DNA of 64,000 nucleotides, taken from positions 1 through 64,000 of the forward strand of contig NZ_MCIG01000009.1 of NCBI RefSeq assembly GCF_001705035.1, read 5' to 3'. Origin of the DNA: Curtobacterium sp. UCD-KPL2560. Its GTDB lineage: Bacteria > Actinomycetota > Actinomycetes > Actinomycetales > Microbacteriaceae. The translations under genes were made by a program, and so were the position numbers. Positions 1 to 64,000 of the stretch are shown piece by piece; within the stretch, counting starts at the first letter, position 1, and every line of letters begins with the position of its first letter. The notes beneath the pieces are model-generated. The model saw nothing but the letters and a program-made list of their open reading frames with translations, was not told the DNA's origin and made no database searches.

Positions 1-66
1 GGACGGGGACGGGGGCGGGGACGGGTACGGTCGTCCCGGCCCTGGGGGCCGGAACGAACCGGGGGA

Positions 67-636
67 GTGCTGGCGGGGGAGATCACGGCGGAAGTCGGCA
101 CGGTACGGGGTCGGACGCGCCGCGCGACCGGTGGGTGTCTCGCAGCCGTGGCGGTCGTCGGCCTCCTCGGCGGGTGCGCGCTTCTGCACCCGGATGCGAG
201 GACGACACGAGCAACGGCGCCCACGGTGGACGCGGACACCGCGAAGCAGCAGATGGTGGCCGCCGTGGACGACGCCACGGGGCTCCTCGGCGGCGACTGG
301 CAGGCCCGGACCGGCCCGGACTACGCCGAGGACTGCACCCTCCCGAGCGGCGAGCAGGGCGCGCAGTGGCGGTACCTGACGGGGAGCACCCGCACCGGGG
401 ACCCCGCCGCCGACGGCGCGCGTGTAGCGGAGTACTGGCGCGGACAGGGCATGGACGTCGTCGTGCGCGGCTCGGCCGACGAACCGGCGGTCTTCGCCAG
501 TGGCGGTGGGGAGATCTCCTCGATCAGCGTGTACACCCCCTCCGGCAACACCACCGTCCAGGCCCTCTCGCTGTGCTTCCCCGGCGACGCCGACCGCATG
601 GCCGAACGGGACGCGGACGATGCGCCGCAGCCGTGA
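67..636 (+). CDS. putative small secreted lipoprotein, function unknown
   Basis: A 189-residue protein with a basic N-terminus, a hydrophobic stretch and a lipobox LLGGC with Cys37, so it is probably exported and lipid-anchored to the outer face of the membrane. After the lipobox there is a polar Ala/Thr/Asp-rich linker and then a compact domain with two further cysteines (in DCTLPS and LSLCFPG) that could form a disulfide. I do not recognise the domain. The GTG start at 67 is uncertain: the frame is open to the left edge of the window, and the purine-rich stretch touches the start codon. It may be unrelated to the nucleoside genes downstream, which begin 282 bp later. Confidence 0.6.
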   Translation: MLAGEITAEVGTVRGRTRRATGGCLAAVAVVGLLGGCALLHPDARTTRATAPTVDADTAKQQMVAAVDDATGLLGGDWQARTGPDYAEDCTLPSGEQGAQWRYLTGSTRTGDPAADGARVAEYWRGQGMDVVVRGSADEPAVFASGGGEISSISVYTPSGNTTVQALSLCFPGDADRMAERDADDAPQP

Positions 637-830
637 ACCTCGCCGCCACGAACACGGCAGCCGTGTGACCCTTTCGTGCACGATCGCCGACCCGCACGGA
701 CGGGTGTAGCGCTCCACCACGAAATCGCCCTCGTGTCCCGCGGAGTGGGGACCGCCCGTGCCCTCCCGTTACGGGCGCGTTTCGGCGGGGTCGCGATCCC
801 GTAACTGATCCCGGCACCCGCTCAGGGGCG

Positions 831-860
831 TTCTGTACCGGCCCGACGGTCGTGTACTGT
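831..860 (+). promoter_or_regulatory. candidate promoter for the nucleoside-uptake genes
   Basis: TTCTGT at 831-836 and TACTGT at 855-860 are 18 nt apart and resemble -35 and -10 boxes. A good ribosome binding site (GGAGGA near 904-909) precedes the GTG at 919. Assigned by eye only. Confidence 0.4.
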
Positions 861-918
861 CGCCACGATCGCCCGGAACGCACGTGGTCCGGGCACCGCT
901 CCCCGGAGGAACCAACCC

Positions 919-1992
919 GTGACATCTCGTACCCGTCAGGTCGTGCTCAGCGGCATCGCGCTCGCCGGCACCATGGCAGTCCTCGCTGGCTGCTCGGCCG
1001 CCCCGTCCGAATCCGCGTCCTCGAAGAAGAGCGACTTCCGACCCTGCATGGTCTCCGACGCCGGTGGCTTCGACGACAAGTCGTTCAACCAGCTCGGGTT
1101 CGAGGGCATGAAGGACGCTGCGTCCGACCTCGGCGCGACCTACAAGTCGGCCGAGTCGAAGGACGCGACCGTCTACGACTCGAACATCCAGCAGCTCGTC
1201 GGCCAGAACTGCAACCTCATCGTCACCGTCGGCTTCAACCTGGCCGACGCGACGAAGAAGCAGGCCGCGGCGAACCCCGACACCGACTTCGCGATCATCG
1301 ACGACAACTCGATCGACGCGAAGAACGTCAAGCCGATCACGTTCGACACCTCGCAGGCCGCCTTCCTCGCCGGCTACGCGGCGGCGTCGTACTCGAAGTC
1401 CGGCGTCGTCGGCACCTTCGGCGGCATGCAGATCCCGACCGTCACCATCTTCATGGACGGCTTCGCGGACGGCGTCAAGTACTTCAACGAGCAGAAGAAG
1501 AAGGACGTCAAGGTCGTCGGCTGGGACGTCGACAGCCAGAAGGGCTCCTTCACGGGCGGCTTCGACGCCGGCACGCAGGCGAAGGCCGTGGCGCAGACGC
1601 TCCTCGACCAGGACGCCGACGTGATCCTGCCCGTCGGTGGTCCGATCTACCAGTCGGCTGCCGAGGCGATCAAGGACGCGAACAACGGTTCGGTGCTGAT
1701 CGGTGCCGACAGCGACCTGTACGAGGCCGACCCCCGCTACAAGGACATCGCGTTCACGTCCGTCGAGAAGGGCATGCGCCCCGCCGTCAAGGACGTCGTC
1801 GAGCAGGCCGCCGGCGGCAAGTACTCGAACACCCCCTACGTGGGCACGCTGAAGAACGACGGCGTCGGCATCGCCCCGTTCCACGACTACGCGTCGAAGG
1901 TCGACTCGGGTCTGCAGGGTGAGCTGGACAAGATCAAGTCGGGCATCATCGACGGCTCGATCACGGTCGAGACCAAGGCGACCGTCAAGTAA
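919..1992 (+). CDS. BMP family nucleoside-binding lipoprotein (ABC transporter substrate-binding protein)
   Basis: A 357-residue lipoprotein: signal peptide with lipobox LAGC (Cys25), then a full-length basic membrane protein/PnrA-type periplasmic-binding fold. Typical family stretches are visible: DAGGFDDKSFNQ near residue 50, and the mid-domain AAFLAGYAAA and VGTFGGMQIP. BMP proteins bind nucleosides and deliver them to an ABC permease, and the following ATPase, two permeases, deaminases and phosphorylases fit that substrate class. The GTG start has a GGAGGA ribosome binding site about 9 nt upstream. A strong hairpin lies just after the stop, which could keep expression of the binding protein above that of the membrane subunits. 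The nucleoside specificity is inferred from context. Confidence 0.9.
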   Translation: MTSRTRQVVLSGIALAGTMAVLAGCSAAPSESASSKKSDFRPCMVSDAGGFDDKSFNQLGFEGMKDAASDLGATYKSAESKDATVYDSNIQQLVGQNCNLIVTVGFNLADATKKQAAANPDTDFAIIDDNSIDAKNVKPITFDTSQAAFLAGYAAASYSKSGVVGTFGGMQIPTVTIFMDGFADGVKYFNEQKKKDVKVVGWDVDSQKGSFTGGFDAGTQAKAVAQTLLDQDADVILPVGGPIYQSAAEAIKDANNGSVLIGADSDLYEADPRYKDIAFTSVEKGMRPAVKDVVEQAAGGKYSNTPYVGTLKNDGVGIAPFHDYASKVDSGLQGELDKIKSGIIDGSITVETKATVK

Positions 1993-1998
1993 CACGAC

Positions 1999-2034
1999 CG
2001 ATGCGGGCGGGGGACCAGTCCTCCGCCCGCATCG
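1999..2034 (+). terminator. intercistronic hairpin, likely attenuator or partial terminator
   Basis: Perfect 12-bp arms (1999-2010 and 2023-2034), extendable to 16 bp including one G-T pair with loop CCAG. It lies 7 nt after the stop of the binding-protein gene and before the ATPase gene. No U-tract follows. Confidence 0.7.
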
Positions 2035-2078
2035 ACGTGTCCCCGCACAAGCACCGACAGAAACAGACTCAAGCGAAC

Positions 2079-3599
2079 ATGAAGCTCGAACTCCGCGGCA
2101 TCACGAAGCGGTTCGGTCCCCTCGTCGCCAACGACCACATCTCGCTCACCGTCGAGCCGGGTGAGGTGCACTGCCTCCTCGGCGAGAACGGTGCCGGCAA
2201 GTCGACCCTGATGAACGTCCTGTACGGCCTGTACCAGGCCGACGAGGGCGAGATCCTCCTGGACGACGTCGTCCAGGACTTCGACGGACCGGGTGACGCC
2301 ATGCGCGCCGGCATCGGCATGGTGCACCAGCACTTCATGCTCGTGCCGGTCTTCACCGTCGCCGAGAACGTCATGCTCGGTCAGGAGCAGACCTCCTTCG
2401 GCGGACGCCTCGACCTCGCCGGTGCGCGCGCCCGCGTCCGGGAGATCAGCGACCGCTTCGGCTTCGACGTCGACCCGGACGCCCGCGTCGAGGACCTGCC
2501 GGTCGGCGTGCAGCAGCGCGTCGAGATCATCAAGGCGCTGTCCCGCGACGCGAAGGTGCTCGTGTTCGACGAGCCCACCGCAGTGCTCACGCCGCAGGAG
2601 ACCGACGAGCTGATGGGCATCATGCGCCAGCTCCGCGCAGCCGGCACCGCCATCGTCTTCATCACGCACAAGCTGCGCGAGGTGCGCGAGGTCGCCGACC
2701 GGATCACGGTCATCCGCCTCGGCGCCGTCGTGGGCGAGGCCTCGCCGACCGCGACGAACAACGAGCTCGCAGCACTCATGGTCGGCCGTGCGGTCTCGCT
2801 CGTGGTCGACAAGGCACCGGCCTCCGGCGGCGAGGACGCCCTCGTCGTCGACCACGTCACCGTCACCGACCCGTCCGGCGTCGTGCTCGTCGACGACGTC
2901 TCCTTCACGGTCCGCCGCGGCGAGGTGCTCGCCATCGCGGGCGTGCAGGGCAACGGGCAGACCGAGCTCACCGAGGCGATCATCGGCCTCGAGCCCGTGC
3001 ACGCCGGGCGGATCGTGCTCGACGGCAAGGAGCTCACCGGCCGCACCGTCAAGCAGGTGCTCGACGCCGGGGTGGGCTTCGTCCCCGAGGACCGCAAGGA
3101 GGACGGGCTTGTCGGCGAGTTCACCATCGCCGAGAACCTCATGCTCGACCGTGCCGACCACGACGAGTTCGTCCGCGCGGGCACCATCCGAGCCGCCGAG
3201 CGTGACGCGTTCGCCGACGAGAAGATCGCCGAGTTCGACATCCGGACGCCGTCCCGCGCCACCGCGGCCGGCCGGCTCTCCGGCGGCAACCAGCAGAAGA
3301 TCGTCCTCGCACGCGAACTGAGCCGCGAGCTGCGCCTGTTCGTCGCCGCCCAGCCGACCCGCGGCATCGACGTCGGCTCGATCGAGTTCGTGCACAAGCG
3401 CATCGTCGCCACGCGCGACACCGGCGTCCCCGTCATCGTCGTCTCCACGGAGCTCGACGAGGTCGTGGCCCTCGCCGACCGGATCGCGGTCATGTACCGC
3501 GGCGGCATCGTCGGCATCGTCCCCGCGGACACCCCCCGCGACGTCCTCGGCCTCATGATGGCCGGGGAACTCCCCGAAGGAACGAAGCAGGTCGCATGA
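2079..3599 (+). CDS. nucleoside ABC transporter, duplicated ATP-binding subunit
   Basis: A 506-residue protein with two tandem ABC domains, like RbsA/BmpA-type sugar and nucleoside importers. The first half has Walker A GENGAGKST, a signature-like GVQQRVEI and Walker B VLVFDEPTA. The second half has a degenerate Walker A (GVQGNGQTEL), signature LSGGNQQK and a Walker B-like LFVAAQPTRGID. One half with a weakened site is usual for this family. I chose the ATG at 2079 because the protein then begins MKLELRGITKRFG like its relatives; the longer frame from 2001 would run through the upstream hairpin. No clear Shine-Dalgarno is visible before 2079. It energises the two permeases that follow. Confidence 0.9.
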   Translation: MKLELRGITKRFGPLVANDHISLTVEPGEVHCLLGENGAGKSTLMNVLYGLYQADEGEILLDDVVQDFDGPGDAMRAGIGMVHQHFMLVPVFTVAENVMLGQEQTSFGGRLDLAGARARVREISDRFGFDVDPDARVEDLPVGVQQRVEIIKALSRDAKVLVFDEPTAVLTPQETDELMGIMRQLRAAGTAIVFITHKLREVREVADRITVIRLGAVVGEASPTATNNELAALMVGRAVSLVVDKAPASGGEDALVVDHVTVTDPSGVVLVDDVSFTVRRGEVLAIAGVQGNGQTELTEAIIGLEPVHAGRIVLDGKELTGRTVKQVLDAGVGFVPEDRKEDGLVGEFTIAENLMLDRADHDEFVRAGTIRAAERDAFADEKIAEFDIRTPSRATAAGRLSGGNQQKIVLARELSRELRLFVAAQPTRGIDVGSIEFVHKRIVATRDTGVPVIVVSTELDEVVALADRIAVMYRGGIVGIVPADTPRDVLGLMMAGELPEGTKQVA

Positions 3600-3648
3600 T
3601 GGCCGGAGAACTCCACAGCACCAACGCAGCAGGAACGGAGCTGGCAGC

Positions 3649-4989
3649 GTGAGCAACACGCCAGACCACACGCAGCAGCCGGCGACCCCGGTCGAGACCC
3701 CCACCGACGACCGCCTGCAGGACGTCGAGGCCACCCCGCACCTGATGACGGACTCCGCGGACGACACCGAGCGACGCGCCGGTGGCGACCGCTGGCGTGC
3801 GGCCGCGCAGCAGATCGTGAACGGCTCCGTGCTCGTCACGGTCCTGGCCGTCGTCCTCGCCCTCGTCGCGTGCGGTGTCCTCATCGCGCTGACCGACGAG
3901 AACGTCCGCGCCGCGGCCGGGTACTTCTTCGCCCGACCGACCGACACGCTGCAGGCGATCGGCACCTCGGTCGGCGGTGCGTACGCCTCGCTCTTCCAGG
4001 GGTCCGTCATCAACTTCGGTGCGCCGTCGTTCGCCCAGGCGGTCGTCCCGATCACGCGGTCGATCGACTACGCCGTCCCGCTCGTCGCGGCCGGTCTCGG
4101 CATCGCGCTGTCCTTCCGCGCGGGCCTGTTCAACATCGGCGGCCAGGGCCAGATCCTGATGGGCGCCGCGGCGGCCGGCTGGGTCGGCTTCTCGTTCGAC
4201 GGCCCCGCCGCCGTGCACATCCCGCTCACCGTCCTCGCCGGCATCGTCGGCGGTGCGGTCTGGGGTGGCATCGTCGGCGTGCTCAAGGCACGGACGGGCG
4301 CGAACGAGGTGGTCGTGACGATCATGCTCAACTACGTCGCGCTCTACCTCGTCAGCTTCATGCTGCGCACCCCGGGCCTGCTGCAGGCCCCGGGCAGCGC
4401 GAACCCGATCTCGCCCGCGACGAAGGAGAGCGCGGTCTTCCCGGCGCTGTTCGGCCCGCGCTACGGCGTGAACGTCGGGTTCATCGTGGCGATCATCGCG
4501 GTCGTCGTGGTGTGGTGGCTCGTCAACAAGTCCTCGCTCGGCTTCCGCTTCCGCACGATCGGTGAGAACCCCCGTGCCGCACGCGTGGCCGGCATGAGCG
4601 TCCCCGCGCTGACGATCTGGGTGCTCGTGATCTCCGGCGCGCTCGTCGGCATCGCGGGTGCGTACCAGGTGCAGGGCGCCGTGACCTCGGGCTTCACGTC
4701 CGGCATCGACGCGGGCATCGGGTTCGACGCGATCACGGTCGCGCTGCTCGGACGCTCGAAGCCGTGGGGCGTGTTCTGGGCCGCCATCCTGTTCGGCGTC
4801 CTGAAGAACGGCGGCTACGCCATGCAGGCCGCGAACGGCATCCCGATCGACATCGTGGGCGTCATCCAGGCCCTCATCGTCCTCTTCATCGCCGCCCCGC
4901 CGCTCGTCCGCGCGATCTTCCGGATCCCGCAGCCGGGTGCGCGTCGCCGCGTCCGCACGAAGACCAGCAAGAAGGCGGTCGCCGCATGA
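3649..4989 (+). CDS. nucleoside ABC transporter permease (first subunit)
   Basis: A 446-residue integral membrane protein of the BPD_transp_2 permease type found with BMP-binding proteins. About 50 hydrophilic N-terminal residues precede the first membrane span, followed by many hydrophobic segments. The cytoplasmic coupling segment around FRTIGENPRAARVAGMSV is typical. GTG start at 3649. The stop overlaps the next start (ATGA), which implies coupled translation with the second permease. Confidence 0.9.
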   Translation: MSNTPDHTQQPATPVETPTDDRLQDVEATPHLMTDSADDTERRAGGDRWRAAAQQIVNGSVLVTVLAVVLALVACGVLIALTDENVRAAAGYFFARPTDTLQAIGTSVGGAYASLFQGSVINFGAPSFAQAVVPITRSIDYAVPLVAAGLGIALSFRAGLFNIGGQGQILMGAAAAGWVGFSFDGPAAVHIPLTVLAGIVGGAVWGGIVGVLKARTGANEVVVTIMLNYVALYLVSFMLRTPGLLQAPGSANPISPATKESAVFPALFGPRYGVNVGFIVAIIAVVVVWWLVNKSSLGFRFRTIGENPRAARVAGMSVPALTIWVLVISGALVGIAGAYQVQGAVTSGFTSGIDAGIGFDAITVALLGRSKPWGVFWAAILFGVLKNGGYAMQAANGIPIDIVGVIQALIVLFIAAPPLVRAIFRIPQPGARRRVRTKTSKKAVAA

Positions 4990-6272
4990 GCACCCTGAGC
5001 CCCACCGCCGTCCCGGCCCTGCCCGCGGACCGTCCCGTCGAGACGACCCGGAGCTGGAAGACCCCGATCGCGTACGGCGTCTTCACGCTGCTCGCACTCG
5101 TGCTCTTCGGCTTCGCCCGCCGTCCCGGCACCGCCACCTTCCGGCTCTCGACGTCCGGTGACTTCTTCGCGCTGCCGAACGTGCCGCTCCCGGCGGCCGC
5201 GACCGGCGTGGTCGTCATCGTCCTGCTCGCGATCGCGACGGTCTACGCCGTCGTCGAGACCCGCGGGTCGCGCCGCGTCCCGCTCTGGGTCACCGCGCTG
5301 TTCGCGCTCGTCTTCGTCGTCGGCTTCCTCAGCTGGGCCGTCGCGGGCGACTCGATCACGATCCCCGGCATGCTCGTCGGCGCGCTGAGCCTCAGCGTCC
5401 CGCTCGTGTTCGGCGCGCTCGGCGGCGTGATCTCCGAGCGCGTCGGCGTCGTGAACATCGCCATCGAGGGCCAGTTCCTCGCCGGCGCGTTCACCTCGGC
5501 GATGATCGCCTCGCTGACCGGCTCCGCGTGGGTCGGGCTCGTCGGCGCCCTCGTCGCGGGTGTGCTCGTGTCGTTCGTCCTCGCGGCGTTCAGCATCAAG
5601 TACCTCGTCGACCAGGTCATCGTCGGTGTCGTCATCAACGCCTTCATCTCGGGTCTGACCGGCTTCCTGTACTCGCAGGTGCTCTCGCCGAACCAGCAGA
5701 CGCTCAACGTCGGCATCCGGTTCCCCCGCATCGAGATCCCGGTCCTGCACCAGATCCCGGTGATCGGACCGATCTTCTTCGAGCAGACCGTCGTCGTCTA
5801 CCTGGCGTACGTCGCCGTCGCGGTGGTCACCTTCGGTCTGTTCAAGACGCGCTGGGGCCTGCGCCTCCGCGCGGTCGGCGAGCACCCGCAGGCCGCCGAC
5901 ACGGTCGGCATCAACGTCGCGCGCACCCGGTTCTGGAACGTCTCGCTCGCGGGTGCGGTCGCCGGTCTCGGCGGTGCGTACTTCACGCTCGACGCCGCGG
6001 GCGGCTTCACGAAGGACATGACCGCGGGCGCGGGCTACATCGCCCTCGCCGCGGTGATCTTCGGCCGGTGGGACCCGATCCGCGCGACGCTCGCGGCGCT
6101 GCTGTTCGGCTTCGCCTCGAACCTGCAGAACACGCTCGCCGCGGTCGGCTCGCCCGTCCCGAGCGAGTTCCTGCTCATGCTGCCCTACGTCGTCACGATC
6201 TTCGCGGTCGCCGGCCTGGTCGGGCAGTCGCGCGGACCGGCGGCCGCCGGCAAGCCGTACACCAAGAGCTGA
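4986..6272 (+). CDS. nucleoside ABC transporter permease (second subunit)
   Basis: A 428-residue polytopic membrane protein, paralogous in type to the preceding permease. Conserved stretches include GVISERVGVVNIAIEGQ and the coupling segment LRAVGEHPQAADTVGIN. The ATG at 4986 overlaps the upstream stop by 4 bp. With the partner permease it forms the transmembrane channel of the importer. The gene continues the operon into cytidine deaminase after 19 bp, tying transport to pyrimidine nucleoside breakdown. Confidence 0.9.
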   Translation: MSTLSPTAVPALPADRPVETTRSWKTPIAYGVFTLLALVLFGFARRPGTATFRLSTSGDFFALPNVPLPAAATGVVVIVLLAIATVYAVVETRGSRRVPLWVTALFALVFVVGFLSWAVAGDSITIPGMLVGALSLSVPLVFGALGGVISERVGVVNIAIEGQFLAGAFTSAMIASLTGSAWVGLVGALVAGVLVSFVLAAFSIKYLVDQVIVGVVINAFISGLTGFLYSQVLSPNQQTLNVGIRFPRIEIPVLHQIPVIGPIFFEQTVVVYLAYVAVAVVTFGLFKTRWGLRLRAVGEHPQAADTVGINVARTRFWNVSLAGAVAGLGGAYFTLDAAGGFTKDMTAGAGYIALAAVIFGRWDPIRATLAALLFGFASNLQNTLAAVGSPVPSEFLLMLPYVVTIFAVAGLVGQSRGPAAAGKPYTKS

Positions 6273-6291
6273 CGGACTGGAGGCGCGGCAC

Positions 6292-6819
6292 ATGACCGAC
6301 ACGCACGCTGCGGGTGGCGACGGGGTCGCCACCGACCCCGAGACGGGCGAGCCGACCTGGACGGACCCGGCCACGAGCCTCCAGGCCGGTCCCGGCACCG
6401 ACGTCGACGTGACCGTCGACGTCGACTGGGCCGTCCTGCGGGAGGCGGCGACCACCGCCATGGGGCGCGCCTACGCGCCGTACTCGTCGTTCCCGGTGGG
6501 GGCCGCGGCCCTCACCGACGACGGGCGCGTCGTGTCCGGCTGCAACATCGAGAACGCGTCGTACGGGGTCACCCTGTGCGCCGAGTGCTCGCTCGTGTCC
6601 CAGCTGCACATGACCGGTGGCGGCAAGCTCGTCGCGTTCACCTGCGTGGACGGCGACGGCGCGACCCTGATGCCCTGCGGGCGGTGCCGGCAGCTGCTGT
6701 TCGAGCACTCGGCCGAGGGCATGCTCCTCGAGACCGTCTCCGGCATCCGCACCATCGACGAGATCCTGCCGGACGCCTTCGGGCCGCGGACCCTCGCCAC
6801 CTACCAGGAAGAGCACTGA
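6292..6819 (+). CDS. cdd: cytidine deaminase
   Basis: Deaminates cytidine and deoxycytidine to uridine and deoxyuridine. The zinc site is clear: CNIENASYG, then CAEC with the catalytic Glu, then PCGRCRQ. The catalytic domain begins near residue 50, at VDWAVLREAA, and is of normal size. The protein is 175 residues because of an extra acidic N-terminal extension of about 45 residues with no recognised function. No start codon nearer the domain is obviously better. It lies directly after the permeases and 1 nt before the phosphorylase gene. Confidence 0.95.
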   Translation: MTDTHAAGGDGVATDPETGEPTWTDPATSLQAGPGTDVDVTVDVDWAVLREAATTAMGRAYAPYSSFPVGAAALTDDGRVVSGCNIENASYGVTLCAECSLVSQLHMTGGGKLVAFTCVDGDGATLMPCGRCRQLLFEHSAEGMLLETVSGIRTIDEILPDAFGPRTLATYQEEH

Positions 6820-6820
6820 C

Positions 6821-8110
6821 ATGGCCGTCGAGCCGTTCGACACCGTCGACCTGATCCGCACCAAGCGCTCCGGCGACGCCCTCAGCACGCCCGAGATCGA
6901 CTGGCTGGTCGACGCCTACACGCGCGGCTACGTCGAGGACCCGCAGATGGCGGCCCTCGCGATGGCGATCTTCCTGAACGGGATGGAGCGCCGCGAGATC
7001 AAGGACCTGACGCTCGCGATGATCGCGTCGGGGGAGCGGATGTCGTTCGGCTCGCTCGGCAAGACGACCGTCGACAAGCACTCCACCGGTGGCGTCGGGG
7101 ACAAGATCACCCTGCCGCTCGCACCGCTCGTGGCGTCGTTCGGCGTCGCGGTCCCGCAGCTGTCCGGCCGCGGACTCGGGCACACCGGCGGGACGCTCGA
7201 CAAGCTCGAGTCGGTGCCCGGCTGGCAGGCGTCGATCTCGAACGACCGCATGATGCAGGTCCTCGCCGAGGTCGGGGCGGTCATCTGCGCCGCGGGCTCC
7301 GGACTGGCACCGGCGGACAAGAAGCTCTACGCGCTCCGGGACATCACCGGGACGGTCGAGTGCATCCCGCTCATCGCGTCGAGCATCATGTCGAAGAAGA
7401 TCGCCGAGGGCACCGGGGCGCTCGTGCTCGACGTGAAGTTCGGTTCCGGCGCGTTCATGCCGACCTACGAGGCCTCCAAGGAGCTCGCGCAGACGATGGT
7501 CGACCTCGGGAACGACGCCGGGGTGGCGACCTCGGCGCTCCTCACCGACATGGGCGTGCCGCTCGGCCTGACCATCGGCAACGCCCTCGAGGTGCGCGAG
7601 TCGGTGGAGGTGCTCGCGGGCGGTGGCCCGGCCGACGTGGTCGAGCTGACCGTCGAGCTGGCGTCGGAGATGCTGCGGCTCGCCGGTCTGCCGGACGCCG
7701 ACCCGGCGGCCGCGCTGGCCGACGGCCGGGCGATGGACACCTGGCGGCGGATGATCGCGGCGCAGGGCGGCGACCCCGCGGCGGACCTGCCGGTCGCCCG
7801 CGAGCAGCACGTCGTCACCGCGCCCGAGTCCGGTGTGCTCGTCCAGCAGGACGCGCTGCCGTTCGGCATCGCCGCCTGGCGTCTCGGCGCCGGTCGGGCC
7901 CGGGCGCAGGACCCCGTGCAGGCGGGCGCGGGCATCGAGCTGCACGTGAAGCCCGGCGACACCGTCACGGCGGGGCAGCCGCTGTGGACGCTGCACACCG
8001 ACGAGCCGGAGCGGTTCGAGCGGGCGCTCGGGTCGCTCGAGGGCGCGTGGGCGATCGGGGCCGCGGCGGAGCCGCGCGGGCCGATCGTGCGGGAGCGCAT
8101 CACCTCCTGA
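6821..8110 (+). CDS. deoA: pyrimidine-nucleoside/thymidine phosphorylase
   Basis: A 429-residue enzyme that splits thymidine or uridine with phosphate to give the base and (deoxy)ribose-1-phosphate. The phosphate-binding KHSTGGVGDK motif is present near residue 85, as are GRGLGHTGGTLDKLE and the C-terminal alpha/beta domain (IELHVKPGDTV). Length is normal for the family. Thymidine phosphorylase and broader pyrimidine-nucleoside phosphorylase are hard to separate by eye. The ATG is one base after the cdd stop, so the two are co-transcribed. Its sugar phosphate product would be a substrate for the mutase at 10941. Confidence 0.93.
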   Translation: MAVEPFDTVDLIRTKRSGDALSTPEIDWLVDAYTRGYVEDPQMAALAMAIFLNGMERREIKDLTLAMIASGERMSFGSLGKTTVDKHSTGGVGDKITLPLAPLVASFGVAVPQLSGRGLGHTGGTLDKLESVPGWQASISNDRMMQVLAEVGAVICAAGSGLAPADKKLYALRDITGTVECIPLIASSIMSKKIAEGTGALVLDVKFGSGAFMPTYEASKELAQTMVDLGNDAGVATSALLTDMGVPLGLTIGNALEVRESVEVLAGGGPADVVELTVELASEMLRLAGLPDADPAAALADGRAMDTWRRMIAAQGGDPAADLPVAREQHVVTAPESGVLVQQDALPFGIAAWRLGAGRARAQDPVQAGAGIELHVKPGDTVTAGQPLWTLHTDEPERFERALGSLEGAWAIGAAAEPRGPIVRERITS

Positions 8111-8123
8111 GTGGGCGGGGCGG

Positions 8124-8141
8124 CCGACCGCGCGCGGTCGG
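8124..8141. terminator. 18-bp perfect palindrome after deoA
   Basis: Arms CCGACCGC and GCGGTCGG around a central GC, 13 nt after the deoA stop. It may end the upstream operon. There is no U-tract, so its function is uncertain. Confidence 0.4.
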
Positions 8142-8231
8142 GGCGTCCGGGCGCGCGGCGTGTGCGGTCGGTACGGCCGGGCCCCGTCGGCGGTGGGTGT
8201 GCGTGGCCCGCGCGCGGTCGGTGCGCACCGG

Positions 8232-8237
8232 TAGCCT
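8232..8237 (+). promoter_or_regulatory. leaderless-type -10 box of add
   Basis: TAGCCT lies 7 nt before the ATG at 8245, and no ribosome binding site precedes that ATG. No convincing -35 box. Confidence 0.5.
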
Positions 8238-8244
8238 GGGACGC

Positions 8245-9357
8245 ATGAGCGCCGACGCCCCCACCTACCGCCTCCCCGACGCCGGAGCGGTCATCGACGA
8301 CCTGCCCAAGGTGTCGCTGCACGACCACCTCGACGGCGGGCTCCGTCCCGCGACGATCGTCGAGCTGGCGGACGAGGCCGGCGTCACGCTCCCGACGACC
8401 GACCCCGAGGCGCTCGGGCAGTGGTTCGCCGACCAGTCCGACTCCGGCTCGCTCGTCGAGTACCTGAAGACCTTCGACGTCACCACCTCGGTGATGCAGA
8501 CCGCCGAGCAGCTGCACCGCGTCGGCAAGGAGTTCGTCGAGGACCTCGTCGCCGACGGCGTCGTGTACGGCGAGGTCCGCTGGGCACCCGAGCAGCACCT
8601 CCGTGGCGGGCTGACCCTCGACGAGACGGTCGAGGCGGTCCAGGCCGGCATCGCCGAGGCCGTCCAGGCCGCCGACGGCGCCATCCGCGTCGGGCAGCTC
8701 GTCACCGCCATGCGCCACGCCGACCGCTCGCTCGAGATCGCCGAGCTCGCCGTGCGCCACCGCGACCGCGGCGTCGTCGGGTTCGACATCGCCGGCGCCG
8801 AGGCCGGGTTCCCCGCCTCCGGACACCGCGCGGCGTTCGAGTACCTCGCGTCCGAGCTGTTCCCCGTCACCGTGCACGCGGGCGAGGCCGACGGGCTCGC
8901 CTCGATCCGCTCAGCCCTGGTCGACGGACGCGCGCTCCGCCTCGGTCACGGCGTGCGGATCTTCGAGGACGTCACGCTGTCCGACGCGGGTGACGGGTCG
9001 ACCCTCGCGTCCCTCGGCGAGGTCGCGTCGTGGGTCCGCGACCGCGAGATCCCGCTCGAGGTGTCGCCGTCGTCGAACCTCCAGACCGGTGCCGTCGCGG
9101 CCTGGGGCGACGACCTCGCCGACCACCCGTTCGACGTGCTCTACCAGCTCGGCTTCCGGGTCACGGTGAACACCGACAACCGCCTCATGAGCCGCACCTC
9201 GCTGTCCCGCGAGCTCGCGCTGCTGGCCGGCACGTTCGGCTACGACCTCGACGACCTCGCGGCGTTCCAGATCAACGCCGCGCTCGGGTCGTTCCTGCCG
9301 CTCGAGGACCGCGAGGAGATCATCGCGACCATCACGGCCGGGTACCAGGAGGCCTGA
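8245..9357 (+). CDS. add: adenosine deaminase
   Basis: A 370-residue metal-dependent amidohydrolase converting adenosine and deoxyadenosine to (deoxy)inosine. Active-site stretches are present in order: HDHLDGG (zinc-binding His pair) near residue 26, VTVHAGEADG, RLGHGVRI, EVSPSSNLQTG and TVNTDNR with the metal-binding Asp. The ATG at 8245 gives the family's usual N-terminus and has a TANNNT box 7 nt upstream. The inosine formed would be used by the purine nucleoside phosphorylase about 0.8 kb downstream. The PTS IIA gene follows after only 5 bp. Confidence 0.95.
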   Translation: MSADAPTYRLPDAGAVIDDLPKVSLHDHLDGGLRPATIVELADEAGVTLPTTDPEALGQWFADQSDSGSLVEYLKTFDVTTSVMQTAEQLHRVGKEFVEDLVADGVVYGEVRWAPEQHLRGGLTLDETVEAVQAGIAEAVQAADGAIRVGQLVTAMRHADRSLEIAELAVRHRDRGVVGFDIAGAEAGFPASGHRAAFEYLASELFPVTVHAGEADGLASIRSALVDGRALRLGHGVRIFEDVTLSDAGDGSTLASLGEVASWVRDREIPLEVSPSSNLQTGAVAAWGDDLADHPFDVLYQLGFRVTVNTDNRLMSRTSLSRELALLAGTFGYDLDDLAAFQINAALGSFLPLEDREEIIATITAGYQEA

Positions 9358-9362
9358 GGCAC

Positions 9363-9809
9363 ATGCCGCTGCCACCACTGCCGGACACCGCCGTCGTGCT
9401 CGGCGCCGTCGTGTCGACCTGGCGCGAGGCACTGGAGCGCACGGGGGAGGCCCTCGTCACCTCGGGTGCGGCCACCGAGGCGTACACCCAGGCGATGATC
9501 GACCTCGTCGACGAGCACGGTCCGTACATCGTGATCTCACCCGGACTGGCGTTCGCGCACGCCCGACCGGGCCCGACGGTGCGCCGGGACGGCCTCGCGG
9601 TGGTGACGCTGCGCGAGCCGGTGGTGTTCGGGCACCCGCACAACGACCCGGTGTCCGTCGTCCTCGGGCTCGCGGTGGCCGAGGTCGGCGCGCACCTCGA
9701 GTCGATCGGCGAGATCGCCAACACGTTCAACGACCCCACGGTGACCGGGCGGCTGGCAGCGGCCTCGACACCCGACGAGGTCCGGGCGATCCTGGGGGTA
9801 CCGGCGTGA
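9363..9809 (+). CDS. PTS EIIA component, mannitol/fructose/ascorbate type (orphan)
   Basis: A 148-residue cytosolic phosphocarrier domain. The phospho-accepting histidine is in ISPGLAFAHARP (His near residue 61), a family-typical context. Further features are VVTLREPV and VVLGLAVAE. It would take phosphate from HPr and pass it to an EIIB. The start at 9363 is 5 bp after the add stop, and the stop overlaps the GTG of the EIIB gene. No EIIC membrane component is visible anywhere nearby, so a transport role for this pair is not supported by the window; a regulatory role or a partner elsewhere is possible. Confidence 0.85.
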   Translation: MPLPPLPDTAVVLGAVVSTWREALERTGEALVTSGAATEAYTQAMIDLVDEHGPYIVISPGLAFAHARPGPTVRRDGLAVVTLREPVVFGHPHNDPVSVVLGLAVAEVGAHLESIGEIANTFNDPTVTGRLAAASTPDEVRAILGVPA

Positions 9810-10084
9810 AGATCGTCACCATCTGCGGCGCGGGCATCGGCTCGAGCGGCATCCTCAAGGTGAACGCCGAGAAGGCGCTCGAGTCGCTCGGCCTCTCCGC
9901 CGCCGTGGTCGCGGCGGACGTCGCCTCCGTCCGGGCCGCGGCCGACGACGCGAACGTCATCCTGACGAGCGCCGAGTTCGTCGAGGCCATCGGGGACACC
10001 TACGCCGAGGTCATCGTGATCCGGAACCACTTCGACCAGGGGGAGATCACGGCGGCCGTCGACCGGGCGCTCGGGGAGCACTGA
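9806..10084 (+). CDS. PTS EIIB component, ascorbate/lactose type (orphan)
   Basis: A 92-residue single-domain EIIB. The N-terminal P-loop with the phospho-accepting Cys is clear: VTICGAGIGSSGILK, Cys near residue 7. The GTG start overlaps the EIIA stop (GTGA), which implies translational coupling and one functional unit. It sits between adenosine deaminase and purine nucleoside phosphorylase genes without a membrane EIIC partner. A role linked to nucleoside metabolism, or phosphorylation of an unlinked EIIC, is inference. Confidence 0.85.
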   Translation: MKIVTICGAGIGSSGILKVNAEKALESLGLSAAVVAADVASVRAAADDANVILTSAEFVEAIGDTYAEVIVIRNHFDQGEITAAVDRALGEH

Positions 10085-10104
10085 GCGGTCTCCTGCCCGC
10101 CCTC

Positions 10105-10110
10105 TAGAGT
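10105..10110 (+). promoter_or_regulatory. leaderless-type -10 box of the purine nucleoside phosphorylase gene
   Basis: TAGAGT ends 6 nt before the ATG at 10117. Confidence 0.55.
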
Positions 10111-10116
10111 TGGGGC

Positions 10117-10944
10117 ATGAGCACGGAGAACCCGCTGAACGACCCCACCACCGACCCGTTCGAGGTCGCCCGCGACGCCGCCGCCGTCATCGCTGACCGG
10201 TCCGGCATCGAGCGGCACGACATCGCCCTGACGCTCGGCTCCGGCTGGGGCAAGGCGGCCGACCTCATCGGCGAGACCGTGTCGACCATCGACGCTGCCG
10301 ACGTCCCCGGCTTCAGCGCGTCGGCGGTCCCCGGGCACTCCGGCACCGTCCGCTCGATCCGCCTCGCCGACGGGCGGCACGCGCTCGTGATCGGGGCGCG
10401 CACGCACTACTACGAGAACCACGGGGTGCGCCGCGTGGTGCACAGCGTCCGCACCGCGGCGGCCACGGGTGCCTCGGTGATGGTGCTCACCAACGGTGCC
10501 GGCGGCATCAAGGAGCACTGGAAGCCGGGCACCCCGGTGCTCATCAGCGACCACATCAACCTGACCGCGGACAGCCCGCTCGAGGGCGCCACGTTCATCG
10601 ACCTGACCGACCTGTACTCGGCGCGGCTCCGCGCGGTCGCGAAGTCGGTCGACCCGTCGCTCGACGAGGGCGTGTACACGCAGTTCCGCGGCCCGCACTA
10701 CGAGACCCCGGCCGAGGTGCAGATGGCCAAGGCGATCGGCGGGCACATCGTCGGCATGTCCACCGCGCTCGAGGCCATCGCCGCGCGCCAGGCGGGCATG
10801 GAGGTCCTCGGCTTCTCGCTCATCACGAACCTGGCCGCCGGCATCCAGAAGACGCCGCTGTCCCACACCGAGGTGCTCGAGGCCGGCAAGGAGGCCGAGC
10901 CGGTCATCGCCGACCTGCTCGCCCGGGTGGTGACCGCCCTGTGA
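10117..10944 (+). CDS. punA: purine nucleoside phosphorylase (PNP-I, trimeric type)
   Basis: A 275-residue enzyme that splits inosine or guanosine with phosphate. It shows the family's phosphate-binding LTLGSGWG, VPGHSGTV, the GARTHYYENHG stretch and the purine-site segment TQFRGPHYETPAE, followed by VGMSTALEAIAARQAGMEVLGFSLITNLAAG. Length and order match the trimeric PunA-type enzymes. The start has a TANNNT box 6 nt upstream. The stop overlaps the mutase start (GTGA), so the ribose-1-phosphate producer and its probable user are translated together. Confidence 0.93.
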   Translation: MSTENPLNDPTTDPFEVARDAAAVIADRSGIERHDIALTLGSGWGKAADLIGETVSTIDAADVPGFSASAVPGHSGTVRSIRLADGRHALVIGARTHYYENHGVRRVVHSVRTAAATGASVMVLTNGAGGIKEHWKPGTPVLISDHINLTADSPLEGATFIDLTDLYSARLRAVAKSVDPSLDEGVYTQFRGPHYETPAEVQMAKAIGGHIVGMSTALEAIAARQAGMEVLGFSLITNLAAGIQKTPLSHTEVLEAGKEAEPVIADLLARVVTAL

Positions 10945-12680
10945 GCCGGCACGACGGAGCATCGGACGGGTCCATCGCCGACGGCGACCTGACCGGCACC
11001 GAGGCCGGTACGGACGGGGCAGGGACCGGCTCCTCCGACGTCCTCGCGGTCGCGCGGGCCTGGGCCGACCAGGACCCCGACGACGAGACCCGTGGCGAGC
11101 TGCTCGCGGTGCTCGACCGCGCCACCTCGGGTGACGCCGACGCCGAGGCCGAGCTGCGTGCCCGGTTCGCCGGACGCCTGGCGTTCGGGACCGCCGGGCT
11201 GCGCGCCGAGCTCGGGTTCGGTCCACTCCGCATGAACCGCGTGGTCGTCTCGCAGGCCGCCGCTGGCCTCGCGCGCTTCCTCGTCGACACCGGCCGGGAC
11301 CGCAGCGTGGTCATCGGCTACGACGGCCGTGTGAACTCCGACGTGTTCGCCCGGGACTCCGCCGAGGTCATGCGCGGCCTCGGGCTCGCGGTCACCCTGC
11401 TGCCGTCGGCGCTCCCGACCCCGGTGCTGGCGTTCGCGGTCCGGCACCTCGGCGTCGGGGCGGGTGTCATGGTCACGGCGAGCCACAACCCGCCGCGGGA
11501 CAACGGCTACAAGGTGTACCTCGGCGGGGACGACGACGGCTCGCAGATCGTGCCGCCGGTGGACGGCGAGATCGCGGACGCGATCGCCGCCGTGGCGGCG
11601 ACGCCGCTCGGCGACCTGCGACGCGCGACGGACTACGTGACGGCGGGCCCGGACCTGGCCGCGGCGTACGTGGCCGCGACGGCCGCGATCGTACCGGCCC
11701 CGCGCCTCCCGGTCGATGCCCAGCCGAAGGTCGTGTACACGGCCATGCACGGGGTCGGGTGGGAGACCGCGCGCGCGGTCTTCGCCGCCGCCGGCTTCGC
11801 GGAGCCGGCGACCGTGCCGGAGCAGATCGAACCGGACGGTGCGTTCCCGACGGTCGCGTTCCCGAACCCGGAGGAGCCGGGGGCGATGGACCTGGCCGAG
11901 GCGCGGGGCGCCGCGGTCGGTGCGGACCTCGTCATCGCGAACGACCCCGACGCCGACCGCCTGGCGCTCGCGATCCCGACCGGCGACGGGTTCCGGCGTC
12001 TCTCCGGGAACGAGGTCGGGTGGCTGCTCGGCTGGCGTGCTGCCCAGCGCGCCGCCGAGGCCGGGACGGGCGGGACGCTCGCGGCGTCGATCGTGTCCTC
12101 GCCGGCACTCGCCCGCGTCGCGGCGGCGCACGGTCTGGAGTACCGCGACACCCTCACCGGCTTCAAGTGGGTGTCGCGCGTGCCCGGACTGGTGTTCGGG
12201 TACGAGGAGGCGCTCGGCTACCTCGTCGACCCGCATGTGGTGCGCGACAAGGACGGCATCTCGGCGGCGCTCGAACTCCTGTCGCTCGCCACGTCGCTCG
12301 CCGAGCAGGGCCGGACGATCGCCGACCAGCTCGATGCCTTCGCCGCCGAGTTCGGTGCCTTCGCCTCCGGGCAGGTCGCGACGCGGGTCGACGACCTCTC
12401 CCGCATCGGCGAGGTCATGGCGGCCCTGCGTTCGAGCGCGCCGACGTCGCTCGGGGGCCGCGCCGTGCAGCGGGTCACGGACTACGACGCGGGGGTCGAG
12501 GGCTTCCCGCCGTCCGACATCCTGCGGTACGACCTCGACGGGGGCGCACGCGTCATCGTGCGTCCGAGCGGGACGGAGCCGAAGGTCAAGGTGTACATCG
12601 ACACCGTCGCGGAGTCCTCGGCCGAGGCGCAGGCCCTCGTCGACGCCATCGCCGCGGACGTGCGCCCGCTGGTGTCGTAG
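10941..12680 (+). CDS. phospho-sugar mutase (phosphopentomutase/phosphomannomutase/phosphoglucomutase family)
   Basis: A 579-residue alpha-D-phosphohexomutase. The phosphoserine loop TASHNPPRDNGYKVY, the metal loop DPDADR and the sugar-binding GYEEALGYLVDPHVVRDKDGIS are all present, and the C-terminal phosphate-binding RPSGTEPKVKVY is intact. The first 35 or so residues are a low-complexity Gly/Asp/Thr tail. The four-base overlap with the purine nucleoside phosphorylase gene suggests its substrate is (deoxy)ribose-1-phosphate, converted to the 5-phosphate. No deoB-type gene is present in the window, in line with this. Specificity for pentose rather than hexose phosphate is inferred from context only. 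Confidence 0.88.
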   Translation: MSRHDGASDGSIADGDLTGTEAGTDGAGTGSSDVLAVARAWADQDPDDETRGELLAVLDRATSGDADAEAELRARFAGRLAFGTAGLRAELGFGPLRMNRVVVSQAAAGLARFLVDTGRDRSVVIGYDGRVNSDVFARDSAEVMRGLGLAVTLLPSALPTPVLAFAVRHLGVGAGVMVTASHNPPRDNGYKVYLGGDDDGSQIVPPVDGEIADAIAAVAATPLGDLRRATDYVTAGPDLAAAYVAATAAIVPAPRLPVDAQPKVVYTAMHGVGWETARAVFAAAGFAEPATVPEQIEPDGAFPTVAFPNPEEPGAMDLAEARGAAVGADLVIANDPDADRLALAIPTGDGFRRLSGNEVGWLLGWRAAQRAAEAGTGGTLAASIVSSPALARVAAAHGLEYRDTLTGFKWVSRVPGLVFGYEEALGYLVDPHVVRDKDGISAALELLSLATSLAEQGRTIADQLDAFAAEFGAFASGQVATRVDDLSRIGEVMAALRSSAPTSLGGRAVQRVTDYDAGVEGFPPSDILRYDLDGGARVIVRPSGTEPKVKVYIDTVAESSAEAQALVDAIAADVRPLVS

Positions 12681-12794
12681 GGTCGCGGCGGCGCCGCGCC
12701 CGGGCGCAGCTGCCGCGCCGCTGCCGCGCCGCTGCCTGCGTCGGCGCGGCGTGTCCGTGCGTCGGTCGCGGCGCCTTCGGACGCTCGCGCCATC

Positions 12795-12856
12795 CGCACA
12801 ACGGAAAGCACGTCGCACCACGCGATCGCGTGGTGCGACGTGCTTTCCGTTGTGCG
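12795..12856. repeat. 62-bp perfect palindrome
   Basis: Two 31-base arms are exact reverse complements with no spacer, centred between 12825 and 12826 on CGATCG. Such a structure could extrude as a cruciform or form a long RNA hairpin. Confidence 0.9.
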
Positions 12857-12874
12857 CGAGCACGTCGCACCACG
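12795..12874. repeat. left 80-bp terminal inverted repeat
   Basis: Aligned without gaps to the reverse complement of 13987-14066, I count 62 of 80 identical bases. It contains three copies of the 15-mer GCACGTCGCACCACG (12808-12822 direct, 12829-12843 inverted, 12860-12874 direct). The outer part is itself a 62-bp perfect palindrome. Confidence 0.85.
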
Positions 12875-13027
12875 GTGCGGAGGCGCGCGGCGGCGCCGGC
12901 GCGCGCCGCTGACGCGCGCCGCGCGCCCGCGTCGCACGTTCCTCCACAGAGCGGGAGGACTGAGCAGCTCTCCACAGCTCGGCCGCCGCGCGGTCGAGAA
13001 CGTCGGACGTCGGTCACCGTTGCGGTC

Positions 13028-13981
13028 ATGGCCAGGTTGGAGATCGTCGTCGGCGGTGGTGCGGACCCGAGTGGGAGGCGCGGCCGTGACCTCCGCGACC
13101 GCGCGCTCCGGGGTGAGCTCGTCCGGCTCGCACCGGGCCGGTTCGTCGACGCCGACGAGTGGCGACGAGCGAACCCCGGCGAACGGCACATCGCCCGCAT
13201 CAAGGCCGTCCACGATCTGCTCGCCCCGCGGCTCGTCGTGTCGCACGCATCAGCGGCAGCACTCCACGGCCTGCCGTGGCCGGGGGAGTTCCCGGTCGCG
13301 GTCGAGGTGCTCGACCCCCTGCGCACCACCGGGCAGACGCTCCGCACGGTCCACAAGCGTGCCGGAGCCGGACGGCGGTTCCGCACGGACTCGATGATCG
13401 CGAACGGGCGCTCGCTCACCGACCGGGCGAGCACGGTCGCCGACCTCGCCGTCGCCTACCCGATCCGGACGAGTGTGCCGGCGCTCGACGTCGCCCTGGC
13501 CGCCGGGACCGACCGGGCGGACGTCCTCGCCGCGCTCGACGCCGCCGGGTCGGTGCAGTTCCGTGCCCGCGCGGAGCGTGCGATCGCGCTGGCGGACGGG
13601 CGGTCGGGGTCGCCGGGGGAGTCGGTGGCGCGGGTCGCGCTCGACGAGGTCGGTGCGCCGGAGCCGGAACTGCAGCACCGGTTCGACGACGTCGACGGGC
13701 TCATCGGCGTCGTCGACTTCTGGTTCCCGGAGCAGGGCGTCGTCCTGGAGTTCGACGGGCGCGTGAAGTACACCGACCCGTCGTTGCGCCGAGCCGGGCA
13801 GACCGCGGCCGACGTGGTGGTCGCCGAGAAGCACCGGGAGGACCGGATCCGTCGGCGTCCCGAGGTGCACGGCTTCGGTCGCATCGGCTTCGCGGAGACC
13901 GACGACACCGAGCGCCTCCGCGACGTCCTGCGCGTGCTCGGGGTGCCCACGACCCGGCGACGCTTCACGACCGTGCGGTGA
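13028..13981 (+). CDS. putative AbiEi-like/DUF559-like (restriction-endonuclease-fold) protein
   Basis: A 317-residue protein. The N-terminal half resembles the AbiEi-type antitoxin-like family of actinobacteria: LVRLAPGRFVDADEW, VVSHASAAALHGLPWPG, then RTVHKRAGAG. The C-terminal part (about residues 220-290) resembles the DUF559/Vsr-like nuclease fold: VVDFWFPEQGVVLEFDGRVKY, with Asp, Glu and Lys spaced as in PD-(D/E)XK active sites. I chose the ATG at 13028 because homology-like sequence begins right after it; an open frame extends upstream without coding character. There is no neighbouring toxin gene, so a type IV toxin-antitoxin role is not supported. The gene stands alone between inverted repeats. 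Nuclease activity is inferred. Confidence 0.65.
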   Translation: MARLEIVVGGGADPSGRRGRDLRDRALRGELVRLAPGRFVDADEWRRANPGERHIARIKAVHDLLAPRLVVSHASAAALHGLPWPGEFPVAVEVLDPLRTTGQTLRTVHKRAGAGRRFRTDSMIANGRSLTDRASTVADLAVAYPIRTSVPALDVALAAGTDRADVLAALDAAGSVQFRARAERAIALADGRSGSPGESVARVALDEVGAPEPELQHRFDDVDGLIGVVDFWFPEQGVVLEFDGRVKYTDPSLRRAGQTAADVVVAEKHREDRIRRRPEVHGFGRIGFAETDDTERLRDVLRVLGVPTTRRRFTTVR

Positions 13982-13986
13982 CACGA

Positions 13987-14066
13987 CATGGTGCGACGTG
14001 CCCCCGAACAAGCAGGAGCACGTCGCGCCACGGGAAGCCGTGGTGCGACGTGCTCCGGGTTGTGCG
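13987..14066. repeat. right 80-bp terminal inverted repeat
   Basis: Inverted partner of 12795-12874. Its three half-sites are at 13987-14001 (inverted, one mismatch), 14018-14032 (direct, one mismatch) and 14039-14053 (inverted, exact). It starts 5 bp after the nuclease-like gene's stop. Confidence 0.85.
14015..14056. terminator. hairpin inside the right TIR, possible bidirectional terminator
   Basis: Arms of 19 nt with one G-T pair and a GAAG loop. It lies between the convergent nuclease-like and carboxylase genes and could end transcription from both sides. Confidence 0.5.
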
Positions 14067-14138
14067 AGGGCCACCAGCGCCGCGCGAGCCAGCGCCGCGC
14101 GACGCGCGCGACGCGCGCGAGCGCGCGGCAGCGCCGCG

Positions 14139-15911
14139 CTACGCCAGCTCGAGCAGCACGTGCCCGGACGACACCGTCTGGCCGACGGGGGCGTTCAGCC
14201 CGGTCACGACGCCGTCGCGCGTGGCCTGCACGGGCTGTTCCATCTTCATGGCCTCGAGGACGACGAGCAGGTCGCCCTTCACCACGGTGTCACCCTCGGC
14301 GACCGCGACCTTGACCACGGTGGCCTGCATCGGCGAGGTCACCGAACCGGACGAGGCGAGCCCGCCCTTCACGGCCGACGACCGGCGCTTCGGGGGAGCC
14401 GAGGGCCCCGCCGGACGACGACCGGCCACGGACCCGCCGCCGACGATCGACGGCATCGTGACCTCGATGCGCTTGCCCTGCACCTCGACGACCACGCTCT
14501 CGCGGGCGGCCGGTTCGGGCAGCTCCTCGGTCGCGCCGCTCCACGCGGGGATGTCGTTCTGGAAGTCGGTCTCGATCCACTGCGTGTAGATGCTGAACGG
14601 CTCGTCGTCCGACGTGGCGAACGCCGGGTCGGAGACGACCGCGCGGTGGAAGGGGAGCACGGTCGGCAGCCCGGTGACCTCGAACTCGGCGAGGGCGCGA
14701 CGGGAGCGCTCGAGCGCCTCCTCGCGCGTCGCACCGGTGACGATGAGCTTCGCGAGCATCGAGTCGAACGAGCCGGAGACGACGTCGCCGGACACGACAC
14801 CCGAGTCGACGCGCACGCCGGGGCCGGACGGGGCGTGGAAGGTGTGCACGGGGCCGGGAGCGGGGAAGAAGTTGCGCCCCGCGTCCTCGCCGTTGATGCG
14901 GAACTCGAACGAGTGGCCGCGCGGCTCGGGGTCGGCGTAGTCGAGCGTGCCGCCCTCGGCGATGCGGAACTGCTCGCGCACGAGGTCGATGCCGGTGACC
15001 TCTTCCGAGACGCAGTGCTCGACCTGCAGGCGGGTGTTCACCTCGAGGAAGGACACGGTGCCGTCGGCGCCGATGAGGAACTCGCACGTGCCGGCCCCGA
15101 CGTAGCCGACCTCGCGGAGGATCGCCTTCGACGACTCGTACAGCCGCTCGGTCTGTGCGTCCGTCAGGTAGGGGGCCGGGGCCTCCTCGACGAGCTTCTG
15201 GTGCCGGCGCTGCAGCGAGCAGTCGCGCGTCGACACGACGAGGACGTTGCCGTGCTCGTCGGCGAGGCACTGGGTCTCGACGTGACGCGGCTTGTCGAGG
15301 TACTTCTCGACGAAGCACTCGCCCCGGCCGAACGCGGCGATCGCCTCGCGCGTCGCCGAGTCGAAGAGCTCCGGGATCGACTCGCGCGTGCGGGCGACCT
15401 TCAGTCCGCGACCGCCGCCACCGAAGGCTGCCTTGATCGCGACGGGGAGGCCGACCTCGTCGGCGAACGCGACGACCTCGGACACGTCCTGCACGGGCTC
15501 GATCGTGCCCGGGGCGAGGGGTGCGCCGACCTTCTCGGCCACGTGCCGCGCGGAGACCTTGTCGCCGAGGCGCTCGATCGACTCCGGCGACGGGCCGATC
15601 CAGACGAGCCCGGCGTCGATGACGGCGCGGGCGAAGTCGGCGTTCTCGGCGAGGAACCCGTAGCCCGGGTGCACGGCGTCGGCGCCGGAGCGACGGGCCA
15701 CCGAGATGATCTTGTCGATGACGAGGTAGGTGTCAGCGCTCGTGGTGCCGTTCAGCGCGTAGGCCTCGTCGGCGAGGCGGGCGTGGAGGGCGTCACGGTC
15801 CTGGTCGGCGTAGACCGCGACCGACGCCTTGCCCGCGTCGCGGGCCGCGCGGATGATGCGGACGGCGATCTCGCCGCGGTTCGCGATGAGGACCTTGCTG
15901 ATACGGGGCAT
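14139..15911 (-). CDS. accA: acyl-CoA carboxylase alpha chain (biotin carboxylase plus biotin carrier)
   Basis: A 590-residue fusion. Residues 1 to about 450 are the biotin carboxylase: N-terminal [21 protein letters not shown]-binding [30 protein letters not shown] linker rich in Ala and Pro leads to the biotin carrier domain (about 520-590) with the biotinyl lysine in [10 protein letters not shown]. In actinobacteria this subunit works with beta and epsilon chains to make malonyl-CoA or methylmalonyl-CoA; those chains lie at 21802-23689. The symbol follows actinobacterial use (AccA3 type), not the E. coli AccA carboxyltransferase. A TAGGCT box lies 8 nt upstream of the ATG. Confidence 0.93.
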
Positions 15912-15919
15912 GGTTCGTC

Positions 15920-15925
15920 AGCCTA
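15920..15925 (-). promoter_or_regulatory. leaderless-type -10 box of accA
   Basis: On the minus strand TAGGCT ends 8 nt before the ATG at 15911. Confidence 0.5.
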
Positions 15926-16007
15926 TTCGCGCCGACGAAGCGAGAATTGACCGGCATCCACAAAGAACGACGCCGAACAAGTGCGGATGTCTACGAAGGA
16001 CCGACGG

Positions 16008-16805
16008 CTACGCCGACCACAGCTCGTGCCAGGCGACGCCGAAGCCCCGGAGCAGCATCGCGCGCAGGACCGGCAGCGAGAGCCCGACCACGGCGGACGG
16101 GGCACCGTCGATCCGCGAGATGTAGGCGGCCGCCCGCCCGTCGATCGTGAAGGCACCCGCGACCTCGAGGGGTTCGCCCGTCGCGACGTACGCGTCGACC
16201 TCGTCGAGCGACACGTCGTCGGCGAAGGTCAGCACCGCGCTGTCCACCGCCACCACGTGGTCGCCGGCGGCCACCAGCGTCGACCCGCCGGGCGCGACGT
16301 CGCCCAGGTGGCCGGCCGTGCCGAGCGGCCCGCCGCCCGACGCGTCCACCTGTCGGACGGGAGGCACGGTGCCGGCCCGCCCCGCGCCTCCCGTCCGTCC
16401 GCTGGCCGGGTCGGCGACCCGGTCCGCCCGACGGTCCACGACGCAGTGCCCGCTCCACAGGGTGCCGCCGCCGGCGGCGAGCATCTGCCGCCAGCGCTCA
16501 CGGGCGACCGCGGGCTCGTGGGGCTTGCCGTACAGGACCCCGTCCACCTCGAACGCGGAGTCGCCACCGAACACGAACCCGTCCACGGGCGCGCCGGCCA
16601 CCGTGCCGTCGGCGACCGCACCGGCCTTGGCGACCGCGAGCATCGCGACGAGCTCCGGGCCGGTCAGCGGTCGGCCGAGCGCGTCCTCGGCGGCGGCGAC
16701 CGCGGCGTCCTCGTCGACGCCCGGGGCGACGAGCACCGGCTCGATCCCGGTCTGGGCCAGGAGCGCACGACGGGCGGGGGAGGTACTCGCGAGGTACAGA
16801 CGCAT
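16008..16805 (-). CDS. maf: Maf-family nucleoside triphosphate pyrophosphatase with palindrome-derived insertion
   Basis: A 265-residue Maf protein; relatives are usually about 200 residues. It hydrolyses non-canonical or modified nucleotides. Family signatures: N-terminal ASTSPARRALL, FVFGGDSAFEVDG with the acidic catalytic residue, LTFADDVSLDEVDAYVATGEP and the C-terminal VVGLSLPVL. Between GHCVVDRR and AVLTFADD there are about 50 more residues than expected. Fifteen of these (RTGGAGRAGTVPPVR) are encoded by a 44-bp palindromic element at 16354-16397 that also occurs in intergenic DNA of this window. The reading frame is intact and both flanking halves are conserved, so the protein may still fold with a surface loop. 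Confidence 0.85.
   Translation of the reverse strand: MRLYLASTSPARRALLAQTGIEPVLVAPGVDEDAAVAAAEDALGRPLTGPELVAMLAVAKAGAVADGTVAGAPVDGFVFGGDSAFEVDGVLYGKPHEPAVARERWRQMLAAGGGTLWSGHCVVDRRADRVADPASGRTGGAGRAGTVPPVRQVDASGGGPLGTAGHLGDVAPGGSTLVAAGDHVVAVDSAVLTFADDVSLDEVDAYVATGEPLEVAGAFTIDGRAAAYISRIDGAPSAVVGLSLPVLRAMLLRGFGVAWHELWSA
16354..16397. repeat. palindromic element (family B) inside maf
   Basis: 12-bp perfect arms CGGACGGGAGGC and GCCTCCCGTCCG, the same arms as the copy at 57982-58026. Read on the minus strand it is in frame with maf. Confidence 0.85.
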
Positions 16806-16819
16806 GGGAACATCGAACC

Positions 16820-18079
16820 ATGGGTGAATCCGTCGGAACGCTGCTCGAACTCGACGTCACCGGGATCGCCCACGGCGGCATCTCGGTGGCACGGCACGAG
16901 GGGCGCGTGGTGTTCGTCTCCGACGCCGTCCCGGGTGAGCGGGTCGTCGCCCGCGTCACCGAGGACCGCAAGAAGTCCTTCTGGCGCGCCGACACCGTCT
17001 CGGTCGTGACCCCGAGCGAGCACCGCGTCGAGCACGTGTGGGCCGAGGCCGCCCTCGACCGCGACCCCGCCGAGCGCGCCGGGGGTGCCGAGTTCGGGCA
17101 CATCGCGCTGCCGCACCAGCGCACCCTCAAGCACGACGTCCTCGTGGACGCCTTCGCCCGGTTCGCCCGTACCGACCTGACCGAGGTGCTCGGCCACGAC
17201 GTGGTGGTCGAGGCCGCGCCCGGCGACGACGCGGCGGGTGGGCTCGGGTGGCGGACCCGCGTGCGCCTGCACGTCGCCGAGGACGGCACCGCCGGCCCCT
17301 TCGCCGCACGCTCCCACTCCGTCGTCCCCGTCACGTCGCTGCCGCTCGCCGCGCAGGTCGTGCAGGACGCCGCGCCGCTCGCCCGCGGCGCGATGCCCGG
17401 CGCGGAAGTCGTCGACGTCATCGCCCCGAGCGGTGCCGAGGGCGCCCGCCTGGTGATCGACGACCAGGCCCCGTCGGTGGTGCGCGAGCGCGTCGGCGAG
17501 CGGTCGTTCGCGGTCGACGACACCGGGTTCTGGCAGGTGCACCGGCAGGCTCCGGCCGTGCTGACCGCGGCCGTGCAGGACCTCGTCGACCGCGACCGCC
17601 TCGACCCCGAGGGGCAGCACCTCGACCTGTACGGTGGGGTCGGCCTGCTCGCCGCCGCCCTCGGCGACCTCGTCGGACCGAAGGCGCGCATCACGAGCGT
17701 CGAGAGCGCACCGCGCGCCACCGAGCACGCGCAGGAGAACCTGGCCGAGTGGATCGGCGCCCGCGCCGAGACCGGGCGCGTCGAGCGGTGGCTCACCCGG
17801 ACCGCCGCTGCCGCGTCGCGGCCGGAGCAGGAGCGGTTCCGCGCCGGCACGGTCGTGCTCGACCCGCCGCGCTCGGGTGCCGGACGCGAGACGGTCGTCC
17901 AGATCGCGGCGCTCCATCCGGCGCAGGTCGTCTACGTCGCCTGCGACCCGGTGGCGCTCGCGCGCGACGTCGCGACCTTCGCGGACCTCGGGTACCGCCT
18001 GGAGGCGCTGCGTGCGTTCGACCTCTTCCCGCACACCCACCACCTGGAGGCCGTGGCGCGCCTGGTGCCGGTCGCCTGA
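16820..18079 (+). CDS. TrmA/RumA-type class I SAM-dependent RNA (uracil-5-)methyltransferase
   Basis: A 419-residue protein: N-terminal TRAM-like beta domain (residues 1-60), a central domain, and a C-terminal Rossmann methyltransferase with the SAM motif LDLYGGVGLLAAAL. The catalytic region has VLDPPRSGAGRE followed by YVACDPVALARD, where Cys is the expected nucleophile. The cysteine cluster (CGGC type) that holds an iron-sulfur cluster in many relatives is replaced by RAGGAEFGHI, so this enzyme probably lacks the cluster. The start lies only 14 bp from the divergent maf start. The exact rRNA or tRNA target cannot be told. Confidence 0.85.
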   Translation: MGESVGTLLELDVTGIAHGGISVARHEGRVVFVSDAVPGERVVARVTEDRKKSFWRADTVSVVTPSEHRVEHVWAEAALDRDPAERAGGAEFGHIALPHQRTLKHDVLVDAFARFARTDLTEVLGHDVVVEAAPGDDAAGGLGWRTRVRLHVAEDGTAGPFAARSHSVVPVTSLPLAAQVVQDAAPLARGAMPGAEVVDVIAPSGAEGARLVIDDQAPSVVRERVGERSFAVDDTGFWQVHRQAPAVLTAAVQDLVDRDRLDPEGQHLDLYGGVGLLAAALGDLVGPKARITSVESAPRATEHAQENLAEWIGARAETGRVERWLTRTAAAASRPEQERFRAGTVVLDPPRSGAGRETVVQIAALHPAQVVYVACDPVALARDVATFADLGYRLEALRAFDLFPHTHHLEAVARLVPVA

Positions 18080-18177
18080 CGGCGGGTGGGCGGTCGCGTC
18101 CGCAGCGCCGGAGCGGGCTCACGGGCGGCAGTTGCGTCACGGGGTGGTGCGGAAACGCCGACGACACCCGTCGCCGG

Positions 18178-18220
18178 TATCCTCTCCCTGTGATCGCTCC
18201 CGGTATCAGGGATCGGGAGC
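18178..18220 (+). promoter_or_regulatory. candidate promoter and operator upstream of the response-regulator gene
   Basis: TATCCT at 18178-18183 resembles a -10 box. The inverted repeat GCTCCCG/CGGGAGC (18196-18202 and 18214-18220) and a repeated CCGGTATC lie between it and the GTG at 18242; this could be an autoregulatory site. Confidence 0.35.
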
Positions 18221-18241
18221 GCATCGGAACGAGAGGCCACC

Positions 18242-18958
18242 GTGGCAACAGGAACGAACACCAGCACCGGAGCGACGAGCGTGGCGACAGGGCCCGTGCG
18301 CGTCGCGATCGTCGACGACCACGAGTCCGTGCGGCTCGGCATCCAGGCAGCGTGCCAGAACGAGGGCTTCGAGGTGGTGCTCACCGCCGCGAGCGTCCCG
18401 GAGTACATCCAGCAGTTGGGGGACCGCGAGGTCGACGTCGTCGTGCTCGACCTCTCCCTCGGTGACGGCTCGACCGTGACGGCGAACGTGAAGGGTGTGC
18501 AGGGCACCGGATCGGCCGTCCTGGTGCACTCCATCGCCGACCGGGTCGCGAGCGTGCGGGAGGCACTGGCCGCAGGGGCGGCCGGCGTGATCCCGAAGTC
18601 GTCGGCGACGAAGACGGTCATGGCGGCGGTCGCGACCGTCGCCCGCGGCGACGTGCTCAACAACCTCGAGTGGGCGAGCGCCATCGACGCCGACCGGGAC
18701 TTCGCGAAGGCCCAGCTCGGCCGGCGGGAGCGCGAGATCCTGCACCTGTACGCCTCGGGGCTGCCGCTCAAGCTCGCGGCCCAGCAGCTCGGGATCGGGT
18801 ACTCCACCGCCCGCGAGTACCTCGACCGCATCCGCGTGAAGTACGTCGAGGTCGGGCGTCCCGCGCCGACCAAGGTCGACCTGCTCCGCCGGGCCGTCGA
18901 GGACGGCATCCTGCCCGGGCTCGACTCGGGCATCGACCCCGACACCGACGGTCGCTGA
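18242..18958 (+). CDS. LuxR/NarL-family two-component response regulator
   Basis: A 238-residue regulator. The receiver domain has the acidic pair in VAIVDDHESVR, the phospho-accepting Asp in VVVLDLSLGDG and Lys in VIPKSS. The C-terminal helix-turn-helix LGRREREILHLYASGLPLKLAAQQLGI is recognisable, although REYLDRIRVKY deviates somewhat from the usual LuxR end. GTG start at 18242 with GAGAGG upstream. The histidine-kinase gene begins 5 bp after its stop, so they form a cognate pair. Target genes are unknown; the flanking operons do not reveal the signal. Confidence 0.9.
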   Translation: MATGTNTSTGATSVATGPVRVAIVDDHESVRLGIQAACQNEGFEVVLTAASVPEYIQQLGDREVDVVVLDLSLGDGSTVTANVKGVQGTGSAVLVHSIADRVASVREALAAGAAGVIPKSSATKTVMAAVATVARGDVLNNLEWASAIDADRDFAKAQLGRREREILHLYASGLPLKLAAQQLGIGYSTAREYLDRIRVKYVEVGRPAPTKVDLLRRAVEDGILPGLDSGIDPDTDGR

Positions 18959-18963
18959 CCCGG

Positions 18964-20256
18964 ATGGACACCACGGCGGCACCGGTGCCGACCGACGGCG
19001 ACGCGACGGGCGGGGGACCGGCAGGCCTGGCCCCCGCCGTCGCCGAGCCGGCCCCGTTCGGCGTCGACCCGTCGCGGAGCGTGCGGCCCGCCGTCACGCA
19101 GGCGTCGGTCGAGCGGGTGTTCGCCGTGGTGATCGCCGGCGCCGCGATCGGCTTCGGTGCCGTGAACGTGCCGAACGTCGTCCGCCAGCTGCAGTACCTC
19201 GACCCCGTGTGGGGTCCGGTCGCGGCGGGCGTGATGGCGGCGTCGTTCCTGTTCGTCGGGGTGACCGCGTTCGTGCAGCGGTACGCCCAGGTCGCGCAGA
19301 TCGTCTGCGCGCTGCTCTTCCTGGTCGTCCTCGTGACGTGGCCGCTCACGGTGCACACCGCGCTGCCGGCCTCCCAGCCGCCGTGGCCGTGGTGGTTCTG
19401 CACCGTCGCGTCGACCGCCGCGGCGATGGGCTTCGCACCGTGGCGTGCGACCGTCTACGTCGCGCTGGTCCCGGCCGTCTACGTCGCGATCCGGCTCACC
19501 CCGGTCGGTGGCGAGGCCGGCGCCGGCGCAGTGCTGGACGGCCTGTACACGGTCATCCTCAGCGGTGGCGTGCTCGTCATCGCGGTCCTGCTCCGCCGTG
19601 CGGCCACCGCGGTCGACGTCGCGCAGGCCACCGCGGTGCGCCGCTACTCGCTCGCCATCCGGGCGCACGCGACCGAGGTCGAACGCGTCCAGGTCGACGC
19701 GATCGTGCACGACAGCGTCCTCACGACGCTGCTGTCCGCCGCCCGGGCCGAGACGCCCGAGGCGCAGGCGCTCGCCGCCCGGATGGCCCGGAACGCCGTC
19801 GACCACCTCGACGCCGCGGCCGCCGACGTGCCGGGCGACGCACCGCCGGTCTCGTCGACCGAGCTCCGCGCGCGCATCGTCGACGCGGTCGCCGGGCTCG
19901 CCGCGCCCGTCGCGGTGCGTGCAGCACCCGTCGGTGGCCTGCGGATGCCCGCGACCGTGGCCGATGCGCTCGCCTCCGCCGCGGTCCAGGCCGCCGTCAA
20001 CAGCGTGCAGCACGCCGGTGGTCCCGAGGTCGACCGCTGGGTGCGCGTCGAGCAGCGGGGATCGGCCGTGCACGTCGAGGTCGGCGACGACGGCGCGGGC
20101 TTCGACCCGTCTGCCGTCCCGGCTGCCCGGCTCGGGGTCCGGCGGTCGATCGTCGAACGCGTCGTGATGGCCGGCGGCACCGCCACCGTGGAGAGCGCCC
20201 CCGGCGCGGGCACCAGGATCCGCCTGTCGTGGACGGCGACGGGAGGTCGACCGTGA
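18964..20256 (+). CDS. membrane sensor histidine kinase (HisKA_3-like)
   Basis: A 430-residue protein. About 50 disordered residues precede roughly six membrane segments (about 55-220). An H-box-like VDAIVHDSVLTTLLSA follows, in which His is the likely phosphorylation site, and then a short HATPase domain with N-box AAVNSVQHAG, G1 DDGAGFDP and G2 LGVRRSIV. The sequence is compact but has the required motifs. ATG at 18964. The stop overlaps the start of the next gene (GTGA), so a third component is translated with it. Confidence 0.82.
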   Translation: MDTTAAPVPTDGDATGGGPAGLAPAVAEPAPFGVDPSRSVRPAVTQASVERVFAVVIAGAAIGFGAVNVPNVVRQLQYLDPVWGPVAAGVMAASFLFVGVTAFVQRYAQVAQIVCALLFLVVLVTWPLTVHTALPASQPPWPWWFCTVASTAAAMGFAPWRATVYVALVPAVYVAIRLTPVGGEAGAGAVLDGLYTVILSGGVLVIAVLLRRAATAVDVAQATAVRRYSLAIRAHATEVERVQVDAIVHDSVLTTLLSAARAETPEAQALAARMARNAVDHLDAAAADVPGDAPPVSSTELRARIVDAVAGLAAPVAVRAAPVGGLRMPATVADALASAAVQAAVNSVQHAGGPEVDRWVRVEQRGSAVHVEVGDDGAGFDPSAVPAARLGVRRSIVERVVMAGGTATVESAPGAGTRIRLSWTATGGRP

Positions 20257-21302
20257 GGATCTCGGTCCCGGCCGGCATCGCCATCGGTCTCGCGTCGCTG
20301 TTCTCCGTGTACCACCTGGTGCTCGCCACGGTCTCCCTGCCGCGCGTCGCCGACGCCGGTCCGGTGGTGGCCTGCATGGTCCTGTACGCCGCGGCCACCG
20401 GGGTCGCGCTGTTCCTGCCCGGCCGGGTGCTGCCGGTGTGGGCCGCGTGCTTCGCGCTCGCCACCGCGCTCGTGATCCCCGTGATCGAGGCACCGGTCAT
20501 CGACCTCGCGCGGGACCACGAGCACACCACCTGGTGGGTCGCGGCGGTCGGCACGCTCATGGTCGTGCTCGTCGTCCGTGGGCGGCGCGCGTTCGCCTGG
20601 GTCGGCGTGGGGTTCCTCACGCTGTTCTCGGTCGGGTGGGCGGGCCTCCCGGCGCTCCAGTCGCTCGGTGTGGCGGGCAGCGTCGCCTGGGTCGTGATCG
20701 CCAGCGGGTTCGCCATCGCGATGGAGCGGGCGGTCCGGGTCACCCGGGACTTCGTGCTCGCCGAGCAGGAGACCGCCGACTGGCAGGCCGCCCAGGACGC
20801 GCACGTGTTCGAACGGCAGTTCCGCCTGAGCCAGACCACGCGGATGGCGCTGCCGATGCTCGAGCGGATCATGGCGACCGGCGGGGACCTCTCCGACGAC
20901 GAGCGCGCGGAGTGCCTGCACCTGGAGCAGGCGATCCGCGACGAGATCCGCGGCCGGTCCCTGCTCTCCGACGACGTCCGCGACGAGGTGATGCGCCTCC
21001 GTCGGCGTGGGGCGACCGTGCAGCTGCACGACGACGGCGGTCTCGACGACCTGGAGATCGACGACCTGCGCCGCGTGCACGCCCGACTGGCCGACGCGCT
21101 CCGGCAGGCCCGCGAGGCCGACAACGTGATCGTCCGCACGGTGCCCGAGGGCGCGGACGCGGCCGTGACCGTGGTGGGGCTGCGGCTCGACACCGCGGCG
21201 AGCGAGTCCGCGGCGCTCGGTGCCGGGCACGACGACGGGGACGGCGACGAGGACGACTCGGTCGTGGTGTGGCTCGAGATCCCGCGTCACGCCTCGGTCT
21301 GA
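20253..21302 (+). CDS. membrane protein with degenerate kinase-like C-terminus, third member of the two-component triad
   Basis: A 349-residue protein with about six N-terminal membrane segments (residues 1-165). A helical, likely coiled-coil region follows (AEQETADWQAAQDAHVFERQFRLSQ), then an acidic C-terminal domain ending in DDSVVVWLEIP. Its layout mirrors a sensor kinase, but I find neither an H-box nor the N, G1 or G2 motifs of an ATPase, so it cannot be a normal kinase. GTG start overlapping the kinase stop. A role as accessory sensor or modulator of the adjacent kinase is inferred from gene coupling. A strong terminator follows. Confidence 0.65.
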   Translation: MRISVPAGIAIGLASLFSVYHLVLATVSLPRVADAGPVVACMVLYAAATGVALFLPGRVLPVWAACFALATALVIPVIEAPVIDLARDHEHTTWWVAAVGTLMVVLVVRGRRAFAWVGVGFLTLFSVGWAGLPALQSLGVAGSVAWVVIASGFAIAMERAVRVTRDFVLAEQETADWQAAQDAHVFERQFRLSQTTRMALPMLERIMATGGDLSDDERAECLHLEQAIRDEIRGRSLLSDDVRDEVMRLRRRGATVQLHDDGGLDDLEIDDLRRVHARLADALRQAREADNVIVRTVPEGADAAVTVVGLRLDTAASESAALGAGHDDGDGDEDDSVVVWLEIPRHASV

Positions 21303-21319
21303 GCGCCGGGGGAAAGGGG

Positions 21320-21353
21320 GAACGGGCCGGACCCCGAGGGGACCGGCCCGTTC
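21320..21353 (+). terminator. terminator of the two-component operon
   Basis: 11-bp perfect arms GAACGGGCCGG and CCGGCCCGTTC, loop of 12 nt, 17 nt after the stop. Confidence 0.75.
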
Positions 21354-21415
21354 GCGACCCGGGCCTGAGCGGCAACCCGAATACCGCCCTGGCCCGTAGC
21401 TGGCCGGTGACGTCG

Positions 21416-21421
21416 TACCCT
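21416..21421 (+). promoter_or_regulatory. promoter-like -10 box for the candidate ncRNA
   Basis: TACCCT fits TANNNT and stands in an otherwise gene-free stretch; no clear -35 box. Confidence 0.35.
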
Positions 21422-21427
21422 AGTCAG

Positions 21428-21710
21428 CCACCGACCAACGATGTTCTTCAACGAAGGACACCGAACACGTACGACTATGCCGTGGCCGTCGACACGTGTC
21501 AGTCGTCATTATGGGGGACAATCTGCGGCGTTCCGCGCGTTCCGCGCGATCCGCGTTCTCCGTGCCCCCCGTTCGAGGGCAGACCGACCCCTGAGTGCAT
21601 CCTGCAACGGCACCGGAACGGGTCGCTGTGCCGCCCGGAGCGGGGTACATCGCCGCGCGTGACGGTGGACGCCACGAGACCCCCGCCGGTCGACGACGGG
21701 GGTCTCGTGG
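21428..21710 (+). ncRNA. candidate orphan non-coding transcript
   Basis: A TANNNT hexamer at 21416-21421, about 280 nt of lower-GC sequence and a strong hairpin at 21672-21710 look like a complete small transcription unit. Internal features are a tandem GTTCCGCGC-type repeat (about 21527-21560) and a run of six C. It does not match any RNA family I can recognise. A 73-codon ORF lies inside. Boundaries are estimates. Confidence 0.35.
21672..21710. terminator. strong hairpin terminator
   Basis: 14-bp perfect arms CCACGAGACCCCCG and CGGGGGTCTCGTGG with an 11-nt loop. It could end the candidate ncRNA on the plus strand and the carboxylase transcript coming from the right. Confidence 0.75.
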
Positions 21711-21801
21711 GTGTGGGTCGGGTGACGTCCGGCACCGGGTGCGGACCGTCGGCGGGCCCGGACCGACGACGGTGGCGCGGATCGCGACGGGTCGGATCGC
21801 G

Positions 21802-22062
21802 TCAGCGTGTCGCGCGCTGCCAGGCGCCGGGGCCGTGGTCGAGCGGGCGGCGCAGCCCGCGGGCCGAGACCTCCCACCCGGAGCGCGGGGAGACGGCGAC
21901 CTCGGCGGCACCGAGCGCGGCGGCCTCGTCGGCCTGACGCTGCAGGACCGTGACGACCGCGGCGAGTTCCTCGGGCGAGGGCTCCCCGGCGACGACCCGC
22001 ACGTCGGCGACCGACACGGGCTCCTCGGGCACCGGCGGGACGACCGCTGCGTGGCGGCCCAT
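21802..22062 (-). CDS. accE: acyl-CoA carboxylase epsilon subunit
   Basis: An 86-residue actinobacterial epsilon chain, which stabilises the alpha-beta acyl-CoA carboxylase complex. The recognisable core is VRVVAGEPSPEELAAVVTVL, followed by a variable middle and a Trp-containing C-terminus (GPGAWQRATR). I used the ATG at 22062 rather than the longer frame, because the family core then begins about 20 residues in. It lies 31 bp after the beta-chain gene and belongs to the same operon. Confidence 0.88.
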   Translation of the reverse strand: MGRHAAVVPPVPEEPVSVADVRVVAGEPSPEELAAVVTVLQRQADEAAALGAAEVAVSPRSGWEVSARGLRRPLDHGPGAWQRATR

Positions 22063-22093
22063 CAGCGCACGTCCCCGGTGTGTGCGACCCGGC

Positions 22094-23689
22094 TCACAGC
22101 GGGATGTTCCCGTGCTTCTTCGGCGGCAGCGAGGCACGCTTGCCGCGGAGCGCCCGCAGCGCCTTGATGACGGCGACGCGCGTCGCGTGCGGCTGGATGA
22201 TGCCGTCCAGCTCGCCGCGCTCCGCCGCGAGGTACGGCGAGGCCACGTTGTACGTGTACTCGTTGGCCAGGCGGGCCCGCACGGCGGCGACGTCCTCGCC
22301 GGCCTCCTCGGCCCGCTTGATCTCGGCCCGGTACAGGATGTTCACCGCGCCCTGGCCGCCCATGACGGCGATCTCGGCGGTCGGCCACGCCAGGTTGATG
22401 TCGGCGCCGAGCTGCTTCGAGCCCATCACGATGTACGCGCCGCCGTAGGCCTTGCGGGTGATGACCGTGACGAGCGGCACGGTGGCCTCGGCGTAGGCGT
22501 ACAGGAGCTTGGCGCCGCGGCGGATGACACCGGTCCACTCCTGGTCGGTGCCGGGCAGGTAGCCCGGCACGTCGACGAGCGTCAGGATCGGGATGCCGAA
22601 CGCGTCGCAGAACCGGACGAAGCGCGCGGCCTTCTCGCCGGCGTCGATGTTCAGGGTGCCGGCCATCGCCTGCGGCTGGTTCGCGATGATGCCGACCGTG
22701 CGGCCCTCGACCCGGCCGAAGCCGATCAGGATGTTCGGCGCGAACAGCGGCTGGACCTCGAGGAAGTCGCCGTCGTCGACGAGGTGCTCGATGATCGCCG
22801 TGACGTCGTACGGCTGGTTCGTCGAGTCCGGGATGACCGTGTCGAGCTCGTGGTCGGCGTCGGTGGTCTCGAGCTCGGGGACGACGTCGTACGCCGGGGC
22901 GTCGGACAGGTTGTTGTCCGGCAGGAACCCGATGAGCGACCGCGCGTAGTCGAGCGCGTCGGTCTCGTCCTCGGCCAGGTAGTGCGCGACGCCCGAGACC
23001 GCGTTGTGGGTCTGCGCGCCGCCGAGCTCCTCGAAGCCCACGTCCTCGCCCGTGACGGTCTTGATGACGTCCGGGCCGGTGACGAACATGTGGCTCGTCT
23101 TGTCGACCATGATCACGAAGTCGGTGAGCGCGGGGGAGTACACGGCGCCACCGGCGGCCGGGCCCATCACGATCGAGATCTGCGGGATGACGCCCGACGC
23201 CTGGGTGTTCAGGCGGAAGATCTCGCCGTACTTGCCGAGCGCGACGACGCCCTCCTGGATACGGGCGCCGCCGGAGTCGAGGATGCCGATGATCGGCACG
23301 CCGGTCTTCAGTGCGTGCTGCATCACCTTGACGATCTTCTCGCCGGCGACCTCGCCGAGGGAGCCGCCGAACACCGTGAAGTCCTGCGCGTAGACCGCGA
23401 CGTTGCGGCCGTGGATCGTGCCGACGCCGGTGACGACCGCGTCGCCGTACGGGCGCTTGGCGTCCATGCCGAACGACGTGGTGCGGTGGCGGACGAACTC
23501 GTCGAACTCGACGAACGAGTTGTCGTCGAGGAGCTGCTCGATGCGCTCCCGGGCGGTGCCCTTGCCCTTCGCGTGCTGCTTCGCGATGGCGGCCTCGCCC
23601 GCGGCGGTGACGGCCTCGTGGTAGCGGTCGCGCAGGTCCGCGAGGCGACCGGCCGTGGTCGAGAGGTCGGGGGTGTCTCCTGTGGTCAC
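22094..23689 (-). CDS. accD: acyl-CoA (propionyl/acetyl-CoA) carboxylase beta chain, carboxyltransferase
   Basis: A 531-residue carboxyltransferase that moves CO2 from carboxybiotin to acetyl- or propionyl-CoA. It shows the two crotonase-like halves: acyl-CoA site [19 protein letters not shown] with [16 protein letters not shown] in the first, and carboxybiotin site [23 protein letters not shown] and [20 protein letters not shown] in the second. Length is standard for AccD5/PccB types. GTG start with TAGGGT 6 nt upstream, hence probably leaderless. It is divergent from birA, whose product would biotinylate the partner alpha chain. Confidence 0.95.
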
Positions 23690-23695
23690 CCGCTC

Positions 23696-23701
23696 ACCCT
23701 A
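23696..23701 (-). promoter_or_regulatory. leaderless-type -10 box of accD
   Basis: Minus-strand TAGGGT ends 6 nt before the GTG at 23689. Confidence 0.55.
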
Positions 23702-23750
23702 CCGGCGGCCACGACGGCGCCGGTTGGAGGACCCCCACGGTTCCTGCCCG

Positions 23751-23756
23751 TAGATT
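23751..23756 (+). promoter_or_regulatory. leaderless-type -10 box of birA
   Basis: TAGATT ends 7 nt before the ATG at 23764, in the short divergent gap with accD. Confidence 0.55.
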
Positions 23757-23763
23757 TGCGTGC

Positions 23764-24627
23764 ATGTCCACACCCGAGCAGCCGACCCTCCCGCTTGCCC
23801 GGAGCGTGGTCGCGGCCGCCGGCGGGACCTTCGACGCCCCGGCGCGCACCGGCTCGACCAACGCCGACCTGCTCGCGGTCGCCGTCGACCGGCCGCACGG
23901 CAGCGTGGTCGTGACCCTCGACCAGACCGCGGGCCGTGGCCGCCTGGACCGCACGTGGTCCGCTCCGGCCGGCCAGACCCTCGCGCTCAGCCTGCTCGTG
24001 CGCGCCGACCTCGACGACCGCGACCGCGGCTGGTTGCCGCTCGTCGCCGGGCTCGCGATGCGCGACGCGGTGACCGCGGTCCTGCCGGACGCGGACGACG
24101 TGCGCCGCGCCTCCCGGCCGACCGGTGACCAGGAGACGGCGGGCCGGACGCCGGAGCCGCGCGTGCTCGTGAAGTGGCCGAACGACGTGCTCGTCGACGG
24201 CCGCAAGGTCTGCGGGATCCTCTGCCAGGTCGCCGCGGACGGCAGCGTCGTCGTCGGCGCGGGCGTCAACCTGACGATCCCCGCGGACGCGCTGCCGACG
24301 CCGACCGCGACATCGCTGACGGTCGCGGGCGCGACCGGCGGGGCGGCCGACCTGGCCGACGCGGTCGCGTCCGGCTTCCACACGGCCGTCCTGGAGGCGG
24401 TGGCCGCCCTGGTCGCGGGTGGTGCGGCCGCCGACGGGGTGCGGTCGCGGGTCCGTGGTGCGTGCGGCACGATCGGCCGCCGCGTCCGTCTGGAGCTGCC
24501 CGACGGCAGCGTCACCGAGGCGGACGCCACGGGCGTCGACGACGACGGCCGCATCACGATCCGGGATCGGGACGGCGCGGAGAGGGGCGTCGCGGTGGGG
24601 GACCTCACCCACCTGCGGTATGCATGA
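23764..24627 (+). CDS. birA: biotin--[acetyl-CoA-carboxylase] ligase
   Basis: A 287-residue biotin protein ligase that activates biotin with ATP and attaches it to the carrier lysine of the carboxylase alpha chain. Motifs: TGSTNADLL, the biotin/ATP loop TAGRGRLDRTWSAPAGQTLALS, VKWPNDVLVDGRKVCGIL, VVVGAGVNLTIP, and a C-terminal SH3-like domain. No N-terminal helix-turn-helix is present, so it is the non-regulatory class. About 20 residues between DADDVRRAS and PRVLVKWPND look like a variable insert. Confidence 0.93.
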   Translation: MSTPEQPTLPLARSVVAAAGGTFDAPARTGSTNADLLAVAVDRPHGSVVVTLDQTAGRGRLDRTWSAPAGQTLALSLLVRADLDDRDRGWLPLVAGLAMRDAVTAVLPDADDVRRASRPTGDQETAGRTPEPRVLVKWPNDVLVDGRKVCGILCQVAADGSVVVGAGVNLTIPADALPTPTATSLTVAGATGGAADLADAVASGFHTAVLEAVAALVAGGAAADGVRSRVRGACGTIGRRVRLELPDGSVTEADATGVDDDGRITIRDRDGAERGVAVGDLTHLRYA

Positions 24628-25150
24628 CGGCATGACCGCCGAGCCGCCGCCCGAACGCGTCGTCGCCCGGCTCCGGCCGCACGCGCGGCGGCTCGTCCGT
24701 CCGGCGGTGTTCGTCGTGCTCGTCGCCGCGGCCGGTGGGTTCGGCTTCGGGGTGTTCCGCGCGCAGCTGGCGTGGGTGAACGTCGTGGTCGCGGCGGTGA
24801 CGCTGCTGCTGGTCGTGCTCGGCGGGCTCGTGCCGCTGTTCCGCTGGATGTCGGAGCGGTACGTCGTCACCACGCGGCGGCTCGTCGTCGTGCACGGCCT
24901 CGGGACCCGCACGCGCCGGGAGCTCCTGCACTCGCGGGGCTACGACGTGACCGTCCGGCGTCGAGGCATGCAGGGGGTGTGGCGGTCCGGGGACGTCCTC
25001 GTCTTCCCCGGCGACGAACCGCCCGTGGTGCTCGGCGACGTCCCGCACGCCGACCTCGTGGTCGCCGTGCTGCACGACCTGGTCGAGGGGTACGAGGCCC
25101 GGCGGCGGCACCGGGAGCCCGACTGGGACGAGATCGTCGGCGGGTACTGA
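24620..25150 (+). CDS. PH-domain-like (bPH2) membrane protein
   Basis: A 176-residue protein with two membrane segments (about residues 27-45 and 50-72) followed by a bacterial PH-like domain: SERYVVTTRRLVVVHGLGTRTRRELLHSRGYDVTVRRRG. Proteins of this type often lie next to birA and accD in actinobacteria, but their role is unknown. Two ATGs are possible, 24620 (overlapping birA by 8 bp) and 24632; the second gives MTAEPPPERV. It is co-transcribed with birA. Confidence 0.75.
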   Translation: MHDGMTAEPPPERVVARLRPHARRLVRPAVFVVLVAAAGGFGFGVFRAQLAWVNVVVAAVTLLLVVLGGLVPLFRWMSERYVVTTRRLVVVHGLGTRTRRELLHSRGYDVTVRRRGMQGVWRSGDVLVFPGDEPPVVLGDVPHADLVVAVLHDLVEGYEARRRHREPDWDEIVGGY

Positions 25151-25206
25151 GGCGAGCGGGCCTCGACTTCGGCGCGTTCCGCCAGGTTCGCGACCCCGCG
25201 GTCCGG

Positions 25207-25212
25207 TACCGT
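25207..25212 (+). promoter_or_regulatory. leaderless-type -10 box of the UDP-glucose dehydrogenase gene
   Basis: TACCGT ends 6 nt before the GTG at 25219. Confidence 0.5.
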
Positions 25213-25218
25213 CGTCCC

Positions 25219-26526
25219 GTGCGCATCTCCGTCATCGGCTGCGGGTACCTCGGTGCCGTGCACGCCGCCTCCATGGCCAAGCTCGGACACGAGGTCGTCG
25301 GGCTCGACGTCGACCCGGACAAGATCGGACGGCTCGCAGCGGGTGACGCCCCGTTCTTCGAGCCCGGACTGCCCGAGACCCTCGCCGAGGCCCTGGCCTC
25401 CGGCCGGATCGAGTTCACGACCGACCCGTCCCGCGTCGCGGGCGCCCGGGTGCACTTCCTGGCGGTGGGGACCCCGCAGGGGCCGAGCGGTGCCGCGGAC
25501 CTCACCTACGTCGACGCTGCCGTGACCGGGCTCCTGCCGCACCTCGCGCCGGGCGACCTGGTCGTCGGCAAGTCCACGGTGCCCGTCGGGACCGCCGCGC
25601 GGCTCGCCGAGCGCGTCCGTGCGGTGCAGCCCGAGGCGACGCTCGTCTGGAACCCGGAGTTCCTCCGCGAGGGCTTCGCGGTCCAGGACACGATCACGCC
25701 GGACCGCTTCGTGTACGGCGTGCCCGCCGGCGAGGCCGGGCCGCGCGCGGTCGCGGTGCTCGACGAGGTGTACGCCCGGGCGCTCGCCGCCGGCATCCCG
25801 CGGCTCGTGGTCGACCTGCCGACCAGCGAGCTCGTGAAGATCAGCGCCAACGCCTTCCTCGCGACGAAGATCTCGTTCATCAACGCGATGGCCGAGATCG
25901 CCGAGGTCGCCGGGGCCGACGTGACGGCGCTCGCCGACGCGATCGGCCACGACGACCGGATCGGCCGGAAGTTCCTGAACGCCGGACTCGGGTTCGGCGG
26001 GGGCTGCCTGCCGAAGGACATCCGCGCGTTCCAGGCCCGTGCCGACGAGCTCGGCGTGGGGCAGTCGCTCGCCTTCCTGGGCGAGGTCGACGCGATCAAC
26101 CTGCGGCGTCGCGCGCACGTCGTGACCCTCGCTGAGGAGCTGCTCGGCGGCTCGGTCGCGGGCCGTCGGATCGCGGTGCTCGGGCTCGCGTTCAAGCCGA
26201 ACTCCGACGACGTCCGGGACTCGCCGGCGCTCGACATCGCGGCGCGGCTCGTCGAGCTCGGTGCGACCGTCGCGGCCCACGACCCGGCCGCGATCGGCAC
26301 CGCGCGCCGCCTGCGTCCGGAGCTCGAGTACGCCGACCGCGCCGAGGACGCACTGGCCGGCGCGGACGCCGTGCTGGTGCTGACCGAGTGGGCGGCGTAC
26401 CGGTCGCTCGACCCGCAGGCCGTCGCCGGGCTCGCTGCCGGGCGCATCGTCCTGGACGGGCGGAACTGCCTGGACCGGGACGCCTGGACGGCGGCGGGCT
26501 TCACCTACCGCGGCATGGGGCGCTGA
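25219..26526 (+). CDS. UDP-glucose/GDP-mannose dehydrogenase family protein, probable UDP-glucose 6-dehydrogenase
   Basis: A 435-residue NAD-dependent sugar-nucleotide dehydrogenase, oxidising C6 of UDP-glucose (or a similar sugar) to UDP-glucuronate. The N-terminal NAD site is ISVIGCGYLGAVHAA; the central domain has NPEFLREGFAVQD; the catalytic Cys is in GFGGGCLPKDIRA. The C-terminal domain contains LGLAFKPNSDDVRDSPAL. All domains are complete. The product could supply uronic acid to surface polysaccharide made from the locus downstream. UDP-glucose as substrate is the common case, not proven. Confidence 0.9.
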   Translation: MRISVIGCGYLGAVHAASMAKLGHEVVGLDVDPDKIGRLAAGDAPFFEPGLPETLAEALASGRIEFTTDPSRVAGARVHFLAVGTPQGPSGAADLTYVDAAVTGLLPHLAPGDLVVGKSTVPVGTAARLAERVRAVQPEATLVWNPEFLREGFAVQDTITPDRFVYGVPAGEAGPRAVAVLDEVYARALAAGIPRLVVDLPTSELVKISANAFLATKISFINAMAEIAEVAGADVTALADAIGHDDRIGRKFLNAGLGFGGGCLPKDIRAFQARADELGVGQSLAFLGEVDAINLRRRAHVVTLAEELLGGSVAGRRIAVLGLAFKPNSDDVRDSPALDIAARLVELGATVAAHDPAAIGTARRLRPELEYADRAEDALAGADAVLVLTEWAAYRSLDPQAVAGLAAGRIVLDGRNCLDRDAWTAAGFTYRGMGR

Positions 26527-26612
26527 GCGCGGTCGGACGCCGTGGTGCTCGGTCCCGTCCGTGCCGCCCGGGTCCGCCCCGGGCCCGGCGCCGGTGCCCG
26601 CCGTGGAGCCGC

Positions 26613-27248
26613 TCAGCCGACGGTCGCGGTGTCGGTCGTCCCGTCGACGCTGACCGTGCTGGTGGCCGAGCCGTCGGCCACGGTCGCGGTCCACACCGGT
26701 GCGGCCGTCGACCCGCCGAGCACCAGGGAGCGCAGCTCGCTGCCCGGCACGGCGGCCTCGGCAGCTGCCGCCGCGGGCCCGGCACCGGTCTGCACCGCTG
26801 CCGCGAGTGCGACGGTCGAGGCCTGCGCCGCGGCGTCGACCTGCTTCGGGAACGGACCGGACGTCACGCGGTCGAGGACCGCCGAGACGACCGACTGCGT
26901 CTGCGAGCCGTCCGGCCCGACGACGACGACCGTCCAGGAGTCACCCGATCCGGCGATCGAGACGACCGTCCCACCGCCGGCGGCCGCGACGCCCTGCGCC
27001 GCGACCTTCGAGAAGTCGATCTCGTCCGGGTGCTCGACGCCGCTGCCGTTCCCGGTGCCGCTCGTCGCGGTCGCGTCGGGCCCGGTGGCGTCGGTGGCCG
27101 AGCCGTCCGGTGACTGACCGGCGCTCCGGCTCGGGGCCGGGTCCCCGCCCTCGGTGCAGGCCGCGAGCCCGAGGCTCAGTGCGAGTCCGAGCCCGAGGGC
27201 GGCGACGATCGGGACAGTGCGGACCGGGACACGGCGGGATCGGCTCAT
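26613..27248 (-). CDS. hypothetical lipoprotein
   Basis: A 211-residue protein with a signal peptide and lipobox LAAC (Cys near residue 31), then a low-complexity Gly/Ser/Thr/Asp linker of about 40 residues and a C-terminal domain with repeated short beta-like stretches (GSGDSWTVVVVGPDGSQ, STAAPVWTATVADGSA). I do not recognise the domain. The ATG at 27248 is preferred over the longer frame because it puts the basic MSRSRRVPVR next to the hydrophobic core. It stands alone between ugd-like and gtrA-like genes. Confidence 0.6.
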   Translation of the reverse strand: MSRSRRVPVRTVPIVAALGLGLALSLGLAACTEGGDPAPSRSAGQSPDGSATDATGPDATATSGTGNGSGVEHPDEIDFSKVAAQGVAAAGGGTVVSIAGSGDSWTVVVVGPDGSQTQSVVSAVLDRVTSGPFPKQVDAAAQASTVALAAAVQTGAGPAAAAAEAAVPGSELRSLVLGGSTAAPVWTATVADGSATSTVSVDGTTDTATVG

Positions 27249-27342
27249 GCCCCGATCCTCGCAGCGTCGGCGCGGACGCACCACGCGCGGTGCCGGAGGG
27301 TCGACGGACGGAACACGATCGTGACCTGGCGGGGTCGTCGGC

Positions 27343-27825
27343 TCAGCTGCCGGACACGACCTCGTCGCGCGGTGCGGCCACCTCGTCGCGGGTCTGGACG
27401 TCGCGCTCGGGGTGGTACACCCACACCTTGTAGAGCCAGAAGCGGAAGGCGGTGCCGAGACCGAGGCCGATCACGTTGCCGGAGATGTTGTCGGCGAGGG
27501 CCGACGTGAACCCGAGGGCGTAGTGCGAGATCGCGAGGCAGCCGAGGGAGATGGCCATGCCGCCGAGCGACACCACGACGAACTCCACGCCCTCGCGGGT
27601 CGCGACCGACCGTCGCTGGTCGCGGAACGTCCAGTAGCGGTTGCCCATCCAGTTCACGAAGATCGCGACGACGGTCGAGATCACCTTCGCCCAGAAGGGT
27701 CCCGAGTGCACCTCGTCCGGGTTGAGCACCGTGGCACGCAGCAGGTTGAAGATGCCGAAGTCGACGACGAAGCCGACAGCGCCGACGATGCCGAAGCGTG
27801 CGAGCTGGGCAATGAGTCGCCGCAA
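27343..27825 (-). CDS. GtrA family membrane protein
   Basis: About 160 residues with four membrane spans and the GtrA pattern: LARFGIVGAVGFVVDFGIFNLL, then FVNWMGNRYWTFRD, and FRFWLYKVWVY near the end. GtrA-like proteins are thought to help move polyprenyl-linked sugars across the membrane. The start is uncertain: I use TTG at 27825, which has a GGAGAG nearby, because the longer frame to 28005 covers the divergent promoter region of purK. A TATACT on the minus strand at 27929-27934 may be its promoter. Its job probably belongs with the sugar-polymer genes downstream. Confidence 0.75.
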   Translation of the reverse strand: MRRLIAQLARFGIVGAVGFVVDFGIFNLLRATVLNPDEVHSGPFWAKVISTVVAIFVNWMGNRYWTFRDQRRSVATREGVEFVVVSLGGMAISLGCLAISHYALGFTSALADNISGNVIGLGLGTAFRFWLYKVWVYHPERDVQTRDEVAAPRDEVVSGS

Positions 27826-27982
27826 GGTCTCTCCAAGATCCGTAGAGTTGTCGCAGACCGTGCAGGGTACGGCCTGTCCGGGTCTGCCGGTCGGTCCGCG
27901 CCCGACCGGGCGTGGACAACAGCTGCCCAGTATAGACAATCCGCTGTCACCGGACGGTGGGACGACGGAAGGAACACACAGC

Positions 27983-29119
27983 ATGGCGTTGCGGGTCGGG
28001 GTCATCGGTGGAGGTCAGCTGGCACGGATGATGGTGCCGGCCGCCGTGGAGCTGGGCATCGACATCCGGGTGCTCGCCGAGGGGCCGGGCATGTCGGCGG
28101 CCATCGCGGCGACCGCCGAGGGCGACTACCACGACGCCGAGACCGTGCTCGCCTTCGCGCGGGACGTCGACGTCGTGACCTTCGACCACGAGCACGTGCC
28201 GCAGGACGTGCTGCGTCGGCTCGAGGAAGCGGGCGTCGCGGTCCGGCCCGGACCGGCACCGCTCGCGGTCGCACAGGACAAGATCGTGATGCGCCGTCGC
28301 CTCAGCGACCTCGGGATCGCCGTGCCGGACTGGGCAGCGGTGCACGACGCCGAGGAGCTCGGCCGGTTCCTGGCCGACCACGGGGGTCGTGCCGTGGTGA
28401 AGACCCCGCGCGGGGGCTACGACGGCAAGGGCGTCCGGGTCGTCTCGGACCCCGCCGACGTCGCCGACTGGTTCGTCGCGGTCGCGGAGGCCGCCGGTGA
28501 CCAGGCCCTGCTCGTCGAGGAGCTCGTGCCCTTCACCCGGGAACTCGCGCAGTCCGTCGCCCGTCGCCCGTCCGGCGAGGTCGTCGCCTGGCCGCTCGTC
28601 GAGACCGTGCAGCGTGACGGCGTCTGTGCCGAGGTGCTCGCCCCGGCCCCGGACAGCGCCGGGCGACTCGCGGACGTCGCCGAGGAGACCGCGGTGCGGA
28701 TCGCGACCGAGCTCGGCGTCACCGGCGTCCTCGCCGTGGAGCTGTTCCAGACCGCAGACGACCGTCTGCTGGTCAACGAGCTGGCGATGCGTCCGCACAA
28801 CACCGGGCACTGGACGATCGACGGCGCGACGACGAGCCAGTTCGAGCAGCACCTGCGGGCCGTGCTCGACCTGCCGCTCGGCGCGACGGGAGCCCATGCT
28901 CCGGCCGCCGTGATGATCAACGTGCTCGGGGGGCCCGGCGACGGCGACCTCGCGGCGCGCTACCCGGCCGCACTGACCGCCTTCCCGGAGGCGAAGTACC
29001 ACTTCTACGGCAAGGCGCCGAGGCCCGGCCGCAAGATCGGTCACGTGACGGTGCTCGGTGACGACCTCGAGGATGTCGTCTACCGGGCGCGCTCGGCCGC
29101 CGCGCACTTCGACGACTGA
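27983..29119 (+). CDS. purK: 5-(carboxyamino)imidazole ribonucleotide synthase
   Basis: A 378-residue ATP-grasp enzyme of purine synthesis that carboxylates AIR to N5-CAIR using bicarbonate and ATP. The N-terminal GVIGGGQLARMM is diagnostic; ATP-grasp stretches VKTPRGGYDGKGVR, LLVEELVPFTRELA and NELAMRPHNTGHWTIDG follow. The ATG at 27983 has GGAAGGA upstream. purE follows 31 bp later, and the two enzymes act in sequence. Confidence 0.96.
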   Translation: MALRVGVIGGGQLARMMVPAAVELGIDIRVLAEGPGMSAAIAATAEGDYHDAETVLAFARDVDVVTFDHEHVPQDVLRRLEEAGVAVRPGPAPLAVAQDKIVMRRRLSDLGIAVPDWAAVHDAEELGRFLADHGGRAVVKTPRGGYDGKGVRVVSDPADVADWFVAVAEAAGDQALLVEELVPFTRELAQSVARRPSGEVVAWPLVETVQRDGVCAEVLAPAPDSAGRLADVAEETAVRIATELGVTGVLAVELFQTADDRLLVNELAMRPHNTGHWTIDGATTSQFEQHLRAVLDLPLGATGAHAPAAVMINVLGGPGDGDLAARYPAALTAFPEAKYHFYGKAPRPGRKIGHVTVLGDDLEDVVYRARSAAAHFDD

Positions 29120-29138
29120 GCCGGCCGGGGCGCTCGGC

Positions 29139-29144
29139 TAGGCT
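29139..29144 (+). promoter_or_regulatory. leaderless-type -10 box of purE
   Basis: TAGGCT ends 6 nt before the GTG at 29151, suggesting an internal promoter after purK. Confidence 0.45.
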
Positions 29145-29150
29145 CGTGCC

Positions 29151-29657
29151 GTGACCGGAAGCGCAGCCGCCCCCCTCGTCTCGATCATCATGGGTTCCGA
29201 CTCGGACTGGCCCACCATGCGGGCCGCCGCGGACACCCTCGACCAGCTCGGCATCCCGTTCGAGGCGGACGTCGTCTCGGCACACCGGACCCCCGACAAG
29301 ATGGTCCGGTTCGCCCGGGCCGCCGCCGGCCGGGGGATCCGCGTCGTGATCGCCGGGGCCGGGGGTGCCGCACACCTGCCCGGCATGGTGGCCTCGATGA
29401 CGACCCTGCCCGTGATCGGCGTGCCGGTGCAGCTGGCACGCCTCGACGGCCTCGACTCGCTGCTGTCGATCGTGCAGATGCCGGCCGGGATCCCGGTCGC
29501 CACGGTCGCGATCAACGGGGCTGCGAACGCCGGGCTGCTGGCGGCGCGCATCATCGGGTCGTCAGACCCCGCCGTCGCGGAGCGCCTCGCCGAACACGCT
29601 GCGGAACTCGAGCAGCTCGTCGAGGAGAAGGCCGCTCGCCTGCGCGACGCGCTCTGA
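29151..29657 (+). CDS. purE: 5-(carboxyamino)imidazole ribonucleotide mutase
   Basis: A 168-residue class I PurE that converts N5-CAIR to CAIR. The motifs [23 protein letters not shown] and [14 protein letters not shown] form the active site and are intact, and [29 protein letters not shown] follows. Length is standard. It sits directly after purK. Confidence 0.96.
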
Positions 29658-29739
29658 TCGCTGCCCGCGCCGGTTGCTGCTCGGCAGCGACACGAGCGCA
29701 CACCGGGTGACCGCCCACCGGGCGCAGGCCGCACGGCGG

Positions 29740-29866
29740 GGCCGCCCCGCGCCTCCCGGCCGGGACCCGGTGACCACCGGACGGACCGTCCGCCGTAGGG
29801 GCGACCACCAGACGGACCGTCCGCCGCAGGGGCGGCCACCAGACGGAGCACCCGCCGCAGCGACCG
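29740..29866. repeat. repeat cluster: degenerate palindromic element B plus three 31-bp tandem repeats
   Basis: A truncated family B copy with core GCGCCTCCCG lies at about 29749-29758. Three tandem 31-bp units start at 29773, 29804 and 29835; the first two differ at two bases, the third is more divergent. The gap separates the convergent purE and glycosyltransferase genes. Confidence 0.75.
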
Positions 29867-29879
29867 CGCCGATCCGTCC

Positions 29880-29901
29880 GCGCGCCGAGCGGTCGGCGCG
29901 C
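29880..29901. terminator. hairpin abutting the glycosyltransferase stop
   Basis: 9-bp perfect arms GCGCGCCGA and TCGGCGCGC with loop GCGG, touching the stop codon of the minus-strand gene. Confidence 0.55.
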
Positions 29902-31044
29902 CTACAGGTCCGCGTGCAGCTGCCAGGTCGCGACGGCGCTGTCCCGCCAGTCGTACATGCGCGCCCGGTCCGGCCCGGCGATCGCCATCCGGTCCGCGAG
30001 CACCCGGTCGCTGACGACCTGGTAGACCGCCTGCGCGAGCCGCTCCGGGTAGGAGTCCCGCGGGTCCCGCTCGACGGTGACGCCCGCGTCCGCGGCGACC
30101 TCGCGCACCGCGGGGTCGTCCGAGTGCACGACCGGGGTGCCGAAGTGCATCGCCTCGATGACCGGCAGGCCGAACCCCTCGGCGAGGCTCGGGAACACGA
30201 ACACCGTTGCCCGGTCGTAGGCGACGGCGAGGTCGGCGTCCGACAGCCGGCCGAGCACGAGCAGGCGCTCGCGGGGGAGCCCTGCCGCCTCGGCGAGCCC
30301 GTACACGTCGACGTCGCCCCAGCCGTCCGGCCCGGCGATGACGAGCGGCACGTCCGAGGGTGCGTCCGGGTGGGCCATGGCGGTGATCAGGTGCCGGAGG
30401 CCCTTGCGCGGTTCGAGCGTCCCGACCGCGAGCACGTAGCGCTCCGGCAGCCCGAGGCGCTCGGCGCGCACGTCGGCGTCGACGGGCACCTGCAGTCGCG
30501 GGCTCGGGGCGCCGCCGATCACCCGGAGGCGGTCGTCGAAGCGCCGGATCTCGTTGAGGGCTGCGGCGACCGCGTGGGTCGGCACGACGACGGCGTCGGC
30601 GTGCTTCCACGCACGGTGCACCATCGCCTTGTGGAAGTGCACGCCGCGGGGCGTGAGCGTCTCGGGGTGCGTCCACGGCACCGTGTCGTGCACCGTGACG
30701 ACGACCTGTCGGCCGGGCTCGGCCACGCGGTCGTGCCGGACGAGGGGAGCGAGCACGCTCGGCGCGTGCACCAGGCCCTGCGCGGCGGAGCCGACGATCC
30801 CGGCCTGCCACGCCAGCGAGAGCTCGCGGCGGGGGAGCGCGAGCCGCTGCAGCTCGGTCAGCCCGGGGAGCAGCGTCGTGATGCGCTCGAGGTCGGCCGG
30901 CGAGCACGCGGACACGATGCCCTCGACCTCGCAGCCGGACGGTGCGGTGGCGATGAGCTGCCGGGTGAGTTCCTCCGCGTAGCGGCCGATCCCGCCGGGG
31001 ACCGGGGCGATCACCTGGTCCACGATCATGCGGAGGGTCGTCAT
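29902..31044 (-). CDS. GT4-family glycosyltransferase
   Basis: A 380-residue GT-B fold enzyme. The N-terminus has the acceptor-side glycine loop VPGGIGRYAEEL; the C-terminal half has GTLEPRKGLRHLI and the donor-binding FVFPSLAEGFGLPVIEAM with the EX7E-type glutamates. Such enzymes often transfer mannose or rhamnose from a nucleotide sugar. It is the first gene of the surface polysaccharide locus, with the dTDP-rhamnose genes next to it. The start ATG has GGAAGGA upstream. Donor and acceptor cannot be predicted. Confidence 0.88.
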   Translation of the reverse strand: MTTLRMIVDQVIAPVPGGIGRYAEELTRQLIATAPSGCEVEGIVSACSPADLERITTLLPGLTELQRLALPRRELSLAWQAGIVGSAAQGLVHAPSVLAPLVRHDRVAEPGRQVVVTVHDTVPWTHPETLTPRGVHFHKAMVHRAWKHADAVVVPTHAVAAALNEIRRFDDRLRVIGGAPSPRLQVPVDADVRAERLGLPERYVLAVGTLEPRKGLRHLITAMAHPDAPSDVPLVIAGPDGWGDVDVYGLAEAAGLPRERLLVLGRLSDADLAVAYDRATVFVFPSLAEGFGLPVIEAMHFGTPVVHSDDPAVREVAADAGVTVERDPRDSYPERLAQAVYQVVSDRVLADRMAIAGPDRARMYDWRDSAVATWQLHADL

Positions 31045-31146
31045 TCGGGTGGTTCCTTCCGGGGCGGACCGACCGGCGGCGCGGCCCGTCGGGCCCCGAC
31101 ACTACCAGGGGCGGTCTGGAGGCTCGGGGCCGGGTCGCGGGGGCGC

Positions 31147-31177
31147 ACCCGGCCCGTCGCGCGGCGACGGGCCGGGT
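31147..31177 (-). terminator. terminator of the rfbB-rfbD operon
   Basis: 14-bp perfect arms at 31147-31160 and 31164-31177 with loop GCG, 9 nt beyond the rfbD stop. Confidence 0.7.
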
Positions 31178-31186
31178 ACGGGTCGG

Positions 31187-32038
31187 TCAACGGCTGAGCG
31201 CGCCGGCCTGGACGGCCGCGGTCAGTGCCTCGCGCCAGTCGCGCATCGGTGCCATGCCCGCGCGCGCCCAGCCCTCGTGCCCGAGGACGCTGTACGCGGG
31301 CCGGGCGGCGGGACGCACGAAGGCGCCGCTGTCGGTCGGCAGCACGCGCTCCGGGTCGAGACCGTTCTCGGCGAAGATCGCCCGGGTGAAGTCGAACCAG
31401 GACGCCTGGCCCGCGTTCGTGCCGTGGTAGATCCCGGCGGGAGCGTCCGAGCGGGCGAGCTCGACGATCCGGGCCGCGAGGTCGCCGGTCCACGTCGGCT
31501 GCCCGACCTGGTCGGTCACGACGCTGACGGTCTCGTGCGAGGCGGCGAGCCGGAGCATCGTCGCGGCGAAGTTCGGCCCGTGCGCGCCGTAGATCCACGC
31601 GGTCCGCACGACGTACGACGAGTCCGGTGCGATCTCGCGCACCAGGCGCTCGCCGTCGGCCTTGGTACGGCCGTAGGCGTTGATCGGGTCGGTCGGCGCG
31701 TCCTCGGCGTAGGGCGCGGTGCCGTGGCCGTCGAAGACGTAGTCGGTCGACACGGTGATCAGTCGCGCACCGTGTCGTACCGCCGCACGGGCGAGCAGCT
31801 CGGGCCCGGTGGCGTTGACCGCGTGCGCGTCGTCCTCGTGCGTCTCGGCGTCGTCCACCTTGGTGTACGCGGCCGAGTTGATGACGACGTCGTGCCCGGC
31901 GACGGCCGCGTCGACCGCGTCCGCGTCGGTGACGTCCAGGTCGGCCCGGCCGAGGGCCGTCACCGACTCACCCGCGAGGGCGTGCTGCAGGTCCTGGCCG
32001 AGCATGCCGCTCGCGCCGGTGATGAGGTACCGCGTCAT
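31187..32038 (-). CDS. rfbD: dTDP-4-dehydrorhamnose reductase
   Basis: A 283-residue SDR enzyme performing the last step of dTDP-L-rhamnose synthesis with NAD(P)H. N-terminal YLITGASGMLGQDL, then VINSAAYTKVDDAE, the STDYVFDG segment and the catalytic YGRTKADGE. Length is usual. The ATG at 32038 lies 14 bp after the rfbB stop, so the two are co-transcribed on the minus strand, while rfbC and rfbA run the other way. Confidence 0.95.
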   Translation of the reverse strand: MTRYLITGASGMLGQDLQHALAGESVTALGRADLDVTDADAVDAAVAGHDVVINSAAYTKVDDAETHEDDAHAVNATGPELLARAAVRHGARLITVSTDYVFDGHGTAPYAEDAPTDPINAYGRTKADGERLVREIAPDSSYVVRTAWIYGAHGPNFAATMLRLAASHETVSVVTDQVGQPTWTGDLAARIVELARSDAPAGIYHGTNAGQASWFDFTRAIFAENGLDPERVLPTDSGAFVRPAARPAYSVLGHEGWARAGMAPMRDWREALTAAVQAGALSR

Positions 32039-32052
32039 GGTGTCGGTCCGAC

Positions 32053-33039
32053 TCACGCGAGCGCGGCCCGCTCCTTCAGCGGCTCCCACCACGAACGGTT
32101 GTCGCGGTACCACTGCACGACGTCCGCGAGGCCCTGCTCGAAGGGCACCTGCGGCTCGTAGCCGAGCTCGGCCTGGATCTTCGAGATGTCGACCGAGTAG
32201 CGGAGGTCGTGGCCGAGGCGGTCCTGGACGCGGTCGACGTACGACCAGTCCTTGCCGGTGGCGTCGAGGAGCAGCTGGGTGAGCTCCTTGTTCGTCAGCT
32301 CGGTGCCGCCGCCGATGTTGTAGATCTCGCCGGCGCGACCGCGGGTGAGCACCATCGCGATGCCACGCGTGTGGTCGTCGACGTGCAGCCAGTCGCGGAT
32401 GTTGTCGCCCTCGCCGTAGAGCGGCACGTGGCGGTCGTCGATCAGGTTCGTCACGAAGAGCGGGATGACCTTCTCGGGGAAGTGGTACGGCCCGTAGTTG
32501 TTCGAGCAGCGCGTGATCGAGAGGTTCAGCCCGTGGGTGCGGTGGTAGCTCCGCGCGAGCAGGTCGCTGCCGGCCTTCGACGCCGAGTACGGCGAGTTCG
32601 GCTCGAGCGGGCGCTCCTCGTCCCACGAGCCCTCGCTGATCGAGCCGTAGACCTCGTCGGTGGAGACGTGCACGAAGCGCTCGGTGCCGTGGCGCAGCGC
32701 CGCGTCCAGCAGGCGCTGGGTGCCGACGACGTTCGTCTCGACGAAGATGCCGGAGTCGCGGACCGAGCGGTCGACGTGCGACTCGGCGGCGAAGTGCACG
32801 ATCGCGTCGACGGTCGGGACGACCTCGTCGAGCTTCGCGGCGTCGCGGATGTCGCCCTGCACGAAGGAGTAGCGCGGCGAGTCGGCCACCGGTGCCAGGT
32901 TCTCGAGGTTGCCCGAGTAGGTCAGGGCGTCGTAGACGACGACCTCGGCCCCTTCGAGGCCGGCGTAGGCGTCCTCGAGGGTTCTGCGGACGAAGTTCGA
33001 GCCGATGAAGCCGGCCCCTCCGGTGACGAGGATCTTCAC
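32053..33039 (-). CDS. rfbB: dTDP-glucose 4,6-dehydratase
   Basis: A 328-residue extended SDR enzyme: NAD site VTGGAGFIGSNFV, then HFAAESHVDRS, STDEVYGS, and catalytic YSASKAGSD. It converts dTDP-glucose to dTDP-4-keto-6-deoxyglucose in the rhamnose pathway. GTG start. A minus-strand TAGACT at 33081-33086 is about 42 nt upstream and may be its promoter. Confidence 0.96.
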   Translation of the reverse strand: MKILVTGGAGFIGSNFVRRTLEDAYAGLEGAEVVVYDALTYSGNLENLAPVADSPRYSFVQGDIRDAAKLDEVVPTVDAIVHFAAESHVDRSVRDSGIFVETNVVGTQRLLDAALRHGTERFVHVSTDEVYGSISEGSWDEERPLEPNSPYSASKAGSDLLARSYHRTHGLNLSITRCSNNYGPYHFPEKVIPLFVTNLIDDRHVPLYGEGDNIRDWLHVDDHTRGIAMVLTRGRAGEIYNIGGGTELTNKELTQLLLDATGKDWSYVDRVQDRLGHDLRYSVDISKIQAELGYEPQVPFEQGLADVVQWYRDNRSWWEPLKERAALA

Positions 33040-33080
33040 GCGCTTGTTCCTAACAGTGATCGGTTCGACGGTCGGCGGGC

Positions 33081-33124
33081 AGTCTAGCGGGAGCGTGTCC
33101 GCACCGACGGCCGGTTGCTAGGGT
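33081..33124. promoter_or_regulatory. divergent promoters of rfbB and rfbC
   Basis: Minus-strand TAGACT (33081-33086) serves rfbB. Plus-strand TAGGGT (33119-33124) ends 6 nt before the GTG of rfbC. The whole spacer is only 91 bp, so the two promoters are interleaved. Confidence 0.5.
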
Positions 33125-33130
33125 GTCCGG

Positions 33131-33739
33131 GTGCAGATCCGCGAACTGAAGATCCAAGGCGCGTGGGAGTTCACCCCCGTCCAGCACGGCGACGCACGGG
33201 GGGCCTTCCTCGAGGCGTACCGTGCCGACGTGCTGGAGGACACCGTGGGACACCCGCTCGACCTCCGCCAGGTGAACATGTCGATCTCGGCGCGCGGGGT
33301 CGCGCGCGGGATCCACTACGCGCTCGTCGCGCCGAGCCAGGCGAAGTACGTCACGGCCGTCCGCGGGGCGTTCATCGACTACATCGTCGACATCCGGGTC
33401 GGCTCGCCGACGTTCGGCCAGTGGGACTCCGTGCGCATCGACGACGTCGACCGCCGGGCGGTGTACCTGTCCGAGGGCCTCGGTCACGCGATCGTCGCCC
33501 TCGAGGACCAGTCCACGGTCAACTACCTCGTCAGCGCCCACTACGACCCGCAGCGCGAGAAGGGGATCAGCATCCTCGACCCGACCGTCGGTCTCGAGCT
33601 CCCGAGCGGCATCGGCGAGCCCGTCCTGTCCGAGAAGGACACGAGCGCACCGACGCTCGAGCAGGCCGCCGAGCAGGGCCTGCTGCCGACGTACGAGGAG
33701 TGCGTCGCGTACACCGAGTCCCTCCGGACGAAGCAGTAA
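33131..33739 (+). CDS. rfbC: dTDP-4-dehydrorhamnose 3,5-epimerase
   Basis: A 202-residue cupin-fold epimerase. [20 protein letters not shown] contains the catalytic His region, and [26 protein letters not shown] and the [15 protein letters not shown] segment match the family. It converts dTDP-4-keto-6-deoxyglucose to the L-lyxo form. GTG start just after a TANNNT box; probably leaderless. rfbA follows after 10 bp. Confidence 0.95.
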
Positions 33740-33749
33740 AGGGGTCCCC

Positions 33750-34613
33750 GTGAAGGGCATCATCCTCGCCGGGGGTTCCGGCACGCGTCTCTGGCCGATC
33801 ACGAAGGGCATCAGCAAGCAGCTGATGCCGATCTACGACAAGCCGATGATCTACTACCCCCTGTCGACGCTCATGATGGCGGGCATCCGCGAGGTCCTGG
33901 TCATCACGACGCCGGAGTACAACGAGCAGTTCCGCGCCCTGCTCGGCGACGGCTCGCACCTCGGCATGACGATCGAGTTCGCCGTCCAGCCCTCGCCCGA
34001 CGGTCTCGCGCAGGCGTTCGTCATCGGCGAGGAGTTCATCGGCGACGACAGCGTCGCGCTCGTCCTCGGCGACAACATCTTCCACGGCACGGGCCTCGGC
34101 ACGAACCTGCGGAAGAACACCGAGGTGGCCGGCGCCACGATCTTCGCGTACCAGGTCGCCGACCCGACCGCGTACGGCGTGGTCGAGTTCGACGACGAGT
34201 TCCGCGCGCTGTCCATCGAGGAGAAGCCGGAGCAGCCGAAGTCCGACTACGCGGTGCCCGGTCTGTACTTCTACGACAACCGCGTCGTCGAGATCGCGAA
34301 GACGATCGAGCCGAGCGCGCGCGGCGAGCTCGAGATCTCGACGGTCAACGAGCGCTACCTCGAGGACGGCTCCCTGAGCGTGCAGGTCCTGGACCGTGGC
34401 ACGGCGTGGCTGGACACCGGCACGTTCGAGTCGATGATGCAGGCGTCCGAGTACGTCAAGGTCATCGAGGACCGCCAGGGCAGCAAGATCGGCTGCATCG
34501 AGGAGATCGCCTGGCGCAACGGCTGGATCGACGACGACGCGCTCGCGCAGATCGCCGCGCCGCTGGTCAAGAGCGGGTACGGCGTGTACCTGCGTCGACT
34601 CCTCGGCCGCTGA
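33750..34613 (+). CDS. rfbA: glucose-1-phosphate thymidylyltransferase
   Basis: A 287-residue nucleotidyltransferase making dTDP-glucose from dTTP and glucose-1-phosphate, the first step of the rhamnose pathway. N-terminal [39 protein letters not shown], then LGDNIFHG and [21 protein letters not shown]. Length and motifs are standard. GTG start, 10 bp after rfbC. Confidence 0.96.
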
Positions 34614-34644
34614 CCGCGACCGTCCGACAGGACACCTGACACGG

Positions 34645-34675
34645 GACGCCCCGGCCTCGACGAGGCCGGGGCGTC
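34645..34675. terminator. bidirectional terminator between rfbA and a GT2 gene
   Basis: 15-bp perfect arms (34645-34659, 34661-34675) nearly touching, so the tip opens to form a small loop. It separates two convergent genes. Confidence 0.8.
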
Positions 34676-34704
34676 CTGCACGTGCCGGAGGCGTCGGGAC
34701 GGGG

Positions 34705-35556
34705 TCAGCGCTGCCCGCGGGTGACCCAGCGCGCGCGTGCGGTGAGCCCGACGCGGAGCACGAGCCGCAGGGGCGCGAGCCACCACGCGTCGTACCGACG
34801 GGACAGGAAGCGGTAGGCGCTCCTGTGGTGCTCGCGCTCCATCCGCTTCACGTTGCGGGCCGTCGAGTGCGCGCCGCTGTGCGTGACGACGGCGCTCGGG
34901 ACGTACCGGTTCGCCCAGCCGGCCTCGGTGACGCGGGCGCCGAGGTCGACGTCCTCGAAGTACATGAAGTAGCCCTCGTCGAACCCGCCGAGCGCCGCGA
35001 AGCGGTCCCGCCGGACGAGCAGGCACGCCCCGGAGAGCCACCCGGCGTCGCGCTCGCGGTCGGTGTCACGTTCGGCCTTGTACCGCACCGACCACGGGTT
35101 GCCCGGCCACATCCGTCCGAACGCGGCGTGCCCGATCCCGGTCCGGATCGACGGCAGGTTCCGCGCCGACGGGTACACCTCGCCGTCGGCGTCGATGATG
35201 CGCGGGCCGAAGACGGCGCCGTCCGGGGTCCGGGTCGCCGCCTCGACGAGTGTTCCGATCGCACCGGGGGTGACCTCGACGTCCGGGTTGGACACGAGCA
35301 CGTACTCGACGTCGGCGCCGAGCGTCGCCACGCCCGCCGCGACACCGCCGCCGTAGCCGCGGTTGTCGGGCAGGTCGACGAACCGGGCACCGTGGCGCTC
35401 GGCGACGGCCCGCTCGGCGGCCTGCTCCGACGAGGCGTTGTCGACCACGACCACGTCGACGTCGGCGTACCCGTCGGACGCGCGCACGCTCGCGAGGAAG
35501 CCGTCGAGGGCGTCGGTCGAGTCGTACGCGACGGTGACGACGGCGACGCGGCTCAT
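34705..35556 (-). CDS. GT2-family glycosyltransferase, rhamnosyltransferase-like
   Basis: A 283-residue GT-A enzyme: VAVVTVAYDSTDALDGFL at the start, VDVVVVDNASSE, RFVDLPDNRGYGGGVAAG, VLVSNPDVEVTP as the DXD-like motif, and GYFMYFEDVDLGARV with the catalytic ED. This pattern is typical of GT2 rhamnosyltransferases. The ATG overlaps the stop of the upstream GT4 gene (ATGA), so the pair is co-translated. With dTDP-rhamnose genes adjacent, rhamnose is a likely donor. Confidence 0.88.
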   Translation of the reverse strand: MSRVAVVTVAYDSTDALDGFLASVRASDGYADVDVVVVDNASSEQAAERAVAERHGARFVDLPDNRGYGGGVAAGVATLGADVEYVLVSNPDVEVTPGAIGTLVEAATRTPDGAVFGPRIIDADGEVYPSARNLPSIRTGIGHAAFGRMWPGNPWSVRYKAERDTDRERDAGWLSGACLLVRRDRFAALGGFDEGYFMYFEDVDLGARVTEAGWANRYVPSAVVTHSGAHSTARNVKRMEREHHRSAYRFLSRRYDAWWLAPLRLVLRVGLTARARWVTRGQR

Positions 35557-36674
35557 CGCGCGCTCCGGAAGGCGTCGAGGTGGGCGCGCGCGGTCGCGGC
35601 CCAGGTGAACCCGGCGGCGCGGGTGACCGCTGCCGTGCCGAGTGCGTCGCGGCGGTCGGGGTCGGCGAGGAGCGAGCGGAGCGCCTCGGCGATCGCTGCC
35701 GCGTCGGGTTCGGTGTACGCGACCGCGTCGCCGCCGACCTCGGGCAGTGCGGTGCGGTCGGTGGTCAGCACGCACGCGCCCGTCGCCATCGCCTCGAGCA
35801 CGGGCAGCCCGAAGCCCTCGGCGGAGCTCGGGTAGGCCACGACCGTGGCGCCGCCGAGCAGACCGGGCAGGGTCTCGACGGGCAGGTAGCCGACCTCGTG
35901 CACGCCGTCCTGCGGCCCCACGGCGTCGAGGGCGGCGGCCGCGACCGGGTCCCACCCGCGCTGTCCCGCGACGACGAGGTCGGGCGTGCCCGGGTGGTCG
36001 CGACGGAGCCGGCGGTGGGCCTCGACGAGCGGGCCGACGTTCTTGCGCGGTTCGATCGTCCCCAGGAACGCGATCCACCCGCGCCCGCGGTCGAGGCCGA
36101 CCTCGGCTGCCGCGGCCGCGACGTCGGCGTCGCTCGGCTCGTGGAAGACCCGGCGGTCGACGCCGTGGTGTGCCACCGCGAGCTCGGCCCGCACCGGTCG
36201 GACGTGGGCGCGGAGGGCGTCGGCGGTCGCGGCGCTCGGCACGAGGCAGACGCGGCGACGAGCGAGTGCGGCGCGGGTCCAGGCGCGGAAGAACCAGCGC
36301 TTGACCGGCACGTGCGCGCCCGGGTCGGTGAAGAAGGTCGCGTCGTGCAGCGTGACGACCGTGCGGTGCGCCAGGAGCGGGAACGTGTAGTGGGGGGAGT
36401 GCAGCACCCGGGCGCCGGCGCGCAGGCGGAGCAGGGGGAGTCCGAACTGCTCCCAGACGAAGCGCAGCGGTCGCGAACGGATCCAGTCCGGGGCCACGGT
36501 GATGCGCGCCGACGGGGCGATCGCCCGGAAGTGCTCGACGTGTCCGCGGCGCAGGACGAGCGCGAACGGCGCACCGAGTTCGTGCAGGCCGGCGACGAGC
36601 CCCTCGAGGTAGCGCCCCACGCCCCCGAGACGTTCCGGCACCGCCGTCCCGTCGATCAGCAGCGGAACGGTCAT
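35553..36674 (-). CDS. GT4-family glycosyltransferase
   Basis: A 373-residue GT-B enzyme: N-terminal ERLGGVGRYLEGLVAGLH, then LHDATFF, FLGTIEPRKNVGPLVEAHRRL and the donor site VVAYPSSAEGFGLPVLEAMATG. It resembles the neighbouring GT4 at 29902. It overlaps the GT2 downstream by 4 bp, forming a two-gene operon. Sugar specificity is unknown. Confidence 0.88.
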   Translation of the reverse strand: MTVPLLIDGTAVPERLGGVGRYLEGLVAGLHELGAPFALVLRRGHVEHFRAIAPSARITVAPDWIRSRPLRFVWEQFGLPLLRLRAGARVLHSPHYTFPLLAHRTVVTLHDATFFTDPGAHVPVKRWFFRAWTRAALARRRVCLVPSAATADALRAHVRPVRAELAVAHHGVDRRVFHEPSDADVAAAAAEVGLDRGRGWIAFLGTIEPRKNVGPLVEAHRRLRRDHPGTPDLVVAGQRGWDPVAAAALDAVGPQDGVHEVGYLPVETLPGLLGGATVVAYPSSAEGFGLPVLEAMATGACVLTTDRTALPEVGGDAVAYTEPDAAAIAEALRSLLADPDRRDALGTAAVTRAAGFTWAATARAHLDAFRSAR

Positions 36675-36737
36675 GGAGCTGTACGGTTCCTCTCGGCTGG
36701 CAGGGCAGCGTCAAGCATAACGGACCCCGCCAGCCGC

Positions 36738-36743
36738 TACGCT
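36738..36743 (+). promoter_or_regulatory. leaderless-type -10 box of the glycosyltransferase gene at 36751
   Basis: TACGCT ends 7 nt before the GTG at 36751. Confidence 0.5.
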
Positions 36744-36750
36744 CGCTCAG

Positions 36751-38163
36751 GTGACCACAACCCGTGTCCCTGCTCGCGCGCGCGTGCTCCTCATCGTGGG
36801 CGAGCCGATCTCCGAGCGCCTCGCCGGCCCGGCGATCCGCGCGTGGGAGATCGCCCGCGCGCTCACCGCCCGCAACCACCACGTGACCATCGCGTCCTCA
36901 CGGTCCGTCTCGCGCGAGGGCGAGGGCTTCCGCGTCGTCGAGTTCCGCGGCGACAACGCCGAGGCGCTGGTCGACGAGTCCGACGTCGTCGTCTTCCAGG
37001 GCGGCTTCTACGCCTCGATGCCCTGGTTGGCGGTGCGCCCGCAGATCCAGGTGATGGACCTCTACGACCCGTTCCACCTGGAGTTCCTCGGGCGCCAGCA
37101 CGGCTTCGACCGCGACGAGGAGACCCGCGTCGTGAGCGAGCTGACGAAGGAGCTCAACGCGCAGCTCTCCCGGGCCGACCTGGTGCTCTGCGCCAACGAC
37201 CGACAGCGGGACCTCTGGATCGGCCAGCTGGCCGCGCTCGGTCGGGTGCGCCCGGTGAACGGTCGCGCCGGCGCGGCGGCGGGTGACGGCAGCGGGAGCA
37301 TCGACGACCTCGTGCGCATCGCCCCGTTCGGGGTCACCGACCAGCCCTTCGAACCGACGACGGGTGTCCTGCGCGGTGTCGTCGACGGGATCGGCACCGA
37401 CGACTTCGTCCTCGTCTGGGGCGGCGGCATCTACGACTGGTTCGACCCGCTGACCCTCATCCGCGCGGTCGACGTCGCACGGCACGAGGTCCCCGAGCTG
37501 CGGCTGTTCTTCATGGCGAAGGTGCACCCGAACGCCTGGCTCGACGGACACGCGGTCCCGGACCAGGCGGTCAGCCTGGCCCGCGAGCTCGGGATCCTCG
37601 GGACGCACGTGGTGTTCAACGAGGAGTGGGTGCCCTACGACGAGCGCGCCGGCTACCTCGCCGAGGCCGACGTGGGGGTCACCACGCACCCCGCGGGGCT
37701 CGAGACCCGCTTCAGCTTCCGCACCCGCAACCTCGACTACCTGTGGGCCGGCCTGCCGATCATCACGAGCGAGGGCGACGTGTTCGCCGACCTCGTCGAG
37801 CAGCACGGCAACGGGATCACCGTGCCGGTCGGCGACGTGGACGCCCTGGCCGCGGCGATCGTCCGGGCTGCCCGCGACGCACCGGCCCGCGAGGCGTGGG
37901 CGGCTGCGTCCCGCGACCTCGCGACCGCGATGACCTGGGAGCGCGTGCTCGGCCCGCTGCTCGACTTCATGGACGCGCCCGAGCGCAGCCAGGTGCCGAT
38001 CTGGAACATGGTCGAGGACCCGCCGCCGCTACCGGCACGCACCCGTCTGGACGACGTGCGGACCTTCGCACGGCTGCTGCGGCAGGGCGGGCCGCGCCTG
38101 GTCGCGGAACGGGTCCGGGACCGCGTGCGCCGCGAGGCGCTGCGGCTCAGCTCCAAGCGCTGA
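36751..38163 (+). CDS. GT4-like glycosyltransferase
   Basis: A 470-residue GT-B enzyme with the N-terminal VLLIVGEPISERLAGPAIRAWEIARAL and a C-terminal domain with WGGGIYDWFDPLTLIRAV, VVFNEEWVPYDERAGYLAEADVGVTTH and WAGLPIITSEGDVFADLV. A short Gly/Ala-rich stretch near residue 175 looks like a loop. About 60 basic residues at the C-terminus (ARLLRQGGPRLVAERVRDRVRR) may contact membrane lipids or partner proteins. Such proteins occur in O-antigen and teichoic-type loci. It is divergent from the GT pair and followed by a terminator. Confidence 0.8.
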   Translation: MTTTRVPARARVLLIVGEPISERLAGPAIRAWEIARALTARNHHVTIASSRSVSREGEGFRVVEFRGDNAEALVDESDVVVFQGGFYASMPWLAVRPQIQVMDLYDPFHLEFLGRQHGFDRDEETRVVSELTKELNAQLSRADLVLCANDRQRDLWIGQLAALGRVRPVNGRAGAAAGDGSGSIDDLVRIAPFGVTDQPFEPTTGVLRGVVDGIGTDDFVLVWGGGIYDWFDPLTLIRAVDVARHEVPELRLFFMAKVHPNAWLDGHAVPDQAVSLARELGILGTHVVFNEEWVPYDERAGYLAEADVGVTTHPAGLETRFSFRTRNLDYLWAGLPIITSEGDVFADLVEQHGNGITVPVGDVDALAAAIVRAARDAPAREAWAAASRDLATAMTWERVLGPLLDFMDAPERSQVPIWNMVEDPPPLPARTRLDDVRTFARLLRQGGPRLVAERVRDRVRREALRLSSKR

Positions 38164-38188
38164 CCGCGCCGCGCTGCGCGCGGACTGC

Positions 38189-38222
38189 GTCGCGTCCGGG
38201 ACGACGACGGGCCGGACGCGAC
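38189..38222. terminator. bidirectional terminator between convergent glycosyltransferase genes
   Basis: 11-bp perfect arms GTCGCGTCCGG and CCGGACGCGAC with a 12-nt loop. Confidence 0.7.
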
Positions 38223-38225
38223 CAG

Positions 38226-38252
38226 CGGAGGCGGGGCGCGCCTCCCGACCGG
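38226..38252. repeat. degenerate palindromic element B
   Basis: GGAGGC and GCCTCC arms with the family core GCGCCTCCCG, between the terminator and the next stop. Confidence 0.5.
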
Positions 38253-38253
38253 G

Positions 38254-39195
38254 TCAGCCGTCGAGTCGGGGACGCGGCGCGGTGGCGGTCCGGTCGATGG
38301 TGCGTCGGGCGCGGAGCGCGGCCGGGAGGCGCGTCACGGCCTGGGCGATTCCGTGCCGCTCGGCGCGCCCACGGTCGCGTGCGCGCGGGTCGCGGGCCGC
38401 GCTGTCGAGGGCGGTGCGGACGACCGTCCGCGCCACGGCGCGGGCGACGACGCCCCACGGGGCGTTCTTGACCGCCACGACCACGCGGTTCCGCGTGTTG
38501 GCGGTGACGAACCCCGCCGACCCGGTCCCGAGCGAGGACGCGTGCCGGTGCACCGCGACCGCGTCGCCGACGAACCGGACGCCGTGCCCGAGACGGCGCA
38601 GTCGCCAGCTGAGGTCGGTGTCCTCGTAGTACATGAAGAGCGACTCGTCGAACCCGCCGGCCTGGCGGAACGCCGGCATCGCGATCGCACAGGCGCCGCC
38701 GCAGAAGCCGAACACCTCCGGGTCGGCGTCGGCGGGGTGCGGGACGAGCCAGTCCCGGTCGCCGCCGTTGCCGGACCGGTCGACGACGTTGCCGGTCGAG
38801 TTGGTGCGGACCGGTTCGCCGGGCTCGGCGCGCAGGAGGATCCTGGCCGTCGTGGCGCCGGTGACGCTGCCGTCGAGGACCGGGGCGGTCAGGGCCCGGA
38901 GGAAGCCGGGCCGCGCGACCGCGTCGTTGTTGAGCAGCACGAGCACGTCGGCGGTCGAGGCACCCGCGGCGAGGTCGACACCCGCGCCGAAGCCGCCGTT
39001 GACGGGGCTCTCCAGGACGCGCACCCCGGGCAGGGCGCTCCGCAGCCGCTCGACCGAGCCGTCGCCGGACGCGTTGTCGACGACCGTGACGACGGCGTCG
39101 ACCTCCGCGAGCTGGGGGAGGAGCGACTCGACGCACTCGATCGTCAGGTCCGCGCGTCGCCAGTTGACGACGACGACCTCGACCGCAGGCGCCAC
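38254..39195 (-). CDS. GT2-family glycosyltransferase
   Basis: A 313-residue GT-A enzyme: VEVVVVNWRRADLTIECVESLL, VVTVVDNASGDGS, RVLESPVNGGFGAGVD, VLVLLNNDAVARPGF and SLFMYYEDTDLSWRLRRLG with the acidic catalytic residues. A basic C-terminal region of about 50 residues follows. GTG at 39195 is the first plausible start; the frame further upstream overlaps the ABC transporter gene. It lies 5 bp after that gene's stop and so belongs to the Wzm-Wzt operon, suggesting it builds the exported glycan. Confidence 0.85.
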   Translation of the reverse strand: MAPAVEVVVVNWRRADLTIECVESLLPQLAEVDAVVTVVDNASGDGSVERLRSALPGVRVLESPVNGGFGAGVDLAAGASTADVLVLLNNDAVARPGFLRALTAPVLDGSVTGATTARILLRAEPGEPVRTNSTGNVVDRSGNGGDRDWLVPHPADADPEVFGFCGGACAIAMPAFRQAGGFDESLFMYYEDTDLSWRLRRLGHGVRFVGDAVAVHRHASSLGTGSAGFVTANTRNRVVVAVKNAPWGVVARAVARTVVRTALDSAARDPRARDRGRAERHGIAQAVTRLPAALRARRTIDRTATAPRPRLDG

Positions 39196-39200
39196 CGGCG

Positions 39201-40409
39201 TCAGAACTGGATCGCGGCTGCGGCGCCGATCGGACCGTACGAGCTGCTGTTCGGGCGGACCGTGAAGGTCGCGCCCTCGGTGAGGCGGTGGATCTCCTGG
39301 CCGCCGCGGCCGAACAGCGCGCTGGTGACGCGGTACTCGCCGCCGCCGAGACGGACGTCGGAGAACGTGAAGCGCACCGTCCGGGAGCCCTGGAACGACG
39401 GTGTCGGCACCTTGAGCATGTCGGTGTGCGTGCCGACCACGACCTGCCCGAACGGGTTGTCGACGTGCACGCCGATGCCCCAGTCGTCGAGCTGCGTCTT
39501 CGCGTCGAGCTCGACGTCGATGGTGAGCGGACGGTCCGGGGCGACGACGACCTGGTCGGTGCTCCGGTCGTGCTCGCCGTCGACCACGATCGAACGCACC
39601 CGGGCGATGTCGAACGCGGGGGTCGCGGCCTGGGCCGGACGCTCGGCGTTGGCGGCGTCCGCGTCGATGGTGGTCTGGAACCCGGAGCGCAGCACGCTCA
39701 CGGCGTCCGTCGGGTCGCCGTCGAACATGACGTTGCCCCGGGCGAGCACGAGCGCGCGGGAGCAGAGGTCGGTGATCTGGTTCAGCGTGTGCGTGACGAG
39801 CACGATCGTCCGGCCCTCGGCCTGGAACGACGCGATCTTGTCGAGGCACTTCTTCTGGAACGCCTCGTCGCCGACGGCGAGGACCTCGTCCACGAGGAGC
39901 AGGTCGGGGTCGACGTGCACCGCGACGGCGAACGCGAGCCGGACGTACATGCCGCTCGAGTAGAACTTCACCTGCGTGTCGATGAACTCCGCGATGCCCG
40001 AGAAGTCGACGATGTCGTCGAAGTAGCGGTCGGTCTGGGTGCGCGAGAGCCCGAGGATCGACGCGTTCAGGTAGACGTTCTCGCGGCCGGTCAGGTCGGC
40101 GTGGAAGCCCGCGCCGAGCTCGAGCAGCGCGGCCATCCGACCCCGGCGCACGACGGAGCCGCTCGTCGGCTGGATGATCCCGCCGATGGTCTTCAGCAGC
40201 GTCGACTTGCCCGAGCCGTTCGGCCCGATGAGCCCGACCGTCGAGCCGGAGTCGATCTCGAGGTCGACGTTGCGGAGGGCCCAGAAGTCCTCACGGAACG
40301 CGCTGTTCCGACCGGCGCTGAGGACGCGCTCCTTGAGGCTCTTCTCCTTGTGCAGCACGAACCGCTTGGAGACGTCCTGGACGCGGACGATGGGGGTGGC
40401 GGGGGACAT
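39201..40409 (-). CDS. polysaccharide ABC exporter ATPase with carbohydrate-recognition tail (Wzt-type)
   Basis: A 402-residue protein. Residues 1-245 form the ATPase: Walker A GPNGSGKSTLLK, signature-like FYSSGMYVRLAFAV and Walker B LLLVDEVLAVGDEAF. Residues about 255-402 form a beta-rich extension (DWGIGVHVDNPFGQVVVGTHT, GGGEYRVTSALFG), as in Wzt proteins whose C-terminal domain recognises the glycan to be exported. The tail ends YGPIGAAAAIQF. With the permease encoded 3 bp upstream it exports a polyprenyl-linked polymer. Confidence 0.92.
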   Translation of the reverse strand: MSPATPIVRVQDVSKRFVLHKEKSLKERVLSAGRNSAFREDFWALRNVDLEIDSGSTVGLIGPNGSGKSTLLKTIGGIIQPTSGSVVRRGRMAALLELGAGFHADLTGRENVYLNASILGLSRTQTDRYFDDIVDFSGIAEFIDTQVKFYSSGMYVRLAFAVAVHVDPDLLLVDEVLAVGDEAFQKKCLDKIASFQAEGRTIVLVTHTLNQITDLCSRALVLARGNVMFDGDPTDAVSVLRSGFQTTIDADAANAERPAQAATPAFDIARVRSIVVDGEHDRSTDQVVVAPDRPLTIDVELDAKTQLDDWGIGVHVDNPFGQVVVGTHTDMLKVPTPSFQGSRTVRFTFSDVRLGGGEYRVTSALFGRGGQEIHRLTEGATFTVRPNSSSYGPIGAAAAIQF

Positions 40410-40412
40410 CGA

Positions 40413-41324
40413 TCAGAGCTCCTGGGCGAAGTTGCCCTGCAGGCGGGAGAAGACCCGCTGCGAGACGAACAGCAGCACGAGGCCGACGACGAGCGCGACG
40501 AGCATGCGGGTGGCGAGGTGGTCCGGCGTGGTGCCGTGGCTCGTCTCGCCCCACATCGCCTGCTGGAAGCCGATCACGGCGATGGTGACGGGGTTGTTGA
40601 GGTAGATCTCGGTGAGCCAGCCGGGCACGCGGTCGGCGACCTGCGTCCACGAGTAGACGATCGGCGAGCCCCACATGGCGAGCATGAGCACGACCTCGAC
40701 GAGGTACTGGACGTCGCGGAGGTACACGTTCAGGGCGCCGAGCAGGAGCGCGAGCGCGACGGCGTACACGATCGTCAGGACGAGGGCACCCACGCCGTAG
40801 AGCAGGTCCCAGCCGAACGCCACGGTCTGCAGCGCGAGCGCCGCGACGAGCAGGATGGCGAACTGGATGAGGAAGTTGAACAGCGACGACCCGACCGAGG
40901 ACAGCGTGAAGATCTCGCGCGGCAGGTAGACCTTCTTGACGAGCCCCGCGTTCACCACGATGGACGCGGTGCCGGCGCCGACGATCTCCTGGAAGACGGT
41001 GAAGATCGTCAGGCCGGAGAAGATGTAGATCGCGAAGTTGTCGATCGCCTTGGCGTTGCCGAGGAACGTCCCGAGCACCACGTAGTAGATGAACAGCTGC
41101 GTGAGCGGCCGGGCGAGGCTCCAGAGGAAGCCGAGCGACGAGTCCTTGTACCGGGCCTTCAGCTCGCGCTTCGTGAGCATGCCGAGCAGTTCGCGCTGGA
41201 CCCAGATGTCGCGGACGGTGTTGGCGAACCCGACGAGTCCGCTGCCGTTCGCCCCGGCGTGCTGCCAGGGCTCGGTGGCGAGCCGCTCCGCACGTTCGTT
41301 GGCCACTGCGCTCGCGTCTGGCAT
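40413..41324 (-). CDS. polysaccharide ABC exporter permease (Wzm-type)
   Basis: About 303 residues with six membrane spans of the ABC2 type. The amphipathic start WVQRELLGMLTKRELKARYKDSSLGFLWSLARPL is typical of Wzm/TagG-type permeases. Two starts are possible: ATG at 41324 with GAGGAG upstream, which I prefer, or GTG at 41357. It forms the channel for the polymer recognised by the Wzt tail. Co-transcribed with the ATPase and the GT2 downstream. Confidence 0.92.
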   Translation of the reverse strand: MPDASAVANERAERLATEPWQHAGANGSGLVGFANTVRDIWVQRELLGMLTKRELKARYKDSSLGFLWSLARPLTQLFIYYVVLGTFLGNAKAIDNFAIYIFSGLTIFTVFQEIVGAGTASIVVNAGLVKKVYLPREIFTLSSVGSSLFNFLIQFAILLVAALALQTVAFGWDLLYGVGALVLTIVYAVALALLLGALNVYLRDVQYLVEVVLMLAMWGSPIVYSWTQVADRVPGWLTEIYLNNPVTIAVIGFQQAMWGETSHGTTPDHLATRMLVALVVGLVLLFVSQRVFSRLQGNFAQEL

Positions 41325-41403
41325 GTGCTGCGGTCTCCTCACGGGGGCTTCGGTCACGCGGACGCGCAGACCGGCGGCGACCTGACGATCGCCGCGGAGA
41401 TAC

Positions 41404-41409
41404 TACGAT
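41404..41409 (+). promoter_or_regulatory. candidate -10 box of the RgpF-WbsX gene
   Basis: TACGAT in the divergent gap, about 55 bp before a purine-rich ribosome-binding-like sequence (GGAAGGGG, 41451-41458). Confidence 0.4.
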
Positions 41410-41598
41410 AGACCGCCTGGAGCAGCGGTCCGACCCTCGCTCCTCGCGATCGGAAGGGGCGACATCATCAGGATCCGAACGTGGGCCGGGGCGAAGCGAC
41501 GCCTGGGGCGGTACCGCATCAGCCTCGGACGGGCACTGCTCCGCGAGGCCGCCGCCGCCGAGACCGCGGCCCTGCCGTCCTACGACTTCGGCACCTGG

Positions 41599-43506
41599 GT
41601 GCAGCGACGCTCCGGCGGCCGCTTCGTCGGGTTCCCCGAGCACTGGCGCGACCTGGTCGCCGCGGCCGACCGCGAGCGCACCCCGGCGGAGCGCGACGCG
41701 CCCCCGCGCGTGGCGGTCGTGCTGCACGTGCACTACCCGGAACTGCTGCCCGGGCTCGTCGAGCGACTGCGGTCCGTGCCCGAGCCGTTCGACCTCGTGG
41801 TCACGGTGACCGAGGGCGTGGACGTCGCGGTCGACACGAGCGCGCTCGACCTGGTGCGCCGCGTCGTCGTCCTGCCGATCGAGAACCGCGGTCGCGACGT
41901 CCTGCCGCTCGTGTCCGTCGTGAACGCCGGGCTGCTCGACGGCTACGACGCCGTGCTCAAGGTGCACACGAAGCGATCGGCCTGGCGCGCCGACCACGAG
42001 TCGCTGCAGGGGAGCGGAGCCGACTGGCGCGACGAACTGCTCGACGCCGTGCTCGGCGACCGCGACCAGGTCGCGCGCGTGATCGAGGCGCTCCGGCACA
42101 CCGACGCGGGCATGGTGACCTCGGGCGCGTCCATCGTCGGCGCCGAGCACTGGGGCGCCGACGAGCACGGCGTCCGGTCGCTGCTGCGACGCCTCGAGCT
42201 CGAGGACCTCGTCATCGACCTGCGGTTCCCGGCCGGCTCGGTGTACTGGACGAAGGGCTTCGTGCTCCGCGGCCTCCGTGCCCTGCGGATGGACCGCGAC
42301 GACTTCCCGGACGAGCGCGGCGAGATCGACGGCACCACGGCGCACGCCGTCGAGCGGCTGCTCGGGGTGCTCACCGTGGAGAGCGGTCTGACCGTGTCGG
42401 CCGTCGACGACCTGCCCGCACGACGGCCCGAACCGGCGGTGCGCGCCGAGCTCGTGCCCTTCTACCTGCCGCAGTTCCACACCTTCCCGGAGAACGACGC
42501 GTGGTGGGGCGCCGGCTTCACCGAGTGGACGAACGTCACGCGCGCCGTCCCCGACTACCACGGGCACGCGCAGCCGATGCTGCCCGGCGCGCTCGGGTTC
42601 TACGACCTGCACCGCGACGAGGTCCGGGCCGCCCAGACCCGACTCGCGCGGGACGCCGGCATCGGGGCGTTCATGTACTACCACTACTGGTTCGCGGGCA
42701 AGCGCCTGATGGACATGCCGCTCGAGCGCCTCGCCGCGAGCGACACCGACCAGCGGTTCTGCGTGATGTGGGCGAACGAGGACTGGACCCGCACCTGGGA
42801 CGGCCGGGGCGACAGCGTCCTGATCGCCCAGGACTACGACCAGGTCCCCGCAGAGGACTTCATCGACCACCTGCTCCCGCTGCTGGGCGACCCGCGCTGG
42901 TTCCGCATCCGCGGCGCCGCCGTGATCGCGGTGTACCGCCCGGCACACCTGCCGGACCACCGCGCGACCATCGCGGAGTGGCGTCGGCGTGCGGACGCGG
43001 CCGGCGTCGGACCGCTGCACGTGCTCGGCGTGGACGTCGGCGCGGTGTTCGACGGGCTCGACGCCGACGGCATCGAGGACTCCGGGCTCGACGGCCTGAT
43101 GGGCTTCCCGCCGCACAACCACGAGTGGCACTGGAAGGAGCAGGGGCAGCTCGGGGTCCGTCCGGACTTCGCGGGCCGCATCCTCAGCTACCGGGGCACG
43201 GCGGACGGGGCGATCTCGCGCCTGCGCCTCCCGGAGGGGTACGGCGCGGTGGCCCCCGGCGTGATGGTCGGGTTCGACAACACGGCCCGCCGGCAGCTCG
43301 CTCCCGACGTCTGGTACGGAGCGAACCCCTTCACCTTCCGACGCTGGCTGGCCGAGGCCGTCCGGTCCGCGGAGCGGGTGACCCCGGACGCGCCCGTGGT
43401 GTTCCTGAACGCCTGGAACGAGTGGGCCGAGGGCGCCGTGCTCGAGCCGACCGAGCGGTACGGGGCGACCTACCTGGACGCCGTCGCGTCGGTCGGCGCC
43501 CGATGA
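41599..43506 (+). CDS. RgpF-like plus WbsX-like (GH99-like) two-domain glycan assembly protein
   Basis: At least 635 residues. The first half (about 1-275) resembles RgpF rhamnan-synthesis proteins: VAVVLHVHYPELLPGLVERL, ENRGRDVLPLVSVV, DAVLKVHTKRSAW. The second half (about 285-630) is WbsX-like: VPFYLPQFHTFPENDAWWGAGFTEW, FMYYHYWFAGKRLMD, WANEDWTRTWDG and FLNAWNEWAEGAVLEP. GTG at 41599 is the first ordinary start codon, but coding-like sequence and a good ribosome binding site lie further upstream, around 41451-41470, where only ATC codons are found, so the true start may be non-standard. The gene faces away from the Wzm-Wzt operon and is followed by a second large transferase. Confidence 0.82.
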   Translation: MQRRSGGRFVGFPEHWRDLVAAADRERTPAERDAPPRVAVVLHVHYPELLPGLVERLRSVPEPFDLVVTVTEGVDVAVDTSALDLVRRVVVLPIENRGRDVLPLVSVVNAGLLDGYDAVLKVHTKRSAWRADHESLQGSGADWRDELLDAVLGDRDQVARVIEALRHTDAGMVTSGASIVGAEHWGADEHGVRSLLRRLELEDLVIDLRFPAGSVYWTKGFVLRGLRALRMDRDDFPDERGEIDGTTAHAVERLLGVLTVESGLTVSAVDDLPARRPEPAVRAELVPFYLPQFHTFPENDAWWGAGFTEWTNVTRAVPDYHGHAQPMLPGALGFYDLHRDEVRAAQTRLARDAGIGAFMYYHYWFAGKRLMDMPLERLAASDTDQRFCVMWANEDWTRTWDGRGDSVLIAQDYDQVPAEDFIDHLLPLLGDPRWFRIRGAAVIAVYRPAHLPDHRATIAEWRRRADAAGVGPLHVLGVDVGAVFDGLDADGIEDSGLDGLMGFPPHNHEWHWKEQGQLGVRPDFAGRILSYRGTADGAISRLRLPEGYGAVAPGVMVGFDNTARRQLAPDVWYGANPFTFRRWLAEAVRSAERVTPDAPVVFLNAWNEWAEGAVLEPTERYGATYLDAVASVGAR

Positions 43507-43514
43507 GCACCCCC

Positions 43515-43520
43515 TAGACT
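43515..43520 (+). promoter_or_regulatory. candidate -10 box of the large transferase gene
   Basis: TAGACT, about 36 nt before the TTG at 43556, leaving room for the GAAGGA ribosome binding site at 43547-43552. Confidence 0.45.
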
Positions 43521-43555
43521 GCCGGAGTCAACCGCCACCAGTGGGAGAAGGATCG

Positions 43556-46500
43556 TTGCTGCACAACTTCAGGGTCTGGGCCGTCGAGAGCGCACGGAAG
43601 TCGCTCCCGATGAACTCGCGAGGCCGCGGGATCGCGATCGCGAGCTACCACTCCTACAAGGGCGCGCGCTCCTGGGTGGCCGACACCCGGCAGCTGTTCG
43701 CCAAGGTCCCGCAGCGCTCCGCCGGGTTCGAGTCGTACCACGACTTCCTCGCGCAGCAGCGTCGCATCCCGCACGCACCGCTCGAGCGGATGTCGGAGAC
43801 GCGGTTCGCCGTGGTCGTCGAGTCCACGGACCCGAAGGCCGACCAGGAGACCCGCGAGAGCGTCCAGGGTCAGCGCGGTGACGCGGACGTGCAGGTGGTC
43901 GTCGTGCCGCGCGGCACGACGTTCGAGCGCATCCTCGAGCAGACCGACGCCGACTTCTACATGTTCCTGCGCGGTGGGAGCGTGCTGCGCTCGAACGCGT
44001 TCACGGACATCGCCCGCCTGCACCGCATCGACCCGGCGCTCCGGCTCATCGTGCTCGACTCCGACCACATCGGCAAGCGCGGCCGTCGGACCTCGCCGCG
44101 GTTCCGCCCGATGTGGTCGCCCGAGATGCTCCTCGGCGCGAACTACGTCGGGCGCGCGTTCGCGGCGAGCCGGGCGACCGTCGCCCAGGTGCCGGAGGCG
44201 GACCTGTCCGACCGCGGCGTCTGGCGGTTCCTGCTCTCCGCCGACCTCGAGGAGCGCACCGTCGGCAACGTCTCGCGCGTGCTGCTCTCCGAGCGCGTCG
44301 ACGAGACCGCGTGGCGCGCGCTGCCCGCCGACGCGGCGATGGTGCGCGAGGTGCTCGAGTCGCAGGGCCACACCGTCTCGACGCGACCGCAGGACGGCGT
44401 CGTCCGGGTCTCCTTCGAGCCGCAGGCGTGGCCGAAGGTGTCGATCGTCATCCCGACCCGGCACAACCGCGGGAACCTCGACCGCCTGCTGCCGAGCCTG
44501 GCCCGCACCGACTACCCCGAGTTCGACGTCACCGTCGTCGACAACGGCGGCGAGACCGAGGAGCGCGCGGCCTGGTACGCGGCCGGCGAGCACGGCATCG
44601 TGCCGAAGGTCATCTGGTGGACCGAGACGCCGTTCAACTACTCGCGCGTGAACAACGTCGGCGTGCGCTCGACCGACGGCGACGTCGTGGTGATGCTCAA
44701 CGACGACACCGAGATCGTCGACCCGACGTGGCTCCGGGACATGGTCGGCATGCTCGAGCGCGACGGCGTCGCGACGGTGGGCATGCAGCACCGCCAGGGC
44801 GACGGGCTCATCCAGCACGGCGGCGTGATGGTCGGCCCGAACGGGTTCGCCGACAACCTGTTCACGGGCATGCGTCCCGGGAGCGAGACGCTGCTCGGCT
44901 CGACCCGGTGGTACCGCGACTCGCTCGCGGTCACGGGCGCGTGCGTCGCGATCAGCCGCGAGCACTTCGAGGCGGTGAACGGCCTCGACGAGCGCTTCAT
45001 CCTCACCGGTAGCGACGTCGTGCTCGGCCTCGACCAGATCATCGCGGGCCGCCGCAACGTGGTCATCCCGTTCGACATGGTGCGCCACTACGAGTCGATC
45101 ACCCGCGGCACCTCGGTGCCGATGGAGGACTTCTACGCCAGCTACTGGCGCTACCACCCGTGGCTCCAGAACGGCGACCCGTACTCGTCGCCGAACGTCT
45201 CCCGGCTGTCCGCGGTGCCGCGCTTCGCGAGCACCCGCGACCCGAAGCCGGTCCAGCTCGCCTTCGCGGTGCTCGGTCGGGCCTACACGAAGGTCGCGCA
45301 GAGCTCGTCGATCTCCGACGAGGCGAAGTCGCTGCTCGGCGTCGCCTCGATCACGCACGGGACCGTCGAACGCGTGCACGAACTGCACGCCCGGACGACC
45401 GGCCCGCGCGCCGTCCGGACGATCAACTGGTTCATCCCGGACGTCGACATGCCGTTCTTCGGCGGCCTGAACACCGCCTTCCGCCTGGCCGACAAGCTGA
45501 CGCGCGAGCACGGCGTGCACCACCGTTTCATCGCGTACGCGCAGCCGAACGAGGCGTACATCAAGTCCGCCATCGCCGCGGCCTTCCCGTCGCTCGCCGA
45601 GTCCGAGGTGATGTTCTACGACGGGTCCGACGAGCAGATCGCCGCGGTGCCCGAGGCGGACGCCGCGATCGCGACGCTCTGGCTGACCGCGATGCACGTC
45701 GCGCGCTCGGACAGCGCACCGCGCAAGTTCTACCTCATGCAGGACTACGAGCCCGCGTTCTACCCGGCGTCGAGCATGTTCGCGATGGCCGAGGAGAGCT
45801 ACCGGCTCGGCCTGTACGGCATCTGCAACACCGAGAGCATGCACCGCATCTACTCGGGGGAGTACGGCGGGAAGTCGATCCCGTTCACGCCGGCCGTCGA
45901 CCGTTCGATCTACCACCCGGACGGCCGCCGCGAGAAGGGCGAGGACGAGCCCGTCACGATCTTCGCGTACGCCCGCGACCACTTCCGCAACTGCTGGGAG
46001 CTCGTCTTCCAGGCGCTCACCGAGATCAAGCGCCGGCACGGCGACGGAGTGCGCATCGTCGCGGCCGGGGCACGGTACCTGCCGCAGAGCGCCGACTTCA
46101 TCGACATGGGGCTGCTCGACTACCGCGCCACGGGTCGCGTCTACCGCGAGACCGACATCGGGCTCACCATGCAGATCTCGCGCCACCCGTCGTACCTGCC
46201 GCTCGAGCTCATGGCGAGCGGTGTGCCGATGGTCGCACCGGACAGCGAGTGGTTCACCTGGCTGTTCCGTGACGACGAGAACTCGCAGCTCACCATGCGG
46301 TCGCTCGACGACATGGTGGAGAACCTCGACACGCTGATCCGCGATGCGCAGCTCCGCCGCAAGCTCTCGGCGGGCGCACTGCGCACGATCGACGAGCACC
46401 ACAGCTCGTGGGACCACGCGCTCGAGCACATCTACCCGTTCCTGGTGGACCCCGAGGGCGTCCTCGCCGAGCAGGCGCCGGCCCAGGCGCCGGCCGGCAC

Positions 46501-46591
46501 GCTCGCGGCAGCCGAGGCCGAGGCCGAAGCGGCAGCGCAGGCGGCACCGGCCGCCGACGCGGCCGACACCGCGGCCAGCAGCACGGACTGA
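43556..46591 (+). CDS. large multidomain glycosyltransferase: GT2 domain plus WsaF-like GT4 domain
   Basis: About 1011 residues. After an N-terminal region of unknown fold (1-290) there is a GT2 domain: VSIVIPTRHNRGNLDRLL, VTVVDNGGE, FNYSRVNNVGV, VVMLNDDTEIVDPTWL, and GLDERFILTGSDVVLGL near its end. A C-terminal GT-B domain (about 610-960) resembles rhamnosyltransferase WsaF: TINWFIPDVDMPFFGGLNTAFRLADKL, FYLMQDYEPAFYPASSMFAMAEESYRLG, and SRHPSYLPLELMASG. The last 50 residues are Ala/Glu/Gln-rich. TTG at 43556 with GAAGGA upstream is preferred over GTG at 43541, which overlaps that site. It probably elongates a rhamnose-containing glycan. Confidence 0.85.
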   Translation: MLHNFRVWAVESARKSLPMNSRGRGIAIASYHSYKGARSWVADTRQLFAKVPQRSAGFESYHDFLAQQRRIPHAPLERMSETRFAVVVESTDPKADQETRESVQGQRGDADVQVVVVPRGTTFERILEQTDADFYMFLRGGSVLRSNAFTDIARLHRIDPALRLIVLDSDHIGKRGRRTSPRFRPMWSPEMLLGANYVGRAFAASRATVAQVPEADLSDRGVWRFLLSADLEERTVGNVSRVLLSERVDETAWRALPADAAMVREVLESQGHTVSTRPQDGVVRVSFEPQAWPKVSIVIPTRHNRGNLDRLLPSLARTDYPEFDVTVVDNGGETEERAAWYAAGEHGIVPKVIWWTETPFNYSRVNNVGVRSTDGDVVVMLNDDTEIVDPTWLRDMVGMLERDGVATVGMQHRQGDGLIQHGGVMVGPNGFADNLFTGMRPGSETLLGSTRWYRDSLAVTGACVAISREHFEAVNGLDERFILTGSDVVLGLDQIIAGRRNVVIPFDMVRHYESITRGTSVPMEDFYASYWRYHPWLQNGDPYSSPNVSRLSAVPRFASTRDPKPVQLAFAVLGRAYTKVAQSSSISDEAKSLLGVASITHGTVERVHELHARTTGPRAVRTINWFIPDVDMPFFGGLNTAFRLADKLTREHGVHHRFIAYAQPNEAYIKSAIAAAFPSLAESEVMFYDGSDEQIAAVPEADAAIATLWLTAMHVARSDSAPRKFYLMQDYEPAFYPASSMFAMAEESYRLGLYGICNTESMHRIYSGEYGGKSIPFTPAVDRSIYHPDGRREKGEDEPVTIFAYARDHFRNCWELVFQALTEIKRRHGDGVRIVAAGARYLPQSADFIDMGLLDYRATGRVYRETDIGLTMQISRHPSYLPLELMASGVPMVAPDSEWFTWLFRDDENSQLTMRSLDDMVENLDTLIRDAQLRRKLSAGALRTIDEHHSSWDHALEHIYPFLVDPEGVLAEQAPAQAPAGTLAAAEAEAEAAAQAAPAADAADTAASSTD

Positions 46592-46832
46592 CTGACTGAC
46601 CGGAGCGGATCGACCGGAGCGGTCGCCGACGCGAGCAGCGGGTGGTCGCCCCGGACGCCTTCCCCCTCGGACAGCGTGTGGTCACCCCGGACCCCCCGAT
46701 CGCGGGATACACGTGGGACTGATGTGAACTCGTGTTATCGCATAGCATCTGACTGTCCATGTCTGCTGGGTCCCGGTCAGCAGGTGATCAGGCGCCGTGT
46801 GGACACGCGGCGACGCCCGAAGGGGAAGCACC
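46592..46832. promoter_or_regulatory. upstream region of the six-repeat exported protein
   Basis: The first part repeats GACCGGAGCGG twice. A patch of unusually low GC at about 46720-46755 (containing GTTATCGCATAGCAT) is the likely promoter. A long leader of about 75 nt, with AGGGGAAGC 3 nt before the ATG at 46833, follows. Confidence 0.4.
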
Positions 46833-49571
46833 ATGGCAGCGCTGCTGCGATCCATCTGGTTCCGAGGAGCCATCGCGCTCGCGCTCGTCGCGACCGTGGT
46901 CGGCGGTCTCGTGGCCGTGCAGTCGAACTCCGCCGGGGCCGCGACGTTCCAGGCCGGCAACATCATCTCGGACGCGAACTTCTACAACGCGAACGCGATG
47001 TCGCAGGCGCAGATCCAGTCGTTCCTCGAGGCGAACGAGCCCTCCTGCGGGAACGGCAACTGCCTGCGGCTGAAGCGGACCGACACCTCGTCGCGCTCGG
47101 CCGACGCGATGTGCGGTGCCTACCAGGGCGCCGCCGGCGAGCTGACCTCGTCGATCATCTTCAAGGTGCAGCAGTCCTGCAGCATCAGCGCGAAGGCGCT
47201 GCTCGTGATCCTGCAGAAGGAGCAGTCGCTCGTCACGATGAGCGCTCCGTCCGACGCGCGTCTGGACCGGGCGATGGGCTACGCCTGCCCGGACAACACC
47301 GCGAAGCCCGGGTGGTGCGACCCGGCGTACGCGGGCCTGTACAACCAGATCTACCTCGCCGCGTGGCAGCTCAAGCGCTACGGCAACCCGGCCGGAACGA
47401 GCAACTACTTCACCTGGTACCCGATCGGTGTCCCGTCGGCGGTGCGCTTCAACCCGGACCCGGGCTGCGGCTCCAGCCAGGTGACGGTCCAGAACAAGGC
47501 GACCGCGGCGCTGTACTACTACACGCCCTACCAGCCGAACGCGAACGTGCTCGCCGGCCGTACCGACAAGGCGTGCGGCGCGTACGGCAACCTCAACTTC
47601 TTCACCTACTACTCGAACTGGTTCGGATCGCCGACCGGTGCGTCGCAGCCCTTCGGCAACGTCGAGTCCGTGACCGCCGGCGTCGGGACGGTCAGCGTCG
47701 CCGGGTGGACGATCGACCCGGACGCACCGAAGACCCCGACCCAGGTCCACGTGTACATCGACGGCAACGCCGCCGGGGCACTCACCGCGAACCTGGCTCG
47801 AGCGGACATCGCCGCGGCGTACCCGGCGAACGGCGCGAACCACGGGTTCTCGGGCACCTTCGGCATCGCGGGCGGGCAGCACCAGGTGTGCCTGTTCTTC
47901 ATCGACACGCAGGGCGGCGGGAACACCGGCGCGGGCTGCCAGACCGTGGACGTCCCGACGGGCAACCCGATCGGCAACCTGGACTCGGTCACGACGTCCG
48001 GCAGCACCGTGACGCTCCGCGGCTGGGCGATCGACCCGGACACGACGGCCTCGATCCCGGTCGACGTCTACGCAGGCGCCCAGGGCCAGCACGCGACGGC
48101 GGACCAGTCCCGTCCGGACGTGGCCGCGGCCTACCCGGCCTACGGCGCGGCGCACGGCTTCCAGACGACGATGACCCTGTCGCCGGGGACGTACGACGTC
48201 TGCGCCTTCGGCATCAACCAGGGCGCCGGGAGCGCGAACACGACGCTCGGCTGCAAGACCGTCACGATCGCGGCGGCGAGCGGCAACTCGCCCGCCGGTG
48301 TGTTCGACTCCGCGACGGCCACCGACGGCGGCATCTCGGTCAGTGGCTGGGCCTTCGACGCGGACGCCACCGGTCCGCTCACCATCCGGTTCACGGTCGG
48401 CTCGACGGTCACGACGATGACCACGAACCAGACCCGCAGCGACGTGCAGAAGGTCTACCCGAAGGCCGGCGCAGCGAGCGGCTTCGCGGGCAAGGTCGCC
48501 GCCCCGGCGGGAGCGCAGACCGTGTGTGCCACGGCGGTCAACGTCGGATCGGGCAAGGACACCGACCTCGGCTGCAAGACGGTCACCGTGCCGCAGCCGG
48601 TCGTCGACCCGGGCACGCCGCCCCGCGGCAACGTCGACTCGGTCGTCGCCGCTCCGGGCGGGATCGCGGTGCGGGGTTGGGCGTTCGACACCGACACGCC
48701 GAAGACCCCGCTGACGATCACGGCGACGGTCGGCTCCACCGTGACGAAGATCACGGCGAACGGCACCCGCACGGACGTCGGCAACGCCTACCCGGCGGCC
48801 GGATCGGCACACGGGTTCGAGACGACCGTCCCGGCCCGCACCGGGGTCAACCAGATCTGCCTCTCCGCCGGCAACACCGGGACGGGCGGCGACGCCTCCC
48901 TGGGCTGCTGGACGGTGACCGTCGCCGACGCCGGCAGCAAGCCGATCGGCTGGTACGACGGGGCCACCGCGGTGTCCGGCGGTGTCCGGGTCTCCGGGTG
49001 GGCGTTCGACCCCGACACGGCGAAGCCGATCGCCGTCCGCGCCACCGTCGGTGGGACCACGACGACGATCACCGCGTCCGGCGCGCGGACCGACGTGCCG
49101 AAGGCGTACCCGGCCGCGACCGGGACCACCGGGTTCGACGCGACGATCCCGGCGGCGACCGGCACCCAGACCGTCTGCCTCACCGCGGTGAACGACGGGG
49201 CCGGCGGTGACACCGACCTCGGGTGCCGCCAGGTCACCGTCGCCGGTGACCCGGGGACCCCGCCGCGCGGGGTCGTCGACTCGGTCAGCGGCGTCGCGGG
49301 CGGCATCGCCCTCCGCGGCTGGTCGTTCGACGCGGACACCCCCGCGACGGCGATCACCGTGAACGCGCAGGTCGGCTCCGCGGTCACCCCGCTGACGGCG
49401 AACGTCACCCGCACCGACGTCGGGAAGGCCTACCCGGCCGCCGGCGCGCAGCACGGGTTCGAGGCGACGGTGCCGGCGGCCTCGGGCACGCAGCAGCTCT
49501 GCGTGACCGCCGTGAACACCGGTGCGGGCGGCAACGTCTCGCTCGGCTGCTTCACGGTCACGGTGCCCTGA
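46833..49571 (+). CDS. exported protein with six ~100-residue C-terminal repeats (actinobacterial hemagglutinin-like)
   Basis: A 912-residue protein with a signal peptide (cleavage near SAGAATF) and an N-terminal domain (about 40-270) rich in Tyr, Trp and paired cysteines: GNIISDANFYNANAMSQ, LVILQKEQSLVTM, YNQIYLAAWQLKRYGNP. The rest is six repeats, each with GxxDSV...GWAFDPDT...RxDVxxAYP...HGF...VCxxAxN...LGCxTV and two cysteines per unit. I find no LPXTG motif or C-terminal membrane anchor, so it is probably secreted or held non-covalently. Its place in the middle of the polysaccharide locus suggests binding to, or processing of, a surface polymer, but this is only inferred. Own promoter and strong terminator: a single-gene unit. 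Confidence 0.75.
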   Translation: MAALLRSIWFRGAIALALVATVVGGLVAVQSNSAGAATFQAGNIISDANFYNANAMSQAQIQSFLEANEPSCGNGNCLRLKRTDTSSRSADAMCGAYQGAAGELTSSIIFKVQQSCSISAKALLVILQKEQSLVTMSAPSDARLDRAMGYACPDNTAKPGWCDPAYAGLYNQIYLAAWQLKRYGNPAGTSNYFTWYPIGVPSAVRFNPDPGCGSSQVTVQNKATAALYYYTPYQPNANVLAGRTDKACGAYGNLNFFTYYSNWFGSPTGASQPFGNVESVTAGVGTVSVAGWTIDPDAPKTPTQVHVYIDGNAAGALTANLARADIAAAYPANGANHGFSGTFGIAGGQHQVCLFFIDTQGGGNTGAGCQTVDVPTGNPIGNLDSVTTSGSTVTLRGWAIDPDTTASIPVDVYAGAQGQHATADQSRPDVAAAYPAYGAAHGFQTTMTLSPGTYDVCAFGINQGAGSANTTLGCKTVTIAAASGNSPAGVFDSATATDGGISVSGWAFDADATGPLTIRFTVGSTVTTMTTNQTRSDVQKVYPKAGAASGFAGKVAAPAGAQTVCATAVNVGSGKDTDLGCKTVTVPQPVVDPGTPPRGNVDSVVAAPGGIAVRGWAFDTDTPKTPLTITATVGSTVTKITANGTRTDVGNAYPAAGSAHGFETTVPARTGVNQICLSAGNTGTGGDASLGCWTVTVADAGSKPIGWYDGATAVSGGVRVSGWAFDPDTAKPIAVRATVGGTTTTITASGARTDVPKAYPAATGTTGFDATIPAATGTQTVCLTAVNDGAGGDTDLGCRQVTVAGDPGTPPRGVVDSVSGVAGGIALRGWSFDADTPATAITVNAQVGSAVTPLTANVTRTDVGKAYPAAGAQHGFEATVPAASGTQQLCVTAVNTGAGGNVSLGCFTVTVP

Positions 49572-49590
49572 CCACCGGGCGACCGCTCGA

Positions 49591-49644
49591 CGCACACGGG
49601 GACGGCCCCGGTTCCGCGAGGAGCCGGGGCCGTCCCCGTGTGCG
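49591..49644. terminator. strong bidirectional terminator
   Basis: 21-bp perfect arms (49591-49611 and 49624-49644) with a 12-nt loop, 19 nt after the stop of the six-repeat protein gene. Confidence 0.85.
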
Positions 49645-49743
49645 TGGCGGTGTCCGGTCGCCCGTTGCGGTGCCGGCCCGTCCGCCCGTGACGGTGTCGG
49701 TGGAGCCGCGGCCGCGGCCTTCGCCGCGGGGTGTGGAGTGGGT

Positions 49744-49783
49744 GGTCCTGGTCCTGGTCCTGGTCCTGGTCCTGGTCCTGGTC
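49744..49783. repeat. hexanucleotide array (GGTCCT)n
   Basis: Six perfect copies plus a partial seventh, in non-coding DNA. Confidence 0.9.
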
Positions 49784-49870
49784 GTCGACGTCCCGCCCGT
49801 CCGGAGCCGGCGCCGTGCCGCGCTGCCGGGGCCGGTCGGACCCGGGAGGTCTGCCGCGCTCGTGGCGGGC

Positions 49871-50085
49871 GGTCGGGGGTGGAGCCGGGGTGCCGGGACG
49901 TCGGCTCACGGGCGGGCCGGATCCGTGCCTCCCGTGCCGGTGGCGCGTCGGACGACGGCCGGTCCCGTGACGGGTCGGTCAGGGGTGGAGCCGGGGTGTC
50001 CGGACGGCCGCTCGCTGACGGGCGGGAGCCGCGCCTCCAGGCCGGAGGCACGGCCGTCCGCCGTCGGCCGGCAGGACGACGGGCG
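49871..50085. repeat. imperfect 106-bp tandem repeat
   Basis: GGTCGGGGGTGGAGCCGGGG at 49871 and its near-copy at 49977 begin two units 106 bp apart. Both carry a degenerate family B stretch (GCCTCCCG at about 49928; GCGCCTCC at about 50034). Confidence 0.65.
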
Positions 50086-50121
50086 CGAATGGCGGACCGC
50101 CGCGCGCCGGTCGTCCGAGGC

Positions 50122-51801
50122 TCAGCGAGCCTCGTGGCCCGGTGCGGTCCCGTCAGCGGTGACGATCCGCGTGGGAGCGGTGTCCGCGGTGGCGTCGTCC
50201 TCGGCGGACGCAGCGGTCGTGGTGGTCGTGCCCGTGCCCAGCGGGCGGTCGTCGTCGACGACCCCGTCGCCGTCGATCGGCAGCGGTGCCACGGGGGCGG
50301 CCGCGGCCCGCATCAGCAGGAACCCCCCGACGATCACCGCGAGCGTGAGCACCCCGACCCACACCGGCCAGCCGAGCGGCGGCTGCCACTGCGGCTCGGT
50401 CACCATGGCGCGCCAGCCGAGGTGCGCGCCGACGACGTAGCGCTTCAGCGCCCAGATCGAGCTGTGCACGTGCAGGACGGCGAGGGTGGCGAGCATGAGG
50501 CCGAACAGCCAGCGCACCCGGGCGTTCGAGAACGCCGTCGGGAACGCGTGGTCCAGGGTGACGCCAGCCGCGATGACCATGCAGGCCAGGAGGGCGAGCA
50601 CGTAGCGGGCCTGCCAGATGTAGCCGTACTCCGTGACCGCGAACCCCTGCACGACCGGCGGCACGAGGACCATCGCGACCGCCAGGAGCGCGACACCGCG
50701 ACGGCGACGTCCGCGGCCGAACACGAGCGCCCCGATCGTGAGCGCGAGCATCAGCCCGCCCCACAGCGACACCGTGGACGGGGGAGCGGGGGTGTCGATC
50801 CAGCCGAACAGGCCGATGTAGCCGTCGGAGTTCTGGAACGTCAGCGCGAACATGTGCACGAACCCGCGCAGGTGGCTCGTCCCGGCACCGACGTAGGGGA
50901 TGCCCGGACCGAGGCTGTTGCTGCCGAGGGTCCACGCGAGGCCGGCGATCGCGGCGACGGCGAGCACGGCGGCCGCGATCCACACGGCACGGTCCCGCAC
51001 GAGTCGGGCCAGGAGCCGGAGGTCGAGGAGCGTGGCGACCGCGACGAGGAGGAGCCAGAGCAAGGCGATGCTGCGCGTGTTCGCGAGCAGTGCGCCGGAG
51101 ACCGCGACCGCGGCGGCGTGGGACGGCGCGACCCGCGGTGCCCGTCGTTCGGCGATGCGCGTCAGCCAGCAGAAGAGCATGACGGTGGCCGAGATCTCGA
51201 GGGCGCTCGGGTTCACCGAGCCGAGGATGAACAGCACCATCGGCGTCACGGCGACGGCGAAGGCGCCGAGGGCCCACGTCCGTGCCCGGAGCCCGGCCAG
51301 CGCGACGACGCCGAGGGCCAGGAGCGCGGAGCACCAGAGCAGGCTGGTGCCGCGCATCGCGTAGAGGGCCGCCTTGCCGTCCAGCACGAGGGAGGGCAGG
51401 CCGACGACCGCGTAGTAGACGGGGTTGTACGTCCCGGCGCTCGTCGTCGCGGTCCGCTCGGCGTCCGACTCGGTGACGGGCTTCTGGCAGTTCGCCGCGA
51501 TGCCCGGGTCGAAGGCGAAGCACGCGAGGTCGGTCGTCTGGGCGGCCCAGGCCGGCACCTCGACGTCGCTCGCGCCGCGCTGCACCGACGACTTCGCGCC
51601 GACGAACTCCCCGCGGACGACGGCCGCGGCGTGGATCGTGTGCGCGGGCTCGTCCGGCGCGGACTCGAGGGGGCTGGTCATCGCCCAGCTGCCGGCCATC
51701 GCCGCGATGACGAGGAACGCCATCAGGAACACCTGCCACCCGGGGCGTCGGGCGCCGGTGGCGCGGGTCCGGTCGGTCGCTCCGAGCGTGGTTCCCGTCA
51801 T
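50122..51801 (-). CDS. DUF2142-family polytopic membrane protein
   Basis: A 559-residue membrane protein with about 11 to 13 spans. The opening WAMTSPLESAPDEPAHTIHAAAVVRGE, with acidic residues just after the first span, is typical of DUF2142 proteins and similar GT-C-type sugar transferases that use polyprenyl-phosphate sugars. The hydrophilic loop that follows has paired Cys residues (ACFAFDPGIAANCQ). The C-terminal 45 residues are polar. Such genes often lie in teichoic-acid or O-antigen-type loci. A minus-strand TAGAGT at 51868-51873 may be its promoter. The reaction is unknown. Confidence 0.8.
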   Translation of the reverse strand: MTGTTLGATDRTRATGARRPGWQVFLMAFLVIAAMAGSWAMTSPLESAPDEPAHTIHAAAVVRGEFVGAKSSVQRGASDVEVPAWAAQTTDLACFAFDPGIAANCQKPVTESDAERTATTSAGTYNPVYYAVVGLPSLVLDGKAALYAMRGTSLLWCSALLALGVVALAGLRARTWALGAFAVAVTPMVLFILGSVNPSALEISATVMLFCWLTRIAERRAPRVAPSHAAAVAVSGALLANTRSIALLWLLLVAVATLLDLRLLARLVRDRAVWIAAAVLAVAAIAGLAWTLGSNSLGPGIPYVGAGTSHLRGFVHMFALTFQNSDGYIGLFGWIDTPAPPSTVSLWGGLMLALTIGALVFGRGRRRRGVALLAVAMVLVPPVVQGFAVTEYGYIWQARYVLALLACMVIAAGVTLDHAFPTAFSNARVRWLFGLMLATLAVLHVHSSIWALKRYVVGAHLGWRAMVTEPQWQPPLGWPVWVGVLTLAVIVGGFLLMRAAAAPVAPLPIDGDGVVDDDRPLGTGTTTTTAASAEDDATADTAPTRIVTADGTAPGHEAR

Positions 51802-51867
51802 CGGTGTTCCTGTGTCTCCTCACCCGGCGGTCCCCGCCGTCCGCCCACCGGTCGCGGGCCACGCGGA

Positions 51868-51873
51868 ACTCTA
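51868..51873 (-). promoter_or_regulatory. candidate -10 box of the DUF2142 gene
   Basis: TAGAGT on the minus strand, about 66 nt before the ATG; AGGAGA lies nearer the start. Confidence 0.4.
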
Positions 51874-52014
51874 GCAGCGACGGGTCCTCGACCCCCGTCC
51901 CGGCGGGCGGTGCGGGCCCGGCGCATCGAGCCGACCCGCGGACGCACGGTAGGCCGCCGAGAGCCCGTCGGCTACGATCACTCGGCGTACATCGACGAAG
52001 GAGCGGACCGAACA

Positions 52015-52776
52015 GTGGCCGAACACCAGGACGACGCGTCCGCCCCCAGCGCCCTCGTGGTGGTCCCGACCTACGACGAGGTCGAGAACATCGAGACGGC
52101 GATCGCCACCATCCACCAGCACGCACCGCAGGCGCACGTGCTCGTGGTCGACGACGCGAGCCCGGACGGCACGGGCGACCGCGTGGCCGAGCTCGCGCGG
52201 ACGGACGACCGGCTGCACCTGATGCGGCGCACCGGCAAGCTCGGCCTCGGCACCGCCTACGTGGCGGGCTTCGGCTGGGGTCTCGAGCGCGGCTACGACC
52301 TGCTCGTGGAGATGGACGCGGACGGGTCGCACCCGGCCGACCGGCTGCCGGCGCTGCTCCGTGCGGTCGCCGACGCCCCGGCCGACGACGTCCAGCTCGC
52401 GATCGGGTCGCGCTGGGTGCGCGGTGGCTCCGTCGTCGACTGGCCGAAGCGCCGTGAGCTGCTCAGCCGGACGGCGAACCTGTACGCCCGGCTCATGCTC
52501 CGCGTCGGTGTGCACGACGTCACCGCCGGGTACCGGGTGTACCGCGCGGACGTCCTCCGCCGGATGGACCTCACCGGGGTGGACTCCAAGGGCTACTGCT
52601 TCCAGGTCGACATGACCCTGCGCGTGCACGACCTGGGCGGGCGCATCGTCGAGGTGCCGATCCAGTTCCGCGACCGCGTGCTGGGCACCTCGAAGATGGA
52701 CCGCTCGGTGATCGTCGAGGCGATGCTGCGCGTGACCCAGTGGGGCGTGCAGCGCTGGTTCCGCGGGCGTCGGTGA
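52015..52776 (+). CDS. polyprenol monophosphomannose synthase-like GT2 transferase
   Basis: A 253-residue GT2 enzyme: ALVVVPTYDEVENIETAI, VLVVDDASPDGTGDRVAEL, GKLGLGTAYVAGFGWGLERG, LLVEMDADGSHPADRLP and SRWVRGGSVVDWPKRREL. It lacks membrane spans at the C-terminus, like the catalytic part of actinobacterial Ppm1. It would make polyprenyl-phosphate-mannose (or a similar lipid-linked sugar) for GT-C enzymes such as the DUF2142 and GT87-like proteins nearby. GTG start with GAAGGAG upstream; a TACGAT at 51972 may be the promoter. The stop overlaps the flippase gene by 4 bp. Confidence 0.88.
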   Translation: MAEHQDDASAPSALVVVPTYDEVENIETAIATIHQHAPQAHVLVVDDASPDGTGDRVAELARTDDRLHLMRRTGKLGLGTAYVAGFGWGLERGYDLLVEMDADGSHPADRLPALLRAVADAPADDVQLAIGSRWVRGGSVVDWPKRRELLSRTANLYARLMLRVGVHDVTAGYRVYRADVLRRMDLTGVDSKGYCFQVDMTLRVHDLGGRIVEVPIQFRDRVLGTSKMDRSVIVEAMLRVTQWGVQRWFRGRR

Positions 52777-54035
52777 GCGTTCCCGGCCAGACCGGTCCGG
52801 CGTCGCCCGTCGTCGCGACCACGGGCAACCTGGCACGGTCCGCTGCGTGGTCGACCGGTGGGATCGTCGCGCAGGGCGTGGCCCGGCTGGCGTACACCGT
52901 CCTGATCGGCCGGGCGCTCGGGTCCGCCGACCTCGGGCACGTCAGCGCCATCCTGTCCCTGTCGATCTTCGCCGCACTCGTGTGGCCCACCGCCGCGGGC
53001 AACGCCGCCAGCCGGTTCATCGCGTTCGCGGTGGCGCGGGGCCACGACGACCGCGCGGTCGTGCGGCTCCTCACCCGCACCTGGGCGGTGTCGGTCGTGG
53101 TGCTCGGCGCCGTGGCGGTCCCCGTCGCGTGGGGGTGGACGCACGACGGCGTGCTCGCCGCCACGGCCGCCTGGGCCGTCGCCGGGTACGGGGCGTACGC
53201 GTACGCCCGCACCGGCACGCTCGGACGGGGCCGCGCACGTCGGGTCGGGATCGCGGACGTCGGCACCGGCGTGCTGTCCGTCGCCGGGCTCGTGGTCGTG
53301 CTCGCCCTCGGTGCGGACGCGTTCGTCCTCGTGCCGATCTCCCTCGGGTACACGGTCTTCGCGGTGCTCTGCTGGCCGACGGGTGTCAGCGGCGCGACGG
53401 AGCTGCCCCGGACGGGCGTGCTGTCCTTCGCCGCGTGGAACGTCCTCGCGGGCCTCGCCACGAACGGTCTGCTGCAGCTCGCGATGATCAGCGCCGAGGT
53501 GTTCGCCGCGCCGGCACAGGTGGGCGTCTACGCGGCGGCCTTCACGATCGCGACCCCGGCCTCCATGGTGGGCCAGGCGGTCAGCCAGATCATCGTCCCG
53601 GCCTTCGCGCACGAGGCGGGCAACGGCTCCCTGCGCGACCGGCGCCGGCTCGGGGTGTTCCTGGCCTTCGCGGCGGGCTGCCTGGTGCTCTTCGGCGCGG
53701 TCGCGGCCCTCGCCGGGATCGTCATGCCGCTGTTCTACCCGGAGCAAGGCGTCGCCGCGGTGCCGGTGCTGCGCGGGCTGCTCGTCGGCGTGTACGTCTT
53801 CACGATCGCCCTCGTCCCCGCCGCGTTCCTGCTCGCCGCGGGGCGCTCGGGCGAGGTCGCGGTGGCGTCGCTCACCGGGCTCGTGGTCGGCGTCGTCGTG
53901 ATCCTGCTCGCGGCCCCGGCGTCGCCGCTGACCGCCGGGACGACGGGGTTCGTCGTCGGGTCGGTCGTCAGCCTGGTCGCGCTCGTCGTGGTCGGCCTGC
54001 GGGCCGGACCTGCCGGAGCAGTCCGGCGGGACTGA
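52773..54035 (+). CDS. polysaccharide flippase-like (Wzx/MATE-type) membrane protein
   Basis: A 420-residue protein with about 12 membrane spans. It starts NLARSAAWSTGGIVAQGVARLAYTVLIGRALG, the usual entry of Wzx-type lipid-linked oligosaccharide flippases, and later has QVGVYAAAFTIATPASMVGQAVSQIIVPAFAHE. The GTG at 52773 overlaps the upstream stop. It would flip undecaprenyl-linked sugar units outwards, acting with the O-antigen ligase/polymerase-type proteins at 58124 and 61108. Confidence 0.85.
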   Translation: MSVPGQTGPASPVVATTGNLARSAAWSTGGIVAQGVARLAYTVLIGRALGSADLGHVSAILSLSIFAALVWPTAAGNAASRFIAFAVARGHDDRAVVRLLTRTWAVSVVVLGAVAVPVAWGWTHDGVLAATAAWAVAGYGAYAYARTGTLGRGRARRVGIADVGTGVLSVAGLVVVLALGADAFVLVPISLGYTVFAVLCWPTGVSGATELPRTGVLSFAAWNVLAGLATNGLLQLAMISAEVFAAPAQVGVYAAAFTIATPASMVGQAVSQIIVPAFAHEAGNGSLRDRRRLGVFLAFAAGCLVLFGAVAALAGIVMPLFYPEQGVAAVPVLRGLLVGVYVFTIALVPAAFLLAAGRSGEVAVASLTGLVVGVVVILLAAPASPLTAGTTGFVVGSVVSLVALVVVGLRAGPAGAVRRD

Positions 54036-54160
54036 TCCGGCACCGGCGGGACGCTTCCGCGCCGGTGCACGCCGACGGTTCCCCGCCGGTGCGCAGTGAC
54101 GGCCCGCCGGTGTAGCGGGGACGCGCCGGTGCCGCGGTGCCGAGCCCGCGCGGCGAGGAC
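54036..54160. repeat. degenerate tandem repeats with CGCCGGTG units
   Basis: Four or five copies of CGCCGGTG, about 15-30 bp apart, fill the gap between the convergent flippase and GT2 genes. Confidence 0.55.
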
Positions 54161-55180
54161 TCAGACGAACCGGCGGACGACGCCCCAGTAGGCGCGCATC
54201 ACTGCCTGCAGGACCCCGGCACCCGGGGGGAGCGGGAACACCTGCTGGTCGAGCGTCGCCGTGAGCAGGCGCGCCATGCGGCGGTCGTCGACCACGGCCG
54301 CGGCCTCGACCCGGGCACGGCGCTCGACGAGCCACTGCCGGTTGTCGCGGATCCAGCGCCGGGCCTCGTGGTGCTGCGGACCCCAGCCCTGTGCGCGGGC
54401 GACGACTCCCATCGCGAGCCCGATCGCCCACGCGGGCAACGCGGTGGCTGCTCGCAGGCGCGGGCCGTAGAGCGTGGCCAGGAAGATGCGGCGGTTGCGC
54501 TCGAGCAGGAACATCTTGCGGGCGTTCCGGCTGAACTCGTAGTGGTGCAGCACGACCGCGTCGGGGACGAACACCACGCGGAGCCCGAGCTGCCAGGTGC
54601 GCCAGCTGAGGTCGACGTCCTCGTGGTAGGCGAAGTAGGTGTCCTCGAACCCGCCCACACGCTCCCAGAGCTCGCGTCGGAGCACCAGGCCCGCACCCGA
54701 CGCGGACGCGATGTCCTGCTCCGTGGTGTGCGCGCTCGCGGGCTCGCCGTACGCGCCGGCCCAGCTGAGGCCGACCACGTGGACCGGGTTCCCCGCGGAG
54801 TTCATGGTGTCGGGACGGTCGGCGAGCCGGATGCTGCCGCTCGCTATGCCGACGTCGGGGCGGGCCGCCACCCGGACGAGTGCGGCGAGGGCGTCGGGCC
54901 GGACCTCGGCGTCGGAGTTCACGAGCCCGAGGTACGTCGTCGTGACGCCCTCGGCACCCAGGTTGACGCCGCCGGCGAATCCGAGGTTCTCGTCCGGCGT
55001 GCGGACGGTCAGACGGGGGTCGTCCGGCAGGGTCCGCACGGCGTCCGAGGTGCACCCGTTGTCGACGAGCACGATCGAGACGTCCACGCCCTCGGAGTCG
55101 AGCACCGAGCGGACGGCGGCGTGCAGGACGGGTTCGTCACCGTACGCCAGCATGACGACGGTGACGTCCGGAGCGGTCAT
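54161..55180 (-). CDS. GT2-family glycosyltransferase
   Basis: A 339-residue GT-A enzyme: VTVVMLAYGDEPVLHAAVRSVL, IVLVDNGCTSDA, TPDENLGFAGGVNLG, LVNSDAEVRPDALAAL, and TYFAYHEDVDLSWRTWQLG near the active site. Its C-terminal part, with LERNRRIFLATLYGP and a run of amphipathic residues, resembles rhamnosyltransferase-type enzymes. It overlaps the DUF2304 gene by 4 bp and belongs to a three-gene minus-strand operon. Confidence 0.87.
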   Translation of the reverse strand: MTAPDVTVVMLAYGDEPVLHAAVRSVLDSEGVDVSIVLVDNGCTSDAVRTLPDDPRLTVRTPDENLGFAGGVNLGAEGVTTTYLGLVNSDAEVRPDALAALVRVAARPDVGIASGSIRLADRPDTMNSAGNPVHVVGLSWAGAYGEPASAHTTEQDIASASGAGLVLRRELWERVGGFEDTYFAYHEDVDLSWRTWQLGLRVVFVPDAVVLHHYEFSRNARKMFLLERNRRIFLATLYGPRLRAATALPAWAIGLAMGVVARAQGWGPQHHEARRWIRDNRQWLVERRARVEAAAVVDDRRMARLLTATLDQQVFPLPPGAGVLQAVMRAYWGVVRRFV

Positions 55181-55677
55181 GCGTCGTGGTCCGTGCCCGC
55201 GCGCCCGGTCGGTGCGTCGGCGGGCAGCGCGACGCGCTCACGGGTGACGGACGGCGACCCCGCTACGGGAGCCGCGGCGGGGCCGGCCACGACCGGTGCG
55301 GAGGTGTCCGTGGGGACGGTTCCGGCGGCACGGCGCTCGAGCCGACCGATCCGCTCCTCGAGCAGGGCGCTCTCCTCGGCCAGCACGCGGGTCTTGTCCT
55401 CGAGCACGGTGAGCTCGGCGCTCTGCGACACCGACACCATGAAGAGCAGCACGAGGCAGACGAAGAAACCGAGGTTCGTCGGCACCGAGAAGCCGAGGGC
55501 GGCGGCGGTCCCGACGAGCAGCCCCGGGAAGACCGCGACGACGAGGGCCACCACGCCGGCCACGATCCACCAGAGCGCGTGGCGCTCGCGGAGCCGGCGA
55601 CGACGGAGCAGCTCGACGACCGCCACCAGGACGAGCAGGGCGACGACGATGCCGAAGACGTAGGTGGTGACGTTCAC
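55177..55677 (-). CDS. DUF2304-family membrane protein
   Basis: A 166-residue protein with three membrane spans: TYVFGIVVALLVLVAVVELL, HALWWIVAGVVALVVAVFPGLL and NLGFFVCLVLLFMVSVSQSAEL. A coiled-coil-like stretch (VLEDKTRVLAEESALLEERI) and a disordered tail follow. DUF2304 proteins usually lie beside GT2 genes, as here on both sides. The function is unknown; helping a GT2 at the membrane is a guess. GTG at 55677; overlaps both neighbours by 4 bp. Confidence 0.8.
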   Translation of the reverse strand: MNVTTYVFGIVVALLVLVAVVELLRRRRLRERHALWWIVAGVVALVVAVFPGLLVGTAAALGFSVPTNLGFFVCLVLLFMVSVSQSAELTVLEDKTRVLAEESALLEERIGRLERRAAGTVPTDTSAPVVAGPAAAPVAGSPSVTRERVALPADAPTGRAGTDHDA

Positions 55678-56411
55678 GAGCCGGGCACCTCCACCGTGCG
55701 CAGGGAGAGTCGGGGGCGCCACAGGGCGACGACGAGGGCCATCGCGGCACGACCGAGGTAGATCATCGCCTTGAACGGCGCGTGCGAGGGCGTTCCGCCG
55801 GCCCGGACGCGCATCGCGACCGGGATCTGCTCGATCGAGCAGCCGGCGCGGGCGGCGAGCACGAGGGACTCGACCGTGTCGCCGAGGTACTCGGCGGGGT
55901 AGTGCTCGGCGAACAGCTCGAGGGCGCGGGGACCGGCGCCCCGGAAGCCGGACGTGGTGTCGGTCAGCTTCGTGCCCGCGATGCGGGACACCACCGACGC
56001 CAGGACGACCATCGCCCACCGGCGCGGCCCGCGGGTCTCGTAGTCGCCGACTCCGGCGAAGCGCGCGCCGATCACGACGTCCTTGCGCTGCAGCGCGTCG
56101 AGGATCTGTGGCACGCCGGACGGGTCGTGCTGACCGTCGGAGTCGACCTGGACGGCGTAGCGGAAGCCGTTCGCGACGGCGTACTTGAAGCCCGCGCGCA
56201 TCGCGCCGCCGACGCCGAGGTTGAACGGCAGGTCGAGGACCGTCGCGCCCGCACGTCGCGCCACCGCGGCCGTGTCGTCGGCCGAACCGTCGTTGACGAC
56301 GAGGACGGTGGCCCCGGGCAGCGCTGCCTGGACCTCGCGCACCACGTCGCCGACCACCGCGCTCTCGTTGAACGCGGGCATGACGATGAGCGTCTGCTGG
56401 AGCAGGGACAT
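55674..56411 (-). CDS. GT2-family glycosyltransferase, dolichyl-phosphate-sugar synthase-like
   Basis: A 245-residue GT2 enzyme: TLIVMPAFNESAVVGDVV, VLVVNDGSADDTAAVA, LPFNLGVGGAMRAGFKYA, AVQVDSDGQHDP with the DXD-like motif, and IGARFAGVGDYETRG. A C-terminal hydrophobic segment (AMIYLGRAAMALVVALW) may tether it to the membrane. Such enzymes load a sugar onto a polyprenyl phosphate. Followed by the DUF2304 and GT2 genes with 4-bp overlaps. Confidence 0.87.
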   Translation of the reverse strand: MSLLQQTLIVMPAFNESAVVGDVVREVQAALPGATVLVVNDGSADDTAAVARRAGATVLDLPFNLGVGGAMRAGFKYAVANGFRYAVQVDSDGQHDPSGVPQILDALQRKDVVIGARFAGVGDYETRGPRRWAMVVLASVVSRIAGTKLTDTTSGFRGAGPRALELFAEHYPAEYLGDTVESLVLAARAGCSIEQIPVAMRVRAGGTPSHAPFKAMIYLGRAAMALVVALWRPRLSLRTVEVPGS

Positions 56412-56461
56412 GCCGACGATGCTACCAACCGCGGGCGAGCCGCCGGGCGCGCCGGGGACCG

Positions 56462-57940
56462 TCACGCGGGGTGCACCGGGGCGTCGTCGTCGCGGTCGCC
56501 AGCGGCACGACCGGACACGCCGACGGGCACGCCGTCCGCCGCGTGGTCGGACACCCGTTCGGACGCACCGTGCACACCGGAAGCACCGGAAGCACCGGAA
56601 GCACCGGAAGCACCGGAAGCACCGGGCGCACCGTGCCCACCGCGCGCCTCGGGTGCACCGGGCGTCCCGTCGGCCACGGGCCGCGCACCCGGCCGGTCGG
56701 TCGCGACGCTGCCGACCCGGAAGAACACCACCGCGAACGCGACGAGCAGCGCCGCTCGACCCCAGATGCCGACCGCCATCGCCTGGTTCGCCCACGTCGA
56801 GGTGCCGATGCCGACGGCGATGTAGAACGTGTTGCGGAAGAACCCGACGAACGCGCAGATGTCCGCCACCAGGTACGCGGCGATCCACCACCCGCCGATC
56901 CGTACGACGACGAAGAACGGCAGCAGCCACAGCACGTACTGCGGCGAGGCCACCTTGTTGCACACCATGTAGACGGCCAGCAGTGCGGCCGCCGACTCGA
57001 TCCACGGCGTCGTGCCCCGGCGGAGCGCGAGCACGACCGTGACGACGAGCACCGCGAGGATACCGATCGCGGTCGTCACGGTGGACAGGGTGCCCATCAG
57101 CGTCTGGAAGGAGCCTTCCGGGGCCATCGACCAGGGCATCAGGCCGTAGAACCAGATCGACATCGTCGACGGGCTGATCGGGCGGCCGGCCTGGAACCGG
57201 AACACCGAGAGCCACCCGTCCAGGTTGATCAGCGCGAACGGCACGTTCGCCGCGAGGACGACCCCGATCCCGCTGCCGAGCGCGGCGACGGTGCGCTTGA
57301 CGCGCGCGGCGAGGGCCACGTCGCGGTCGAGCAGCGCCGCGATCGCCAGCGGGGCGAGGAACATCAGCGGGTAGAGCTTGAACGCGCCGCCGAGGCCGAA
57401 GGCCAGGCCCGCCACGGCGTACCGGGTGGTCGTGGACCAGCGTGCGGGCGGACGGACGACGGCGACCAGACCGACGACCGTGCAGACCACCGGAAGCAGG
57501 TCCCAGTTCGAGACCGCGTAGAGCGCGAGCGGGGGCGTCGCCGCCCAGATCCAGGCGCGGCGCCCGGCGATGCGGGCGAGCAGGAGCGTCACGACGACGA
57601 CGATCACGACCGCGACGGCCGCCGTGACGACGAGGAAGCCCCGCGCCGTGTCCACCGGCAGCGCGGTCAGCCAGATCCAGACGCCGGTCAGGGTCGGGTA
57701 CTCGACGGTGCCGTTGCCGATGTCCGACCCGGTGACGTACGGGAACACGTGCGAGGCGAGCTGCCGGACGTCCCACAGGAACTCGACGTCCGAGAAGCAG
57801 CCGAAGCGCGACACCACGGCGTCGCGGGGCAGCACCGAGGGCGCGGTGTCCGTGCACGGCAGCTTGAGCAGCAGGTTCAGCACGGTCAGGACGGCGGCCA
57901 CCACGCACATGGCGAGACGTTCAGGAAGTCGGGGGTGCAC
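56462..57940 (-). CDS. GT87/DUF2029-like GT-C mannosyltransferase-type membrane protein with Gly-Ala-Ser repeat tail
   Basis: About 492 residues with some 10 to 12 membrane spans. The first outer loop has DVEFLWDVRQLASHVFPYV and GNGTVEYPTLTG; later segments FGLGGAFKLYPLMFLAPLAI and CNKVASPQYVLWLLPF are typical of GT87-like polyprenyl-phosphate sugar users. The C-terminal 70 residues are polar, and include five perfect 9-bp repeats that encode (GAS)5. GTG at 57940 or ATG at 57910 is the likely start; the longer frame runs through two palindromic repeats and is not credible as coding. Confidence 0.78.
   Translation of the reverse strand: MHPRLPERLAMCVVAAVLTVLNLLLKLPCTDTAPSVLPRDAVVSRFGCFSDVEFLWDVRQLASHVFPYVTGSDIGNGTVEYPTLTGVWIWLTALPVDTARGFLVVTAAVAVVIVVVVTLLLARIAGRRAWIWAATPPLALYAVSNWDLLPVVCTVVGLVAVVRPPARWSTTTRYAVAGLAFGLGGAFKLYPLMFLAPLAIAALLDRDVALAARVKRTVAALGSGIGVVLAANVPFALINLDGWLSVFRFQAGRPISPSTMSIWFYGLMPWSMAPEGSFQTLMGTLSTVTTAIGILAVLVVTVVLALRRGTTPWIESAAALLAVYMVCNKVASPQYVLWLLPFFVVVRIGGWWIAAYLVADICAFVGFFRNTFYIAVGIGTSTWANQAMAVGIWGRAALLVAFAVVFFRVGSVATDRPGARPVADGTPGAPEARGGHGAPGASGASGASGASGASGVHGASERVSDHAADGVPVGVSGRAAGDRDDDAPVHPA
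56575..56619. repeat. five 9-bp repeats (CACCGGAAG) in the GT87-like gene
   Basis: Perfect in-frame tandem copies encode a Gly-Ala-Ser run near the C-terminus; copy-number change would not shift the frame. Confidence 0.9.
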
Positions 57941-57981
57941 CCGGACACGGTACCCGCCACCGTCGCGGTCGTGGGACGCGA

Positions 57982-58026
57982 CGGACGGGAGGCACGGTGG
58001 CGGCCCGGTGTCGCGCCTCCCGTCCG
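57982..58026. repeat. palindromic element B, copy 1 of tandem pair
   Basis: 12-bp perfect arms CGGACGGGAGGC and GCCTCCCGTCCG with a 21-nt loop. Confidence 0.9.
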
Positions 58027-58044
58027 GTGGGTGGTCGCCACCAC

Positions 58045-58089
58045 CGGACGGGAGGCACGGTGCCGGACCGGTGTCGCGCCTCCCGGCCG
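58045..58089. repeat. palindromic element B, copy 2 of tandem pair
   Basis: Same left arm; right arm GCCTCCCGGCCG with one G-T-compatible change. It lies 63 bp after copy 1 and overlaps another inverted repeat at 58087-58114 (10-bp arms). Confidence 0.88.
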
Positions 58090-58123
58090 GTGGGTGGTCG
58101 CGATCACCCACCGGAGCGCGCGG

Positions 58124-59437
58124 TCATGCGGGGTGGTCGGGACGCGGCAGGTGCCGCCGCCAGGAGCGGCGGCGCGCCGCGACCACCAGGACGGTCGTGA
58201 AGAGCATGAGCCCCGCCCCGTGCAGCAGGTAGCTCTCGGCGGTGCTCGTCACCCCGAGGAGCACGAGGATCGCGGCCGGCCAGACGTACGCCACCCCCGG
58301 GAAGGTCGTCGCGGTGACCCAGGCCCGGGCGAACGCGAGCAGCGCGGTGGCGAGCAGGACGAGCATGCCGGCGAGCCCGATCTGGAGCCACGCGTCGACG
58401 AACGCGTTGAGCCCGGAGGTGAAGCGTTCGCCCGTCGGCCCGATGAACGTCGAGTAGGGCACGACGGCCTCGTGCGGCCAGGTCCCGACCCAGCCCCATC
58501 CCTGGACCGGGTACTGGTCGACGAGCACGCGGATCTGCTGCCAGAGCTGGAGCCGCGTCGCGCTGCCGCCAGCCGCCCCGATCTCGGCGAGGATCCGGTG
58601 CCGGGCGATCACCCCCACGACCGCCATGCCGACCACGACCGCGCCGAGCACGGTGTTCGCCACCGGCCGGGTGCGGGGCCGGGCGTGCCGGAGCGCCCAC
58701 AGGGCGAGCGCGGTCACGGCGAGGGCGATCATCGCGAGCCCGGTGATCGGCGACTGCACGAGCATGAGGGCGATCACCGCGAGCGCGGTGGACGCGACGG
58801 CACGCCACGTCGTCACGGAGCGGGTGAGGAACTCCACGACGAAGGTGACCAGCGCCACCGCGGCGACGAAGCCCATGAAGTTGCGGGTGCCGCCGATGCC
58901 CTGGATGGGACCGCCGTACGCGATGGCGCCCTGGATGTCGAACGCGGGGAAGGGCACGTCGAGGACGAGCCCGGACAGCACCTCGAGCCCGAGTGCGACG
59001 ACGAGCAGGATGCGGAAGGCGTCGCCCGCGGCGCGGATCACCTGCACGAGGTCGCGGCCGAGCGCCAGGTAGAGCCCGAGCCCGACGAAGCCGACCATCG
59101 CCACGAAGCCGCGGAGCGCCACCCAGGAGTACGGGCTCCAGAGCACGCTGAGCGCGCAGTACCCGACGAGCGCCAGGAGCGAGAGCGGCAGGACGCCGTG
59201 CCACTCGATGCGGTAGCGCTGTCCGAGCAGGCTCAGGCCGGCGAGCACGACGAGCGTGACGAGCACGGCCCAGGTGCCGGCGCTCCCGACGAGGACGCGC
59301 ACGGTCGGCTCCCCGAACGCGAACAGGACGATCACGGTCGCGAGGGCCTGGCTGAACCGCCCGCCCGCCGAGAACCCGATCCAGGCGGACAGGTAGCGGC
59401 GCGCGAGCGCCCGCCTGCCCACCCTGATGTTCGTCAC
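58124..59437 (-). CDS. O-antigen ligase/polymerase-family membrane protein
   Basis: A 437-residue protein with about 12 membrane spans. The large extracytoplasmic loop typical of the Wzy_C/WaaL family is seen from GPIQGIGGTRNFMGF to QGWGWVGTWPHEAV and SGLNAFVDAWLQIGLAG. Such proteins polymerise or ligate lipid-linked glycans outside the membrane. GTG at 59437 gives MTNIRVGRRAL; a longer frame to 59530 would cover the divergent promoter region. It is one of two such genes within 5 kb. Confidence 0.83.
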   Translation of the reverse strand: MTNIRVGRRALARRYLSAWIGFSAGGRFSQALATVIVLFAFGEPTVRVLVGSAGTWAVLVTLVVLAGLSLLGQRYRIEWHGVLPLSLLALVGYCALSVLWSPYSWVALRGFVAMVGFVGLGLYLALGRDLVQVIRAAGDAFRILLVVALGLEVLSGLVLDVPFPAFDIQGAIAYGGPIQGIGGTRNFMGFVAAVALVTFVVEFLTRSVTTWRAVASTALAVIALMLVQSPITGLAMIALAVTALALWALRHARPRTRPVANTVLGAVVVGMAVVGVIARHRILAEIGAAGGSATRLQLWQQIRVLVDQYPVQGWGWVGTWPHEAVVPYSTFIGPTGERFTSGLNAFVDAWLQIGLAGMLVLLATALLAFARAWVTATTFPGVAYVWPAAILVLLGVTSTAESYLLHGAGLMLFTTVLVVAARRRSWRRHLPRPDHPA

Positions 59438-59558
59438 GGTCCCATCCTCTCGCACTGCTCTGCGAGGTTCCGACGGCGGCCGGGGACGGCGGACGCGGCG
59501 GAGCATCGCGGAGCGTCGATATAGCGGCATGCGATATCGCGACTATGTTCGATCGTCG
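59438..59558. promoter_or_regulatory. divergent promoter region with lower GC
   Basis: Around 59515-59560 the sequence drops in GC and contains two related GATAT-bearing stretches (GATATAGCGG and CGATATCGCG). It presumably drives the ligase gene and the membrane protein gene at 59559. Confidence 0.4.
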
Positions 59559-60962
59559 ATGAAGCGCACGCAGCAGACCCTGACGACCACCCTCGCCGCC
59601 GTGGTCGTGGCCGTCCTGGCGACCGCGTACGCCTGGTACCGGCTCGGACCCGTCGCCCGCGCCACCGTGTGGGCCGAGGACGGCGACGTGTTCTTCGCCG
59701 AGCACCTGCGGTACGGCTCGGTGGGGTCCCTGCTGCACCCGTACGCCGGCTACCTGCACCTGCTGCCGCGGCTCGTCGTCGACCTGGCCGTGCACCGGCC
59801 GATCGAGCAGTACGCCGTCACGGTCTCCGGGGCCAGCTGCGTGATCGCCGGGATCGTGTGCGCCGCCGTCTTCGTGCTCGCGAAGGACGTCGTGCCGGCG
59901 TGGCCGCTGCGGCTCGTGCTCGCCGTGGTGCCGGTCATCGTGCCGATCGCGCCGATCGAGGTGCTCGGGAACGCCGCGAACCTGCACTGGCTCATGCTCC
60001 TGCTCGTGCCGTGGCTCTTCACCGCCCGGGTCCGCACCTGGTGGGCGTCCGCCGCTGTCGCGGTCCTCGCCGCCGTCGCCGTGCTCACCGAACCGCAGAC
60101 GCTGCTGTTCGTGCCGCTCCTGGTCGTGGCGTGGTGGCGGACGCCGCGGACGGCGGAGGACGAGGGGGCCCGGCGACGGGTCGTCACCGCGCTGCCGGTC
60201 ACGGTCGTGACCGTCGTCGGGCTCGCGATGCAGGTCGTCACGGCGCTCACCACCGACCGTCCGACGGCGGCCGGGAACCCCGCCGTCGCGGACGTCGTGC
60301 AGGGCTACCTGTTCGAGCCGCTCGCGGGCACGTTCCTCAAGGAGTCGTTCCGGGTGGCCGGCGCCGTCATCGCGCACGGCCCGGTCGTCCTCCTCGTGCC
60401 GATCGTCGGGATCGCCGTCGTGCTCGTCGGGGGACTCGTCGCCGGGTCCTGGCGCGCACGCGTCCAGATCGTCGCGCTCGTGGTCGGCTCGGTCGGCACC
60501 TGGACCGCGGCCCTCGAGGCCAACAGCTCGGGCGACCGCGGGTGGAGCCAGCCGAACGGCCTGTTCGCCGCGACCATGAGCGCCCCGACGCGGTACGCGG
60601 CACCCGCGGCCATGCTGCTCACCGCGGCCCTCGTCGTCGCCGCAGCGGTCCTGATCGGCCCGCGACCGGCCCTGCGGTCCGGCGCGCTGCGGCTGGTCGA
60701 CCGCAACCGTGTGCTCCGCATCGTCGCCGCGGTCGTCGGCTGGGGTGCGATCGCGGTCGTGGTCGCGGCGGCCGTCGGCTCGGCGGCCCCGGGGCTGTCC
60801 TACCGCAGCGACGGACCCGCGTGGCGCCCGCAGCTCGAGCAGCAGACGGCGCTCTGCCGCGCCGACCCGTCCGGCGCGGCGGTCGTGCAGAACGCCCCGA
60901 AGGCCCTCGACCGGGTCTGGCAGACGAGCGTGCCCTGCGTGCTCGTCGTCGTCGACCGCTGA
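59559..60962 (+). CDS. hypothetical polytopic membrane protein, GT-C-like
   Basis: About 467 residues with 10 or more membrane spans. The first outer loop has the acidic stretch VWAEDGDVFFAEHL followed by LHPYAGYLHLLPRLVVDLA. It resembles GT-C glycosyltransferases in layout, and a C-terminal outer segment contains two cysteines (TALCRADPSG, TSVPCVLVVV). I do not recognise the family with certainty. ATG at 59559 is chosen; 59529 is an alternative. Its surroundings suggest it works on lipid-linked sugars. Confidence 0.65.
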   Translation: MKRTQQTLTTTLAAVVVAVLATAYAWYRLGPVARATVWAEDGDVFFAEHLRYGSVGSLLHPYAGYLHLLPRLVVDLAVHRPIEQYAVTVSGASCVIAGIVCAAVFVLAKDVVPAWPLRLVLAVVPVIVPIAPIEVLGNAANLHWLMLLLVPWLFTARVRTWWASAAVAVLAAVAVLTEPQTLLFVPLLVVAWWRTPRTAEDEGARRRVVTALPVTVVTVVGLAMQVVTALTTDRPTAAGNPAVADVVQGYLFEPLAGTFLKESFRVAGAVIAHGPVVLLVPIVGIAVVLVGGLVAGSWRARVQIVALVVGSVGTWTAALEANSSGDRGWSQPNGLFAATMSAPTRYAAPAAMLLTAALVVAAAVLIGPRPALRSGALRLVDRNRVLRIVAAVVGWGAIAVVVAAAVGSAAPGLSYRSDGPAWRPQLEQQTALCRADPSGAAVVQNAPKALDRVWQTSVPCVLVVVDR

Positions 60963-61107
60963 CGGGCACCTTCCCTGGCACGACCTGACCTGGCCGGTCC
61001 TGGCCCGGCGGGGCCCGGCGAGGCCAGGACCGGCAAGGCCTGTCCTGGCCTCGGTGCTCGGTGCTCGGTGCTCGGTGCTCGGGCCCTCGCCCGTGCCGCG
61101 CTCGCGG
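60963..61107. repeat. intergenic region with 7-bp tandem repeat
   Basis: Between two convergent genes: a purely CCTGGC/GGCCAGG-rich stretch, then four perfect copies of TCGGTGC at 61051-61078 plus a partial copy. No gene. Confidence 0.8.
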
Positions 61108-62487
61108 TCAGCGCGCTCCGGCCTGACGGAAGGCGCGTGCGGCCCGCGGCGTGCGCGGCCCGTCGCCGACCGAAGCCGGCTCCTCGCCGACGAGCACGTT
61201 CCGGGTCTTGACCGCGAGCACCGCGAACAGCACCCAGTTGCCCTGGTAGAGCAGGCGGGACTCGGCGACCGACTGCACGAGCAGCGCGACCACGACGAGC
61301 AGCGGGAAGAGCGACACCGGGTCGAACGGCCGCGGGCGCAGGTCCGGACCGAAGGCGACCCGGGTGGCGCTCGACCACGACCGCAGCAGCGTGGTCAGGA
61401 CGTACGCGACGAACAGCACCAGGCCGACGACACCGGTCTGCATCCACACGTCCAGGTAGGCGTCGTGTGCCTGCAGGTAGGTGACGCCGTTGCGGTGCGC
61501 GATGTCGGCGAGCTCGGGGATGTTCGGCCACCAGTAGCCGATCCACCCCGACCCGACCACCGGGTGCCGGGCGACCAGGCCGAGCACGGCGTCCCAGATC
61601 TCACCCCGCCCGGTCAGGTCCGAGGTCTTGCCGAGCAGGCCGGTGAGGGCGCTGCGCGCTGCGACCCCACCCGCGACGACCACCACGGCGACGACCGCGA
61701 GCAGGAGGTACCGCGGCGTCCGGCGCTCGGTGGGGACCCGGCGCAGCCACACCGCCACCAGCGCGGCCAGCACGACGGCCACGGCCGCGACGAGCACCGT
61801 CGACGAACGGGTGAGTCCGAGCACGACGACCGCGAGCGCGAGCCAGACGAGCCCGCGGGACCGGCCGATCCGCCCCTCGGCGAGCTGCACCGCGACCGCG
61901 ACGGCGGCGAGCAGGGCGACCATCGCGAGCAGGTTGGCGTTGCCCGGCAGCCCCTGGATGCGCCCGCCGGTCAGGAGCTCGGCGCGCGAGAAGTAGAAGG
62001 CGTCGGGGATCTTCCGGTCGCCGTAGTCCGTCCAGATCGGCGCGATCGGGTGCCGCACCACGACGGCCACGACCGCCTCGAACACGAGCGACAGGCCGAG
62101 CACCCAGCGCATCGCGACCGAGACCGCGTCGAGCAGGCGGCGCCAGCTCAGGGTCGAGGCGATCGCGAAGGCCACCACGACGCAGACGACCTGGGCGACC
62201 ATGCTCGCGAGCGTCGCGGGGCGCCAGTGCGACCAGGCGACCGTGACGAGGCACCACGCCAGGAAGAACCAGAGCGACCGGGGCGTACGGGCGATCGGGG
62301 GCCGTGCGCGGACCACGACCGACACGCCCCAGGCCGCCTCGAGCGCCCACACGGCGGCGGCCCCGTACCAGGTGAGCACGTTCGGCACGGCGTCGCCGGC
62401 GAAGAGGGTGCCGACCACCGCGACGGCGAGGGCGAACGCCTCGCGCTCGGACACGGTCCCGCGGGCGATCGGCCAGGTGTTCGTCAC
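61108..62487 (-). CDS. O-antigen ligase/polymerase-family membrane protein (second)
   Basis: A 459-residue protein with about 12 spans and the Wzy_C-type outer loop: TGGRIQGLPGNANLLA, then VVGSGWIGYWWPNIP and LQAHDAYLDVWMQTGVVG. It is distinct in sequence from the similar protein at 58124 but has the same layout. GTG start. It may polymerise a repeat unit flipped by the Wzx-type protein, or attach a glycan to the wall; the sequence does not say which. Confidence 0.83.
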   Translation of the reverse strand: MTNTWPIARGTVSEREAFALAVAVVGTLFAGDAVPNVLTWYGAAAVWALEAAWGVSVVVRARPPIARTPRSLWFFLAWCLVTVAWSHWRPATLASMVAQVVCVVVAFAIASTLSWRRLLDAVSVAMRWVLGLSLVFEAVVAVVVRHPIAPIWTDYGDRKIPDAFYFSRAELLTGGRIQGLPGNANLLAMVALLAAVAVAVQLAEGRIGRSRGLVWLALAVVVLGLTRSSTVLVAAVAVVLAALVAVWLRRVPTERRTPRYLLLAVVAVVVVAGGVAARSALTGLLGKTSDLTGRGEIWDAVLGLVARHPVVGSGWIGYWWPNIPELADIAHRNGVTYLQAHDAYLDVWMQTGVVGLVLFVAYVLTTLLRSWSSATRVAFGPDLRPRPFDPVSLFPLLVVVALLVQSVAESRLLYQGNWVLFAVLAVKTRNVLVGEEPASVGDGPRTPRAARAFRQAGAR

Positions 62488-62531
62488 GGCGACAGGCTAC
62501 CGCCGCTCGTCGGGCGGTCGGGGCGTCCCGG

Positions 62532-62537
62532 TACGCT
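62532..62537 (+). promoter_or_regulatory. leaderless-type -10 box of manA
   Basis: TACGCT ends 6 nt before the ATG at 62544. Confidence 0.55.
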
Positions 62538-62543
62538 CGGGGC

Positions 62544-63752
62544 ATGTTCCTCGGCATCACCAACACCCCGCGCGACTACGCCTGGGGATCGACCACCGCG
62601 ATCCCCGAACTCCTCGGGCGCACGGTCACCGGAGTGCCCCAGGCCGAGCTCTGGCTCGGTGCGCACGCCGGGAGCCCGAGCGTGGTGGTGAACCCGGCGA
62701 TGGTCGGCGGCGCGGACACCCTGCGCGAGTGGATCGCCGCGGAGCCCGAGGACGCCCTCGGACCGGACCGCACCGGCCTGCCCTTCCTGCTCAAGCTCCT
62801 CGCCGCCGCGGCACCGCTGTCGCTCCAGGCGCACCCCACGCCGGCGCAGGCGCGCGAGGGCTACGACCGCGAGGAGGCAGCGGGCATCCCGCTCGACGAC
62901 CCCGCGCGCAACTACAAGGACCCGTTCCCGAAGCCCGAGCTCGTCGTCGCCCTGAGCGAGCGGTTCGAGGCGCTCAGCGGGTTCCGGCCGGTCGCCGACA
63001 CCGTCGCCGACGTCGAGGCGCTCGACGGCGGGACCGGTCGGCTCGGTCCGCTCCTGGTGCACCTGGCGCACGGGCTCGAGGACACCGTGCGCTGGCTCGA
63101 GACCGCGGACGCGTCGGCGCTCGCCGTGGTGCAGGCCGCGAGCGACCTCGCCGCGGCCCTGCCGGAGGACGCGCACACCCCGAACACCCGCACGGTCCGG
63201 GACCTCGCGGCGACCTGGCCGGGGGACCCGGGCGTCGTCGTGTCCCTGCTCATGCACCGCGTGACGCTCCCCGCGGGCGAGGCGATGTACCTGCCGGCCG
63301 GGAACGTCCACGCGTACCTCGACGGCCTCGGCATCGAGCTGATGGCCCCCTCGGACAACGTGCTCCGCGGTGGGCTCACCCCCAAGCACGTCGACGTCCC
63401 GGAACTCCTCCGGGTGCTCGACTTCACCGCGCACCCGGCGCCGCTGCTCGAACCCGAGCACCTCGCGCCGGGCGTCGACCGGTTCGCCCCGGACGGCGTG
63501 GGCTTCGCGCTCCTGCGGGTCACGGGCGAGGGTCGTCCGGTCGGGCTCGCCACGGGCGGGGTGGCCCCGCTCTCGGGCCCGTCGATCGCGGTGTGCACCG
63601 CGGGTGTGGTGACGCTCGTCGGCGCGACCTCGGCGACCCTGCTCCGCCAGGGCGAGGCGTGCTACGTCACGCCGGACGAGGGCGACGTCACGGTCGAGGC
63701 GGACGCCGGCTCGGGTCTGACCTCCACCGTCTTCATCGCGACGGGTGCGTGA
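62544..63752 (+). CDS. manA: mannose-6-phosphate isomerase, class I
   Basis: A 402-residue cupin-fold zinc enzyme interconverting fructose-6-phosphate and mannose-6-phosphate, feeding GDP-mannose supply. N-terminal NTPRDYAWGSTTAIPELLG and LWLGAHAGSPS, then FLLKLLAAAAPLSLQAHPTPAQA with zinc-binding Gln and His, KDPFPKPELVVALSERFEAL, YLPAGNVHAYLDGLGIELM and a C-terminal cupin domain. Complete. Mannose supply fits the polyprenyl-phosphate-mannose and GT-C type genes in the locus to its left. Confidence 0.94.
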   Translation: MFLGITNTPRDYAWGSTTAIPELLGRTVTGVPQAELWLGAHAGSPSVVVNPAMVGGADTLREWIAAEPEDALGPDRTGLPFLLKLLAAAAPLSLQAHPTPAQAREGYDREEAAGIPLDDPARNYKDPFPKPELVVALSERFEALSGFRPVADTVADVEALDGGTGRLGPLLVHLAHGLEDTVRWLETADASALAVVQAASDLAAALPEDAHTPNTRTVRDLAATWPGDPGVVVSLLMHRVTLPAGEAMYLPAGNVHAYLDGLGIELMAPSDNVLRGGLTPKHVDVPELLRVLDFTAHPAPLLEPEHLAPGVDRFAPDGVGFALLRVTGEGRPVGLATGGVAPLSGPSIAVCTAGVVTLVGATSATLLRQGEACYVTPDEGDVTVEADAGSGLTSTVFIATGA

Positions 63753-63823
63753 TCCCGCAGCCACGGGACCACGCGTGCGTGGACACGCACGCCGGTGCGG
63801 CCGGGGGACACCAGCCGGTCCGC

Positions 63824-63829
63824 TAGCGT
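63824..63829 (+). promoter_or_regulatory. leaderless-type -10 box of the epimerase gene
   Basis: TAGCGT ends 7 nt before the ATG at 63837. Confidence 0.5.
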
Positions 63830-63836
63830 GACGAGC

Positions 63837-64000
63837 ATGAGTTGGCTGGTCACCGGCGGTGCCGGGTACATCGGGTCCCACGTCGTCCGCGCGCTGCGCG
63901 CCGCCGGCATCGACACGGTCGCGTTCGACGACCTGTCGAGCGGCTTCCGTGCGTTCGTCCCCGAGGACGTGCCGTTCGTCGAGGGCACGATCCTCGACGG
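63837..64000 (+). CDS. UDP-glucose 4-epimerase-like protein (5' part, cut by the window edge)
   Basis: The first 54 codons encode an extended SDR start: MSWLVTGGAGYIGSHVVRAL with the NAD-binding GxxGxxG, then FDDLSSGFRAFVPEDVPFVEGTILD. This matches GalE-type enzymes that interconvert UDP-glucose and UDP-galactose. The rest lies outside the window. Confidence 0.8.
   Translation, partial: MSWLVTGGAGYIGSHVVRALRAAGIDTVAFDDLSSGFRAFVPEDVPFVEGTILD

Follow-up and report, generated by a model that had tools for sequence, protein, structure and literature searches.

A nuclease-like gene bracketed by palindromes at the manB-accC site of Curtobacterium: a candidate REP-like cassette

A single gene of Curtobacterium sp. 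UCD-KPL2560 lies between two 80-bp repeats that mirror one another. The locus raises the question of whether these repeats are the ends of a mobile or domesticated unit, as an earlier note made from the sequence alone had proposed, or REP-like palindromes that flank the gene by accident, which the same note gave as its alternative. The stretch of DNA analyzed here (the window; 64,000 nucleotides) belongs to an assembly of 3,480,487 bases in 156 contigs, referred to below as genome G000; G043 is a second genome of the same species.

The bracketed gene and its product

In a gapless alignment, the left repeat (12795-12874) is identical at 62 of 80 bp to the right repeat (13987-14066) read in reverse complement, just as the earlier note had counted. 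The three mirrored 15-mer half-sites that it described in each repeat are also present. The 15-mer GCACGTCGCACCACG occurs exactly at 12808 and 12860 on the plus strand and at 12829 and 14039 on the minus strand, and with one mismatch at 13987 (minus) and 14018 (plus); the spacings are 21 and 31 bp, and the order is mirrored between the left and right repeats. Two of the half-sites on the left fall within a palindrome without strand assignment (12795-12856) that has perfect 31-bp arms (62 bp in all) and ends in CGCACAAC...GTTGTGCG. Its counterpart on the right (14000-14071, likewise unstranded) is imperfect. We refer to both as class A palindromes. The third half-sites, at 12860-12874 (plus strand) and 13987-14001 (minus strand), lie on the gene side of each palindrome and are species-specific. 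The symmetry exceeds chance, as had been supposed: the best palindrome scores in the two intergenic flanks are 31 (left) and 19 (right), compared with 16 and 12 in 200 dinucleotide shuffles of the same flanks. Six palindromes scoring at least 15 were found in the window, including the two that flank the gene.

The emphasis originally placed on the half-sites has not survived comparison with relatives. A scan of 15 class A loci showed clear triple half-sites in G000 and G043 only, with a weak trace in genome G056, and we therefore dropped them as a defining feature. The class A relatives have in common a single palindrome, about 60 bp long, to either side of the gene, at positions conserved in the 15 class A genomes; the mirrored triple half-sites are a local elaboration.

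A single gene does lie between the repeats (13028-13981, plus strand), and its open reading frame encodes 317 amino acids. To its left is a phosphosugar mutase gene (10941-12680, plus strand), which we take to be manB by general resemblance rather than by a family search, and to its right, in convergent orientation, a biotin carboxylase gene (14139-15911, minus strand), presumably accC, again by general resemblance. Both neighbors were predicted as ORFs and located in relatives by tblastn, and they form the conserved borders of the exchanged block discussed below.

The protein itself has no match to Pfam or NCBIfam at E up to 1 and only a weak match to a PADLOC AbiEi model (E 0.0045). An AlphaFold2 model (mean pLDDT 92.5) was compared with solved structures. 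The front part (residues 1-190; 13028-13597, plus strand) has an AbiEi-antitoxin-like fold with a winged helix at its N-terminus, and residues 193-307 (13604-13948, plus strand) resemble a Vsr endonuclease domain, a reading that conservation in 69 family sequences also favors. Residues 2-190 match the AbiEi antitoxin 6y8q_A with a VIA Z of 7.9 (rmsd 7.0 over 170 residues), and residues 193-307 match the Vsr endonuclease 1cw0_A with a Z of 7.6 (rmsd 2.9 over 105 residues), both below the Z of at least 8 that is treated as clearly meaningful in VIA, lower values being called common. Foldseek gave an E of 2.4e-4 for the AbiEi-like part and weak matches to Vsr chains (E 2.6-3.1); TnsA was a remote VIA match at a Z of 5.2 only. 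A sequence-profile search of solved structures returned only weak matches to unrelated proteins, and a PHROGs search found no named family. Across the family, one PADLOC AbiEi model fits 57 of 69 members at E up to 0.1; at the same limit the Pfam matches are AbiEi_4 (15/69), DUF559 (2/69, the best at E 3.8e-9) and REase_MTES_1575 (1/69). These matches agree with the AbiEi-like N-terminus and the DUF559/Vsr-like C-terminus that had been read from the sequence. No transposase model matches the protein or appears among the Pfam matches of the 69 members, in keeping with the earlier statement that the enzyme is not a known transposase.

Residues E198, D230 and E241 are invariant among the 69 sequences, and D243 and K247 are nearly so; from the fold and these conserved residues we predict that the Vsr-like domain functions as a nuclease. 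The dN/dS ratios of 0.15-0.31 in 8 within-class pairs point to a protein family under purifying selection. Searches of 72,556 plasmid records (at E up to 1e-8) and of 50,697 phage records (at E up to 1e-4) found no relatives, so that neither plasmid nor phage carriage was detected at the limits used.

Palindrome class, protein class and exchange at the manB-accC site

The bracket seen in the window recurs around the protein family. In 300-bp windows flanking 99 non-redundant loci of the family, a strong palindrome (score of at least 15) was present in 95 of 198 flank windows, compared with 20 of 1121 control windows, a difference that excludes chance flanking. The accidental association offered as an alternative in the earlier note therefore fails, although its description of the palindromes as REP-like holds (see below). 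At this score 32 of the 99 loci have a palindrome in both flanks, 31 in one and 36 in neither, and at the manB site 42 of 54 loci have palindromes on both sides (score of at least 11), a count that includes the single class F locus, in genome G051, where the pair is unmatched. For class B the automatic search called a two-sided bracket at just 1 of 8 loci, although inspection by eye shows right partners in G025, G001 and G033.

Other protein clades are accompanied by quite different palindromes, for example ATCGCGCCCCG, GGACACAGCACCG, GAACCACGAATCCGACATCGAACC and CACCGGTGTTCG, and clades A to E all occupy one site, between manB and accC. Of 30 genomes searched that lack a class A gene, 28 hold another class at this site; a hand tally of these 28 loci at a score of at least 14 found palindromes on both sides in 18, on one side in 9 and on neither in 1. 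Across manB-site loci, the left and right palindromes match one another with a median score of 25 within a locus, compared with a median of 6 between classes. Palindrome similarity declines with protein distance (partial Mantel -0.44 over 42 loci, the most extreme of 999 permutations being -0.17), and shows little relation to manB distance in the same loci (partial Mantel -0.035, with 236 of 999 permutations as low). The link is strongest for residues 1-60 of the protein. The pairing analysis covered 54 of the 60 genus genomes, 42 of them in the Mantel test. Classes were assigned by best tblastn match; for genome G023 the two flanking palindromes were the sole basis for class D. The statistics exclude G026, which holds none of the classes at this site. 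G039, with no manB on the contig, is not on the tree. These observations demonstrate that palindrome class goes with the protein and not with the species.

A manB tree of 57 genomes requires 31 changes of class at the site, where shuffled assignments need a mean of 33.9 changes and 102 of 1000 shuffles need as few. In 18 of 54 cases the nearest manB neighbor has the same class, with 11.8 expected by chance and 70 of 1000 shuffles as high. Class is thus nearly independent, though perhaps not entirely so, of the species tree as represented by manB, one neighboring gene that may itself have recombined. Three species pairs whose manB genes are 95.1% identical encode proteins at the site that are only 43-49% identical. 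Aligned species of different class differ in everything between manB and accC; in the three such pairs aligned, the sequences diverge at the manB stop codon or shortly beyond it and become similar again where accC ends. Conversely, some species of the same class share a gene far more similar than its neighbor: pS is 0.087 for the gene and 0.353 for manB between G028 and G054, and 0.083 and 0.358 between G003 and G005. In all, gene pS is less than half of manB pS in only 11 of 306 same-class pairs, one of which is the same-species pair. In G003-G005 and G001-G033 the stretch of high identity starts just outside the left palindrome, and its end lies in the right palindrome's outer arm or immediately beyond; for G028-G054 the start may fall in the last 60 bp of manB. 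The sequence comparisons thus indicate that species exchange the gene together with its two palindromes, as one block, at a single site.

To this extent the proposal that the repeats are the ends of a mobile or domesticated unit is upheld: a block is exchanged, and palindrome class follows protein. The data do not, however, support a classical mobile element, since all 17 class A genes found are at the accC site (for 16 of them the sequence available also includes manB) and no second match above 50% identity within any genome was present among the matches listed. Sites without the gene do exist. The manB-accC site of G041 is empty, and in G036 the gene and right palindrome are lost, and what remains between manB and accC is the left palindrome with part of the gene leader. 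The G036 locus looks like an ordinary deletion and not an excision; this genome has no full-frame class A palindromes (frame defined below). No clean empty site was found in which a target-site duplication could be sought.

Six loci from records not named Curtobacterium were inspected for palindromes. Matched palindromes lie on both sides of the gene in one Frigoribacterium locus (L138) and one Rhodococcus locus (L178), and on one side in a further Frigoribacterium locus (L133) and in locus L140. A Herbiconiux locus (L180) has a weaker pair, and a Yonghaparkia locus (L181) has no palindrome near the gene. The pairs at L138 and L178 suggest that the association of gene and palindrome extends beyond Curtobacterium.

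Paralogs of class G are found at a second locus (L064, L075, L079, L086, L087 and L098), accompanied by GGTGCGAGGTT palindromes; the one at L064 is beside a LacI-like ORF. Where both sides were found, the right palindrome follows the gene at a distance of about 30 bp, and other genes intervene before the left one, 1.4-1.6 kb upstream.

Dispersed copies of the palindromes

The class A palindromes are REP-like and are not confined to the gene. With at most one mismatch, GCACGTCGCACCACG occurs 97 times in G000, 109 times in G043 and 41 times in G056, compared with 0-13 times in the other 57 genomes, near the level of the reversed control. The full frame, GCACAAC-N44..48-GTTGTGC, has 32 copies in G000 and is present in 45 of the 60 genus genomes, compared with at most 1 per strand for its reversed control. 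The inner arm sequence varies by species, with pairing retained. The fraction of arm positions paired is 0.855 in 133 dispersed copies and 0.767 (maximum 0.783) in 100 within-genome arm shuffles, for a subset (14 of 16 copies in G017, 29 of 45 in G057, 14 of 22 in G039, 12 of 14 in G020, 30 of 35 in G028, 17 of 25 in G007 and 17 of 32 in G000) that leaves out gene-flanking copies, some near-duplicates in arrays and all of G043. When dispersed copies of seven class A genomes were compared with flanking pairs, the pair of their own genome ranked 1, 2, 1, 3, 1, 2 and 3 of 15, ranks that are not independent because close relatives share subtypes.

Locations were tallied for 32 palindromes from 20 chosen regions of G043, several of them in one array, by using a crude ORF caller: convergent gene pairs flank 23 and tandem pairs 7, 1 falls within a gene and 1 at an edge, and no copy separates divergent genes. 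The bracket around this protein family recurs, but the repeats are not gene-specific, as dozens of copies lie away from the gene and, in this sample, at gene 3' ends. No T4 tract was found within 15 nt of either end in 60 full-frame copies, and neither GTAG nor CTAC stands at the palindrome foot in any of 60 class A copies. CGTC or GACG is near the foot in 12 of 60 full-frame copies, a raw count without an enrichment control.

In two of the three classes tested, A and C, genomes with the gene resident hold more copies of its palindrome. The raw median number of class A palindromes is 25 in the 17 genomes with a class A gene and 3 in the 42 without, and the difference persists after the two flanking copies are subtracted (p 5.5e-7). 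For class C the medians are 5.5 and 0 (16 and 43 genomes, p 6.5e-4), and for class D they are 2 and 0 (10 and 49 genomes), which is not significant (p 0.068). A few genomes have many class A palindromes without a class A gene: G010, which holds a class D gene, has 27, G031 has 21 and G004 has 17. These fit an interpretation as relics of an earlier occupant, and they also count against a strict link between gene and copy number.

No new palindrome insertion was caught between G000 and G043: of 20 G000 regions, 12 could be matched to a G043 counterpart, and all 12 have half-sites in both genomes. One palindrome array differs, with 12 half-sites in G043 (L054) and 7 in G000 (L234), apparently by tandem duplication, a change that ordinary duplication can produce. 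The units of array L054 are roughly 140-210 bp among the matches listed. One region with two palindromes was compared with relatives; among the matches listed, 10 of the 11 relatives with this gap available have no class A palindrome there, the gap content differs, and no clean junction was seen.

Other arrangements of palindromes were observed in passing. At L062 (1690-2630), G000 and G043 carry a different reading frame between two class A palindromes, and the gap varies among relatives. A second dispersed family, GGACGGGAGGC...GCCTCCCGTCC, is found in the window at 16337-16414 and 58015-58056 and also at L043, L051, L054, L057 and L060. The copy at 16337-16414 sits in a Maf-like ORF (16008-16805, minus strand, 265 aa), which we take to be longer than usual, as if the palindrome had inserted in frame. 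An isolated strong palindrome of a third sequence type (score 23) lies at 49590-49645 of the window.

Interpretation and comparison with known systems

We favor, at a probability of roughly 60%, the view that gene and repeats form a cassette that works like a REPtron with an unrelated enzyme, a non-HUH nuclease. It would be like a REPtron without being one, since the anatomy fits and the HUH transposase, the GTAG tag and vertical inheritance do not. That the enzyme acts on its palindromes is suggested by the matching of protein and palindrome classes, by the nuclease-like fold and by the residues conserved in it. In the mechanism we envisage, the protein would bind its cognate palindrome via the winged-helix part, probably as a hairpin or cruciform, and the Vsr-like domain would cut or nick it. 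Repair or replication at the cut could then copy the palindrome to new intergenic sites, and the same process may help the cassette to replace rival cassettes at the home site.

Several other explanations were considered. The palindromes could have a structural role at the 3' ends of genes, as terminators, insulators or stabilizers of mRNA, and be spread by some other process, and the protein could be a defense or immunity gene under diversifying selection that moves by ordinary homologous recombination, the palindromes traveling along. We consider this unlikely. In its favor, the palindromes are at gene 3' ends, mostly convergent ones, the replaced block spans stop codon to stop codon in the three aligned pairs, as recombination between conserved neighbors gives, and the AbiEi models come from a defense library (PADLOC). 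Against it, a generic terminator needs no palindrome sequence that tracks the class of the protein, and palindrome number depends on the resident gene class for A and C. Intrinsic terminators in particular are disfavored, with T4 tracts missing from all 60 full-frame copies. A different role in defense, that of an abortive-infection nuclease using the dispersed palindromes as targets or self-markers, for example by cutting DNA with or without its palindrome, would suit the AbiEi-like and Vsr-like architecture and also the swapping of classes between close species, a pattern known for defense alleles. We think it improbable, given the lack of matches in the plasmid and phage records at the limits used and neighbors at the manB site that are manB and accC and not an AbiEii or methyltransferase gene.

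The protein might also be a transcriptional regulator, with its AbiEi-like winged helix binding dispersed palindromes as operators. AbiEi antitoxins are DNA-binding autoregulators, and one palindrome does lie upstream of the gene. Yet none of the 32 dispersed copies located is between divergent genes and 23 are between convergent ones, so that operators are disfavored; an operator would not need arms as long as 27-31 bp, and the conserved nuclease-like residues would be left unexplained. We give this very little credence. Ordinary REPs moved by a RAYT (Y1 HUH) transposase, and flanking the gene by chance, would share the REP-like dispersal and 3' location seen here, but the present data contradict this explanation and we reject it: Y1_Tnp (PF01797) was found in none of the 60 genus genomes by a search that was positive in 5 of 14 control genomes, the GTAG/CTAC foot is missing from all 60 copies, and flanking is well beyond chance.

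Taken further, the REPtron-like cassette could represent a second, independently evolved REP system, in which a Vsr-like nuclease with an AbiEi-like winged helix recognizes and copies its own palindromes, rival cassettes compete for one home site across the genus, and the palindromes of past occupants form a fossil record. We put the chances of this extended reading at about even. If it is correct, REP-like systems arose more than once, here with a cognate enzyme from a different superfamily, and a function would be assigned to an actinobacterial AbiEi/DUF559-like protein family of so far obscure role. Since each protein class has a matching palindrome class and the two are swapped as one, a small set of proteins and oligonucleotides would allow specificity to be tested directly. 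No earlier report linking DUF559, Vsr or AbiEi proteins to REP-like repeats was present in the titles and abstract openings listed by the searches, which excluded preprints and included few subscription papers.

Of the known single-gene units, an insertion sequence with terminal inverted repeats resembles the cassette in having one gene between inverted repeats, exchanged as a block, but here both ends are palindromes in their own right, the protein matches no transposase model, and class A was found at a single site. The AbiE type IV toxin-antitoxin systems share the AbiEi fold (residues 2-190, 6y8q_A) and the PADLOC AbiEi matches; they differ in that no AbiEii toxin gene adjoins at the manB site and the AbiEi-like part is here fused to a nuclease-like domain. 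Similarly, the Vsr mismatch endonuclease and DUF559 proteins share the fold of residues 193-307 (1cw0_A) and the DUF559 match in 2 of 69 members, but are remote in sequence, and the protein described here is bracketed by palindromes and has no methyltransferase neighbor at the manB site.

REP palindromes are widespread in bacteria, and according to one survey one of their two super-families is apparently without a dedicated transposase (PMC3733652). The CGTC-tagged REPs are said to lack one (Di Nocera 2013); they share with the present family a dispersed distribution of palindromes and differ in that a cognate gene is proposed here, and in that CGTC or GACG is near the foot in 12 of 60 copies by the raw count given above. 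The closest parallel is the REPtron, a RAYT gene with its REPs. It too is a chromosomal gene flanked by palindromes, with many copies elsewhere and more of them where the gene is present (PMC3733652, PMC8266576, PMC8049555); in both systems the palindromes are mostly between convergent or tandem genes, and plasmid copies were not found. In contrast to the RAYT, a Y1 HUH transposase (PF01797) found in 0 of 60 genus genomes, the protein here is AbiEi-Vsr-like; the palindromes carry no GTAG tag (0/60 class A copies) and are about 60 bp long rather than the 20-40 bp given for REPs (PMC3733652). RAYTs are described as mainly vertically inherited (PMC8049555), whereas the cassette described here is swapped between species together with its repeats.
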